A stretch of 48,336 bases of DNA from Geobacter sp. GTDB lineage: Bacteria; Desulfobacterota; Desulfuromonadia; Geobacterales; DSM-12255. The position numbers and the translations under genes were made by a program. Of the stretch, positions 1 through 48,336 are shown in pieces (the first letter of the stretch is position 1; each line of letters opens with the position of its first letter). Location of the stretch: the NCBI GenBank assembly GCA_009886125.1, contig VFJK01000067.1, positions 1 through 48,336 on the forward strand. Reading direction: 5' to 3'. The notes beneath the pieces are model-generated. The model was not told the DNA's origin. It worked only from the letters and a program-made list of their open reading frames with translations, and did not search any database.

Positions 1-2323
1 GATTTGATGGTAGAAATGCGGTAAGGCCGTTGTCGATTCGTGTGAGTTTCAGGAGCGGGTAATTTGTGCCTGAGCTGTTTGCCTGACCACCGGAGGCCTC
101 AGAATCCCCCCTGAAGAATATGCCTGTAATATCGAGGCGGGCAGGCGTGCCGACAGGTATAGCAGGAATGGATATTGTAGAACGACGACCTGTCCCGATA
201 ACAAGCCCCGGTTCATAGATGTCGGCACTATTCAGACCGCTTCCGCCGGTAAGTAGCACGTTGCCGTCTGTGAGCAGAGTAGCAGTTTGTCCGGACCGCC
301 CGCTTGCCGATGCCCCGGCGGCCGAGAAAGTTCCGGAAACCGGGTCGTAAATTTCTGAACTGTTAAGGGCTAAGCCGCTCCAGCCCCCATAGATCAGCAC
401 GTTACCGTCAGGAAGAAGTGTGGCGCTATGGGCATAGCGTGTGGACGACATTGCTCCTGTAGGCGTGAACAGACCGGTGCCGGGATCGTATAGCTCTGCG
501 CTGCTGAGATAGCTAGTTCCATCATTTCCACCAGCAATCAGGACTTTTCCATTTGGTAGCAATGTTGATGTGTGGGCAAAACGTGGCGTTGCCATGTTCC
601 CGGTAGTCAGTGTATAGACGCCACCACTTATGGTGTCAAACAGTTCAGCGGTGGCAAGTATTGTTCCAACATTATTGCCACCGGCTATAAGTACTTTTCC
701 GTTCGGCAGAAGGGTTGCGGTTGTATAGCTACGTGGTGTGTTGAGTGAGCCGATGGTAGTGCTGAATGATGATGTCACCGGGTCATAGATTTCTGAGCTG
801 CTCAATGTAGTTGACGTTTCACCACCTACAATCAAAACTCTGCCATCTGCCAGTAGTGCAGCGGAATGCAGGTACCGGTTGGTACCCATAGCACCTGCCG
901 GATAAAATACCGGGGCATAGGAATTGTGTAGTTCGGCACCCGCATAGACTCCGCCGGTGTTGGTATCTCCACCGACTATCAGCAAAGTGCCGTTCGGAAG
1001 TAGCGTTGTGGTGTGGTATCTCCGGGCATCGGCCATAGAAGGCCCGGCTGCAAATGTTTTATTTACCGGATCATATATGTCTGTACTGCTGGTGCGGGCG
1101 GTGCTGCCGTCCCATCCACCGGCAACAAGCACTTTACCATCTGGAAGTATGGTTGAGGTGTGTTCCGACCGACTCTGTGACATTGGACCGCTGGTTGCGC
1201 TGATCGTCCCGTTTGAGGGCGCGTAAAGATCGGTACTGTTCAGTTGCGTGGTACCGTTGTATCCGCCGACAACCAGCAGCCTGCCTTCCGGAAGCAGGGT
1301 AGCGGTATGATCAGATCGTTGACTGGTCATGCTTGCAACGGTGATAAATGTTCCACCGATCGGATCGTACAGTTCAGTGCTTGAAGCATAAGTGGAACTG
1401 CCCTGCCATCCACCCGCAATCATAACTTTCCCACCGGGGAGCAGTGAGGCGCTATGACCCATGCGGGCCACCTGCAGGTTCCCGGTGGTGAGCGCAAATG
1501 TCCCAGATCCAGGATTATAAATCTCGGCTGTGTAATGTGGTAAGGTACCATTAAGAGTGCCGCCAACCAGCAGTACTTTGCCATCTGGAAGCAGCGTGGC
1601 GGTGTGGGATGTCCTGTAATAATACAGAGGCCAGGTAAGAGTGAACCCGCCTCCGGGAGTATAAATTTCTGCGCTGTCCAGGGCTGTTCCGTTAGTGCCA
1701 CCGGCGATCAGGACTTTACCGTCCGGCATTAGTGTGGCGGTGTGATTAGCCCGCGCAACATTCAATGAGCCTATTGTACTACTTGTGTTTGTGGCCGGGT
1801 TATATATTTCTGCAGATGCAAGATAAGTAGAGCCTGTCTGAATCCCACCGACAATCAGAACCCTCCCGTCCTGGAGCAGTGTGGCCGTATGATTACGCCG
1901 AGTGGTATTGAGGCTTACGGCATTGCTGAACAGGCCGGATATCGGATCATACAAACTTGTAGTGGAGGTTTCTGACGTGCCGTCACTGCCACCAGCGAGT
2001 AATACCTTGCCGTTGGGCAGCGTGGTGGCGGTGTGGTATGCGCGTGCAGAACTCATCGAGTTGAATGTCGCGCTGTATTTCCCTGTAGCAGGGTTAAACA
2101 GTTCTGCATTGTTGCGAAATACACCGCTGGAGAAACCGCCGGCAACCAGGATCTTCCCGTTACCCAGCAGCGTGGCGGTGTGGTTCTGTCGCGCTGTTGA
2201 CATGCCAGACATATTGCTGAATCCGGCAGCCTGAACATCCTGTTGCGTACCCATCACACAGAACGCCAGAAGCGAAAATATAAAAAGTAATCGACGGAAA
2301 TGGCTTCTCATAGATTTTGTCAT
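1..2323 (-). CDS. Secreted kelch-repeat protein, partial (C-terminus beyond left edge)
   Basis: One uninterrupted minus-strand frame runs from ATG at 2323 off the left edge, giving 774 visible residues. GGAGAG lies 7 nt before the ATG. Residues 1-32 look like a signal peptide (basic start, hydrophobic LLFIFSLLAF, cleavage near VQA). The rest is about a dozen kelch-type units of roughly 55 residues, each with a HTATLLPDGKVLIAGG-like core followed by SAEIYDP. This pattern is known to fold into a beta-propeller. The last visible stretch (GLVIGTGRRSTISIPAI, then SEASGG, NYPLLKL) resembles the Ig-like domain that follows the propeller in galactose-oxidase-like proteins; that is inference. It is probably exported to the periplasm or cell surface. 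The ligand is unknown, and the copper ligands of true galactose oxidase cannot be assigned from what is visible. Confidence 0.85.
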   Translation of the reverse strand, partial: MTKSMRSHFRRLLFIFSLLAFCVMGTQQDVQAAGFSNMSGMSTARQNHTATLLGNGKILVAGGFSSGVFRNNAELFNPATGKYSATFNSMSSARAYHTATTLPNGKVLLAGGSDGTSETSTTSLYDPISGLFSNAVSLNTTRRNHTATLLQDGRVLIVGGIQTGSTYLASAEIYNPATNTSSTIGSLNVARANHTATLMPDGKVLIAGGTNGTALDSAEIYTPGGGFTLTWPLYYYRTSHTATLLPDGKVLLVGGTLNGTLPHYTAEIYNPGSGTFALTTGNLQVARMGHSASLLPGGKVMIAGGWQGSSTYASSTELYDPIGGTFITVASMTSQRSDHTATLLPEGRLLVVGGYNGTTQLNSTDLYAPSNGTISATSGPMSQSRSEHTSTILPDGKVLVAGGWDGSTARTSSTDIYDPVNKTFAAGPSMADARRYHTTTLLPNGTLLIVGGDTNTGGVYAGAELHNSYAPVFYPAGAMGTNRYLHSAALLADGRVLIVGGETSTTLSSSEIYDPVTSSFSTTIGSLNTPRSYTTATLLPNGKVLIAGGNNVGTILATAELFDTISGGVYTLTTGNMATPRFAHTSTLLPNGKVLIAGGNDGTSYLSSAELYDPGTGLFTPTGAMSSTRYAHSATLLPDGNVLIYGGWSGLALNSSEIYDPVSGTFSAAGASASGRSGQTATLLTDGNVLLTGGSGLNSADIYEPGLVIGTGRRSTISIPAIPVGTPARLDITGIFFRGDSEASGGQANSSGTNYPLLKLTRIDNGLTAFLPSN

Positions 2324-2414
2324 AAGTGCGCTCTCCAATTCCCTGCTAAATGCGTTTCAAGTCGGTTAAAAATTAATCTTTACCGGTCACACCTGGATAG
2401 TTCTGGAGAAAAAA

Positions 2415-3038
2415 TCAGATAATTCCCTTGCGCCGTGCCTTGCTGATAGCTTCAGGCCGGTCCTTGGCCTGGAGTTTCTCGTAAATATTTTTTATATGGG
2501 TATGGACGGTATGGGGGCTTATAAACAGTTTTTCGGCAATGTTTTTATAGGTGAGTCCCTGTTCGATACCTTTGACGATCTCTTTTTCGCGCTGGCTTAA
2601 CAGGTTGTCTTCGCAGACCGGTTCATCCTGAAACTCCTGGATGACCTTGCGGGCGATTTTTGGACTCATGGGCGCGCCGCCGCGATAGAGGCTGTTGAGC
2701 GACTCAATCAGTTCGCGCGGGCTGCTCCCCTTGAGGATGTAACCGGAAGCTCCAGCCTTGATGGCAGAGAAAACGGTTTCCCGGTCTTCGAAGATGGTGT
2801 AGGCCATGATGTCAAGATCGGGGAGGCGTGCCTTTGCCAGCCGTGTCAATTCTATGCCGGAGATGCCCGGCAGATCGAGATCGGTGAGCATGACGTCGGG
2901 GGCGCACTGTTCCAGTACGGTGAGTGCCTCCTCCGCTGTGCCGAACGCGCCGGTCACTTTTATCCCTTCCTCGCCGTTCAGGAGAAGGCGCAGGTTTTCA
3001 AGAAGGAGCCGGTTGTCTTCAACAATGACTATCTGCAT
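2415..3038 (-). CDS. NarL/FixJ-family response regulator
   Basis: This 207-residue protein has an N-terminal receiver and a C-terminal LuxR-type helix-turn-helix. In the receiver the acidic pair is E7-D8 (VIVEDN), the phospho-acceptor is D53 (LTDLDLPG), and the later T (AYTIFED) and K (ILKGSSP) fit the usual switch residues. The DNA-binding part carries LSQREKEIVKGIEQGLTYKN and SPHTVHTHIKNIYEKL. It lies 27 bp downstream of the histidine kinase on the same strand, so the two form a two-component system in one operon. Output is presumably transcriptional. The target is not evident, although the kelch gene follows directly on the same strand. Confidence 0.93.
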   Translation of the reverse strand: MQIVIVEDNRLLLENLRLLLNGEEGIKVTGAFGTAEEALTVLEQCAPDVMLTDLDLPGISGIELTRLAKARLPDLDIMAYTIFEDRETVFSAIKAGASGYILKGSSPRELIESLNSLYRGGAPMSPKIARKVIQEFQDEPVCEDNLLSQREKEIVKGIEQGLTYKNIAEKLFISPHTVHTHIKNIYEKLQAKDRPEAISKARRKGII

Positions 3039-3065
3039 AACTGATAGCTACCCCACTGACTCTGT

Positions 3066-4247
3066 TTAGGCTGAATACTCTTTGCTCATGGCAGCGGAGT
3101 CACTCGTGCTGAACTGAACACAAGTGCCGGGACCGGAGGTGATGGTGAGCCATCCGCCGATCTCACCGGCCCGGGCCTTCATGTTGGCAAGACCTCTTCC
3201 TGTTACGGCTCCTTCTTTGAGGCCGATGCCATCGTCCCGCACGCGCAGGGCGATGCCGTTGCTTCCGGCAGTGAAGTCTACTTCTACGTTGCGGGCACAG
3301 GAGTGCTTGATGATGTTGGTCAGGGCTTCGCGGGCAATTCTGAAAAGCATGAAGTAGAGGAAGATGCCCGGCTTTTCATCTCCATTGGAGACATTGGTTG
3401 TAATGTCAAAATTGATGTTATGGGGTTCGGTGATACAGCTGCCATGGCGTCGTAATTCGGCAGCAAGATCGTTCCAGGTTCCCTCGCCGTTTTCAAGGCC
3501 GTTCATGAAGCTTCTGATTTCAGCGACGCCCTCTCGTGAGAGTTCGGCAATAACTGCGAGCGCTTTCTTCATCCCTGCAAGACTTTCACCTTTCAGTGCC
3601 AGCTCAGAGAGGATGTTTATGTTGGCGGTTATGCCGCCGATGCCGTCATGGAGATCCTTAAGGAGCAGGTCCTTTTCACTCTGATGCTGTTTCTCTGCCG
3701 AAACCATTTCAGTCAACTGGGCGAGGTTCTTTTTATGGAGGAACGCGTTTTCAAGGGCGATTGCCACCTGATTTGCCAGGGTTGAGAGAAGGTCAACGTC
3801 GGCCGATTCGAACTGTCCCTTTTTCCGGTTGACCGCTTCCAGAACGCCGATAATCTTCTCTTTACTCCTGACCGGCACGCAGATGAGATCGCGGGTGGTG
3901 AAGCCGCACAGTTCATCAATCCGGGAGAAAAAGCGCGCATCGCTCTGCGTGTCCAGTACCAGTTGCGCCACGCCATGCTCGGCAACCCAGCCGGCGATCC
4001 CGTCACCTTTTTTCAGGCGGACCTCGTTGAGATTCTTCCCCTTTTTGCCGACGGCAACTTCGAAAACCAGTTCGTTACTGCTTTCATCGATCATCAGCAG
4101 GCTGGCTGCTTCGGCATCAACGAGATTCATGGCGGACTCGATGGCCCGCATCCGGACTTGATCAGGATCAAGTGTCGAATTGATCAGAGCGGACATCTCC
4201 ATCAAGACGTGCAGCTGTTTCGATTTTTTATCACTAGTCATCTGCAT
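3066..4247 (-). CDS. Cytoplasmic GAF-domain sensor histidine kinase (HisKA_3 type)
   Basis: This 393-residue protein has no membrane segments. Residues about 15-170 form a GAF domain (ESAMNLVDAEAASLLMIDE to LANQVAIALENAFL). A short coiled linker leads to the HisKA_3 dimerisation box with phospho-acceptor His200 (KDLHDGIGG). The C-terminal HATPase has an N-box (REALTNIIKHS), G1 (RDDGIGL) and G2 (GRGLANMKARA). HDGIGG and a NarL-type partner are typical of the NarX/DegS class. The signal is probably a cytoplasmic small molecule or redox cue bound by GAF, which is inference. A second ATG two codons in (4241) is an alternative start. A perfect 9-bp inverted repeat lies 30 bp upstream. Confidence 0.92.
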   Translation of the reverse strand: MQMTSDKKSKQLHVLMEMSALINSTLDPDQVRMRAIESAMNLVDAEAASLLMIDESSNELVFEVAVGKKGKNLNEVRLKKGDGIAGWVAEHGVAQLVLDTQSDARFFSRIDELCGFTTRDLICVPVRSKEKIIGVLEAVNRKKGQFESADVDLLSTLANQVAIALENAFLHKKNLAQLTEMVSAEKQHQSEKDLLLKDLHDGIGGITANINILSELALKGESLAGMKKALAVIAELSREGVAEIRSFMNGLENGEGTWNDLAAELRRHGSCITEPHNINFDITTNVSNGDEKPGIFLYFMLFRIAREALTNIIKHSCARNVEVDFTAGSNGIALRVRDDGIGLKEGAVTGRGLANMKARAGEIGGWLTITSGPGTCVQFSTSDSAAMSKEYSA

Positions 4248-4276
4248 ATGCGGTTTCCGTAAGAGGTTTTTCGTTT

Positions 4277-4299
4277 GAATTGGCGTAACGCGCCAATTC
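4277..4299. promoter_or_regulatory. Perfect palindrome upstream of the histidine kinase gene
   Basis: GAATTGGCG (4277-4285) and CGCCAATTC (4291-4299) form a perfect 9-bp inverted repeat around TAACG. It lies 30 bp before the kinase ATG and has no T-run. An operator, possibly autoregulatory, is more likely than a terminator, but no regulator is identified. Confidence 0.5.
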
Positions 4300-4617
4300 T
4301 AGCAGAAGACCCTGTCGTGCGAACATACCCGGCAGCGGGTATTTTCCGGGGATAAAAAGGGTATATCGGCACACTGCTCACTGCTGTTGCAGTACCGTTT
4401 CCGTATCTGCTCTGTTAAATATGGCTTTTCTTGCCATCTAATTAAATGCGTCCAATACATGCAAATACTGTTATAAAATTGCACGGGCTGTGAGCTCTGG
4501 TTTGAGTAGCTCGCTATGTCGGGAACCAGCAGACGGCTTCCTGTCAGAAAAATATTTCGGGGTTCATTCCAGCCGGCATTCCGTAAACGTAATGGTTAAG
4601 GGTAGTTGCAGGCACAA

Positions 4618-4683
4618 TTATTTAATTGATGATTAAATTTTTGAAATTTTATCATTTTAGATGCCAGTTAATCAATTAAATAA
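4618..4683. repeat. AT-rich inverted repeat in 570-bp spacer
   Basis: The spacer 4262-4830 holds no convincing gene. Its middle is very AT-rich and contains a perfect 13-bp inverted repeat, TTATTTAATTGAT (4618-4630) and ATCAATTAAATAA (4671-4683). Related TATTTAATTG/ATTTAATTAAT words recur at about 4693 and 4799-4810. It could be a protein-binding or promoter region for the kinase operon. Nothing more can be assigned. Confidence 0.4.
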
Positions 4684-4750
4684 AACGCAGTTGTATTTAA
4701 TTGTGTTACAGCAGGGCCAGTTGTATGAATGTCAGATGATGAAAATGAAA

Positions 4751-4783
4751 AAGCCCCCTGAAATCAAATATTTCAGGGGGCTT
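4751..4783 (-). terminator. Intrinsic terminator after leuD
   Basis: AAGCCCCCTGAAAT (4751-4764) pairs perfectly over 14 bp with ATTTCAGGGGGCTT (4770-4783) around a 5-nt loop. On the minus strand the stem is followed by TTTTTC, and it lies 48 bp past the leuD stop. Confidence 0.9.
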
Positions 4784-4830
4784 AAGATAATAATCAAATT
4801 ATTTAATTAATATAGTCAAATAGCCGGAAA

Positions 4831-5358
4831 TCAGTACTTTCTGTCAGCGTAATCAACCCAACCGCCCGCCATCACCAGAGCTTTATCAAACGGGGAGATA
4901 GTAAACGTGAAAACCTTTGATTTACCGCCGCCACTCATGGTCAACGTCTGCGCTTCCAGGTCAATGCTGATGTTGGCGTCGCTGTCATCTGCATGTTTAA
5001 AAATCAGATCGAGATCTTCTTTGGGCAGCTCGATCGCTGCCATTCCGCAGTTGAACATGTTCTGACGGAATATCCGTGCAAAAGACTCGGCGATTACAGC
5101 GGTTATGTCGTTCACTTCGAACACCCAGGGGGCATGCTCACGAGAAGAGCCGCAGCCGAAGTTGGCCCGGGATACAATCACCTTTGCGTTTTTAGTTTTT
5201 CCCCCGTTCGGGTCGAAACCGGGGAGTTTCAGGTCTTCGAGTATGAACGGTTTAAGATCCTGCTTGGTGATTTCATTCAGGTATTTGGCCGGAATGATCT
5301 CGTCAGTATTGATATCGCTCCGGTCGAGAAAGAGAACCGGACCTCCGAAAGTTTTCAT
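4831..5358 (-). CDS. leuD: 3-isopropylmalate dehydratase small subunit family
   Basis: This 175-residue protein is a LeuD-type swivelling domain. It has DRSDINTDEIIPAKYL near the N-terminus, the conserved NFGCGSSREHAPW loop (about residues 66-79), and the FRQNMFNCG segment. It assembles with the large subunit to isomerise 2-isopropylmalate in leucine synthesis. In Geobacter the same enzyme class also handles the citramalate route to isoleucine. It follows leuC on the same strand after a 111-bp gap that holds an imperfect hairpin. No leuA or leuB is adjacent, so the substrate could also be a related malate (dimethylmalate, homocitrate type). Confidence 0.9.
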   Translation of the reverse strand: MKTFGGPVLFLDRSDINTDEIIPAKYLNEITKQDLKPFILEDLKLPGFDPNGGKTKNAKVIVSRANFGCGSSREHAPWVFEVNDITAVIAESFARIFRQNMFNCGMAAIELPKEDLDLIFKHADDSDANISIDLEAQTLTMSGGGKSKVFTFTISPFDKALVMAGGWVDYADRKY

Positions 5359-5394
5359 CGCTTAACTCCTTTAAGTATTAGGTTGTTAGGCTGA

Positions 5395-5465
5395 AGACTG
5401 AAGGGTGAAGTAAATCTGGAAAAACAGCACTGCTTTTTGAACCTTCAGCCTTCTACCTTCAGTCT
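5395..5465. repeat. CTGAAG-type heptamer repeats forming a hairpin between leuC and leuD
   Basis: AGACTGAAGGGTGAAG (5395-5410) is nearly complementary to CTTCTACCTTCAGTCT (5450-5465), 14 of 16 positions. Both arms are runs of the CTGAAGG/CCTTCAG heptamer, with extra units just outside. The hairpin lies in the intercistronic region, so it could alter leuC:leuD ratios or mRNA processing. Confidence 0.55.
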
Positions 5466-5469
5466 GCTT

Positions 5470-6753
5470 TTACAGATATTTCCTCGGGTCTGCGATTTTT
5501 CCCTCGATAGCTGTTGCCGCACTTGTTGCCGGTGACATCAGGTGTACCATACCGCCCTTTCCCATTCGTCCCATGAAGTTACGGTTGGTTGTCGAGGCAC
5601 AGACTTCTCCATCAGCAAGAACGCCGTTGCTCATCCCGAGGCAGGCGCCGCATGTCGGATTGGTCACACAGAACCCGGCTTCCATAAAAATATCGATCAG
5701 GCCCTCTTTGTTGGCAGCCTGGTAGATGTCAGGGGTAGCAGGCGACAGTATCCCGCGAACGCCGGGGGCAAGTTTCCGCCCTTTCAGAATCGCTGCTGCG
5801 ATGCGAAGGTCTTCAAGACGTCCATTGGTGCAGGAGCCGATGTATATCTGATCGACCGGAGTGCCGGCAATCTCACTGACAGGTTTGACCTGGTCCGGTT
5901 TGTAGCCGAAGGTGACTGTCGGTTCGAGGGTCGTTACATCTATGTTCAGCGTGCTGTCATAAATGGCGTCATCATCCGAGCACCATTTTTTGAAATCCGC
6001 ACAAGCAGCGTCTTTGGAGGGATATTCGCTGCTGATGAACGGCCAGAGATAGTCGACGGTCGTCATGTCAGGCATACAGATACCTGAGGTCCCGCCCGCT
6101 TCGATAGCCATGTTGCAGAGAGTCATGCGCGACTCCATGCTCATTGCATCTATAACAGTGCCGCGGAATTCCATTACCCGGTCAGTTGCGCCATTGACGG
6201 TCAGTTTCCCGATTATATGAAGAATGACATCTTTTGCGTAGACACCTTTTGGAAGTGTGCCGGTCACATTTATTCTGATCGTTTTCGGTTCACGGAAAGC
6301 GCAGACCCCTTTCAGTATGCCGACTTCAAGGTCGGTTGTGCCGATCCCGGCGGCAAAGGCACCGAATGCACCGTGCGTACAGGTGTGAGAGTCTCCCATG
6401 ATGACAGTATAGCCGGGCCGTATGAATCCTTTTTCAGGGAATATCGCATGGCAGACACCGTTTGCGCCGATATCGAAAAAGTCCTTTATCGCGTGACGGT
6501 GAGCCCAGTCCCTGAGGATTTTGGCCTGTGTAGCCGTCTTTGTGTCTTTACTGGGGGTGACATGGTCGATAACGGCCTTGATCTTACTCGTGTCGAATAT
6601 CCGGTCCTTTCCCCGTGCCATAAGATCATCTATTGCAATAGGAGTAGTGATCTCGTGACACATAACGACATCGAGTTTCAGTACTTTTGTTCCCGGGAAC
6701 GGTTCATCAACGAGATGTGACGCGAAAATTTTCTCTGCGGTTGTTTTGCCCAT
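5470..6753 (-). CDS. leuC: 3-isopropylmalate dehydratase large subunit family
   Basis: This 427-residue aconitase-superfamily subunit has substrate and cluster motifs in order: MCHEITTPIAI, VMGDSHTCTHGAFGAFAAGI (about 120-139), YIGSCTNGRLEDL and TNPTCGACLGMSNG. The Cys of SCTN and the two of CGAC are the expected 4Fe-4S ligands. Its length fits the LeuC2/HacA-like branch found in archaea and many anaerobes rather than the roughly 470-residue enterobacterial LeuC. It is first in an operon with leuD and has a plausible sigma70 promoter upstream. 3-Isopropylmalate dehydratase is the best call; homoaconitase-like or dimethylmalate dehydratase activity cannot be excluded from sequence. Confidence 0.88.
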   Translation of the reverse strand: MGKTTAEKIFASHLVDEPFPGTKVLKLDVVMCHEITTPIAIDDLMARGKDRIFDTSKIKAVIDHVTPSKDTKTATQAKILRDWAHRHAIKDFFDIGANGVCHAIFPEKGFIRPGYTVIMGDSHTCTHGAFGAFAAGIGTTDLEVGILKGVCAFREPKTIRINVTGTLPKGVYAKDVILHIIGKLTVNGATDRVMEFRGTVIDAMSMESRMTLCNMAIEAGGTSGICMPDMTTVDYLWPFISSEYPSKDAACADFKKWCSDDDAIYDSTLNIDVTTLEPTVTFGYKPDQVKPVSEIAGTPVDQIYIGSCTNGRLEDLRIAAAILKGRKLAPGVRGILSPATPDIYQAANKEGLIDIFMEAGFCVTNPTCGACLGMSNGVLADGEVCASTTNRNFMGRMGKGGMVHLMSPATSAATAIEGKIADPRKYL

Positions 6754-6794
6754 AATCTGATAGTCCTTCCACTAGTGGGTGAATTTTCGAGGTA

Positions 6795-6823
6795 ATGTAA
6801 CGAAAAGGAGTGAAAAAGGTCAA
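6795..6823 (-). promoter_or_regulatory. Predicted sigma70 promoter of leuCD
   Basis: Read on the minus strand, TTGACC (6823-6818) and TTACAT (6800-6795) are separated by 17 bp and lie about 40 bp before the leuC ATG. Confidence 0.6.
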
Positions 6824-6831
6824 TGTAATAT

Positions 6832-6851
6832 TTGTTCGGTGTGACGAACAA
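6832..6851. promoter_or_regulatory. Inverted repeat TTGTTCG/CGAACAA upstream of leuC promoter
   Basis: TTGTTCG (6832-6838) and CGAACAA (6845-6851) flank GTGTGA. The palindrome starts 9 bp beyond the predicted -35 box and lies between the hemerythrin stop and the leuC promoter. It lacks a T-run. It could be an operator or a weak 3' hairpin of the hemerythrin mRNA. Confidence 0.4.
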
Positions 6852-6872
6852 TCTGCTGGTCGGAGGTTGAAA

Positions 6873-7304
6873 TCAATTCATCCCGTAAGGGGTGGCCAGC
6901 TCCTTGTCGCGAAAGAAGTTTCCGAACTTGCGATCGTGCAGGATGATGTGTCTTACGAACCAGTCCTTGATATACAGTGACATCTGTTCAGTGAAGACAA
7001 GCTGCTCGGAGGAGAAATTTCCGATAAAATCGTCGAGTTTCATCAGCAGGGCATTATGTTCCTTCTGATGGTTTACCGAGTCGGGATAATTATTCAAGAG
7101 CAGAAATCGCTCTTCAGAGTCAAAGTGCATACGGATAGCATGAGAGAGTTGTTTCAGGGCAGCCGAAACGAGTTGTAATAGGACATGTCCCTGCGTTTCC
7201 AGGGCTGAGTCAAGTTCTTTCACCATTTCCATCAGCAGCTTGTGCTCATTATCAATCGAACGGATATTCACGCTGTAGTCGTCGCACCAGATGAGAGAAC
7301 TCAT
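6873..7304 (-). CDS. Bacteriohemerythrin
   Basis: This 143-residue single-domain hemerythrin has all di-iron ligands of the canonical pattern: H21 (NEHKLL), H60 and E64 (MHFDSEER), H78 and H82 (HQKEH), and H118 with D123 (HIILHDRKFG). The family binds O2 reversibly through a carboxylate-bridged di-iron site in a four-helix bundle. In anaerobes or microaerophiles it is thought to buffer or sense oxygen. There is no signal peptide or membrane segment, so it is cytoplasmic and not fused to a chemoreceptor. It stands alone between leuC and the divergent LOG gene. Confidence 0.95.
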   Translation of the reverse strand: MSSLIWCDDYSVNIRSIDNEHKLLMEMVKELDSALETQGHVLLQLVSAALKQLSHAIRMHFDSEERFLLLNNYPDSVNHQKEHNALLMKLDDFIGNFSSEQLVFTEQMSLYIKDWFVRHIILHDRKFGNFFRDKELATPYGMN

Positions 7305-7407
7305 TTTTCCTCCAATTCATTCATTAAAGTATAACGTTTCAACCCTTAAAACACAAGAAAGAGGATTTTAACGAGTTGTCTCGTGCCGCTAAACTGATAC
7401 GAGAGGA

Positions 7408-7449
7408 TCCAATCCTTGATTTGTAATTGGATTGGAGGGGTGTTATACT
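7408..7449 (+). promoter_or_regulatory. Promoter with embedded palindrome for the LOG gene
   Basis: TTGTAA (7421-7426) and TATACT (7444-7449) have a 17-bp spacer. TCCAATCC (7408-7415) and GGATTGGA (7429-7436) form a perfect 8-bp inverted repeat straddling the -35 box, suggesting an operator. The start codon follows 30 bp downstream. Confidence 0.55.
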
Positions 7450-7478
7450 CCCGCAAACAGATTAGGAGCTCATTTTTA

Positions 7479-8513
7479 ATGTCTAAAATTCTCAGTTTCC
7501 AGAAAAATGATGACGAGACAGATACTCTTATACAGCAGCTTTTCGATACTGTCGGTGGAGTGCAGCACCAGAAAATTGTCAGAGAGATGATTATTTCCGT
7601 TCTTAAGGCAGGTCAGGAGACCAGTTATATTCCGGATCTGCGCATGCTCAACAGCACGATGAAGGAGATGCGCTATACCAACAAGATTTTTGCGCCATAC
7701 CGGCACAAAAAAAAGGTGACCATATTCGGTTCTGCCAGAACAGCACCGGAAGATTTCAGCTATCGCACCTGCGTGGAGTTCAGCCGCAAGCTGGCAGAGA
7801 TGGGGTACATGATCATCACTGGTGGCGGACCCGGGATCATGCAGGCAGGCAACGAAGGGGCCGGGAGTGAGAACTCATTTGCGGTAAACATCTACCTCCC
7901 CTTTGAGCAGTCGCCGAACATCGTCATGCAAAACACTCCCCGGCTGATTACCTATAAATATTTCTTCAACAGAAAAGTTGCTTTCGTAAAGGAGTCTGAC
8001 GCTATCGCTGTGTTCCCTGGAGGTTTTGGGACTCTGGATGAGGCTATGGAGGTCTTTACCCTGATCCAGACGGGGAAGACAACGCCGAAACCGCTTCTGT
8101 TGATAGATGATGAGTCCGGATACTGGGAGGAGTGGTTCAATTTTCTGAAGATAAAGTTGCTGGGCAAAGGGTTTGTTTCAGCCGATGACTTTTCGATCTT
8201 TACCATTACGAGTGACGTTGATGAGGCTATCAAGGTCATAGAGGACTTTTACTCGAACTACCATTCTCACCGGTTTGTCGATGGCAGGCTTGTCATTCGT
8301 CTTAACAAAGAGCTGACTGATACGCAGTTGAGATCCCTGGAAGCGGCCTTCCCTGAAATAGTGCTAGACGGGACCAGCATCCGCAAGACCCAACCGTTTC
8401 CCGACGAACTCGATGAGCCGGATACTCTTCATTTCCCAAGGATACTCCTGGATTTCGATCACCATCATTACGGTTTGCTTATTGCCTTTATCCGGCAGTT
8501 GAACCTGTTCTGA
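7479..8513 (+). CDS. LOG-family (TIGR00730-type) protein
   Basis: I place the start at ATG 7479, preceded by AGGAG, giving 344 residues. An in-frame ATG at 7416 lies upstream of the predicted promoter and is unlikely. The Rossmann-like LOG domain occupies roughly residues 75-260. It has GGGPGIMQAGNEGA for nucleotide binding and the signature PGGFGTLDEAMEVFTLIQTG. The family includes cytokinin riboside 5'-monophosphate phosphoribohydrolases and PpnN-type nucleotide 5'-monophosphate nucleosidases. Here the N-terminal ~75 residues and an ~85-residue C-terminal tail extend beyond the minimal LOG fold. Catalytic Arg/Glu signatures are present, so nucleotide hydrolysis is likely; the substrate is unknown. 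Confidence 0.88.
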   Translation: MSKILSFQKNDDETDTLIQQLFDTVGGVQHQKIVREMIISVLKAGQETSYIPDLRMLNSTMKEMRYTNKIFAPYRHKKKVTIFGSARTAPEDFSYRTCVEFSRKLAEMGYMIITGGGPGIMQAGNEGAGSENSFAVNIYLPFEQSPNIVMQNTPRLITYKYFFNRKVAFVKESDAIAVFPGGFGTLDEAMEVFTLIQTGKTTPKPLLLIDDESGYWEEWFNFLKIKLLGKGFVSADDFSIFTITSDVDEAIKVIEDFYSNYHSHRFVDGRLVIRLNKELTDTQLRSLEAAFPEIVLDGTSIRKTQPFPDELDEPDTLHFPRILLDFDHHHYGLLIAFIRQLNLF

Positions 8514-8593
8514 ATGATGGTTTAATCAGTTGATTGATCGTCAACAGCGAGAACCGGATTTATTAAATGTCGGCTATGGTCTAGAGGCTGTTA

Positions 8594-10078
8594 ATGGTAA
8601 AGTTGCTCTTCCTGTCAAATAATCGTAAAGTCGATGACATAAAAAACTCGCTTCAGCATCTGTATGAACTCGAAATTGAGGTAGTTGCAGATTATGATGA
8701 AGGGCTTGAGTTCATATTTGAAAAGCGTCCCGACATTGTTTTTCTACAGGATCAGATTTCTGACGTAGCTGGTGAAATTATTATCCACCATATTCAGCTT
8801 TTTCTGGGGGCGGATGCTCCGGTGGTTATCTTCATGCGCAGTGGTGATGCAGAAGTAAGGCCGGCAGAAGGCCTTTATAAGCATTTTATCGATTTGTCTC
8901 GATCAGATTCAGAGGTTCTGGGTGATATTCAGGACATTTTCGAGTTGCTTCTCGGCCCCAAGCTGCAAAAGATTATTGATTCTTCCATACGCGACGATTC
9001 TGCTAAAGAGGCTCCACTGACTCAGTCTGAAGAGAACAGTTTTACTGTTGTCAACTGCCTGGACGACTTTCTCATTGATTCAGAAAGATTCACTCAAGCA
9101 GCATCTTTAAATGCCGATCAGCAGAATGATGACGAAGTGTCGGGCAGCTCTCCTGAGCCGCCGTTAATAGTTCTCTCCTCAGCTGATGACCAACCGCCAG
9201 ATCCCCCTTCCAACGATGCAAGTGAGAAACCTGAAAGAGAGACGGCGACCGCTTCTGCAAGTTGCGTTTCTTCTGAGATGAGGCAATCTTCGTCTACCCC
9301 TTTTGTGTTCGAAGACGAGCCTCCAGAGATCTTGACGACTGCTTCAAAATTGCTGACGGTCGAAAAAACAGCTGAAAATGCTGCTGTTTTGCTGTCTGTT
9401 CCGGATACGGTACAGATTCCGCCGATCTCTACTGCCGAAGGTGGAGGCGGGGAACTCAAGATTCCTGTAGATTCGGCACAGGCGGATTCTCAATGGACTT
9501 TTGACGGGGAACAGCGTTTAACAACATCCAGCCGGTCCTGGTATCTCACTATAGAACTGCTACTGGTTCTGGTCTTGTTGGTTGGGGGAGTGTATCTGGT
9601 AAGCCACAAACCAGAACCTGCACCCGGCATCGCAAAAAATACGGTCAAGCCAGCTGAGGTTGAACCCGTACCACCCAGTAGGTCGGTACCGGCAGAACAG
9701 AGACCAGAGTCATTGTCGCATAAGTCAGGAGTGACTTCTTTACCTGCTTTCATCCCAAAGAATGTGCATGACCCTGAGTTCCGGGTACAGAATCCGGGGT
9801 GGGAGAGATATAAAAATTCTGAGTTTGAATTCCGTACGTTTCGTGTCGGCGACAGATTCAAGGTTTTTCAGGTAATTGCCTTAAAAGAGCAGAAGATCAG
9901 CCCTTTAATGTTGAGGACAATTCTGCTTGAGCTTGCCGGGGAGGGAGAGTACCGAGTGACCTCCCGAGAAAATAAACATGGGTTTGAGGTTTTGCACGCT
10001 GAGGTAACCCACAAGGCTGAGTTACTCATTTATAGTAAAAAATATACTGTAAAGGCAGTTGTTGTTTCTCTTAATTGA
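8594..10078 (+). CDS. Receiver-like membrane-anchored protein of unknown function
   Basis: I do not recognise this 494-residue protein as a named family. Residues 1-125 resemble a degenerate response-regulator receiver (LFLSNN at strand 1, RPDIVFLQDQISDVAGE near the phospho-site region), without the usual double-acid pocket. Residues ~130-310 are acidic, Ser/Pro-rich and probably disordered. One membrane helix follows (about 318-337, LTIELLLVLVLLVGGVYLVS), then a Pro-rich linker. A conserved-looking C-terminal domain of ~110 residues begins at PAFIPKNV. The predicted topology is cytoplasmic N-terminus, periplasmic C-terminus. It precedes the LysM-type protein and the ATPase on the same strand, suggesting an envelope or secretion role. 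Confidence 0.7.
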   Translation: MVKLLFLSNNRKVDDIKNSLQHLYELEIEVVADYDEGLEFIFEKRPDIVFLQDQISDVAGEIIIHHIQLFLGADAPVVIFMRSGDAEVRPAEGLYKHFIDLSRSDSEVLGDIQDIFELLLGPKLQKIIDSSIRDDSAKEAPLTQSEENSFTVVNCLDDFLIDSERFTQAASLNADQQNDDEVSGSSPEPPLIVLSSADDQPPDPPSNDASEKPERETATASASCVSSEMRQSSSTPFVFEDEPPEILTTASKLLTVEKTAENAAVLLSVPDTVQIPPISTAEGGGGELKIPVDSAQADSQWTFDGEQRLTTSSRSWYLTIELLLVLVLLVGGVYLVSHKPEPAPGIAKNTVKPAEVEPVPPSRSVPAEQRPESLSHKSGVTSLPAFIPKNVHDPEFRVQNPGWERYKNSEFEFRTFRVGDRFKVFQVIALKEQKISPLMLRTILLELAGEGEYRVTSRENKHGFEVLHAEVTHKAELLIYSKKYTVKAVVVSLN

Positions 10079-10164
10079 TTCACATATAATTTTCTTTATG
10101 TATTTATAGTGCTAAAGGGATATTTCCGCTTCCCAAATTTCCACATCTGGCAACTGGAGTTGCA

Positions 10165-11709
10165 ATGTTTCTTTCGGAGCGCTTTTCCAAGGCAGCGATA
10201 TTTTTTCTCTTCCTCTGTTCGATTATACCGGCATTGACGGTAGGCGCAGCAGTGGATTCTCGTTTTGAGCTTGATCAAAAGTCGTTGGGAGTTGCTGCGC
10301 CTTCAGGTGAAAAAACGAAAGCAGTTAAGCCGTCAAAAAAGCAGCCCGTTAAGGTAACTGCAAAAAGTATTTCAGTGGCAAGTGCCGGCAATGGAATCGT
10401 ACATGTTGTAGCTCCTGGTGATAATCTTTTCAAGATACTGATGCGCGATTACAAGTTCAGCAATGATGAAGCCGAGAAGGCTATCAAGGTGATTTGTCGA
10501 GAAAACAGCATTTCCGATATCCGACGTCTCAAGGTCGGGCAGAAGATAGTCATACCTTCCTCACGGCGAACTTCAGTTAAGTCAGGCAGAAATCTTCAGT
10601 CAGGATCTCCTCACAAGGAGGTCCGCAAAGCAAGCGGGATGGCGTTGAGGCTGAATTCGGCGGATACGGAAATTCCAGAGAGGGAAGCCTTTACCCAGGT
10701 CAGTAAAACATGGGACAGGATCATCCCTCATCTTGCCTCCGGGCAGAAAGCGGATATGATTAAGGCTGCCAATTATTCGCTGACTTTTGACCCGCAGCGT
10801 TATCCGGTTTTTGCCGACATGGCTGGAGGAAGTATACTGGTTGACAAAAATGACTCTATCCCGCCGTTAGTAAAAAACCTGATAATTGAAAAAAACCCGG
10901 CAGTCCGAATTATTTCTGAATCTCCGTTAAACGGTAAACGCTTCCTTTCTACCTTGCTGGATTCAGCCGGCTTCTACTCTGTTGAGAAAGATTTCAGCAT
11001 AGAATTCGGGTCTGATCCCAAGCTGACGTTTTACGCTGATTTCAAAATCGAAAAATCACCGGAGAGCCTCATCAATCAGGATATGATCCTTATGAACTCA
11101 GGCCCGATCTCCACTCCTGCAGTACTTCACGAGTTTTTGAAGAAAGAAGGGTTCACGTTATATGAACCATTTATTTCTCGCGAGACTTCATCTCCTGCTG
11201 TACGAGGGAAAATATTTCAGATAACACCACGAAATCAGATTGAGATTATTGATAGTCTGCTTACTTCCATGGCAATTGCTCCGCTCAGGGATAAAATCAT
11301 CGATGTATTTGCTGCGGATGATAACGGCATTTCACTTTCAGTCAAGGCAGAGCGATATTTCGAAAGGGGAGGGCAGCGACATGTCATAACCCGTTTTGAT
11401 GGTGATCCAATTGTCTATACCCTTTTCCGGATTCTTGCAGCTAAAGGCTATAAGACGGTCATACTTGAGGGGCGGGATGATTTCCGTAAAGTTACTGAAA
11501 AACTGCTATCGAGTATGAGTATAACTGGTAAGTATGATAAACATAAAATTGGCCCTGGTCCAGGGGACAGCTATTTTTTCAAAATGTCCGGTTTCAGGCT
11601 TGAAGGTACGGGCTTTCCTGCTGCCGGCTTGTTTTTGACTGATCTTGAACTTGATAATGATGTTGGTCGTCTATTCCATGAGAGTGGCTACAGCATTATT
11701 TCTGAATGA
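10165..11709 (+). CDS. Secreted LysM-domain protein of unknown function
   Basis: This 514-residue protein has an N-terminal signal peptide (FFLFLCSIIPALTVGAA). A LysM-like module sits at about residues 78-130 (HVVAPGDNLFKILMRDY to LKVGQKIVIP). LysM binds peptidoglycan or chitin glycans, so a periplasmic location near the cell wall is likely. The ~380 residues after it match no family I recognise; they include GGSILVDKN and a region rich in aspartate and glycine near the end. It sits 86 bp after the receiver-like protein and 41 bp before the ATPase, consistent with an operon. No lytic-transglycosylase or peptidase motif was seen. Confidence 0.75.
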   Translation: MFLSERFSKAAIFFLFLCSIIPALTVGAAVDSRFELDQKSLGVAAPSGEKTKAVKPSKKQPVKVTAKSISVASAGNGIVHVVAPGDNLFKILMRDYKFSNDEAEKAIKVICRENSISDIRRLKVGQKIVIPSSRRTSVKSGRNLQSGSPHKEVRKASGMALRLNSADTEIPEREAFTQVSKTWDRIIPHLASGQKADMIKAANYSLTFDPQRYPVFADMAGGSILVDKNDSIPPLVKNLIIEKNPAVRIISESPLNGKRFLSTLLDSAGFYSVEKDFSIEFGSDPKLTFYADFKIEKSPESLINQDMILMNSGPISTPAVLHEFLKKEGFTLYEPFISRETSSPAVRGKIFQITPRNQIEIIDSLLTSMAIAPLRDKIIDVFAADDNGISLSVKAERYFERGGQRHVITRFDGDPIVYTLFRILAAKGYKTVILEGRDDFRKVTEKLLSSMSITGKYDKHKIGPGPGDSYFFKMSGFRLEGTGFPAAGLFLTDLELDNDVGRLFHESGYSIISE

Positions 11710-11750
11710 AGCGATACTTTTTCGGCGACTAAGGAGGTTAGAAATAATAA

Positions 11751-13691
11751 GTGATGATCGAAAAAAAGATCGGAGAGCTGTTAATCGAACAGAAACTGAT
11801 CTCCTCTGAACAGTTGTCGGAGGCGATCGATCTGCAGAAGGTTTTTCCAGACATATCGTTTGGGCAATTGCTTTGTAAGCTTGGTTATCTAAAAGAGATT
11901 GATCTCAATCATGTTCTTGATCAAAAAAACAAACGTAGCAAGCTGGTTGAAGTTCTGCTCAAGCTGAAATTTATCAACCAGAAGAAGATTACCCATGCCA
12001 TCGAAGTCAGCCGGCAAAGCAATGTTTCCATTAAAGAGACTCTGCTCAAGCTTAAATATGTTGACGAAGAACAGCTTGTACGTGCTGTGGCAGAGCAGTA
12101 TGGTCTTCCGTATGTGCTGATCAACAGCTCTATCCTGGATAGCTCTCTGTCCCAGCATATCAGTGCATTATACGCTCTGAAACATCGTATTGCGCCTGTT
12201 TCAAAAGTCGGTAATACGCTTACATTGGCAATGGTAGAGCCTCTTAAAAGTCAGGTGCTGCTGGGGCTTGAGGACAGTATCAGGCTCAGGATTTTACCGA
12301 CAATAGCTTCTGAAACCAGCATTTACTCTGCCCTTAAGCTACTCTATGATATTGATGCTGCTGCAAGTGCTTCTGCTGAAAATGATGAGCCCGCCTTTGA
12401 CATGGCCTCGGACGATATTGACAATCTGCTCAGTGAAAGCTCTTCGCAGGAAGAGCCAGAAATTGAGGAAGAAGCCCGAAAGGTAACTGAAAGAGACAAT
12501 GTCATTGTCAAGCTGGTTAATAAAATTGTGTGTGATGCTTATTTGAGCAAGGCATCTGATATACATATTGAACCCTATCCAGGCAGGAAAAACCTCATAG
12601 TTCGTACCCGAATTGACGGTCAGTGTAATATCTATCAACATATCCCTTACAAATTCAAGTTTGCGATCCCATCACGTATCAAGATCATGGCTGAACTGGA
12701 TATAGCTGAACGCCGCAAACCGCAGGATGGAAAGATAACCTTCAAAAAGTTCGGCCCACTTGATATTGAACTTCGTGTTGCAACAATTCCTACAGTGGGC
12801 GGTCTTGAGGATGTTGTCATCCGGTTGCTCCCGAACGGTGAGCCGATTCCCTTTGAGAATCTGGGCCTTACTGCGCGTAATTTACGTGTTTTCGATGAGG
12901 CTATCAATAAACCGTATGGTCTCGTCCTGGTTGTTGGTCCGACTGGGTCGGGGAAAACGACTACTCTTCACTCAGGGCTTGCCAGAATTAATCAGAGCAA
13001 CCGGAAAATATGGACTGCAGAAGATCCGGTTGAAATCACTCAGCACGGTTTACGCCAAGTCCAGGTCAACCCACGTATCGGCGTGACGTTTGCGTCGGCA
13101 CTTCGGGCATTTCTTCGTGCCGATCCCGACGTTATCATGGTCGGAGAGATGAGAGATGTAGAGACCGCTTCAATGGGGATTGAGGCCTCATTGACCGGCC
13201 ATCTGGTCTTTTCAACCCTTCATACAAACTCTGCACCGGAAACGGTGACGAGGCTTCTTGAAATGGGGCTTGATCCGTTCAGTTTTTCAGACTCTCTGCT
13301 CTGTGTTCTTGCGCAGAGGCTGGTGCGGCTTCTCTGCAATGAATGCAAAGAGCCCTTTCATCCCGACGAAGATGAGTTGAATGAAATTGTGGAAGAGTAT
13401 GGCCATGATTCGTTAACCGCTGACGCTTTGCGCCGAACAGGCGTCACAATGTTTCGTGCTGTGGGGTGTGAGAACTGCGTTCAATCCGGTTACAGGGGGA
13501 GGGTAGGGATACACGAAGTTCTTGAGTGTACCGCTAAAATCAGAAGTCTTATCAAGCATCGTGCAGATACAGATGTCGTCCGTGAGCAGGCTCTTCTTGA
13601 TGGTATGCTAACGCTCAAGCAGGACGGAATTCTCAAGGTTCTGTCTGGTTTAACTGACATCCATGAAGTCAGAAGAGTCTGTATAAAGTAG
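11751..13691 (+). CDS. GspE/PilB/MshE-family secretion or pilus ATPase
   Basis: This ~646-residue ATPase has an N-terminal pair of MshEN-like segments (IGELLIEQKLISSEQL; later LKYVDEEQLVRAVAEQYGLP) that in MshE/PilB bind cyclic-di-GMP or the inner-membrane platform. The core carries DIHIEPYPG, Walker A GPTGSGKTTT, the Asp box, Walker B DPDVIMVGEMRD, and the His box STLHTNSAPETVTRLLEMG. The tetracysteine zinc site is CNEC with CENC. The protein should energise a type II secretion or type IV pilus-like machine. No GspF/PilC platform or pseudopilin lies nearby, so it is an orphan ATPase. Start: GTG 11751 or ATG 11754; AAGGAGG at 11731 is somewhat distant from both. Confidence 0.9.
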   Translation: MMIEKKIGELLIEQKLISSEQLSEAIDLQKVFPDISFGQLLCKLGYLKEIDLNHVLDQKNKRSKLVEVLLKLKFINQKKITHAIEVSRQSNVSIKETLLKLKYVDEEQLVRAVAEQYGLPYVLINSSILDSSLSQHISALYALKHRIAPVSKVGNTLTLAMVEPLKSQVLLGLEDSIRLRILPTIASETSIYSALKLLYDIDAAASASAENDEPAFDMASDDIDNLLSESSSQEEPEIEEEARKVTERDNVIVKLVNKIVCDAYLSKASDIHIEPYPGRKNLIVRTRIDGQCNIYQHIPYKFKFAIPSRIKIMAELDIAERRKPQDGKITFKKFGPLDIELRVATIPTVGGLEDVVIRLLPNGEPIPFENLGLTARNLRVFDEAINKPYGLVLVVGPTGSGKTTTLHSGLARINQSNRKIWTAEDPVEITQHGLRQVQVNPRIGVTFASALRAFLRADPDVIMVGEMRDVETASMGIEASLTGHLVFSTLHTNSAPETVTRLLEMGLDPFSFSDSLLCVLAQRLVRLLCNECKEPFHPDEDELNEIVEEYGHDSLTADALRRTGVTMFRAVGCENCVQSGYRGRVGIHEVLECTAKIRSLIKHRADTDVVREQALLDGMLTLKQDGILKVLSGLTDIHEVRRVCIK

Positions 13692-13723
13692 TTTATAATT
13701 ATATAACACCGTATGAAAAAAAC

Positions 13724-13753
13724 TTGACTCGCACTATTACGCAGTGCTAATTT
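13724..13753 (+). promoter_or_regulatory. Promoter of the cold-shock gene
   Basis: TTGACT (13724-13729) is followed after 17-18 bp by CTAATT/TAATTT (13747-13753). Transcription from here would give a leader of about 150 nt before the cold-shock ATG, a length usual for csp mRNAs. Confidence 0.6.
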
Positions 13754-13831
13754 AACGTGCGCAGTTCGGTATCGGAAGTTTTTGCAGTTTCAGGAATCTG
13801 TTTAACGGCCACAAAGATGGACCTGAAAGAG

Positions 13832-13910
13832 TTCCTGCCTCAAGACTCCGGCAGCTGCAGTACAAAAACGGTCCGGTACACTATGACCGGAGCTAACAAG
13901 GAGGCAGGAA
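13832..13910 (+). promoter_or_regulatory. Cold-shock mRNA leader that can pair with the ribosome binding site
   Basis: TTCCTGCCTC (13832-13841) is perfectly complementary to GAGGCAGGAA (13901-13910), which ends at the start codon and includes most of the AAGGAGG site (13898-13904). Inside, CTCCGG (13846-13851) pairs with CCGGAG (13887-13892). An alternative CCGGT/ACCGG hairpin (13873-13877 with 13886-13890) competes with the inner stem. This layout suggests a switchable structure controlling translation. That function is inference; the complementarity is seen directly. Confidence 0.6.
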
Positions 13911-14111
13911 ATGGCACAGGGAAAAGTTAAATGGTTTAACGATGCAAAAGGGTTTGGTTTCATCGAGCAGGAGAACGGTGACGATGTGTTCGTGCACTTC
14001 TCTGCAATCATCAGCGACGGCTTCAAATCCCTTGCTGAAGGTGAAGCAGTAACGTTCGACGTGGTGAATGGTCCTAAAGGCCTTCAGGCAGCAAACGTCC
14101 GCAAAGGTTAA
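13911..14111 (+). CDS. Cold-shock protein, CspA family
   Basis: This 66-residue single cold-shock domain opens with [20 protein letters not shown]. It has RNP1 (KGFGFIEQ) and RNP2-like VFVHFSAI, ending in LQAANVRKG. The family binds single-stranded RNA/DNA and melts mRNA secondary structure. AAGGAGG lies 6 nt before the ATG but is predicted to be sequestered in a leader helix. The gene has its own promoter and a strong downstream terminator, so it is monocistronic. Confidence 0.97.
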
Positions 14112-14134
14112 TTTCAACTAAGTCCCCAAAAAAA

Positions 14135-14166
14135 AGCCCTGTCAGTCATCTGACGGGGCTTTTTTT
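14135..14166. terminator. Bidirectional terminator between csp and the metalloprotease gene
   Basis: AGCCCTGTCAG (14135-14145) pairs with CTGACGGGGCT (14150-14160), with one G-U-type position. A run of T follows on the plus strand and A's precede on the other side. It serves csp and probably the convergent operon. Confidence 0.9.
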
Positions 14167-14172
14167 ATCTGA

Positions 14173-16029
14173 TCAATCTGTATACGCACCCAAATTATTT
14201 CCATGCAAAATCCTGCGCCTTGCAAATCTCACAGATAACAAGATGGTTATCATCCCAAAGACTAATCCTGCTGCCCAGAAATAGTTTACTGCAAAAATGA
14301 CCGGGGCGAGAAACACTCTGACAACAGACCGTAATAATTCACTTCTGCTGATTATATCGGCTATCGGTGGACTGATCCTGTAGTAAAGGGCAACAAGAGC
14401 TCTTCCCGGTGGATTTGTCAGAAGGTGTCGGTCTCGGAACTCTCTCAAGACCATGACCTGCGGGTGAAGATAGCTTCCATAAGCAGCAGTGGCTATAAAA
14501 CAGCCGCTCTTTCCCCCGCCACTACTACTACTGCTGCTGCTGCCGGAGCTACCGGATGAGGTTGAGATAATGCTGCCTGAACCGGAGTTCGGATTTGTCG
14601 GCTCTGTCGGCGAGATGATGGTAGTGGTCTGTGGAGTCGGGGTCACTGTTGCTGTGCCGTCGCCGTTATTGGTTATCAAGAGGAAGATCTCTTCGGTCGG
14701 CGTGAAGTTGGGAATAGTAACGGTCTTGCTTGTACTGTCGAAAGAGTACTCTGCTCCATTCGACCCCTTGAAAGCCATGACTGCATACGATGACGGTTTA
14801 TTGGGATAATTAATGGTAAGTGTCGAGGTGGTATTATTGCTTGAGTGGGTGAACTTGTAGTAGATGAACGAGTACGCCGGCAAGGAGAGAGTGCTGCTAA
14901 TTGTTGCTGTTGTGTCAGCTGTGGCGAGAGTTGTCCCGACAGAGTGAAAGTTGGAAATTTCATTTGTGTGGCTGATCCAGTTGCGTAGATACGTCTGCTT
15001 TGCAAACCCAAAAAAACTTGAAGCAAATGTACCTCCGTGGTTTATCAATACCCTGTTGATGAAGGGGATCATCGGAATATTTGTGCCTGAAGGGGATGCT
15101 TCCAGTGCAAATGCCTCCCAGATATCTTTAATAATGTCAGTAGTCGAGTAGAACTGTTCGTAGAGGTATCGGTTGAATATCCAGCGACTGTAGCCGCTTC
15201 CTGAGCTCAGGCTTGTTGCTGTGCCGTTCCCGTTGCTGAGGGTGTATGCAAGATATGGTATCGAGTAGTCATAAAGCTGGTTGGCTGAATCGTAAACTTC
15301 ATCCTCCACCCAGGTTGCAGTTGCTTCTGCATACCATGTTTCGAAGAAAACGTTGTAACCGAACTGGATCGCGTGGAAGAACTCATGTGCTGCAGTGATC
15401 TTGAGAGCTTTCAGCGATTTGACATAAACTGTGTCGTTTCCGGGTATGCTGTTTTGGAATGGTGCTTCAGCAAAGTCATTCTCAATGGTTATGGAGCTGG
15501 TTGCTGATTGACCGGTCATGGTTTCCGTCTCGGTCAACCCGAAATACAAAATATTCTGCAGATAGACATGATAGGGGAATCCGGGAGGTTCCCTGTAGCC
15601 CATATCTATGATCTCACTCTTATATGTTGCCTCGAATACATCGCCAACGGTTTCGACCCAGTCAGGAATGTTATTGTTGTTTGTGTCTGCCAATGGCGGT
15701 GCATCTGCTCCGCTGGTTGCATAATGTACACGGAAGTGTCCGCCGTTTGACTGGTAGACTGCTTCACCGGTCAATACAGGCTTTTCCAGGTGTTTGGCCA
15801 ATGTTTTCCGGGTGCTCTCTTCAAGCATCTTCCAATCTCTTTTCAAATCGTGGCGAAGAGGCATACCGCATTTCTGTGCGACAGGATCCTGTGCACTCTT
15901 CATTGAGGAATGAACGGATACTGATGCAGACTCGCCGAACTGCTCAAGGTAGTGCCGGTCGAGCTCTCCGGATAATGCTTCAGACGCTCCAAAAATCAGT
16001 AATAAGAGCAGGATATTCAATATTCTCAT
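14173..16029 (-). CDS. Secreted HExxH metalloprotease-like protein with CFI-box C-terminus
   Basis: This 618-residue protein has a signal peptide ([18 protein letters not shown]). A zinc-protease-type motif [12 protein letters not shown] (HExxH) sits near residue 215. A beta-rich region and a Ser/Gly linker follow. The C-terminal module begins at [19 protein letters not shown] and ends with a hydrophobic segment and an Arg-rich tail (VRFARRRIL). This C-terminal block is the CFI-box type common in Geobacter and other deltaproteobacteria; it is presumed to be an anchoring or sorting module. The start overlaps the stop of the lipoprotein gene (TGATG), so translation is coupled. Protease activity is inferred from HExxH and context. 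Confidence 0.75.
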
Positions 16030-16538
16030 CAGTCAACCATCCTTTTGCCGCCTCTGATTACGGCAAGCACTGTTTTGCTTTCACGGACTGTTACTTCAGT
16101 TTTTGCGCCACGACAGAAAAGTTCGTATCTGCCGGGAAAAAGTTCTTCAGTAAAGAAGCCGGCAGAATCACTGCGTATAACCGAAACTCCCTGACTGGCA
16201 TTTTTTACGGTGATCTGTTCTTCGCGAAGCAGATCGAATCCACTTTTGTCGGCAATTTTACCGCCACTTGAATGAATATAGCAGGTCCCTGAAACAGCGC
16301 CACTGCCTGGCTGGAGTCTGCCTGTGCCGGCAGTGGCATTATCGGGTTGACTCGTTCTCGGATAGTATCCTTCGCGGACCCATAAAGACGGGAGCCCGTC
16401 TATCCTCTGGTTGACAAACGCAACTCCATTGAAGGTGAAGGGCTGCCATAATGATATTTGGCTACTTGAATGAGAACATGCTGCTGAAAGGAGAATGGCT
16501 GGCGAAAATAAGATCGAAAACAGGAGTTTACGTATCAT
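16029..16538 (-). CDS. Putative lipoprotein
   Basis: This 169-residue protein has a lipobox, LLSAAC (Cys21), after a short hydrophobic leader, so it is probably an outer-membrane or periplasmic lipoprotein. The mature part includes a segment ([17 protein letters not shown] to [11 protein letters not shown]) resembling a small carboxypeptidase-regulatory-like (CarbopepD_reg) beta-sandwich; that is a weak inference. It overlaps the upstream phosphorylase-like gene by 4 bp and the downstream metalloprotease start, so all three genes are translationally coupled. Confidence 0.7.
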
Positions 16539-17281
16539 TTCATCTGCTCCAGTGAGAAGTGTAGGGCTTCGGCTAAAGAGCGTCCCGCGGCTTTAGCACT
16601 TTTTGCAAGCTGCAAGAGCTGTAGAAGTATAAACGGATTTTTCAGAAGCAGAAGAGATATTTTTTTAAAGCTTATAGTGAAGCTGTTGTCGCAGATATCC
16701 CGGAACAACCCGGCAGGGTCGATTTCTGCCGTATCGCTGACAGCTCGGATGGCTGCAAATCTGGTCCCTCGTTCAGTGCAGACATTCAAGATACTCCAGC
16801 TCTCCATTTCAAGGACTACTGGCTGATCAGGAAAATCTTTCAAATGGTTGATCAATAATTTCTTGTCTACTATTTCTTCTGTGCTGATGAATATGCCGGT
16901 CCTGATCAGTGGTTGCCCGGAGAGACGTGCCGTTTCGAGCAGTTCGCAGTCGCAGCTCTTTTCAATGGCTGATGTTGTTGATGAGTAATGGTATATCGAT
17001 TCAGCGGCCACAATATCCCCGGTTTCAAGCCCGGGGAAAAGTGCTCCGCAAAAACCTGCATTGATGATTATGTCAGGCTGGATCAGGTCAAGAGCCAGCA
17101 GAGCTGCTCTGCCAGCCTTCTTGAAGCCGATCCCGCTCAGGAGAAGAAATATGCTTTTGCTGTCGGATTCAAGCTTCCATACAGGAAGATCTGCAATAAC
17201 GGTTCTCTTTGCTCCGGGGAAAAGTCGTAGTATCGGGCCGGACTCCTGAGGTATTGCGCAGATTATGCATATTCGACTCAT
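16535..17281 (-). CDS. Nucleoside phosphorylase/MTA-SAH nucleosidase superfamily protein
   Basis: I place the start at the ATG at 17281 (MSRICIICAIPQE), giving 248 residues. A longer frame beginning with TTG at 17359 overlaps the divergent ffh promoter and adds a low-complexity Pro/Phe leader. Superfamily marks are ICAIPQESGPI at strand 1, SGIGFKKAGRAA, INAGFCGALFPGLETGDIV, EMESWSILNVC (ribose-binding Glu) and the catalytic-region VSDTAE. The last ~60 residues are helical. Related proteins are MTA/SAH nucleosidase, futalosine hydrolase and hopanoid-associated phosphorylase (HpnG). No hopanoid or menaquinone genes are adjacent, so the substrate stays open. Confidence 0.75.
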   Translation of the reverse strand: MSRICIICAIPQESGPILRLFPGAKRTVIADLPVWKLESDSKSIFLLLSGIGFKKAGRAALLALDLIQPDIIINAGFCGALFPGLETGDIVAAESIYHYSSTTSAIEKSCDCELLETARLSGQPLIRTGIFISTEEIVDKKLLINHLKDFPDQPVVLEMESWSILNVCTERGTRFAAIRAVSDTAEIDPAGLFRDICDNSFTISFKKISLLLLKNPFILLQLLQLAKSAKAAGRSLAEALHFSLEQMK

Positions 17282-17349
17282 ATTCCGGAGTCTATCAAAG
17301 GGCAGGGGAAAGGGCAACGGTGAAGAGCCCTGGCTGATAGTTTTTTGTC

Positions 17350-17379
17350 TTGACAACAAAACACCCTCTCTTCTATAGT
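17350..17379 (+). promoter_or_regulatory. Sigma70 promoter of the ffh operon
   Basis: TTGACA (17350-17355) and TATAGT (17374-17379) are separated by 18 bp, a near-consensus pair. It implies a leader of about 170 nt before ffh and lies just upstream of the divergent phosphorylase-like gene. Confidence 0.7.
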
Positions 17380-17428
17380 TACCCCTTTACAGGTGTATGT
17401 GTGCCTAAAATGCCTCTGGTTTGTAATT

Positions 17429-17481
17429 AGGAGCCGTTACGAAATAAGAGTTATATTCCAAGCTGTTTCGTTAAGGCTCCT
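17429..17481. repeat. Imperfect 16-bp inverted repeat in the ffh leader
   Basis: AGGAGCCGTTACGAAA (17429-17444) and TTTCGTTAAGGCTCCT (17466-17481) match at 14 of 16 positions around a 21-nt loop. The AGGAGC ends and following AAAT-like bases resemble the ends of the 182-bp element at 21825-22006. It may be an internally deleted relative; as RNA it would form a stable hairpin in the leader. Confidence 0.5.
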
Positions 17482-17558
17482 TATGCCGTTCTTGCCACAG
17501 CATATGTAACAGTTATTTTATTCCGACGGCTTAATTGAAGTCAATGGTGGTTTAAAGA

Positions 17559-18926
17559 GTGTTTCAAAATCTTTCCGACAAACTCGACCTGGTATTTAAA
17601 AAGCTCCGTGGTCAGGGGGTGATGACGGAAGACAATATCAAGGATGCTCTCCGCGAAGTGCGGTTGGTGCTCCTTGAAGCTGATGTAAATTTCAGGGTTG
17701 TCAAGGATTTTGTAGAGAAGGTTCGTGAGCGTGCGGTTGGATCCGAGGTCCTGAAGAGTCTCTCTCCCGGGCAGCAGGTCATCAAGATTGTCAGTGATGA
17801 GCTGATATCCATGATGGGCGGGGGCGAGGACAACTCTCTCGATCTTGCAGCAAAACCGCCGGTCGGGATCATGATGGTGGGGCTTCAGGGGGCCGGCAAG
17901 ACAACATCTTGCGGCAAACTGGCAAAATACCTCAAAGCTCAAAAACGGCGACCCCTGCTTGTGCCGGCTGACGTATACCGCCCTGCTGCAATAGATCAGC
18001 TGAAAACCCTTGGCAGGCAGCTCGGGGTAGAAGTTTTTGATTCAAGGCCGGATCAGGATCCTGTTGAGATCTGCCGCGACGCAAAGAAATATGCTGAACT
18101 GAACGGTCTTGATACTTTGATACTCGATACTGCGGGCCGCCATCAGATAGATGATTTTCTGATGAGCGAGCTTGTCAGGATCAGGGATGAGATATCTCCG
18201 CGCGAGATTCTTTTTGTTGCAGATGCGATGACCGGGCAGGAGGCTGTCAATGTTGCCTCCGGATTCGATGAGCGGCTTGATATCTCCGGAGTTATCCTCA
18301 CAAAGCTGGATGGAGATGCCAAGGGCGGAGCGGCTCTTTCCATAAGGGCGGTCACTGGAAAGCCCGTCAAATTTGTCGGTATTGGCGAAAAACTGGATGC
18401 CCTTGAGGTTTTTCATCCCGATCGTTTGGTATCCCGTATTCTGGGGATGGGTGATGTCCTTACTCTTGTCGAAAAGGCTCATTCGGTTTTTGATGAAGGG
18501 GAATCCAAGCGGCTCCACGATAAACTGAAAAAGAACAAGTTTGATCTTGAAGATTTCCGGAACCAGCTTCAGCAGGTAAAGAAGCTCGGATCTCTTGAAT
18601 CTATAATGGGTATGATCCCCGGCATGGGTAAGATAGCGAAGCAGATGGAAGGGATGCAGGCGCCTGAAAAGGAGATGAAAAGGGTTGAGGCAATCATCAA
18701 CTCTATGACTCTCAAGGAGCGTGCAAATCATACTATAATCAATGGAAGCAGGCGATTGCGGATAGCAGGCGGAAGCGGTACATCAGTTCAGGAAGTAAAC
18801 CAGCTTCTTAAAAGATTCGTAGATGCGCAGAGAGTCATGCAGCAACTTCAAAAAATGGGCCCGATGGGTCTGATGAAGGGTATGAAGGGGTTAAAGGGTA
18901 TGGGGAAGGGGATGTTCCCGTTTTAG
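17559..18926 (+). CDS. ffh: Signal recognition particle protein
   Basis: This 455-residue Ffh/SRP54 has an N-terminal helical N domain and a GTPase with G1 GLQGAGKTTSCGKLA, DTAGRHQID and TKLDGDAKGG. A methionine-rich M domain (MGMIPGMGKIAKQMEGM to SRRLRIAGGSG) binds 4.5S RNA and signal sequences, and the tail is Met/Gly/Lys-rich. It directs inner-membrane proteins to the SecYEG translocon with FtsY. The start is GTG (17559), preceded by GGTGG at 8 nt. It leads the ffh-rpsP-khpA-rimM-trmD-rplS block, a conserved bacterial arrangement. Confidence 0.98.
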   Translation: MFQNLSDKLDLVFKKLRGQGVMTEDNIKDALREVRLVLLEADVNFRVVKDFVEKVRERAVGSEVLKSLSPGQQVIKIVSDELISMMGGGEDNSLDLAAKPPVGIMMVGLQGAGKTTSCGKLAKYLKAQKRRPLLVPADVYRPAAIDQLKTLGRQLGVEVFDSRPDQDPVEICRDAKKYAELNGLDTLILDTAGRHQIDDFLMSELVRIRDEISPREILFVADAMTGQEAVNVASGFDERLDISGVILTKLDGDAKGGAALSIRAVTGKPVKFVGIGEKLDALEVFHPDRLVSRILGMGDVLTLVEKAHSVFDEGESKRLHDKLKKNKFDLEDFRNQLQQVKKLGSLESIMGMIPGMGKIAKQMEGMQAPEKEMKRVEAIINSMTLKERANHTIINGSRRLRIAGGSGTSVQEVNQLLKRFVDAQRVMQQLQKMGPMGLMKGMKGLKGMGKGMFPF

Positions 18927-19006
18927 CCTCTTCATCTGAATTAATGAATACAGGTTCAATATCTTATATCGATGCGGTTTAACCGTACGAATTTCAGGAG
19001 GAAACA

Positions 19007-19273
19007 ATGGCTGTAAAAATGAGACTTGCACGTGCTGGAGCCAAGAAAAAACCTTTCTATCAGGTTGTTATTGCTGATGAGCGTTCAAGAAGAGATGGCA
19101 GATTCATAGCAAACGTAGGAACATACGATCCGAACCAGAACCCTGCTGTATTCAAAGTCGATGAGGGGGAAGCTCTTAATTGGCTGGGAAAAGGTGTTCA
19201 GCCTACCGATACGGTACGGCAGCTTCTGAAAAATGCCGGTGTATGGGCAAAGTTCAATACAAAGGCCGACTGA
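19007..19273 (+). CDS. rpsP: 30S ribosomal protein S16
   Basis: This 88-residue S16 begins [20 protein letters not shown] and contains [14 protein letters not shown] and GTYDPNQNP, the standard signature. It binds 16S rRNA and is needed for 30S assembly. AGGAGG precedes the ATG. It is the second gene of the ffh-rplS block. Confidence 0.98.
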
Positions 19274-19328
19274 TTTCCGCTTACAAAACCGGCACGCCGG
19301 ATATTCCAGGGATACAGAGGATACCGAC

Positions 19329-19559
19329 ATGAGACAGCTCGTAGAGACCATTGCCAAAGCGCTTGTTGATGACCCTGATCAGGTAAGGGCAACAGAGGAG
19401 ATGGAAGAGGATACTACTGTCATCAAGCTGACCGTCGCCAAGGAAGACATGGGGCGGATAATCGGCAAGGAGGGCCGCACTGCAAAAGCCGTACGCACCC
19501 TTCTCAACGCGGTATCCACTAAGGATAACAAGAAAGCCATCCTGAAGATCGTCGAGTAA
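19329..19559 (+). CDS. khpA: KH-domain RNA-binding protein KhpA
   Basis: This is a 76-residue single type-II KH domain with the GxxG loop in GRIIGKEGRTAKAVRTLL. I chose ATG 19329 because GAGG precedes it and the protein then has normal KhpA length; an upstream in-frame ATG would overlap rpsP. KhpA partners KhpB/Jag in RNA binding and cell-envelope control in some bacteria. Position between rpsP and rimM is conserved. The stop overlaps the rimM ATG (TAATG). Confidence 0.95.
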   Translation: MRQLVETIAKALVDDPDQVRATEEMEEDTTVIKLTVAKEDMGRIIGKEGRTAKAVRTLLNAVSTKDNKKAILKIVE

Positions 19560-20077
19560 TGCAGTCTGACAGCCTGATCCTTATGGGGAAGGTTGCTGCT
19601 ACTCACGGCATCAAGGGGCAGTTGCGTATTGTTGCCTACTCTGGATTGTCAGAGTCGTTCCTCTCGGCTGGCTCTTTCTTTTTGAGAGACAGTTCCGGTC
19701 GTACTCAACAGCACGATGTATCTGCTATTTCTGTTCACGGCAAAAAGTTGCTGGTGACACTCAAGGGGTTTTCGAATATCAATCAGGTGCTTGCATTTGT
19801 AGGGAACGAAGTACTGCTCTACAGAGATCAACTGCCTGAACCTGAAGAAGATGAGTATTACTGGTATGACCTCGTCGGCATGAATGTCGTAACGACTGAC
19901 AACAGGGTTCTCGGAGTTCTGGAGAGTATCATCGAGACGGGAAGTAATGATGTCTATGTTGTTGCCTCTGCCGGGAAAGAGTATTTAATCCCTGCGCTTT
20001 CAGATGTCGTCGTTTCTGTAGATACAGTAGCAAGGATTATGACTGTAACCCCTGTTGAGGGGCTTTTTGATCTATGA
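19559..20077 (+). CDS. rimM: Ribosome maturation factor RimM
   Basis: This 172-residue protein has the RimM N-terminal beta-barrel (LILMGKVAATHGIKGQLRI) and the PRC-barrel half (EYYWYDLVGMNVVT, EYLIPAL). It binds S19 and the 30S head during 16S maturation. It overlaps khpA by 1 bp and trmD by 4 bp (ATGA), indicating coupled translation. Confidence 0.97.
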   Translation: MQSDSLILMGKVAATHGIKGQLRIVAYSGLSESFLSAGSFFLRDSSGRTQQHDVSAISVHGKKLLVTLKGFSNINQVLAFVGNEVLLYRDQLPEPEEDEYYWYDLVGMNVVTTDNRVLGVLESIIETGSNDVYVVASAGKEYLIPALSDVVVSVDTVARIMTVTPVEGLFDL

Positions 20078-20811
20078 AATTTCATATAGTCACTCTTTTT
20101 CCGGAGATGTTTTCCGGCATCCTTTCGAGCGGGGTGATCGGAAGGGGGGTCGGGAGCGGGATATTGGATGTCAGCTTTTACAACATTCGTGACTACGCCA
20201 AAGACCGCCATCGTACTGTAGATGACGCCCCATATGGTGGCGGCGCCGGTATGGTGATGAAGGTCGATCCGCTTGCTGACTGCATTGATGCCGTAAAGAT
20301 TGTTGCTCCGGATGCCACTCTTTTGCTGACTTCTCCCGGTGGCAGGCCTTTCAGCCAACTCATGGCTTCGGAACTGGCGTCTGAAGGCGAGATGATTATC
20401 CTCTGCGGCCGCTATGAAGGGATTGATGAGAGGGTAAAGGAGCTTTATTCTGCGACCGAGGTCTCAATAGGCGATTACGTCATGACCGGCGGAGAGATTG
20501 CTGCCATGGTCATGATAGACGCAGTCGGCAGATTGGTCCCTGGAGTACTTGGATCTGAAGATTCTGCGGAGGATGAATCATTCACGCACGGACTTCTTGA
20601 GTATCCTCAGTATACCCGGCCACCTGAATTCAGGGGACTTAAGGTTCCGGATACGCTGCTTTCAGGAAATCACCGTGAGATAGCCCGATGGCGCAGGATG
20701 AAGGCGATTCAGAAAACGAGACAACTTCGCCCCGAACTTATTGACACGGCACTTCTTGAACCATCGGAACGAAAGATGCTGCTGCAGTCAGAGGGTGGTC
20801 AAAAGCTTTGA
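20074..20811 (+). CDS. trmD: tRNA (guanine37-N1)-methyltransferase
   Basis: This 245-residue SPOUT enzyme opens MKFHIVTLFPEMFSGIL. It has DDAPYGGGAGMVMKVDP, LLTSPGGRPFSQ, CGRYEGIDERV and IGDYVMTGGE, the trefoil-knot SAM site. It makes m1G37 in tRNAs reading CNN codons and prevents +1 frameshifting. The start overlaps rimM. The C-terminal RRMKAIQKTRQLRPEL segment matches the TrmD tRNA-binding domain. Confidence 0.98.
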   Translation: MKFHIVTLFPEMFSGILSSGVIGRGVGSGILDVSFYNIRDYAKDRHRTVDDAPYGGGAGMVMKVDPLADCIDAVKIVAPDATLLLTSPGGRPFSQLMASELASEGEMIILCGRYEGIDERVKELYSATEVSIGDYVMTGGEIAAMVMIDAVGRLVPGVLGSEDSAEDESFTHGLLEYPQYTRPPEFRGLKVPDTLLSGNHREIARWRRMKAIQKTRQLRPELIDTALLEPSERKMLLQSEGGQKL

Positions 20812-21377
20812 GCGGACTGATGTTCAGTATTGCACTGCTTCACTTCCCTGTGTATGACAAGAACAGGCAGGTAGTGACTACCGCCGTGACAAACCTGGAT
20901 ATCCATGATATAGCGAGAGCTGCCAGGACATTCGGTGCTGACCGGTACTACATCGTCACTCCGGTTGCAGAGCAGCAGAAACTGGTGCAGAAAGTCACGG
21001 ACCATTGGCAGAGCGGCTGGGGTTCAACATATAATCCCAAACGCAAGCAGGCTCTTGATATTGTCCAGATCGTGCCATCGCTCAAGGCTGCAGTTGAAGA
21101 TATCACCGCCAGATCGGGACGTGTCCCTAAAATAGTGGTAACCGGTGCTTCTGAACGATCGGCCTCTCTATCGTTATCGGACCGTGAACTTTCGGAGCTG
21201 GTTTCAAATGGAGATCAACCCTTTTTACTGTTGTTCGGCACCGGCTGGGGGATGACGGAAGAAGTTTTCGATTCAGCCGATTTTGTGCTCGAACCAATCA
21301 AGGGCTTTGATGATTATAATCACTTATCAGTCCGTTCAGCAGTTTCGATATATCTGGACAGACTTTTTGGCAGGTAA
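20808..21377 (+). CDS. SPOUT-type RNA methyltransferase (PF09936-like)
   Basis: This 189-residue protein is of the kind often found directly after trmD in thermophiles and deltaproteobacteria. It has FSIALLHFPVYDKNRQVVTT, TNLDIHDIARAARTFGADRY, LLLFGTGWGMTEEV and DDYNHLSVRSAVSIYLDRL. The last two resemble the knotted SAM-binding end of SPOUT enzymes. The RNA target is unknown. The first possible start is TTG 20808, overlapping the trmD stop; ATG 20820 is an alternative that would leave a short gap. Confidence 0.85.
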   Translation: MSGLMFSIALLHFPVYDKNRQVVTTAVTNLDIHDIARAARTFGADRYYIVTPVAEQQKLVQKVTDHWQSGWGSTYNPKRKQALDIVQIVPSLKAAVEDITARSGRVPKIVVTGASERSASLSLSDRELSELVSNGDQPFLLLFGTGWGMTEEVFDSADFVLEPIKGFDDYNHLSVRSAVSIYLDRLFGR

Positions 21378-21427
21378 AGAACAGAAAACCAGAATAGCTT
21401 GAGCTATTAATAGGAGGAAGAAAGCAG

Positions 21428-21784
21428 ATGAACAAGATTGATATGATTGAGATGGTGCAGATGAAAAAGAACATTGTCCCTTTTAAGCCGGGTGATACGG
21501 TGAAAGTTCATGTTAAGATCGTTGAGGGCGATAAAAGCCGTATTCAGGCATTCCAGGGTGTCGTAATCGCTCGTCAGAACGGCGGGGTACGTGAGTCATT
21601 CACTGTACGCAAGATATCCAACGGAGTAGGAGTTGAGAGATCATTCCCTGTCCATTCGCCTTCAGTTGATGCTATCGATGTCGTTACACGTGGACATGTC
21701 CGCAGAGCCAAGCTTTACTATCTTCGCAAGCTCCGCGGCAAGGCTGCAAGGATTCGTGAACGAAAGTATGTTGCAGGAGCATGA
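21428..21784 (+). CDS. rplS: 50S ribosomal protein L19
   Basis: This 118-residue L19 has the signature [51 protein letters not shown] and [17 protein letters not shown]. It sits at the 30S-50S interface. AGGAGG precedes the ATG, and a strong terminator just after the stop ends the ffh block. Confidence 0.98.
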
Positions 21785-21789
21785 TGTCG

Positions 21790-21817
21790 AGCCCCGGAGG
21801 AATCCGGGGCTTTTTTT
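21790..21817 (+). terminator. Intrinsic terminator after rplS
   Basis: AGCCCCGG (21790-21797) pairs with CCGGGGCT (21804-21811) around AGGAAT and runs into seven T's. It starts 5 bp past the rplS stop. Confidence 0.93.
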
Positions 21818-21824
21818 CTAACTA

Positions 21825-22006
21825 AGGAGCTGTAAATGAATAGCATGGTCAAAATTGCGCTCAGATTTGGGTCAGATTTAGCTGGACTGATTGAGACAAA
21901 CCGCAGGCGTAGCATGGCTACGACGAGGATTTGACGATTGCAAGTCCGGGTAAAAATGGCCTGAAGATGAGATGCAAGATGCCCATGTTATTTATTTACG
22001 GCTCCT
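21825..22006. repeat. 182-bp near-palindromic MITE-like element between rplS and rnhB
   Basis: The two halves are inverted copies of each other over the whole length. The ends are AGGAGCTGTAAAT (21825-21837) and ATTTACGGCTCCT (21994-22006). The arms continue with CATGG and several further matches. The exact centre (21908-21922) is CGTAGC-ATG-GCTACG. There is no coding potential of note. It ends 22 bp before the rnhB start. The shape fits a non-autonomous palindromic element; no transposase is present here. Confidence 0.65.
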
Positions 22007-22028
22007 AAGCTGCACGTCGGAGGGAGTT

Positions 22029-22703
22029 GTGAATCTCGACCTCTTTGGTGAAGAGCCGGCTCATACAATGCTTCATTTTGAAACGCTGGCGAGAAAGCAT
22101 GGGTTCATTGCGATTGCCGGGGTAGATGAAGCCGGCAGAGGACCCCTTGCCGGACCTGTAGTAGCAGCAGCTGTTATCCTTCCTGAAGGTCACATCATTC
22201 CCGGTGTCAACGATTCAAAGAAGCTGACGGAATCCCGACGAAACTCTCTTTATGACAGGATCATGAGTGAAGCTGTTTCTGTAGGAGTCGGTGTAAGCGA
22301 CAGCCAGACCGTTGACCGGATCAATATACTTCAGGCAACTCTGCGTGCCATGGAGTCAGCAGTAAATAGTCTCACCGTCTACCCGGACTGCCTCCTTATC
22401 GATGGAATTTCAAAGACATCACTTGCAATCAATCAGAAGACCATTAAAAAGGGCGACAGTCTCAGTCAGTCGATCGCAGCTGCTTCGATCATTGCAAAAG
22501 TGACCAGAGACAGGATGATGGAGAAGTATGACCTGGAGTATCCTGGTTACGGGTTTGCAGGTCATAAAGGATACGGCTCGGCGTCACATCTTGCCCTGAT
22601 TGCTTCTCTCGGGCCATGTCCGATTCATCGTCTGACCTTCAGAGGGGTCAAGGAGCATGCAGTTCAAAGTAAGGGGGTTATGTGCGAATTGCACTTGGGA
22701 TAA
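22029..22703 (+). CDS. rnhB: Ribonuclease HII
   Basis: I chose GTG 22029 (VNLDLFGEEP), preceded by GGAGG, giving 224 residues; an upstream ATG at 21972 would read into the palindromic repeat. The catalytic block is GVDEAGRGPLAGPVVAAAVI (D and E of the DEDD set), followed by DSKKLTESRR, CLLIDG, KGDSLSQSIAAASIIAKVTRD and YPGYGFAGHKGYG. The enzyme removes ribonucleotides from DNA and RNA of RNA:DNA hybrids. Its last 22 bp overlap a small membrane-protein frame. Confidence 0.96.
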   Translation: MNLDLFGEEPAHTMLHFETLARKHGFIAIAGVDEAGRGPLAGPVVAAAVILPEGHIIPGVNDSKKLTESRRNSLYDRIMSEAVSVGVGVSDSQTVDRINILQATLRAMESAVNSLTVYPDCLLIDGISKTSLAINQKTIKKGDSLSQSIAAASIIAKVTRDRMMEKYDLEYPGYGFAGHKGYGSASHLALIASLGPCPIHRLTFRGVKEHAVQSKGVMCELHLG

Positions 22704-22831
22704 TATTCGGCCTTTTTATAATCTGTTTTGCTGCAATAGTTATTGAAGAGCTTTTTATCGGCGGGAAAAAAAGAAGAAAAGCTGAAAATCTTATAAGGGA
22801 GAGGCGTAATGAGACTGACACCGGCTGTTGA
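22682..22831 (+). CDS. Small single-span membrane protein (49 aa), hypothetical
   Basis: GTG 22682 follows AAGGGGG at 4 nt and opens a 49-residue frame to TGA 22829. It begins MRIALGIIFGLFIICFAAIV, a clear membrane helix. The tail is very basic (GGKKRRKAENLIRERR). It overlaps the rnhB end and the first 23 bp of the M24 peptidase gene in different frames. By the positive-inside rule the basic tail would be cytoplasmic. I do not recognise a family. The tight overlaps and clean RBS favour a real gene; its short length leaves doubt. Confidence 0.5.
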   Translation: MRIALGIIFGLFIICFAAIVIEELFIGGKKRRKAENLIRERRNETDTGC

Positions 22832-24005
22832 ACTCGAATACCGCTGCAGTAAAATGCAGAAGGCCATGGAAGCTGAAGGGATCGATGCTGCAATAATCAT
22901 CCAGAGTGCAGATCTGTATTATTTCACTGGAACCATCCAGTCGGGATTTCTTTATATTCCAGCGAAAGGACAGCCTGTTTACCTGGTACGAAGGGATGCC
23001 GGAAGGGCACGGATGGAGTCCGGGCTGAAAGAGGTCGTCCCTTTTTCAAGCATGACTGAAATAGCTTCGACCCTGGCGGGGTACGGCTATCCGGTGCCTG
23101 TAAATATCGGGATGGAGTTTGATGTCCTTCCGGTCTCTCTTTTTGAGCGCTATCGAAAGGTGTTCCCTTCGGCGTCCTTTATCGATGCATCGCTTCTTAT
23201 AAGAAGATTGAGGATGATAAAGAGTCATTACGAGATACATCTTATGAAGGACGCGGCAGAGCAGGTTGACAGGGTGTACCGGTCGGCGGCCTCTTTTCTG
23301 CGCGAAGGGATGACCGATGTCGAATTGGCCGCAGATCTGGAGCGGGTTGCACGGCTTGAAGGGCATCCGGGGCTCATTCGTATGAGGGTGTTCAACGGTG
23401 AGATGATGTTCGGGCACACGTTCTCCGGTGCTGACAGTGCTGTGCCGGCCTATACGGATACTCCGCTCGGAGGTCTGGGAACAACCCCTTCATTCGGACA
23501 GGGTGCCAGTTACAAGCCTATTGTACGGAATGAACCGGTGGTTCTCGATTTTTCCGGAAGTTGCGACGGTTATCTTGTCGATCAGACCAGGGTCATGGCA
23601 CTGGGAGGATTATCTTCGAAAATGGTTAAAGGCTATGAGGATATGCTTGAGATACAGGATCTGATGAAAAGAATGGCTCCCCAGCTGCCGACCTGGAGTG
23701 AACTCTATGATGAATGTGTCTCTTTGGCGATCTCTATGGGATACAGGGACAGTTTTATGGGGGGCAAGGGGTCACAGGTCTCATTCATCGGGCACGGTAT
23801 AGGCATAGAGATCGACGAGTATCCGTTTATCGCCCGCGGATTCGGCAAAATGAACCTTGAGCCCGGGATGGCATTTGCATTTGAACCGAAACTTGTCTTC
23901 CCGGGAGAAGGGGCGGTAGGAGTAGAAAACAGTTTTTATCTGGCAGATGACGGAGCACTTAAGCAACTTACCTTCTCGGATGAAAAAATAATGATGCTTC
24001 CCTGA
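22809..24005 (+). CDS. M24-family metallopeptidase (Xaa-Pro aminopeptidase-like)
   Basis: This 398-residue protein has a creatinase N-terminal domain (about 1-130) and a pita-bread peptidase domain. Metal-ligand positions are visible: D-x10-D in VLDFSGSCDGYLVDQTR, H in GHGIGIEIDEYPF, E in FEPKLVFPGEGAVG and E in VENSFYL. This matches the dinuclear site of aminopeptidase P/prolidase enzymes. AGGGAGAGG precedes the ATG. The close packing after rnhB suggests co-transcription. The substrate is probably a Pro-containing peptide; creatinase-type activity cannot be ruled out. Confidence 0.9.
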   Translation: MRLTPAVELEYRCSKMQKAMEAEGIDAAIIIQSADLYYFTGTIQSGFLYIPAKGQPVYLVRRDAGRARMESGLKEVVPFSSMTEIASTLAGYGYPVPVNIGMEFDVLPVSLFERYRKVFPSASFIDASLLIRRLRMIKSHYEIHLMKDAAEQVDRVYRSAASFLREGMTDVELAADLERVARLEGHPGLIRMRVFNGEMMFGHTFSGADSAVPAYTDTPLGGLGTTPSFGQGASYKPIVRNEPVVLDFSGSCDGYLVDQTRVMALGGLSSKMVKGYEDMLEIQDLMKRMAPQLPTWSELYDECVSLAISMGYRDSFMGGKGSQVSFIGHGIGIEIDEYPFIARGFGKMNLEPGMAFAFEPKLVFPGEGAVGVENSFYLADDGALKQLTFSDEKIMMLP

Positions 24006-24026
24006 TTATTTGATTAAAAAAATATG

Positions 24027-24055
24027 TTGAATTTAATTTGAGCCGGTGATATAAC
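24027..24055 (+). promoter_or_regulatory. Predicted promoter of the citrate synthase gene
   Basis: TTGAAT (24027-24032) and TATAAC (24050-24055) are 17 bp apart, giving a leader of about 175 nt. The leader contains AAAGGCCTTT flanked by CCGG words (24110-24135), a possible small hairpin. Confidence 0.65.
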
Positions 24056-24066
24056 GAGGCACAATT

Positions 24067-24076
24067 TTGTATACAG
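24067..24076. promoter_or_regulatory. TTGTATACAG palindrome downstream of the gltA promoter
   Basis: The TGTATACA core is self-complementary and lies at about +5 to +15 relative to the predicted start of transcription, where a bound repressor would block initiation. A perfect TTGTATACAA occurs at 37986-37995. GntR-type regulators often bind such sites. The regulator is not in the window. Confidence 0.4.
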
Positions 24077-24235
24077 TATGCGAGATGAATTCCTGATTTT
24101 TATCCGGAACCCTTGCCAAAGGCCTTTTAGCCGGGTATAAACCTACGTTTTACAAAATAATTTATCAGTGGAAGGATAACCTTAAGTGGTTGTTCACGCC
24201 AATTAACCCCAACAGTCGAAAGGAGATCAAGCAAA

Positions 24236-25561
24236 ATGGCACTTAAAGAGACGCTTAGGCAGAAGATTGAAGAGTTCCGTCCCCGTACCACCAGGCTGGT
24301 AAAGGAGTTCGGCAAGGTTGTAATCGACCAGGTTACAATCGATCAGGCAATCGGCGGCGCCCGTGACATCCGCAACCTCGTAACAGACATCTCCTATCTT
24401 GACCCACAGGAAGGCATCCGCTTCCGTGGCAAGACAATTCCGGAGACATTTGAAGCTCTTCCTAAGGCTCCGGGCTCAAATTATCCGACAGTCGAGTCTT
24501 TCTGGTACATGCTCCTTACCGGTGACGTGCCGACAGCTGCTCAGGTTGCTGAAGTAGTTGCCGAGTGGAAAGTCCGTCAGGAAGTTCCTTCATACGTTTT
24601 TGATGCAGTCCGCGCCCTGCCGCGTGACAGCCACCCGATGGTAATGCTCTCTGTAGCTATCCTGACACTGCAGAAAGACTCCAAGTTTGCCGGTTTCTAC
24701 AATTCCGGTAAATTCAACAAGAACATTGCCTGGGAATATGTGTATGAAGATGCGTGTGATATCGTTGCCCGTATTCCGATCATTGCTGCCTTTATCTACA
24801 ATCTCAAGTATCGTGCTGACAAGCAGGTCGCAATCGATCCAAAGCTGGACATGGGTGCTAACTTTGCCCACATGATCGGCCAGAAAGAAGAGTACAAGGA
24901 TGTTGCCCGTATGTACTTCATTCTCCACTCAGACCACGAGTCCGGGAATGTTTCTGCACATACTACCCACCTTGTTCATTCAGCACTTTCTGACCCTTAC
25001 TATGCATACTCAGCAGGCCTCAACGGCCTTGCCGGTCCACTGCACGGTCTTGCCAACCAGGAAGTTCTCGACTGGACCCTCAAGTTCCAGGAGAAGTACT
25101 GCAAGGGCGTCGAGCCCACCGCAGAGTTGATCAAAGCTGCTCTCTGGGACACGCTCAACGCCGGTCAGGTCATTCCGGGTTACGGCCATGCTGTTCTCCG
25201 CAAGACGGACCCGCGCTACATGTCACAGCGTGAGTTCTGTCAGAATACTCCGGGCCTCAAGGACTACCCGCTTTTCAAGGTTATCGCCATGATCTTTGAA
25301 GTTGCTCCTGGCGTTCTGACCGAGCACGGCAAAACCAAGAACCCCTGGCCGAACGTCGACGCACAGTCCGGCGTTATCCAGATGTACTTTGGTCTGACCG
25401 AATTTGAATTCTACACTGTTCTTTTCGGTGTTGGTCGTGCACTTGGCTGCATGGCAAACATCACCTGGGACCGTGGTCTCGGTTACGCTCTTGAGCGTCC
25501 GAAGTCAGTTACTACTGCAATGCTTGAGAAGTGGGCTGCAGAAGGCGGCCGCAAGTTCTAA
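24236..25561 (+). CDS. gltA: Citrate synthase, eukaryote-like type
   Basis: This 441-residue enzyme resembles mitochondrial citrate synthases more than bacterial GltA, a known trait of Geobacteraceae. Visible motifs are SYLDPQEGIRFRGKTIPE, SNVSAHTTHLVHSALSDPY-like GNVSAHTTHLVHSALS, GPLHGLANQEVLDW and GYGHAVLRKTDPRY (two catalytic His regions). The acidic residue region is WPNVDAQSGV. It condenses acetyl-CoA and oxaloacetate at entry to the oxidative TCA cycle. The gene is monocistronic with a clear promoter, AAGGAG before the ATG and a strong terminator. Codon use is noticeably C-rich at third positions compared with neighbours, which fits high expression. Confidence 0.97.
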   Translation: MALKETLRQKIEEFRPRTTRLVKEFGKVVIDQVTIDQAIGGARDIRNLVTDISYLDPQEGIRFRGKTIPETFEALPKAPGSNYPTVESFWYMLLTGDVPTAAQVAEVVAEWKVRQEVPSYVFDAVRALPRDSHPMVMLSVAILTLQKDSKFAGFYNSGKFNKNIAWEYVYEDACDIVARIPIIAAFIYNLKYRADKQVAIDPKLDMGANFAHMIGQKEEYKDVARMYFILHSDHESGNVSAHTTHLVHSALSDPYYAYSAGLNGLAGPLHGLANQEVLDWTLKFQEKYCKGVEPTAELIKAALWDTLNAGQVIPGYGHAVLRKTDPRYMSQREFCQNTPGLKDYPLFKVIAMIFEVAPGVLTEHGKTKNPWPNVDAQSGVIQMYFGLTEFEFYTVLFGVGRALGCMANITWDRGLGYALERPKSVTTAMLEKWAAEGGRKF

Positions 25562-25584
25562 CAAGAACGTACGTTTAAGAACTG

Positions 25585-25617
25585 AAAGGGGGATGCATTC
25601 GCATCCCCCTTTTTTTG
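25585..25617 (+). terminator. Intrinsic terminator after citrate synthase
   Basis: AAAGGGGGATGC (25585-25596) pairs perfectly with GCATCCCCCTTT (25601-25612) around ATTC, followed by more T's. It begins 24 bp after the stop. Confidence 0.95.
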
Positions 25618-25641
25618 TCCTCGATATGTCTTTCACCTAGC

Positions 25642-25818
25642 CTGCAGTTGAAAGCTGCCGGAATGAGTGCCTTAGGGCTATTTCGTCGTAATTCTTGGCG
25701 AAATGGAGCGTCAAGCAGCCGATACTGTCTGAGCGAAGCGAGTTTGTCGGCTGTAGCGAAATGAACCTAGAATTACAGAAATAGCACGTCAGCACGAATG
25801 CAGGTGGCGTTCAACTGC
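25642..25818. repeat. ~177-bp palindromic repeat, copy A
   Basis: This spacer holds no gene. The ends are inverted: GCAGTTGAA (from 25644) and TTCAACTGC (to 25818). The arms share GCTATTTC and TAATTCT words at matching distances, and the centre has CAGCCGA/TCGGCTG. An inverted copy lies at 35468-35647; by eye roughly 83% of positions match along the whole length. It ends 3 bp before the stop of the acyltransferase gene. Confidence 0.8.
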
Positions 25819-25821
25819 CGC

Positions 25822-26736
25822 TTACCCGTTGACACCTTTCCATCGTCTGTAGAGCCAGTTCCACTGATCCGGGTAGCGAACGATATGATTTTCGATTGCA
25901 CGGTTCATCTTCACCGTGCCGTCAAGAATCCGCTCTTCATCACTCTCTGAAGTCATCAGCTCAATCTCGGGATAAATAGTTATGATGTTTTTCTCTCCAT
26001 CCCGGTGTATGAAAAAAGGGATAAGAGCGCTTCCGGTCTTAAGCGCCAGCTTTGCCGGCATGACCGTTGTCCAGGCAGGTTTCCCGAAAAAATCAACGAG
26101 AATGCCGTGAGGAGCTTTCACCACCTGATCGGGAAGTATCCCGATGATCCCGTTGGTTTTAAGAAAGGAGAACATCTCTTTTACGCCGCTATCGCGGTAG
26201 ATGATCTTGTTGCCGTGCTGCAGACGTATCTTTTCCAGTATCCGGTTAAAATAATCCTTCTTCATGGTGCGGGCGATAACAGCAACAGGGGTAACCGAGG
26301 CGCCAAATGCTAGAGCCAATAGCTCCCAGTTACCGCAGTGGGCAGTTATCCCTATGATCCCGCGGCCCCTTTCGCGTGCCTTTTTGACATGCTCGAGCCC
26401 GTTGAACTCGACGCTCTTCAGCAGCTCGGCATCCTTGCAAAAGTAGAGTCGACTGAGTTCGGCAACGAAAACGCCGATATTTATGAAAACCTGTCTTATC
26501 ACCGCATCAGGAGTGTTGGGCTGCACTCGCCACTCGGGATATCTGTCCAGTTGCGGCAGAAGTGAGGTTATCGTCTCAAGGCCGATCCTGCGCCATTTGG
26601 GCAGGATAAGGTAGAGAAGTCTCCCCAGTGACTTCCCGGCCTGAACGGACAGTCGCAGCGGCATAACGGCAAAAGGGAGCATGATGGTCATCAATGCTAT
26701 ATATGCTGCATACCACTTCAGGTCTTTAAGGGTCAT
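25822..26736 (-). CDS. Lipid A biosynthesis acyltransferase family (LpxL/HtrB-like)
   Basis: This 304-residue protein has an N-terminal hydrophobic segment (AAYIALMTIMLPFAVMPL) and the catalytic HxxxxE motif in TAHCGNWELLALAFG. Downstream are IGILPDQVVKAPHGILVDFFG and a C-terminal YPDQWNWLYRRWKG, all typical of Kdo2-lipid A secondary acyltransferases at the inner membrane. The ATG overlaps the U32 gene stop by 4 bp (ATGA), so the two are translationally coupled. The acyl chain and exact acceptor cannot be told from sequence. Confidence 0.92.
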   Translation of the reverse strand: MTLKDLKWYAAYIALMTIMLPFAVMPLRLSVQAGKSLGRLLYLILPKWRRIGLETITSLLPQLDRYPEWRVQPNTPDAVIRQVFINIGVFVAELSRLYFCKDAELLKSVEFNGLEHVKKARERGRGIIGITAHCGNWELLALAFGASVTPVAVIARTMKKDYFNRILEKIRLQHGNKIIYRDSGVKEMFSFLKTNGIIGILPDQVVKAPHGILVDFFGKPAWTTVMPAKLALKTGSALIPFFIHRDGEKNIITIYPEIELMTSESDEERILDGTVKMNRAIENHIVRYPDQWNWLYRRWKGVNG

Positions 26737-27941
26737 TTCGATACCCTTAAAAGGTCATAAGGAGCAGTTGAGGCAGGAAGATCAATGACTATTTTCTGGT
26801 TCGGATTCGCAGACTCCACTACTTTCCCTTTCTCATCGGTCATACGGGTAATGACGAAAGCAGCATTTCGCATCTGAGGACCCATGATCTCTATCGTATC
26901 TCCACTCGTTATCTTGTTACGGACGCCGACAGTATACGTGCTGTCAGAGTTCACAGACTCCACGACGCCGACAAAAATATGACTCCGTAGATAAGCAGAG
27001 TCATACTCCTGCCCGACATCTTCTGGCTGGCCAAAGAGGAATCCTGTTGTATAGCCGCGGTGACTGATCTTGCAGAGCTCCTCGATCCATTCGGAGCGGA
27101 GCCGGTAATCGTCCCCTTCAGTCTTGATAGAGTCAAGTGCTGCACGGTAGGCCCTGACTACAGACGCAACATAGTAGATCCCCTTCATCCGGCCTTCTAT
27201 TTTGAGCGAAGAGACCCCGCTTGCCAGGATCTCGGGCAGATTTTCGATCAGACAGAGATCCTTTGAGTTGAAGATGAAGGTGCCGGTCTCATCCTCCATG
27301 ACAGGAAAGTACTCGCCGGGACGAGTCTCCTCGACAAGCGAGTATCCCCATCTGCAGGGGTGGGAGCACTCTCCCTTGTTCGCATTTCTGCCGCTCATGA
27401 CACTTGAAAGCAGGCATCTGCCCGAGTAGGAGATACACATTGCCCCGTGGGCGAAAAGTTCGAGTTCTACCGAGGTCTTTCCTGCTGTTTCAGTAATAGC
27501 AGCGAGAGACATCTCCCGAGCCAGGTTGATCCTCGCTATCCCCTGACTCTCCCAGAACTTTACCGCCTGCCAGTTCACACTGTTTGCCTGGGTCGAAAGA
27601 TGGATCGTCCTGTCAGGGAGAATCTCTCTGATCATCAGGATCACCCCCGGGTCGGCGGCAATCAGCGCATCAAAGGGGAGGGGGGCTATCTCATGAAGGT
27701 ATGAGGAAAGTGCTTCCAGCTGATCGTTTGAGGGATAGCTGTTGACCGTCAGGTAGACCTTGACATCACGATCATGGGCATACGAAAGCCCTTCTTTCAT
27801 CTCGTCGAAGGAAAAGTTGTCAGCCAGATTTCTCAGACCAAAGGCCTTGCCTCCGAGATAGACTGCGTCAGCACCGTAATGTATCGCGATTTTAAGTTTT
27901 TCAAGATTGCCGGCAGGGGCAAGGAGTTCGGGGATATTCAT
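26733..27941 (-). CDS. U32-family protein (TrhP/YegQ-like tRNA hydroxylation or peptidase U32)
   Basis: I chose the ATG at 27941 (MNIPELLAPAGNLEKLKIAI), the canonical U32 N-terminus, giving 402 residues; a longer in-frame ATG at 28013 adds an atypical leader. Family marks are GADAVYLGGKAFGLR, YLTVNSY, HLSTQANSVNW, and the Cys cluster CISYSGRCLLSSVMSGR with CSHPCRWGY, presumed Fe-S ligands. EGRMKGIYYVASVVRAYR is also present. Bacterial TrhP makes 5-hydroxyuridine at tRNA position 34; UbiU/V and RlhA are relatives. The two-domain length suits TrhP best. It is divergent from dnaB and followed by the acyltransferase gene. Confidence 0.88.
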   Translation of the reverse strand: MNIPELLAPAGNLEKLKIAIHYGADAVYLGGKAFGLRNLADNFSFDEMKEGLSYAHDRDVKVYLTVNSYPSNDQLEALSSYLHEIAPLPFDALIAADPGVILMIREILPDRTIHLSTQANSVNWQAVKFWESQGIARINLAREMSLAAITETAGKTSVELELFAHGAMCISYSGRCLLSSVMSGRNANKGECSHPCRWGYSLVEETRPGEYFPVMEDETGTFIFNSKDLCLIENLPEILASGVSSLKIEGRMKGIYYVASVVRAYRAALDSIKTEGDDYRLRSEWIEELCKISHRGYTTGFLFGQPEDVGQEYDSAYLRSHIFVGVVESVNSDSTYTVGVRNKITSGDTIEIMGPQMRNAAFVITRMTDEKGKVVESANPNQKIVIDLPASTAPYDLLRVSK

Positions 27942-28146
27942 TTTGTCGTGCTCTTCAACTCTCGGATTGACCGGCAGATGTATAAAAGGGTATATTATCA
28001 CCCTTTCGGGCAAACTTCTCTATTTTTTCATTTCATCAACAGAGCTTTTTGCAATACACCATTTCATTCCTTCTCCCTGTTCCACTATTGCATAGAAGGG
28101 GCGAAATGCGTGGCTGTTGCCGAAGGCTAAAGCGAGTGCAGGATCC

Positions 28147-29517
28147 ATGACCACCGACATGCGAAAAGTCCCACCACAGAACCTTGAAGCCGAAATGTCG
28201 ATACTCGGCGGCATCCTTCTTGATAACGAGGCGATTAACAGGGTGGTTGATATTATCCGGCCTGAAGAGTTCTACCGGGAATCACACCGGAAAATCTTCC
28301 GTGCCATGATCGATCTCTCAAATAACAATGAGCCGTGCGATTTCATCACGCTCACTTCGATACTCAAAAAGAGGGGAGAGCTTGAAGATGCGGGTGGCGG
28401 AGCGTACCTCGCGACACTGGTCGAGTATGTCCCGACAGCTGCAAACATAACCTACTACTGCAAGCTCGTGAAGGAGAAGGCTGTCTCCAGAAGCCTGATT
28501 ACTGCTGCGACCGAGATAGTTACCAGGAGTTTCAGCGAGCAGACGAATGTTGCTGAACTGCTTGACAATGCCCAGAAAGCGATATTCGAGATATCCGAAG
28601 ACAAGCTCAAACCGCCTTTTTATCATGTCAAGGATCTGGTCGGAGCCACTATCAGGAATATTGAGAGCCTCTTTGAAAAGAAGGAGCACATTACCGGTGT
28701 CCCGACCGGATTCATTGATCTGGACGGTATGACAGCCGGCTTTCAGAAGAGCGATCTGGTTATTGTTGCCGGCCGTCCGTCAATGGGGAAGACCGCATTT
28801 GCCCTGAACCTCGGTCAGCATGCGGCCATCCATGCTGGACAGAAGACCGGAGTAGCCATCTTCTCCCTGGAGATGAGCAAGGAGCAGCTCGTCACCAGGC
28901 TCCTCTGTTCCGAGGCAAAGATTGATGCAACCCGTCTGCGCACCGGCCATCTGATCGAGTCGGACTGGCCACGACTTATGAATGGAGCGGGTAAACTTCA
29001 CGATGCACAGATTTATATCGACGATACGCCGGCCATTTCAGTCCTGGAGATGCGGGCCAAATGCCGCAGGCTGAAGGCCGAAAAGGACATAGGGCTGGTT
29101 GTCGTCGATTATCTTCAACTGATGCGGGGGGCGAACACCGAATCCCGGCAGCAGGAGATATCGGAAATCTCACGTTCTCTGAAAGCTCTTGCCAAGGAGC
29201 TTAATATACCGGTTGTTGCGCTGTCCCAGTTGAACCGAGGTCTGGAAAGCAGGACCGACAAGCGGCCGATGATGAGTGACCTTCGTGAATCCGGAGCCAT
29301 CGAGCAGGATGCTGACGTCATCATGTTCGTCTACCGTGATGCAGTTTATTGCGAAGCCTGCAAGAGGCGGGACGGATCCTGTACCATAGAGGGGCACGAT
29401 CGTCAGGCCGAGATCATCATCGGCAAGCAGCGTAACGGACCTATCGGCTCTGTCAGTCTGATCTTCAACGGAGAATTCACCAAGTTTGAGAACAAGAGCA
29501 GAAGGGATGAAGCCTGA
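28147..29517 (+). CDS. dnaB: Replicative DNA helicase
   Basis: This hexameric helicase is about 456 residues from ATG 28147 (MTTDMRKVPPQNLEAE); a TTG at 28117 could add 10 residues. The N-terminal domain includes EAEMSILGGILLDNEAI. The RecA-like domain has Walker A GRPSMGKTAFALN, SLEMSKEQL, VVVDYLQLM (Walker B) and SQLNRGLESR with the arginine-finger region. The C-terminus has GKQRNGPIG. Near the end a short Cys-rich insert, YCEACKRRDGSCTIEGHDR, replaces the plain linker of E. coli DnaB. It unwinds DNA at the replication fork with DnaC/DnaG. Confidence 0.97.
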   Translation: MTTDMRKVPPQNLEAEMSILGGILLDNEAINRVVDIIRPEEFYRESHRKIFRAMIDLSNNNEPCDFITLTSILKKRGELEDAGGGAYLATLVEYVPTAANITYYCKLVKEKAVSRSLITAATEIVTRSFSEQTNVAELLDNAQKAIFEISEDKLKPPFYHVKDLVGATIRNIESLFEKKEHITGVPTGFIDLDGMTAGFQKSDLVIVAGRPSMGKTAFALNLGQHAAIHAGQKTGVAIFSLEMSKEQLVTRLLCSEAKIDATRLRTGHLIESDWPRLMNGAGKLHDAQIYIDDTPAISVLEMRAKCRRLKAEKDIGLVVVDYLQLMRGANTESRQQEISEISRSLKALAKELNIPVVALSQLNRGLESRTDKRPMMSDLRESGAIEQDADVIMFVYRDAVYCEACKRRDGSCTIEGHDRQAEIIIGKQRNGPIGSVSLIFNGEFTKFENKSRRDEA

Positions 29518-29558
29518 AGCAGCAGAGCAGTGAATATTCAAAATCCAAAGGAGAGTAG

Positions 29559-30869
29559 ATGAACCGTTATTTAGCGATGAAACAACTGCCGGCGAAAGCC
29601 GGGTACAAAAAGGGTGATGTTATAGTACTGATAGGCGAGCTGTTCGGTCGCGGCTATGCAAATGGCCTTGTCGCAGAGGCAGCAGCTCGAGGGATGACAG
29701 TAATCGGCACGACTATGGGCAGGAGGGATGCTGACGGGACTTTGCGGCCGCTGACAGATGCTGAACTGGCTGAAGCGGAACAGAATCTGGGCGGGAAGGT
29801 TATCAATGTGCCCCTGGAAGCCGGGTTTGATCTCGAACCAGCTGACGACGGACTCTCTCCGGCTGACCAGCTCAAGGGATTGAAACCGGACAGATGGGAG
29901 TCGATACGCCTGGACTGGAACCTTATCGAACAGTCGCGATCACGCGGTCTGAAACGATTCAAGACAAACCTTGCTGCGGTGGCAGCAGAGCTGGAGAAGC
30001 TCATACCTCCCGGTGCCAATCTGCTTATTTCCCACATCATGGGTGGCGGCATGCCTCGCGTCCGGATGCTGATGCCGGTTTTTAATAAAGTATTCAAAGG
30101 GCAGGGGGAGCGTTACCTCTCCTCCGAGGCTTTCTGGAGATCCGATCTTGGCCGGCTGTGCAAACTCAGTTTCGATGAAGTGACCGCAGACACGTTCAGT
30201 CACCTTATCGAAGCTACAAAAGGGATCCATTCAAGAAATACCGCACAGGGCGCTAAAGTCTCCTACTCTGCCTACGGCTACCACGGCTGCGAAGTGCTCA
30301 TCAACGGCAGATATACCTGGCAGTCATATACCCCATACGTTCCGGGCTGGGCCAAGATCCGCCTGGAGGAGATCGCTGCAGCTGCTGCCAAACGTGGGAT
30401 CGGAGCGACAGTGTTCAACTCGCCGGAGATTCAGACTAACTCCAGTTCGCTTTTCATGGGGGTAGAGATAGCCCTTTACCCCTTCATATCGGCACTTGAC
30501 AGAGAGGTCGGCGGAAAAACTGCTGAAGCGTTACGTGAAGAGTGCTCAAAACTGCTGCGGGAAGACGAGACCATAGAGTCGCTTCTCGCCGTGGCCAACG
30601 ACTACATGGCTGCACCGGCGATCGCACAGTTCTGGGATATCAATACCTGGCCTCACCACAACACTCCGGAACAGGCTGAACTGATGCTGAACTGCTCTGC
30701 ACGGCTCATGGCAATGAACAGCAATCTCAAGGAGATCATCGGTGCTGCTCTCTCCGAAGCCGTTGTGAAAGGGGTCGGAAAATTGATCCTGGACAGCATG
30801 TGGGAGCCGAAGGAGCATGTCTACTGGTTGAACCACGACATAATCGCCCGGAGACTCGGGCAAGAGTAG
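29559..30869 (+). CDS. Putative enoyl-ACP reductase, FabMG-like family
   Basis: This 436-residue protein starts MNRYLAMKQLPAKAGYKKGD with GGAG upstream. The N-terminus looks like a dinucleotide-binding fold (VIVLIGELFGRGYANGLVAE, TVIGTTMGRRDADGTLRPL). Further on are ISHIMGGGMPRVRMLMPVFN, SYSAYGYHGCEVLINGRY and FWDINTWPHHNTPEQAELML. I recall this kind of protein being annotated as the FabMG family of enoyl-ACP reductases, which includes a triclosan-tolerant enzyme. That assignment is from memory and moderate in confidence. It would reduce enoyl-ACP in fatty-acid elongation. It lies 41 bp after dnaB and ends in a bidirectional terminator. Confidence 0.6.
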   Translation: MNRYLAMKQLPAKAGYKKGDVIVLIGELFGRGYANGLVAEAAARGMTVIGTTMGRRDADGTLRPLTDAELAEAEQNLGGKVINVPLEAGFDLEPADDGLSPADQLKGLKPDRWESIRLDWNLIEQSRSRGLKRFKTNLAAVAAELEKLIPPGANLLISHIMGGGMPRVRMLMPVFNKVFKGQGERYLSSEAFWRSDLGRLCKLSFDEVTADTFSHLIEATKGIHSRNTAQGAKVSYSAYGYHGCEVLINGRYTWQSYTPYVPGWAKIRLEEIAAAAAKRGIGATVFNSPEIQTNSSSLFMGVEIALYPFISALDREVGGKTAEALREECSKLLREDETIESLLAVANDYMAAPAIAQFWDINTWPHHNTPEQAELMLNCSARLMAMNSNLKEIIGAALSEAVVKGVGKLILDSMWEPKEHVYWLNHDIIARRLGQE

Positions 30870-30901
30870 CCCCTGTCCCTGAATAGCACTGTTGAAACAA
30901 G

Positions 30902-30925
30902 AAAAGCCCGCACATGCGGGCTTTT
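30902..30925. terminator. Bidirectional terminator between FabMG-like gene and etfA
   Basis: AAAAGCCCGC (30902-30911) pairs perfectly with GCGGGCTTTT (30916-30925) around ACAT. It serves the two convergent transcripts. Confidence 0.9.
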
Positions 30926-30951
30926 CCTATGCTGCCATCTACTCTATCAGG

Positions 30952-31980
30952 TCAACCGAGCAGTTCGTTCACTTTTTTCATTACCTGGAATGCGTCGGCG
31001 ACATAGAGGACATCAGCCTTGCCCTGGGCCCAGCCACAACCGGCATCTAGGTTGATTGCGCGTCGCTCGTTGATAAAACGCCAGCCGACCGCATGGGGCT
31101 CCTCTCCGTGGCAGCAGGTAGCAAGCCCTTTCGGGTGGCGAGGGGTGGAACCGGTCTGACCTACCTGGTTCAGGTGGCTCATGAAAGGGAGCACCGACTC
31201 CCCTTCGGAAGACTGGTCGACCAGGGACTTGCTGCTCCCGAGCGAGGCCTTGTTCTTCTGCAGGAAATCGAGGATGATCCCTTCTGCATCCTTGATATGA
31301 AGCTGGCCGTCAGCCTGCTTCTTGGTCCACCCGGCGCCGGCAACCAGAAGGACTTCTGCTTCGGGACGGATGGTCTGGGTGTCGGAGGAGGGGGACTGGA
31401 TTCCGATAACTTTTGTCCGGGAGGTGCAGGTATCCTGATCCACAGCAAGACTCTGCAGCGGTGCTGACCCTGCAACTCCGCTCCATGCGGGGAAGACTCC
31501 CACGTCTACGACCAGAAACCAGGGACGCTGGCTGCGGCTCTGGGTGGCGACCATCCGCTGGCGGTAATACCAGCGCTGAAGGCGAGGGGCACCGTCTGCG
31601 ACGTCAAGACCGCTGATATGGGTGTCTATCCGCCCGCCGAGTCGCTGGGCTGCCCCGGCAACAGCGCGGGAAATACGTGACGTCGTGGGAGCGACCACAA
31701 TGGTTGCGCCGGCTTGACGGGCAAGCGCCGTGATGGCAGCAGCATCGGTTGCATAGCGGGATTCGGCAAACTGCTCGCCGGAAACACCGATAAAAGATGC
31801 AGCACCGCAAGCAGCTATTGCGTCTGCAGCAGGCTTGACATCCTTGCCGAACAGACCGACGGTCAGGGTAGAGCCGGCAATTTTGCCGGAGAGCTCAAGC
31901 GCTGCGCTGAGTGCTTCGCGGGCCGCATTCGGCAGGGTACCATCAGCCTGGGTATGGGCGATAAAAAGTATTTTCTCCAT
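30952..31980 (-). CDS. Electron transfer flavoprotein alpha-subunit family, divergent
   Basis: I chose ATG 31980 (MEKILFIAHTQADG) because GGAGG lies just before it; an upstream ATG at 31992 overlaps that RBS. It is 342 residues. The N-terminal ETF domain and the C-terminal FAD half are recognisable by NQVGQTGSTPRHPKG and the final LYVADAFQVMKKV. The middle departs from ordinary EtfA. The usual SGGRG motif appears only as VAGAGWTKKQADG, and the GISGAIQH-like strand is replaced by CHGEEPHAVGWRFI. It pairs with the adjacent EtfB. The divergence suggests a specialised ETF serving the dehydrogenase in the same operon. Confidence 0.8.
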   Translation of the reverse strand: MEKILFIAHTQADGTLPNAAREALSAALELSGKIAGSTLTVGLFGKDVKPAADAIAACGAASFIGVSGEQFAESRYATDAAAITALARQAGATIVVAPTTSRISRAVAGAAQRLGGRIDTHISGLDVADGAPRLQRWYYRQRMVATQSRSQRPWFLVVDVGVFPAWSGVAGSAPLQSLAVDQDTCTSRTKVIGIQSPSSDTQTIRPEAEVLLVAGAGWTKKQADGQLHIKDAEGIILDFLQKNKASLGSSKSLVDQSSEGESVLPFMSHLNQVGQTGSTPRHPKGLATCCHGEEPHAVGWRFINERRAINLDAGCGWAQGKADVLYVADAFQVMKKVNELLG

Positions 31981-32042
31981 TAGTTCCTCCATGAACGGAC
32001 TGACTGCAGTCAGGCAGCCCGGAAAAGATTGGTTACGGACTG

Positions 32043-32855
32043 TTAACCCTTCAGCCAGGCTACTATCTCGGCAGCAATATCATCAGCAGGCATATCCTTG
32101 ACGATCCTTGTCTCCCGTCTCTGGCTCGGCAGCTCGACAGCCTGGTACGATATCCCTCCTGTGCCGACAGCAGCAGTCTGGGCTTTCTGCAGGGCAGGCA
32201 TGATCGTCCGCATGTTGACCATGCCGATCTGCGGGTTGTTCGGCGGTTCGGGAAGGTTTCCGGTCGCCCAGGCAAGAACAGCCGGTGCTGCGGAACATTC
32301 CGAGACCTGGTACTGTCCACCTTCGATACGCTCCAGGACCCTCAAGGCGCCGTTTTCAGTGACAGTCAGTTCATCAACACCGAGAAACTGCTCAGTGAGT
32401 CCCAACTGCTCGCCGATCATCTGCATGGTAACGCCGGCGTCGCGGGACGCTGAGGCGCAGCCGCCGAACAGGAGGAGCCTGGAGCGGTCGAGTCCGGGAA
32501 TGCTGCCGATTGCTCCGGCAAGAGCTGCCGCAACCTCGGTAGAGTCGGTAAACCCGCTGGCCGGGCCGTCCAGGACAACCAGCTCGAAGGCCACCTTTTG
32601 GGCAATTGACATCATGAGCTGCTGCAGTTTGGCTTTCGGCCCAAGACTGACCAGCCAGACCTTGCTCCCGGGTACCTTCTTTGCGAGGTTGGCAGCTTCG
32701 TACAGTGAATGCCCGGCCCATGGGTCGAGTACCGACGGCAGCATCATCTCGTTCTTCAGTGCAGGTCCTGTAGCCCCTTCCATGGGAGCAAGGGTTTGCA
32801 ATGGATCGGGAACGATGCTCCCGCAGACAACAATGTGAAATCCTCCGTTCATCAT
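32043..32855 (-). CDS. Electron transfer flavoprotein beta-subunit family
   Basis: This 270-residue protein has an EtfB-like Rossmann half: IVVCGSIVPDP, NEMMLPSVLDPWAGHSLYEA, VWLVSLGPK, and the nucleotide-loop region VLDGPASGFTDSTEVAAAL. A VNMRTIMPALQKA segment corresponds to the EtfB signature loop that docks dehydrogenases. It lies 62 bp before etfA on the same strand and is separated from the ETF:QO-like gene by the four-unit repeat array. ETF carries electrons from acyl-CoA-type dehydrogenases to the membrane quinone pool. Confidence 0.85.
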   Translation of the reverse strand: MMNGGFHIVVCGSIVPDPLQTLAPMEGATGPALKNEMMLPSVLDPWAGHSLYEAANLAKKVPGSKVWLVSLGPKAKLQQLMMSIAQKVAFELVVLDGPASGFTDSTEVAAALAGAIGSIPGLDRSRLLLFGGCASASRDAGVTMQMIGEQLGLTEQFLGVDELTVTENGALRVLERIEGGQYQVSECSAAPAVLAWATGNLPEPPNNPQIGMVNMRTIMPALQKAQTAAVGTGGISYQAVELPSQRRETRIVKDMPADDIAAEIVAWLKG

Positions 32856-32883
32856 CTACCTCTCTTCGTGTTAATAGTGTGTT

Positions 32884-33044
32884 CACCTGTGAAGCAAGAG
32901 TGCCATCTTCCGCTCATGCCTCCGCTTTTGCCATGTGAATTATTTCATGGGTTGTAAATCTCGAATAGTGCCTACGTCCTTATATCACCAGTTGGCCCTG
33001 GGCTGCGGCATTACGCTGTACCTGGCACTCTTGCTTCACAGGTG
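32884..33044. repeat. Palindrome-ended repeat unit 1 of 4
   Basis: This 161-bp unit is bounded by a perfect 22-bp inverted pair (32884-32905 and 33023-33044; core GTGAAGCAAGAGTGCC). Interior words CTCATGCCT, TTTCATGGG, CTCGAATAGTGCC and TGGGCTGCGG recur in the other units. A stop after FHGL closes the peptide frame that stays open in the other units, so coding is unlikely. Confidence 0.85.
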
Positions 33045-33070
33045 TTTGCAGGTGCATCAATGTCGCTTGT

Positions 33071-33232
33071 GCATCAGTGAGGCAAGGGGGCCGGCTGCAG
33101 CGTAATGCCGCAGCCCAAGGCCAACTGGTACCATCAGATAATCAGCAGCGCTCAAGGCCATCTCACCATGAAATGAATCAGGTGCCAAAGCGGAGGTTTT
33201 AGCGTAAGCCGGCTCTCTTGTCTCGCTGATGC
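33071..33232. repeat. Palindrome-ended repeat unit 2 of 4 (reverse orientation)
   Basis: This 162-bp unit lies in reverse orientation to unit 1. Its ends match at 22 of 26 positions as an inverted repeat (33071-33096 with 33207-33232). Reverse-complemented it shares CAGTTGGCC, TGGGCTGCGGCATTACGCTG and the CCTTGCCTCACTGATGC end with its neighbours. Confidence 0.85.
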
Positions 33233-33242
33233 GAGGGTGAAC

Positions 33243-33397
33243 CAGTGAGGCAAGGGGATCGGCTTTCACTCATGCCTGCGCTTTTAGCGGCTTATTCATT
33301 TCATGGGGTGCTAAACTCGAATAGTGCCGACGTCCTGGTAACACCGGATGGCCATGGGCTACGGCGTTTCGCTTCAGCCGACCCCCTTGCCTCACTG
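33243..33397. repeat. Palindrome-ended repeat unit 3 of 4
   Basis: This 155-bp unit has ends (33243-33264 and 33376-33397; CAGTGAGGCAAGGGG core) that match as an inverted repeat at 21 of 22 positions. It has the same orientation as unit 1 and contains CTCGAATAGTGCC and GGCCATGGGCTACGG. Confidence 0.85.
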
Positions 33398-33408
33398 ATG
33401 CTAGAGTG

Positions 33409-33573
33409 TGAATCAGCGAATCAAGCGAATCGGTTTCCGCTTATGCCTTCGCTTTTATCGTCAGATTTATTTCAAGGGATACGTATCCCGAATAGTTCCT
33501 TCATCAAGGTATCGCCGGTTGGCCATGGGCTGCGGTTTTTCGCTTCAGCCGACTCAGTTGCTTCACTGGTTCA
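33409..33573. repeat. Palindrome-ended repeat unit 4 of 4
   Basis: This 165-bp unit is the most diverged. Its ends (33409-33435 and 33547-33573) match at 20 of 27 positions. It has the same orientation as units 1 and 3 and shares CTTATGCCTTCGCTTTT, CCGAATAGT and GGCCATGGGCTGCGG. It ends 16 bp before the ETF:QO-like stop codon. Confidence 0.8.
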
Positions 33574-33589
33574 GGAGATGTCTTACTTA

Positions 33590-35428
33590 TCAGCTCTCGG
33601 CCGAGTGGAGCCCGCCGGCTCCCGCCCTGAAATCCACGTTCGTCCGCTCGGCATCGCCTTTGCGCGGTTTGTCGCAGTTCCACTGGCAGGCGCCGCAGTG
33701 GATGCATTTCTCCCGGTCGAACTGGGGAATTCCGCCCCCTTCGCTTGCAGTGATCGCCTGGCCGGAGCAGATCTCCACGCAGAGCTGCGGAGAGCAGCCG
33801 CTGCAGCGTTCCGGATCCAGCATGACCACATGATCTCTGAATCCGGCCGGAGCCTGTACCTTGCCACCCATGAGGAGGGCATCCTGTTGGGAGATGAGGA
33901 GTTGACCGTCCAGAGGGATCTGCGGCCAGCCGAGTTCGTCCATGATCGCATCGGCCAGGGATTCCCCTCTGGCGACAGCCCCCTGCTGGATCTCCTGGAC
34001 CTTTTCCGGGGCGATCCTGCCGCTGCAGTACTCCTGGAGTGTCGGAATCCGGTCGAAGGGGCGCTTGATCTCCCCCGAGAGGTTTATCTTCCCTCCGGTC
34101 AGTCCGGTCAGTCCCATGCCGATAAGCCCGGTCAACACCCCTTTCTGGAAGCCGTCACGGGCGCACTTTGCCTGCTCTGCCTCCTGCTCAACCCAGCTGC
34201 TGCGTCGGCGTCGGAGGTAGGCAGCATCCAGGTTCTCTTTGGAGAACGGCTTACCTTCCTTAACGAGTTCGATGACTCCTTCTGCCAGCTGTACGCCGGT
34301 CGCCCAGGCTTCGTCAACGCCGGAGCCGGTCAGGACATTAGTACTCCCCGACCCTTCGCCGATCCTCGCAAAGCCGTCTCCTACAAGGAACGGCTCTCCG
34401 CGTTTGCCGGACTCCTGCAGGGTCTTGGCCCCCCAGGAGCGGAGCGTGCCCCCTTCAAGGTGCTGCCAGATAGCGGGGTGCATCATCCAGTGCTGCAGGT
34501 AACGGTAGCTGGTCCGGATTGGAGAATCGAACCACGAGGGGACGAATATGCCGAGGGAAGCGACCCGGTCCGGGTAGACATAGAGAAAGCCGAAGATCTC
34601 CGGCTCCGGGAAACCGATGGTATGGAACACCGTACCCGGCTTGAGTGTAGTATTCTCGGGGAGTTCCACGACAAACTTCATGCCGACGGCCCACTCACGC
34701 TGGTGATTGTCCTCCGGCAGGCCGAAATGCCTGTCCAGAGCCTGGCCGACCGGTCCTACCGGCCCGTCGCCGACCACGGTAAGAGGGGCGCGGATATCCA
34801 TGCCGGGCATGAATCCGGCGGCAGGCGAACCGTCCTTGTTCACACCCTGATCAGCCAGTCTGATCCCCACGACCTGGTCCCCTTCGAGGAGCGGCTCGCT
34901 GACCGGCATGCCGGGCCAGACCTGCACGAGCCCGGAAGCCATGAGCTGGCTGCCGACCCACTGGGTGAACTGGCCGATGGAGAGTACCATGCCGTCATTT
35001 TTGTGAAGAAACGGGGGGATGTACGGGAGCTCAAAGGCATGGTCGCCTGAGGAGAGGAGCCCGACCACCTTGTCGACGACCTTGATCCCGAAAGAGCGTC
35101 TGCTGGCCCCGACCGGGTCGAGGAGGTAGACGACTTTCTCATCGGTGACCGGTGCCGCCATGGGTATATCGGCAGGATTCAGCTCGGTAAAGGTGCCGCG
35201 GATGCTGCGGCCGCGGGTCACGACTCCGGAAACGCCGAAGCTGATATCATCGGCCCGTTCGTAGCAGAGAACCTGTAGCGGCATACCCGGCATGACCCTG
35301 CTTTCGAGCAGCGGCATGCCGCTCTCGTCCACCAGTTCCCGGGAGAGCGTGGTCAAAAAACCGCCCATGGCCGGCCCGAAGCCGACACAGGCAATATCAA
35401 CCTCCATTGTCTGCCGATCAATGGTCAT
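33590..35428 (-). CDS. ETF:quinone oxidoreductase-like (FixC-type) flavoprotein with C-terminal ferredoxin domain
   Basis: This 612-residue protein starts near ATG 35428 (AAGGAG upstream; ATG 35407 is an alternative). The N-terminus has a dinucleotide fold, DIACVGFGPAMGGFL. Further FAD/quinone regions include VGDGPVGPVGQ, a hydrophobic GVLTGLIGMGLTGLTGG stretch, and FARIGEGSGSTNVLTGSG. The C-terminus has two Cys clusters, CSGCSPQLCVEIC and CIHCGACQWNC. ETF:QO normally has one 4Fe-4S centre; the first cluster here has unusual spacing. It would pass electrons from the adjacent ETF to menaquinone at the inner membrane. Palindromic repeats lie on both sides of it within the operon. Confidence 0.85.
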   Translation of the reverse strand: MTIDRQTMEVDIACVGFGPAMGGFLTTLSRELVDESGMPLLESRVMPGMPLQVLCYERADDISFGVSGVVTRGRSIRGTFTELNPADIPMAAPVTDEKVVYLLDPVGASRRSFGIKVVDKVVGLLSSGDHAFELPYIPPFLHKNDGMVLSIGQFTQWVGSQLMASGLVQVWPGMPVSEPLLEGDQVVGIRLADQGVNKDGSPAAGFMPGMDIRAPLTVVGDGPVGPVGQALDRHFGLPEDNHQREWAVGMKFVVELPENTTLKPGTVFHTIGFPEPEIFGFLYVYPDRVASLGIFVPSWFDSPIRTSYRYLQHWMMHPAIWQHLEGGTLRSWGAKTLQESGKRGEPFLVGDGFARIGEGSGSTNVLTGSGVDEAWATGVQLAEGVIELVKEGKPFSKENLDAAYLRRRRSSWVEQEAEQAKCARDGFQKGVLTGLIGMGLTGLTGGKINLSGEIKRPFDRIPTLQEYCSGRIAPEKVQEIQQGAVARGESLADAIMDELGWPQIPLDGQLLISQQDALLMGGKVQAPAGFRDHVVMLDPERCSGCSPQLCVEICSGQAITASEGGGIPQFDREKCIHCGACQWNCDKPRKGDAERTNVDFRAGAGGLHSAES

Positions 35429-35467
35429 ATCTTATGATTTCTCCTTCAAAAGTTTTCCCCTAATGAT

Positions 35468-35647
35468 GCAGTTAAGTACCGCCTGCATTCGAGCCGACGT
35501 GCTGTTTCTGCTTTTCTAGGCTCATTTCGCTACAGCCGATAAACTCGCCCTGCGGGCTCAGACAGTATCGGCTGCTTAACGCTCCATTTCGCCAAGAACG
35601 CGACGAAACAGCCCTGATGCTCTCATTCAGGCAGCACTCAACTGCAG
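35468..35647. repeat. ~180-bp palindromic repeat, copy B (inverted relative to copy A)
   Basis: This is full length relative to 25642-25818 but on the other strand. It begins GCAGTTAAG and ends CTCAACTGCAG. The 20-nt block CATTTCGCTACAGCCGA-type core and CAGACAGTATCGGCTGCTT are nearly identical between copies. Small length differences occur in the hairpin loop. It lies between the ETF:QO-like and dehydrogenase genes. Confidence 0.8.
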
Positions 35648-35666
35648 ATTGCTTTTTGATCCCAAT

Positions 35667-35785
35667 GGATTCGGGAAAAGCTCCAGCTGCAAGGCTTGCG
35701 AATCCTGAGGAGCGAGGCCGTAGCAGCGCTACGCCGAGCGAACGAAGGATGAGCGTAACGCCGCAGATGGACTTTTGCCGGATTC
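35667..35785. repeat. 119-bp palindrome-ended repeat next to the dehydrogenase gene
   Basis: The ends are imperfect inverted repeats (35667-35690 with 35763-35785; words AAAAG, TCCA and CTGC align). The interior has CGTAGC-AGC-GCTACG (35719-35733), the same hexamers as the centre of the 21825-22006 element. It ends 3 bp before the dehydrogenase stop. With copy B it fills the 360-bp gap between the two genes. Confidence 0.6.
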
Positions 35786-35788
35786 ATC

Positions 35789-37879
35789 CTACATGGGGTA
35801 GTCGAGTGCTTCCGGTATCATCACCTTCCCCGCCACCTGCGACGCCCTGTCCTTGGCCAGCCGTGCGCCGCCGAGATTGCGGTCGAGGTTGTGGCGCAGG
35901 CTTGCGAACGCTTCATCAGCGTCCTTGCCGAGCTGGTTCTGGTAGCCGTACACCAGCTCCGCGCAGATTCGGCCTGCTTCGCCGGCAGCACGTGCACTCT
36001 GCACGTAACCGAGATCGCTGAAGAAGTTGACGAATCCCTGCAGACCGGAGGCGACAACCGGGTTTTCCGGACCTTTCTCTTCCAGTTCGATCATGTCGAG
36101 GATCTGTTCGCGCGGGGCGAGGAGCCAGCAGAGCGCATCGGCCATGGGGAAGACCACGCCATGGCGCTGCGGATGATAAAGGGCCTTGCCGTCGGCATCC
36201 TTGGATTTCAGCAGGAAGTCGAGCGTCCAGAGCCAGAGCTCCATGCCGCTGGCCAGCGCGGACGCGCCTGATTCGGGGCGCTGCTCGGCGATCTTCTGCA
36301 GATCCTTGCTCCACTGACGGAACTGTGCGAGGAAGATCTCGTTGGTCATGGTAATGGAGAGGTGGCGGCGCTGGACCGCTTCAGGACCTTCGTAGGTCGC
36401 TTCCAGCTGGGCATCCGACCATTTCTGGCAGAGGAAGCCCGGACAATCCTCGGTGATGCCATACCCGCCCATGAGGCTGACCGCTTCGCGCATCATGGTG
36501 GCGCCGAAGCCAGTGTTCCAGAGTTTCGTGCCTGGGCAGTAGATGTTTGCCAGTGAGTCGGTTATCATGAACTGGACCAGAGTGTCTGACTCCAGCTCTG
36601 CAAAGCGGGCTGCATCCCGTTCGCTTTCCGGGAGATTGGCCAGAGTAAGGTACTCAAGGGCCGATTTTTCCAGCTCCTTGAACAGCTTCAACTGGGAACG
36701 GCCACTGATCCCCTTGTCAGCAAGAAGCTTCTGAGCCTTGCGCTCCAGGGGGTCGAAGGTGTCCAGCAGGCGTATGGCGGCAAAACCGAAAGAGGTGCCT
36801 GCCTCGCCCGTGGCCCAGACATCGATCAGGCGTTGCAGGGCGTCGTCCTTCTGCTGCAGGCCCTGCTCGTAACGGGGTGTGCCCGGTGAGCTGGCGCTGC
36901 CGCCGCGGAAACGGGTCCGCTGGTAACGGATCACCGGCTCGATTGCGGACATCAGCTTGGCCGAGGTCATGATAGCTACCGGCACCCTGGTGCGGCGGAA
37001 CACCGATTCGATTATTTCGCTGTGGTTCAGGTTAGGGATGATCACGCCGTCCTTGACCGTGTAGCCGCCGATGATACGGCTGGCCGGGACCATCAGGCTG
37101 AGGATCGGATCGCTGGTGGAAGAGAGCTGGTGGACCAGTTTGAGAGTAGTTGCGCCGCGGTCGTAGGTGCCCGGATCCCCCTCTTCGAGGATGATCATGC
37201 AGCTCCCCTTGATCTTTTCATCATCGGAGTCAACGGCTGCGGTGACGAAATTGGCAAAACCCATGTTGGTGATGAAACGACCGCGCTTTTCAACGTGCAG
37301 GATCGGCTCCTTGCCGTCTTCCCACTCCACGATGCGCATCTTGCCGGAGAGGATACCGGTATCGACACCGACATACGGGAGCGGCTCGGTCAGGGCAAAG
37401 GCGCCGCGCCAGACCTTGCGGTCCTCGCCCGGCAGGGGAGGTGCGCAGAGCTGCATGTATTTGTGACGCTGCTCGTCGGTTCCCTTCTCGTGTATCGGCG
37501 AGAGGGCCAGGTTGCTGGCGAGGGAGCAGGTGGCTGCGCCGCCATCGACCCAGGAGAGTTCGTAGGCTACAAGTGACAGGGCGAGATTTTTCGGCCCTTC
37601 GATGAATCCGCCGTCTTCAGGATCCATGAATACAGTTGTGAGCCCAACCTGGTCAAACGCTTCCAGAAGCTGGGCCTTCCCATCGGTCCACTCATGGTTA
37701 TTGCGGGCACCGTCGGCAACCAGTCGGGCTACAACGCCGCGTGCTACGGAGCGGGCGGACTGGACGACCATCTGGAGGTCATAACGTTCTGAAAAGCGCC
37801 ACATGATCTGGCGTACGTCATCACCCGGAAGGGTGCTCATCATCTCTCGGTTCGAATTCTCACTGCCTGCTGCACTCAT
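35789..37879 (-). CDS. Large acyl-CoA dehydrogenase-family protein (~696 aa)
   Basis: I chose ATG 37879 (MSAAGSENSN), 7 nt after AAGGAG; a TTG two codons earlier is possible. The acyl-CoA dehydrogenase core covers roughly residues 40-520. It has FALTEPLPYVGVDTG, GSCMIILEEGDPGTYDRG, RTRFRGGSA, SLMGGYGITEDCPGF and ATYEGPEAVQRRHLS, where E of YEG aligns with the catalytic base of many family members. An extra ~170-residue helical C-terminus (from ELWLWTLDFLL) exceeds the usual ~400-residue length. It probably feeds electrons to the ETF encoded downstream. The substrate is unknown; no thiolase or hydratase genes are nearby. Confidence 0.85.
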   Translation of the reverse strand: MSAAGSENSNREMMSTLPGDDVRQIMWRFSERYDLQMVVQSARSVARGVVARLVADGARNNHEWTDGKAQLLEAFDQVGLTTVFMDPEDGGFIEGPKNLALSLVAYELSWVDGGAATCSLASNLALSPIHEKGTDEQRHKYMQLCAPPLPGEDRKVWRGAFALTEPLPYVGVDTGILSGKMRIVEWEDGKEPILHVEKRGRFITNMGFANFVTAAVDSDDEKIKGSCMIILEEGDPGTYDRGATTLKLVHQLSSTSDPILSLMVPASRIIGGYTVKDGVIIPNLNHSEIIESVFRRTRVPVAIMTSAKLMSAIEPVIRYQRTRFRGGSASSPGTPRYEQGLQQKDDALQRLIDVWATGEAGTSFGFAAIRLLDTFDPLERKAQKLLADKGISGRSQLKLFKELEKSALEYLTLANLPESERDAARFAELESDTLVQFMITDSLANIYCPGTKLWNTGFGATMMREAVSLMGGYGITEDCPGFLCQKWSDAQLEATYEGPEAVQRRHLSITMTNEIFLAQFRQWSKDLQKIAEQRPESGASALASGMELWLWTLDFLLKSKDADGKALYHPQRHGVVFPMADALCWLLAPREQILDMIELEEKGPENPVVASGLQGFVNFFSDLGYVQSARAAGEAGRICAELVYGYQNQLGKDADEAFASLRHNLDRNLGGARLAKDRASQVAGKVMIPEALDYPM

Positions 37880-37928
37880 TTGCAATCTCCTTCATTTGAA
37901 TTAAAAAAAGGCTTTCCGGCGTCGGCGC

Positions 37929-37957
37929 ATGTTAATATGATACCAGGTTGGAAGCAA
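37929..37957 (-). promoter_or_regulatory. Predicted promoter of the dehydrogenase-ETF operon
   Basis: On the minus strand TTGCTT (37957-37952) and TAACAT (37934-37929) are 17 bp apart, 50 bp before the dehydrogenase start. Confidence 0.45.
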
Positions 37958-37985
37958 GTGAAATTGAGGCGTTCATGGCTGTTTT

Positions 37986-37995
37986 TTGTATACAA
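37986..37995. promoter_or_regulatory. TTGTATACAA palindrome between divergent genes
   Basis: This perfect 10-bp palindrome lies between the dehydrogenase operon and the divergent repeat-protein gene and overlaps a possible -10 for the latter (TATACAAT). A near copy (TTGTATACAG) is at 24067-24076 in front of citrate synthase, hinting at a shared regulator. Confidence 0.4.
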
Positions 37996-38033
37996 TTTTG
38001 CACCATTCGGCAATGAAATCAGGAGGTGTATTT

Positions 38034-38405
38034 ATGTGGAAATCAAAAGCACTGTTGGCTGTGCTGTTCTTATCCGTTGCTACACTCTGCTACGGCGAAA
38101 ACAGTGTGGCTGACGATGCAAAAGAGGCCGGCCGGAAAGCCGGAAAGATCGGCAAGGAGACGGGCCAGGCCTTCAAGGAAACCGGGAAGGAGATCGGGCA
38201 GAAGTCGAAGGAATTAGGCAAGGAGGCCGGTGAAGCCGGCAAGAAAGTCGGGAAAGAGGCAGGTGAGGCTGGCAGGAAAGTCGGCAAGGAGGCTGGGGAG
38301 GCAGGGAAAGAGGCCGGCGAAACTGCGAAAAAAGGGGGCAGGAGTGTCGGGGGGTTTTTCAGGGGGGTAGGGCAGTCGTTCAGGAAGTTCTTTACCGGGA
38401 AATGA
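38034..38405 (+). CDS. Secreted lysine/glutamate/glycine-rich repeat protein (LEA-like)
   Basis: I chose ATG 38034, preceded by AGGAGGT, giving 123 residues with a signal peptide (LLAVLFLSVATLCYG). The mature part is a run of degenerate short repeats of the type KEAGEAGKKVG and KETG, predicted amphipathic or disordered, like late-embryogenesis-abundant and YtxH/apolipoprotein-type proteins. It ends GGFFRGVGQSFRKFF. It is probably periplasmic and may protect envelope components under stress; that is inference. The gene is divergent from the dehydrogenase operon across the GTATAC palindrome. Confidence 0.7.
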   Translation: MWKSKALLAVLFLSVATLCYGENSVADDAKEAGRKAGKIGKETGQAFKETGKEIGQKSKELGKEAGEAGKKVGKEAGEAGRKVGKEAGEAGKEAGETAKKGGRSVGGFFRGVGQSFRKFFTGK

Positions 38406-38468
38406 TTGAGGCTGGATGAGTAATGAAGCAACAGTACCGGAGCTACACATCTGACAAAGCTGTTCTTT

Positions 38469-39305
38469 TCATTCATCTGAAATCTTCTTTCTCCCCGGCG
38501 GCAGAAAATTCTCTCCTGTCACCACGTTTCTGCCGGTCTTCTCCTCAAGGTCCACACGTGCCTTCCGGGCGATGCCGCCACCTTTCTTTCCTGCATCCTC
38601 GTTTTCCTTCATGCCGGTAGCTTCTATCGTCTCGGCGATCTGGCGGGTGGAAAGCTCGGCCAGGGCGGTAAAGATCAGTTCTGCTTCACTCATATGGTCG
38701 CGCAGGTTCTGGGCCTTCAGCCCTTTAAGCTTCTTGTGCTCCTTGACTGCGACTCCGGCCCACTCCTGATGAATGATGTTGGTCAGGATGGCAAACTCGG
38801 TATCTTTTTTGATGTCGTGATCTTTCCAGTAATCGGTCAGTTTGTTGCGGGTCTCCTGCCCCATCATCCGTTGCTGAATCCACTTTTCGCTTCGGCCGTG
38901 TTGCTGCCAGTACTCCCGTGCCCGGTCCAGAGACCGCGCCGGATCGGCCATATCCTGCATTCGCTCATAGCCGACTTTGGCCAGCCAGAGCTTGATCGGT
39001 TCGGCCTTGGGGCTGGGGATGGACTGGATAAGCCGCAGGAGCACTTCGGGACTGGCGACGTCTGTCAGGTATTTCTTTCCGTCTGCCGCTTCCAACTTCA
39101 GTCGGTTACATTTTGTAACCGACTCGCTTCCTTCTTTATTCAGGCGATTTTTCAATACCTTCCAGTAGTTCCTTGCAGCCTGAAAATCAGATTGCTGAAT
39201 TAACACCTGGATAATATCAACAACAGAGAAGTACCAGGTTTCGGTTTCCTCGTCATAGATCCTGCGGATTTTATAATCTTCGAAAATAGCCAGTTTGTTC
39301 TTCAT
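38469..39305 (-). CDS. DinD-like protein with BRO-N domain
   Basis: This 278-residue protein has an N-terminal BRO-N-type domain (IRRIYDEETETWYFSVVDII to EVLLRLIQSIPSPKAEPIK). A C-terminal part resembles DNA-damage-inducible protein D (ANPARSLDRAREYW-like DPARSLDRAREYWQQHG, TEFAILTNIIHQEWAG, RDHMSEAELIFTALAE). In E. coli DinD is SOS-induced and inhibits RecA activity; BRO-N is common in phage antirepressors. No other phage gene is nearby, so it stands as a single accessory gene. GAGG lies 10 nt before the ATG. Upstream are a terminator-like hairpin and a long imperfect palindrome that may control it. Confidence 0.82.
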   Translation of the reverse strand: MKNKLAIFEDYKIRRIYDEETETWYFSVVDIIQVLIQQSDFQAARNYWKVLKNRLNKEGSESVTKCNRLKLEAADGKKYLTDVASPEVLLRLIQSIPSPKAEPIKLWLAKVGYERMQDMADPARSLDRAREYWQQHGRSEKWIQQRMMGQETRNKLTDYWKDHDIKKDTEFAILTNIIHQEWAGVAVKEHKKLKGLKAQNLRDHMSEAELIFTALAELSTRQIAETIEATGMKENEDAGKKGGGIARKARVDLEEKTGRNVVTGENFLPPGRKKISDE

Positions 39306-39345
39306 AGCGATTGAACCTCATGCTTGTGTTCGGAAAATCTGAAAT

Positions 39346-39388
39346 AAAAGCCGCTTAATCAGCATTCATACTGATCAGAGCGGCTTTT
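39346..39388 (-). terminator. Terminator-like hairpin in front of the dinD-like gene
   Basis: AAAAGCCGCT (39346-39355) pairs perfectly with AGCGGCTTTT (39379-39388), with CTGAT/ATCAG inside the loop. On the minus strand it ends in TTTTATTT, 41 bp before the dinD-like ATG. It may insulate ppdK transcription or act as an attenuator. Confidence 0.6.
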
Positions 39389-39447
39389 AATTATTATTCA
39401 AATGCCAAACAGACGGTCATTTCATCCTCATTTATATGTCAAAATAA

Positions 39448-39482
39448 GTACTAAAACCTCCAAGATTATGCAGGGTTAGTAC
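39448..39482. promoter_or_regulatory. 35-bp imperfect palindrome upstream of the dinD-like gene
   Basis: GTACTAAAACCT (39448-39459) and AGGGTTAGTAC (39472-39482) form an inverted pair with one bulge and one mismatch. It does not match the GGTTnnCnnnnGnnnACC LexA site known in Geobacter, whose half-sites face the other way. An unknown repressor site is possible. Confidence 0.4.
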
Positions 39483-39515
39483 GCTATTCTCACATTAAAG
39501 TCAATCACCCGATTA

Positions 39516-39548
39516 AAAAAGCGGCACCCTGTTAAGGAGGCCGCTTTT
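39516..39548 (-). terminator. Intrinsic terminator after ppdK
   Basis: AAAAGCGGC (39517-39525) pairs with GCCGCTTTT (39540-39548) around a 14-nt loop. On the minus strand TTTTTT follows. It is 24 bp past the ppdK stop. Confidence 0.85.
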
Positions 39549-39571
39549 GTTGTTGTCAACTTTGCTTTCGT

Positions 39572-42250
39572 CTATTTGGTCGTGTCTGTCCCGCCGCCCA
39601 GAGCAGCGTGAGCAGCTGCGAGGCGGGCGATCGGTACCCTGAACGGAGAGCAGGAGACATAGTCGAGACCGACATTGTGGCAGAAGATGACCGATTCCGG
39701 ATCGCCGCCATGCTCACCGCAGATGCCGAGCTTGATGTGCGGACGGGCGGCGCGCCCCAGTTCGCAGGCCATTTTTACCAGTTTGCCGACGCCGCCCTGA
39801 TCGAGCGAGACGAACGGGTCTTCCGGGAGGAGGTTCGACTCGACGTAGAACGGCAGGAACTTCCCGGCATCGTCACGGGAGAGGCCGAAGGTCGTCTGGG
39901 TCAGGTCGTTTGTGCCGAAGGAGAAGAATTCGGCTTCGGTTGCGATCTCGTCTGCCGTAAGGGCAGCTCGCGGCAGCTCTATCATGGTCCCGATCAGGTA
40001 CTCGATCTTGACGCCGTAACGGGCGATGACCTCATCACAGACCTTTACGGCGTTTGCCCGGAGTACTTTCAGCTCGGACACCGTAGCTATGAGAGGGATC
40101 ATTATCTCCGGAACGATTGAATAGCCTTCGTTCTTGACCAATTCGCAGGCAGCTTCCATGATCGCCTGCACCTGCATGTCGTAGATCTCGGGATAGGTCA
40201 GGCCCAGTCTGCAGCCGCGATGGCCGAGCATGGGGTTGAATTCGTGCAGGAACTCGACCTTGTGTCTGAGCTGCTGGGTAGATACGCCCAGGCTTTTGGC
40301 AAGGGTCTCAATGTCCTTGTTTTCCTGGGGGAGGAACTCGTGCAGCGGCGGGTCGAGAAGGCGTATGGTGACCGGCAGACCTTTCATCTCCCTGAATATG
40401 CCGAGGAAATCGCCTTTCTGCATCGGCAGGATCTTGGCGAGGGCTTTCAGACGGCCTTCGAGGTTTTCCGACAGGATCATCTCCCGTACCGCAGCTATCC
40501 GGTCTGCATCGAAGAACATATGTTCGGTACGACAGAGGCCGATACCCTCAGCCCCGAATTCACGGGCGACCTTGGAGTCGTGCGGGGTGTCGGCGTTGGT
40601 GCGGACCTTCATTGTCCGGAAGCTGTCGACCCAACCCATCAAGGTCCCGAAATCGCCGGTCATCTCAGGCGTCACGGTTGCAACCTGACCAAGCATGACC
40701 TCACCGGTAGAGCCGTCGAGGGTGATGATGTCGCCTTTCTTTACGATCTGCCCGTTTCGTGCGACAAACTTCTCTCCAACGTAGTCGACCTTGATGTCGC
40801 CGCATCCGGCCACACAGCATTTCCCCATGCCCCGGGCGACAACAGCAGCGTGTGAAGTCATGCCGCCACGGGCGGTAAGGATTCCCTGTGCTGCATGCAT
40901 GCCGTGAATATCTTCCGGGCTGGTCTCAATCCGGACAAGAATGACCTTGTTCCCGGTCTTTGCCGCTGCCTCAGCTTCATCAGCCGTAAAGATGACAGTC
41001 CCGGAAGCAGCACCCGGTGAGGCCGGGAGTCCTTTGGCGATGATGTTTTTTACCGCTTTCGGATCGAGCGAGGGGTGCAGGAGCTGGTCGAGCTGCGAAG
41101 GGGCAACCCGGAGGACAGCGGTCTTCTGGTCGATCAGTCCTTCTCGGACCATGTCGACTGCGACCTTGATCGCTGCGCTGGCGGTTCTCTTCCCGTTACG
41201 GGTCTGAAGCATGAACAGCTTCCCTTTTTCAATGGTGAACTCTATGTCCTGCATATCCTTGTAGTGCTTCTCAAGAGTCGTGCGGATTGCGGCAAGCTGC
41301 TGGTAACACTCCGGCAGGACCTCTTCCATGGCGGGGAGATCGCCCGGCAGTTTCTGGTGCAGGTTGATCGGCTGCGGGGTACGGATACCGGCAACGACAT
41401 CTTCGCCCTGGGCATTCACCAGATACTCCCCGTAAAAGCAGTTCTCGCCGGTGGACGGATCGCGGGTAAAGGCGACACCGGTCGCACAGTCATCACCCAT
41501 ATTGCCGAAGACCATGGACTGGACGTTGACTGCTGTCCCCCAGTCAGCTGGGATGTTGTTCAGTTTGCGGTAGGTGATCGCACGCTGGTTCATCCAGGAG
41601 CCGAAGACCGCTCCGACCGCGCCCCAGAGCTGGGCATGCGGGTCTTCAGGGAACTCAGTTCCAAGATGCTCCTTGATCGATTTCTTGAATTCGGCGACGA
41701 GTTCCTTCCAGTCCGCAGCAGTCAGATCAGTATCCAGTTGAGCGCCTCTCTCCGCTTTCTTCATCTCAAGCAGGTGCTCAAGGCTGTGCTTGTCCATCCC
41801 CATCACGACATCAGCGTACATCTGGACGAAACGGCGGTAGGCGTCATAGGCGAATCGCTCGTCGCCGCTCTGGGCGATGATCCCCTGGACCGTCGCATCA
41901 TTGAGCCCGAGGTTGAGGATGGTGTCCATCATCCCCGGCATGGAGGCTCTGGCGCCGGAGCGGACAGAGACCAGCAGAGGGTTCTTCGGGTCGCCGAACG
42001 TCCGCTCCATCAGTTTCTCGACATCTTTCAGATGTGATTCGACTTCTGATTTGAGGCTTTGCGGATAGGTGTCATTGTTGGAGTAGTAGTAAGTGCAGAC
42101 TTCAGTCGAGATGGTGAATCCCGGTGGCACCGGCAGCCCGATACTGGTCATTTCTGCGAGGTTGGCCCCTTTGCCGCCGAGAAGGTTCTTCATTGATGCG
42201 CCGCCTTCTGCCTTGCCCTTACCAAAAAAATACACGTACTTGGATGACAT
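39572..42250 (-). CDS. ppdK: Pyruvate, phosphate dikinase
   Basis: I chose ATG 42250 ([17 protein letters not shown]), preceded by AAGGAG, giving 892 residues, normal for the family. Order: ATP-grasp domain ([40 protein letters not shown]), phosphohistidine domain with catalytic His in [16 protein letters not shown], and PEP/pyruvate barrel ([24 protein letters not shown], catalytic Cys in [14 protein letters not shown]). It interconverts pyruvate, ATP and Pi with PEP, AMP and PPi; in acetate-fed anaerobes it works in gluconeogenesis. It is monocistronic, with its own promoter and terminator. Confidence 0.98.
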
Positions 42251-42309
42251 TAAGATCTCCTTTGGAGTGGATTTCATATATAGATCATATCTGAGGATTC
42301 AAGCAGCAA

Positions 42310-42338
42310 CATATACACGGTATATCAGCTGATTGCAA
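42310..42338 (-). promoter_or_regulatory. Predicted ppdK promoter with overlapping palindrome
   Basis: On the minus strand TTGCAA (42338-42333) and TATATG (42315-42310) have a 17-bp spacer. ATATAC-ACG-GTATAT (42311-42325) is a perfect palindrome over the -10 region, a possible operator. Confidence 0.5.
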
Positions 42339-42463
42339 CTTTTTTGATTTGTAAGTAGCTAATTTTACTAGTGATAAACAAATTTCAGGCGGGGTGAAAA
42401 GTCTAGCGACTGTCTGACAGGGATTCAACGGTTTTGTGTTCTGCCGCTTGAGTGCACCGGCTG

Positions 42464-44686
42464 CTACTGTTCCAGTTCCTTGACCATGTCTGATAGTGAA
42501 AAGACCAGATCAGCCAATCCGATGGAGATATTTTTCAACATTTCCTGAACCATCTCCGGATTGCTTTTCGAGAGTTCCCTGAAGGTATCTCCCGACAGCT
42601 GCCAGCACGCTACAGCTGTCTCCGCCCGGACGTCAGCACTCCGGAGTCGTCCGGTCAGCATCCCGATCTCACCGAAACAGATTCCAGGACAGTAACTGGC
42701 GAAGCGGATCGTCCTGCCGGAAATTGCTCTTGTTACACTGACTCTCCCTGATGCCAGCAGGAATATCGAGTCACTGGACTCTCCCTCCCTCACGATCAGG
42801 CCGCCGGCCGGCAGCTCAATGCGAACCATCAACAGTGACAGGCACGCAAGGTCCTCGGAAGATATCCCCTTCAGGATATCGAACTCCTCGAATGGATACT
42901 CCAGCTCGTCCGGGATACTGCTGTTGGCATCTTTTAAGAGGAGCTCTTCCGCTGCCGAGAGAGCCAGATCGAGATTTTCTAATGCACGCCCCTGCTGGAT
43001 GACCCGTGCAAAACCCATCTCACAGAGCGACCTCTGCAGAGGGCTATCAGGTGCTACGTGAGCCAGAAGCAGCTGACACCCGGCATTTGTCAGGGCTTTG
43101 TCAATTCTCTCCAGAGTCACAACGCCGCTGCTGTCAATGCCGGTCGCCCGTTTCAGGTCAACTATGATTATCCTGATCCCTTTGCAGCTTAACTCCAGGT
43201 GCTGGGCCAGCTGGTCTGATGATCCGAAAAATATGGCGCCTTGAACTTCGATTACTGCCATCTGGCCGGCTAGCAGGTTCAGCGCTTCCCGCGATGCTGC
43301 CGGTCGGGATGTTCGTGACCTGATATGAACTCCGGAGATTGTGCGTCGAATCACGTTTTGAGATGAGTGCCTGACAAATACGATGAAAGCCAGCACCATT
43401 CCGGCAATCAGTGCGGGAAAGACACCGAAGGCCACGACCATGACCGCAACGGTCGTGACAAGGCAGAAATTGATTACAAGCTCACCACTCCACTGGCCGC
43501 GCTTTTGCTGGGACATGAGGCGAAGGAGTGTACGACTCCATTCATCAGTCTGACCAAGGGTCGTCGCAACTATGACACCGGCCATTACCGGTACCGGAAT
43601 CATCCCGATAATCTTCCCGAGGCCTGCCATCATTGCCAGCAACACCACTCCGTATGCCAGATTTGAAATGCGGCCGCGTCCTCCGCTTTCGAGAACTGAC
43701 CGGTTCACCGTTATCGATCCTCCGGTCGGTATCCCCCCCATTATTCCGGAAAAGAAATTCCCTGCCCCCTGCAGGATCAACTCCTGGTTGCTGTTGTGGC
43801 GGGTGCCTAGGACAGAATCGTTTGCGGAAATACTGAGAAGAGATTGAAGTGATGCTATCAGGGCCAGGGTCAATGCCGTCGACAGGAGTTCCGGGGCTAA
43901 TCCTGCAAAGGCCGGACTTGAGACCAGAGTGGAAAAATGTGCGAATTGCGGGCTCACAGGCACTGCCGGTGGAATCGCGCCGATGACTCCGCCCAGTTCG
44001 ATCCCCGGGACCGATTTCACCAGGATCCAGTAGCAGCCTGTACCGATGACCAGGCCGGCGATGGCCGATTGCACCCTTTTGTCGAAACGGGGGATCCAGA
44101 CGGTCAGCACGCAGGTGGTGATGCCGAAAGCGGCGGTACCAGGGTGGAACTTGCCACTGCCGACGGTCAGGAGATGGAGCTGGGACCAGCTCTTGACTCC
44201 AAGCATGGGAGGGATCTGTGCCAGCAGCAGTATAACGGCAAACCCGTTGATAAAGCCTGCAATGACGGGATAAGGGATAAATTTTACAAATTGACCGAGA
44301 CCGCCAATGCCGAGAGCAAGCTGGATGCTCCCGGCCAGGGCGGTGCAGAGAAATCCTGCAGCTATGAGCATTGCGATGCGTTGGTCAGGAGAGGGAAAAG
44401 CCGTATTGAAGGATGGCATGGTTGCGACAAGGGCCAACAATGCCGCTATCATGGCCGCGTAGTTTGATTTTGGCGAGACCATGTGCAGGGGGGAGCCTCC
44501 GCAGATAGCACGGAACAGCGATACCAGGATGGTTGCGCCGAATGCTGCAGTGATCCCGGTTGTAGCATGGTGGGCGCCGAGAGGCAGAGAGACGATAGAG
44601 CCGCAATTCAGAATAATCGGGAATGCGATAACAGCGCCGATAGCTCCGGCTGTCACATCGTTTGTCCATGATTTATGGTTGCTCAT
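42464..44686 (-). CDS. SulP-family anion transporter with STAS and cyclic-nucleotide-binding domains
   Basis: I chose ATG 44686 (MSNHKSWTNDV), 740 residues, 2 nt after the hydrolase stop; a TTG four codons upstream is less likely. About residues 10-430 are a multi-span SulP membrane domain (GAIGAVIAFPIILNCGSIVS, GGIPTGGSITVNRSVLESGG). A STAS domain follows (MAVIEVQGAIFFGSSDQLAQ, ATGIDSSGVVTLERID). The C-terminal ~130 residues are a cNMP-binding domain (PAGGLIVREGESSDSIFLLA, FGEIGMLTGRLRSADVRAET). The substrate could be sulfate, bicarbonate or a dicarboxylate; the cNMP domain suggests nucleotide gating. It is probably co-transcribed with the preceding hydrolase. Confidence 0.9.
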   Translation of the reverse strand: MSNHKSWTNDVTAGAIGAVIAFPIILNCGSIVSLPLGAHHATTGITAAFGATILVSLFRAICGGSPLHMVSPKSNYAAMIAALLALVATMPSFNTAFPSPDQRIAMLIAAGFLCTALAGSIQLALGIGGLGQFVKFIPYPVIAGFINGFAVILLLAQIPPMLGVKSWSQLHLLTVGSGKFHPGTAAFGITTCVLTVWIPRFDKRVQSAIAGLVIGTGCYWILVKSVPGIELGGVIGAIPPAVPVSPQFAHFSTLVSSPAFAGLAPELLSTALTLALIASLQSLLSISANDSVLGTRHNSNQELILQGAGNFFSGIMGGIPTGGSITVNRSVLESGGRGRISNLAYGVVLLAMMAGLGKIIGMIPVPVMAGVIVATTLGQTDEWSRTLLRLMSQQKRGQWSGELVINFCLVTTVAVMVVAFGVFPALIAGMVLAFIVFVRHSSQNVIRRTISGVHIRSRTSRPAASREALNLLAGQMAVIEVQGAIFFGSSDQLAQHLELSCKGIRIIIVDLKRATGIDSSGVVTLERIDKALTNAGCQLLLAHVAPDSPLQRSLCEMGFARVIQQGRALENLDLALSAAEELLLKDANSSIPDELEYPFEEFDILKGISSEDLACLSLLMVRIELPAGGLIVREGESSDSIFLLASGRVSVTRAISGRTIRFASYCPGICFGEIGMLTGRLRSADVRAETAVACWQLSGDTFRELSKSNPEMVQEMLKNISIGLADLVFSLSDMVKELEQ

Positions 44687-44688
44687 AG

Positions 44689-45663
44689 TCAGTTCCAATT
44701 GTTCGTACCGTAGGGGAGGGGATGGTTGCGGTCGGATATCCAGGCTACGATGTCGGCCAACGGTTTCTCACCCTGCAGATCCCGCAGCAGCATGTGATAA
44801 CCGTGCTCGTAGAAAGCCTTGCGGGAAGACTTGGGCATCTTTTCGAGCATCAGGAAGGTGGGCTCTTTGGGTATGATCTGGTCATGTTTGCCGTATTGGA
44901 CCAAAACGGGCAATCGCAGTTTCTCCGCCCTGGCGAGCGCCTCATCCATCAGATCGGTGAGACCGTACATGGTGTCGATGCGGGTGGCCTTGATGACGAG
45001 CGGATCGCGGCTCAGTGCCCGCCGCATCTCGATATTGTCGGAAGGTTTGAGATTAAGCCCTTTCCCGGACAGTTTCAGCCAGGGCAGAGTGTGCGATGTA
45101 ACGGCGAGTAGCCAGCGCTGATACCAGGGCATGGTCGCACGCCCCCAGACCGCCGGTGCGACAAGGATGGCGCCGTCGATATCAGGCGGATTGCTCCCGG
45201 TCGCGGCGACCATGGTCACGGCACCTCCCATGCTCTCACCCAGTACGTAGAGCGGAACACCGGGGTGCCTTTTGCGGATCTCCCGGACGAAATCAACGAG
45301 GTCGCGGGTGTATGCCTCCATCCCTGCCCAGAGCCCACGGCCCGGCGCGCCGCCGAACCCGCGCTGGTCGTAGGCGTAGCAGCCTATGCCGTGACTGCTC
45401 AGATATTGTCCTGGGGTGGTGAAGCAGTTGCTGTAGTCGTTGAAACCGTGCAGCCCGACGATGACCGCCTTGAGCGGATTTTTATCCGGCAGCCATGAGC
45501 GCAGCGGCAGTTTTGCACCGTCAACGGCGATGAAATCCCCTTGTTCGAGTTTCGGCTCCAGGATCCGTTTCCCCGGGCGGTTTTCCAGCGGCAGGCAGGC
45601 TGACAGGAGTAGCAGGGCAAGTGTTATCATGCCGGATATGGACAGGCATCTGATACGGGACAT
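44689..45663 (-). CDS. Alpha/beta-hydrolase lipoprotein (serine aminopeptidase/lysophospholipase-like)
   Basis: This 324-residue protein has lipobox LLLSAC (Cys23). The hydrolase-4 fold follows: VGLHGFNDYSN (oxyanion region), YDQRGFGGAPGRG, and nucleophile elbow GESMGGA. An Asp lies in YGKHDQIIP, and the late His is in FYEHGYHMLLRD. All members of the Ser-Asp-His triad are thus visible. It resembles monoacylglycerol lipases and lysophospholipases. The lipid anchor places it in the envelope. It lies immediately downstream of the glyS terminator with GGAG before the ATG and 2 nt upstream of the transporter gene. Confidence 0.88.
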   Translation of the reverse strand: MSRIRCLSISGMITLALLLLSACLPLENRPGKRILEPKLEQGDFIAVDGAKLPLRSWLPDKNPLKAVIVGLHGFNDYSNCFTTPGQYLSSHGIGCYAYDQRGFGGAPGRGLWAGMEAYTRDLVDFVREIRKRHPGVPLYVLGESMGGAVTMVAATGSNPPDIDGAILVAPAVWGRATMPWYQRWLLAVTSHTLPWLKLSGKGLNLKPSDNIEMRRALSRDPLVIKATRIDTMYGLTDLMDEALARAEKLRLPVLVQYGKHDQIIPKEPTFLMLEKMPKSSRKAFYEHGYHMLLRDLQGEKPLADIVAWISDRNHPLPYGTNNWN

Positions 45664-45688
45664 GGCCGCTCCGCAATTCTGAAATAAA

Positions 45689-45718
45689 AGAGGGGGACGC
45701 CGCAGGCACCCCCCTCTT
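45689..45718 (-). terminator. Intrinsic terminator after glyS
   Basis: AAGAGGGGG (45689-45697) pairs with CCCCCTCTT (45710-45718). On the minus strand it ends in TTTTATTT, 20 bp after the glyS stop. Confidence 0.85.
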
Positions 45719-45737
45719 GTTCAAAGCATGCAGATAA

Positions 45738-47800
45738 TCAGTTAAGCCGGCCGAAGTCGGCGATATTGCCGAAGAGGCGGGCGATCCGGGTCAGCAGGGC
45801 CAGCCGGTTCTGGCGTACCTTCTCGTCATCAGCCATCACCATGACCTTGTCGAAAAAGCTGTCTACCGGCCCGCGAAGGGTCGCTATCTCGGTAAAGGCT
45901 GAGACGAAATCATTCACGCCGATCGCGGCGGCAACGGTCTTGCCGACATAGTCAACCGCTGTGAAGAGCGCAGCTTCTGCAAGGTCTTCAAAGAGCGACT
46001 GGTCAATCTGTGCATCGACTCCTTCCTTGACGATGTTCCCGACACGCTTGAACGTAACGGAAAGTTCCTCGAAGTCCGGGCGTGACTTGAATACTGACAG
46101 AGCCGCGATCCGTGCGGCTGCATCGATCAGGTCATCGTACTTCACCGATACGACCGCATCGACGGCATCACCCGGATAACGGTCTGCCATCAGGTTGACA
46201 AAGCGCCCCTTGAAGAACTCCAGGACATCGCTCTTTACCTCTGCTGCGGCCCGTGTCAGCTTCGGTGCCAGCAGGGCAAGTGCTCCGTCAACCAGTGAGC
46301 TGAGGGAGATGGGGTATTCACGGTCGAGGATGATGTTGATGACGCCGAGCGCGGAGCGGCGCAGTGCATACGGGTCAGCAGAGCCGGTCGGGATCAGTCC
46401 GACGCCGAAGCAGCCGCAGATGGTGTCGAGTTTGTCGGCGATGGAGACAAATGCGCCGATGTCCGAGGCCGGGAGTTCGCCCCCTGCCTGGATCGGGAGG
46501 TAGTGCTCGGCTATTGCAGAGGCGACTGCTGCAGGCTCCCCTTCGAGCAGGGCGTATTCACGCCCCATGATCCCCTGGACTTCCGGGAACTCGCCGACCA
46601 TGGCAGATACCAGGTCAGCCTTGCAGAGGGTCGCGGCGCGGACTGTATGGGTCTTGACCGCTGGATTGAGCTTTTCAGCCAGATTCCCGGCCAGTGTCCT
46701 GAAGCGCTCCATCTTTTCGAAGGAGGTGCCGAGCTTCTGCTGGTAGACGACCTTTTTCAGGGCTTCCACACGCTCATCGAGCCTGACCTTCTGGTCTTCT
46801 TCGAAGAAGAAGCGGGCATCGGAGAGCCTGGCCCGCAGCACCCGTTCATTCCCCTTGACGACGACTGAGGGGTCTTCGGTCAGGGTATTGTTGATGGTGA
46901 TGAAGCAGTTGAGGAGCTTCCCCTCTTTGTCGAGTACGGAGAAGTAACGCTGGTGGCTCCGCATGGAGGTGATCAGCACCTCTTTGGGGACTTTGAGGAA
47001 GTCTGCCGGGAAGGTCCCGTGGACCGTGCTCGGATACTCGCAGAGATACGTCACCTCTTCAAGGAGCGCCTCGTCGGGTTGGAGATGTCCTCCGGCAGTT
47101 TCTGCTGTCCGGTGGATCTCGCGCCGGATGATCTCTTTCCGCTTCTCCGGATCGGGGATGACGAAGTGTCGTTCGCACTCTTCAAGATAGTGGCTGAAGT
47201 CGCGCACCGGAAAGGTCATGTTCCCCATGAAACGGTGCCCGCGGGAGATCGTGCCGCTCTCGATCGGGCCGAAGCTGAACGGGACGACGATGCCGTCGAA
47301 GAGGGCGACGATCCAGTGGATCGGGCGGGCGAAGCGGACATCGAAGTCGCCCCAGCGCATGGATTTTTTGAACGGGATGTTGCCTATCAGGCGGGGGAGT
47401 ATCTCCGCCAGCAGCTGATGGGTCGGTCGTCCGGTCTCTTTTTTGACTGCTGCGACATATTCGCCCTTGTCGGTCGCGATCACTGCTAACTGGCTGACAT
47501 CGAGCCCCTGTCCGCGGGCAAACCCTTCAGCCGCCCGGCTCGGCTTTCCATCCGCGCCGAAGGCGATCGATTTCGCCGGGCCCATTGCCGTGGTCTCGGC
47601 ATCTGACTGCAGCGCCGGGATTCCAGTTACATGGAGGACCAGCCGCCGTGGTGTGGCCAGGGTCTTGATCTCGCCGAAGGTCAGGCGGGCGTTTTCCAGC
47701 TCTTTCCTGATCAGACCCTCCATGTCGGCCATGGCCTTGGGGAGGAAGCCGGCGGGAATCTCTTCGGTACCTATTTCCAGAAACAGTTCTTTGGCGCTCA

Positions 47801-47801
<1 letters not shown>
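45738..47801 (-). CDS. glyS: Glycine--tRNA ligase beta subunit
   Basis: This 687-residue protein has the GlyS N-terminus (ELFLEIGTEEIPAGFLPKAM). The characteristic blocks RGHRFMGN, EVTYLCEYPSTVHGTFPADF, HQRYFSV, ARLSDARFFFEEDQK and YALRRSALGVINIIL follow. The C-terminal anticodon-binding helices are present. It forms the alpha2beta2 enzyme with GlyQ. Its ATG overlaps the glyQ stop (TGATG), so the subunits are translationally coupled. Confidence 0.98.

Positions 47802-48336
<535 letters not shown>

Follow-up and report, generated by a model that had tools for sequence, protein, structure and literature searches.

The spacer between an ETF:QO-like gene and an etfB-like gene of Geobacter sp. (contig VFJK01000067.1) is occupied by four related units of ~169 bp in the orientation +,-,+,+. 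The question raised by this locus is what kind of element the units represent, and how four of them came to lie side by side within one operon. The window analysed was the whole 48,336-nucleotide stretch of this contig. The names etfB and ETF:QO were taken from the first-pass annotation of the sequence, and the open reading frames were located here.

Location, units and predicted fold of the array

32043..32855, - strand: etfB-like gene, downstream of the array in the transcript sense (ORF)
32880..33048, + strand: unit 1, putative MITE (R2 37.4 bits, E 2e-7)
32884-32905 / 33023-33044: inverted arms of unit 1 (22 bp, perfect)
33068..33235, - strand: unit 2, putative MITE, inverted relative to the other three (R2 30.2 bits, E 1e-5)
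33236..33404, + strand: unit 3, putative MITE, abutting unit 2 (R2 33.2 bits, E 2e-6)
33407..33575, + strand: unit 4, putative MITE (R2 17.9 bits, E 0.008)
33590..35428, - strand: ETF:QO-like gene, upstream of the array in the transcript sense (ORF; its ortholog in G001, a genome of the same genus, adjoins the etfB ortholog)

Scores are those of R2, a structured model derived from 36 dispersed copies with the array units excluded; in a search of 91 kb it recovered every unit of the array (E 2e-7 to 0.008). Unit boundaries were placed by comparison with homologous copies of the wider family.

The etfB start codon lies 24 bp from one edge of the array, and the ETF:QO stop codon 14 bp from the other. 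The order and orientation of the four units agreed with the first-pass annotation, and pairwise identity over the alignment was 60-74%. The annotation had placed gaps of 10-26 bp between units; with homology-set ends the units were separate only in part, with spacings of 19 bp (units 1 and 2), 0 bp (units 2 and 3) and 2 bp (units 3 and 4), since diverged unit ends had partly been counted as gap. Inverted terminal repeats were verified on every unit: over the outer 28 bp the arms of units 1 to 4 paired at 22, 21, 22 and 19 positions, respectively, whereas 2000 shuffles of each unit gave ~7 on average and at most 14-15. The 22-bp perfect arm described for unit 1 was exact. The outermost bases had drifted in most unit ends. 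Among the array ends, the right end of unit 4, read on the - strand as CCTGAACCAGTGA, came nearest to the IS1380-type terminus CCTGAATCCGTGA, matching it at 11 of 13 positions, and the others were not close.

The transcript-sense strand of the array had a predicted fold of -315.5 kcal/mol (z -11.3, 20 shuffles), a strong fold such as inverted repeats necessarily form. No terminator or promoter signal at the array rose above shuffles, and a DNA-level search of plasmids gave no match to it. Rfam returned only sub-threshold matches, to eukaryotic families that suit any hairpin. Elsewhere in the window, a + strand ORF of 139 aa at 37986-38405 carries repeated KEAGEAGKKVG-like motifs.

Dispersed relatives of the units

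The BLASTN searches proposed in the first-pass annotation, with units 1 and 3 against the own genome (G000) and unit 3 against 57 relatives, detected only the array, and profile models were therefore needed for copies elsewhere to emerge. A profile of the four units gave weaker matches, some of them in the own genome and some in others; one of the own-genome matches, used as a BLASTN query, returned 55 matches. An iterated profile search of the fetched own-genome loci placed copies at 41 positions (two short or cut at the locus end), after which further copies, including arm-only deletion derivatives, were found. By profile, the own genome thus contains ~40 dispersed homologous relatives, mostly intergenic. 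In the order, 24 of the 141 genomes had matches to the structured model from dispersed copies, with subfamilies that tended to be genus-specific; the subfamily of the array itself was seen, by profile and tree, only at this locus. The units are short, bear terminal inverted repeats and lack a transposase gene, and the superfamily copies found by profile are multiple and dispersed, as in bacterial MITEs.

The outer arms were less well conserved than two inner blocks, which read CTCTCACTGCAACGCCTCTGCTT and GCCCCGGCTGTTTCCGTTCGATACGG in the own genome. Relatives with intact ends in genomes of family f4 had the form CCTGAATCCGTGA...TCACGGATTCAGG. Single arms were sampled in three f4 genomes; the partner arm usually lay ~160-175 bp off, and no longer, transposase-bearing copy was found at these sites. 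Matches to a 17-base pattern in genome contigs were scattered over unrelated phyla and were given no weight as evidence; they provided only a control background.

Several copies had altered interiors. A second repeat, CAAACCCCTCTAAATCTCCCCTTGTCAGGGGAGACTTC..., sits inside three own-genome copies (L209 5984-6185, L210 1441-1634 and L212 1419-1636) at a similar position, after CAACGCC, and a cut copy (L270 3132-3186) also runs into this sequence. In three other copies (L269 ~2373-2405, L268 ~2271-2303 and L308 ~6050-6080) the interior is deleted and the arms stand back to back as short near-perfect palindromes of ~31-44 bp.

Target duplications and IS1380-type ends

The flanks of 43 copies, mostly from other genomes of the order and partly non-independent (one overlapping pair, a few orthologous), showed 63% identity over 5 bp versus 27% for shuffled partners. 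At lengths of 2-4 and 6-10 bp, identity was 25-34%. At least four of the five flanking positions matched in 20 of the 43 copies (0.9 expected) and, in the same register, in 10 of 39 own-genome copies (1.3 expected; permutation p 0.002). Superfamily members are thus flanked by a target-site duplication, as expected of MITEs. The first register scans of the own genome had suggested a duplication of 9 bp, of which per-position identity left only the middle five positions matching; after register correction the own-genome ends read YYTGAATCC...GGATTCARR with a 5-bp duplication.

Ends of the form CC...GG together with 5-bp duplications are reminiscent of the IS1380 family, and this pattern led us to examine IS1380 elements, on which the same traits were found. 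A transposase in G010, a related genome, scored 298.6 bits with the NCBIfam IS1380 model (cut-off 180) and belongs to an element of 1692 bp that ends in CCTGACTCCGTGA/CCTGAATCCGTGA and is flanked by a perfect duplication of ATATA. More IS1380 elements of the order, 1.64-1.69 kb long with the G010 element included, had ends as in the MITE relatives. Outside the order, the annotated plasmid element ISAzo40 had ends CCTGAATCCGTGTT with AGTTA duplicated, and a Methylomonas plasmid copy had like ends with TTACT duplicated; copies in Magnetococcus and Halomonas had like ends, with no matching duplication at the boundaries tested. As background, the control contigs, 887 kb in all, contained 7 occurrences of CCTGAATCCGTGA with at most 2 mismatches. 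A DDE transposase with matching ends, which the first-pass annotation had proposed to look for, was accordingly located on IS1380-family elements of related genomes.

Searches with PF13701 and the G010 protein found no IS1380 transposase in the own genome, a 192-contig draft in which repeats break contigs and so qualify the absence. None was found in the sampled genus mates, and the transposase was present elsewhere in the order. Beyond their ends, the MITE and the IS shared nothing in the regions compared, so that an origin of the MITE by internal deletion of an IS is conjectural. A separate element of 817 bp in G007 (L354 1386-2202), with CCTGACTCCGTGA/CCTGAATCCGTGA ends and pieces of an IS1380 transposase, is an internally deleted IS.

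Covariation of the arms

Persistent matching of the arms as copies diverge is the one unusual trait of the array and its family. Among the 36 dispersed copies, changes on both sides were seen at 22 of 24 arm pairs. Covarying cells numbered 73; shuffles gave 15.6 ± 3.6 and slid controls 22-36. Cell counts overstate the number of events because related copies inherit changes together. Within the array, units 1 and 3 differed by 6 fully compensated pairs while unit 1 remained paired at 22 of 22 positions, and the arms of a unit matched each other at 85% of positions versus 69% for arms of different units. Two causes fit this matching, selection on a folded molecule and arm-by-arm correction during replication.

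The gene context of 39 dispersed copies was determined with a simple ORF caller. Between two called genes lay 34 of them, and one was inside a called ORF. Codirectional genes flanked 22 of the 34, a share that we judge usual for bacterial gaps. The orientation of the copies relative to codirectional neighbours showed no preference (11 of 22).

Origin of the array

The units are homologous to dispersed elements, the relatives carry 5-bp duplications, and IS1380 elements share their ends. The units are probably old, decayed members of this IS1380-type MITE superfamily; one such element would have inserted and then been multiplied locally by duplication and inversion. Under this reading a MITE superfamily of ~170 bp would have spread over the order, its movement driven in trans by DDE transposases of the IS1380 family, which would recognise CCTGAATCCGTGA at the ends and cut the target DNA with a 5-bp stagger. 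A single element of a divergent subfamily would have inserted into the ETF:QO-etfB spacer, past the stop codon and ahead of the next ribosome-binding site, and multiplied there afterwards. Today the array would probably be immobile, transcribed as folded spacer RNA and tolerated.

The local route is suggested by the tree, in which the four units formed one clade (support 1.0). Mean identity of dispersed G000 copies to array units was 44%, well below that within the array. With midpoint rooting the array lay nearer to the G010, G007 and G039 subfamilies than to the dispersed copies of its own genome, in a tree whose deep branches are weak owing to the short noncoding alignment. Since the units form a clade of their own, local duplication with inversion explains them better than four separate insertions of dispersed copies would.

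Several observations stand against parts of this account. When flanking 5-mers were compared, neither the individual units nor the array as a whole showed a 5-bp duplication, and most unit ends have drifted in their outermost bases. The missing duplication is consistent with age or with local duplication, and it weakens the view of the units, in their present form, as insertions. The paired arm changes keep the arms complementary, which would not be expected from passive decay alone. MITE and IS are alike in their ends only, as far as compared. The failure to find a transposase in the genome or the sampled genus mates weighs against the IS1380 link.

In G001, the orthologous ETF:QO-etfB spacer had no match to the models R1 or R2, so the array was gained in its own lineage or lost in that of G001. 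The G001 spacer instead holds other sequence, reading as a small GIY-YIG-like frame, which suggests that this spacer accepts unrelated inserts. The insert (L248 1648-2113) has its short frame between GTCATGCCCGA and GGGAATGAC sequences.

Alternative explanations

The first-pass annotation had envisaged repeated insertion of an element at or near its own ends, and four independent insertions of the dispersed MITEs of this genome, with every newcomer entering at or close to an end of an earlier one, would account for the mixed orientation and the tight spacing. Several multicopy sequences in one intergenic region are also reported for Geobacter bemidjiensis (PMC2996986). The junctions without target duplications, the separate clade and the low identity to dispersed G000 copies speak against this origin, and we consider it unlikely. 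Movement by a Y1 (HUH) transposase, as REP/RAYT-type or TIRYT-type repeats, is suggested by the long inverted ends and the clustering, and some families with terminal inverted repeats have been linked to tyrosine transposases (PMC3733652). A single Y1 gene was found, and the 8 kb retrieved with it contained no such element, so the association with Y1 that marks REP/RAYT elements, and that the annotation had raised for the units, did not hold here, and the 5-bp duplication and the ends common to IS1380 elements fit a DDE mechanism; a Y1 origin is very improbable. Less credible still is a diverged protein-coding repeat. The + strand frame noted in the annotation is indeed open through units 3 and 4, and unit 1 contains the stop codon described; a coding pattern is absent. 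Mismatches between units 3 and 4 fell at codon positions one to three in the numbers 20, 11 and 13, without third-position bias, neither translation tested matched a Pfam family at E 0.01, and no encoded relative of the frame was found in a search of the genome contigs. The long + ORF also runs on antisense through the ETF:QO gene. Together with the dispersed relatives and their duplications, this upholds the preference of the annotation for a non-autonomous mobile element over a protein.

A domesticated or selected RNA is a rival about as unlikely as the four insertions; here the paired arm changes would be selected and the spacer hairpins would set the expression of ETF:QO relative to etfB by processing, stability or attenuation. 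The arm covariation, the closer match of a unit's own arms and a transcript that folds far below shuffles are in its favour. Against it, dispersed copies lie in both orientations between varied gene pairs, their codirectional share seems ordinary, the same-genus locus lacks the array, and terminator or promoter signals are at shuffle level. The case for a host function of the hairpins is thin, and such a role seems doubtful. Were the paired changes selected, MITE transcripts could be retained as structured spacer RNA and the array, as a domesticated multi-hairpin regulator, could control the ETF operon, a proposal to which we give slightly less weight again. We thus favour decayed MITEs multiplied in place.

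Comparison with known elements and significance

The terminal motif CCTGAATCCGTG and 5-bp duplications of IS1380 elements (ISAzo40 of Aromatoleum aromaticum and the 1.64-1.69-kb elements of related genomes) resemble those of the MITE relatives, as does the DR of 5 bp in IS1247 of Paracoccus, an IS1380-family element of 1672 bp with IR 16/13 (PMC3281130). The array units differ from these IS in their length of ~169 bp, the lack of a transposase and a longer, covarying palindrome; their inner conserved blocks were not found in IS1380 elements by models R1 and R2. Bacterial MITEs such as NEMIS/Correia, ERIC, Bcr1 and RUP are non-coding sequences of 70-300 bp with inverted ends of 15-30 bp, a location near coding sequences and a strong predicted fold (PMC3733652). 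The array shares their size class, inverted ends, non-coding nature, position close to genes and strong predicted fold. It differs in the connection of its family with IS1380 through end motif and duplication, in the presence of four units of mixed orientation in one spacer, and in the covarying arms.

Intergenic multicopy sequence families, some palindromic, have been described in Geobacter and Pelobacter genomes, and the ends of one G. metallireducens set form inverted repeats; the excerpts of these sources name no transposase (PMC2700814, PMC2996986, PMC3543383). The likeness to our family is one of description only, and the family may already be tabulated there. Judged from its sequence, the array is best read as clustered, decayed MITEs with IS1380-type ends, ordinary in kind apart from the covarying arms. 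An intergenic repeat family found across the order would thereby gain a likely mobilising enzyme, and the Geobacter and Pelobacter multicopy sequences would become testable as IS1380-driven MITEs. The covarying arms would offer a clean case for weighing palindrome correction against selection in keeping long inverted repeats matched.
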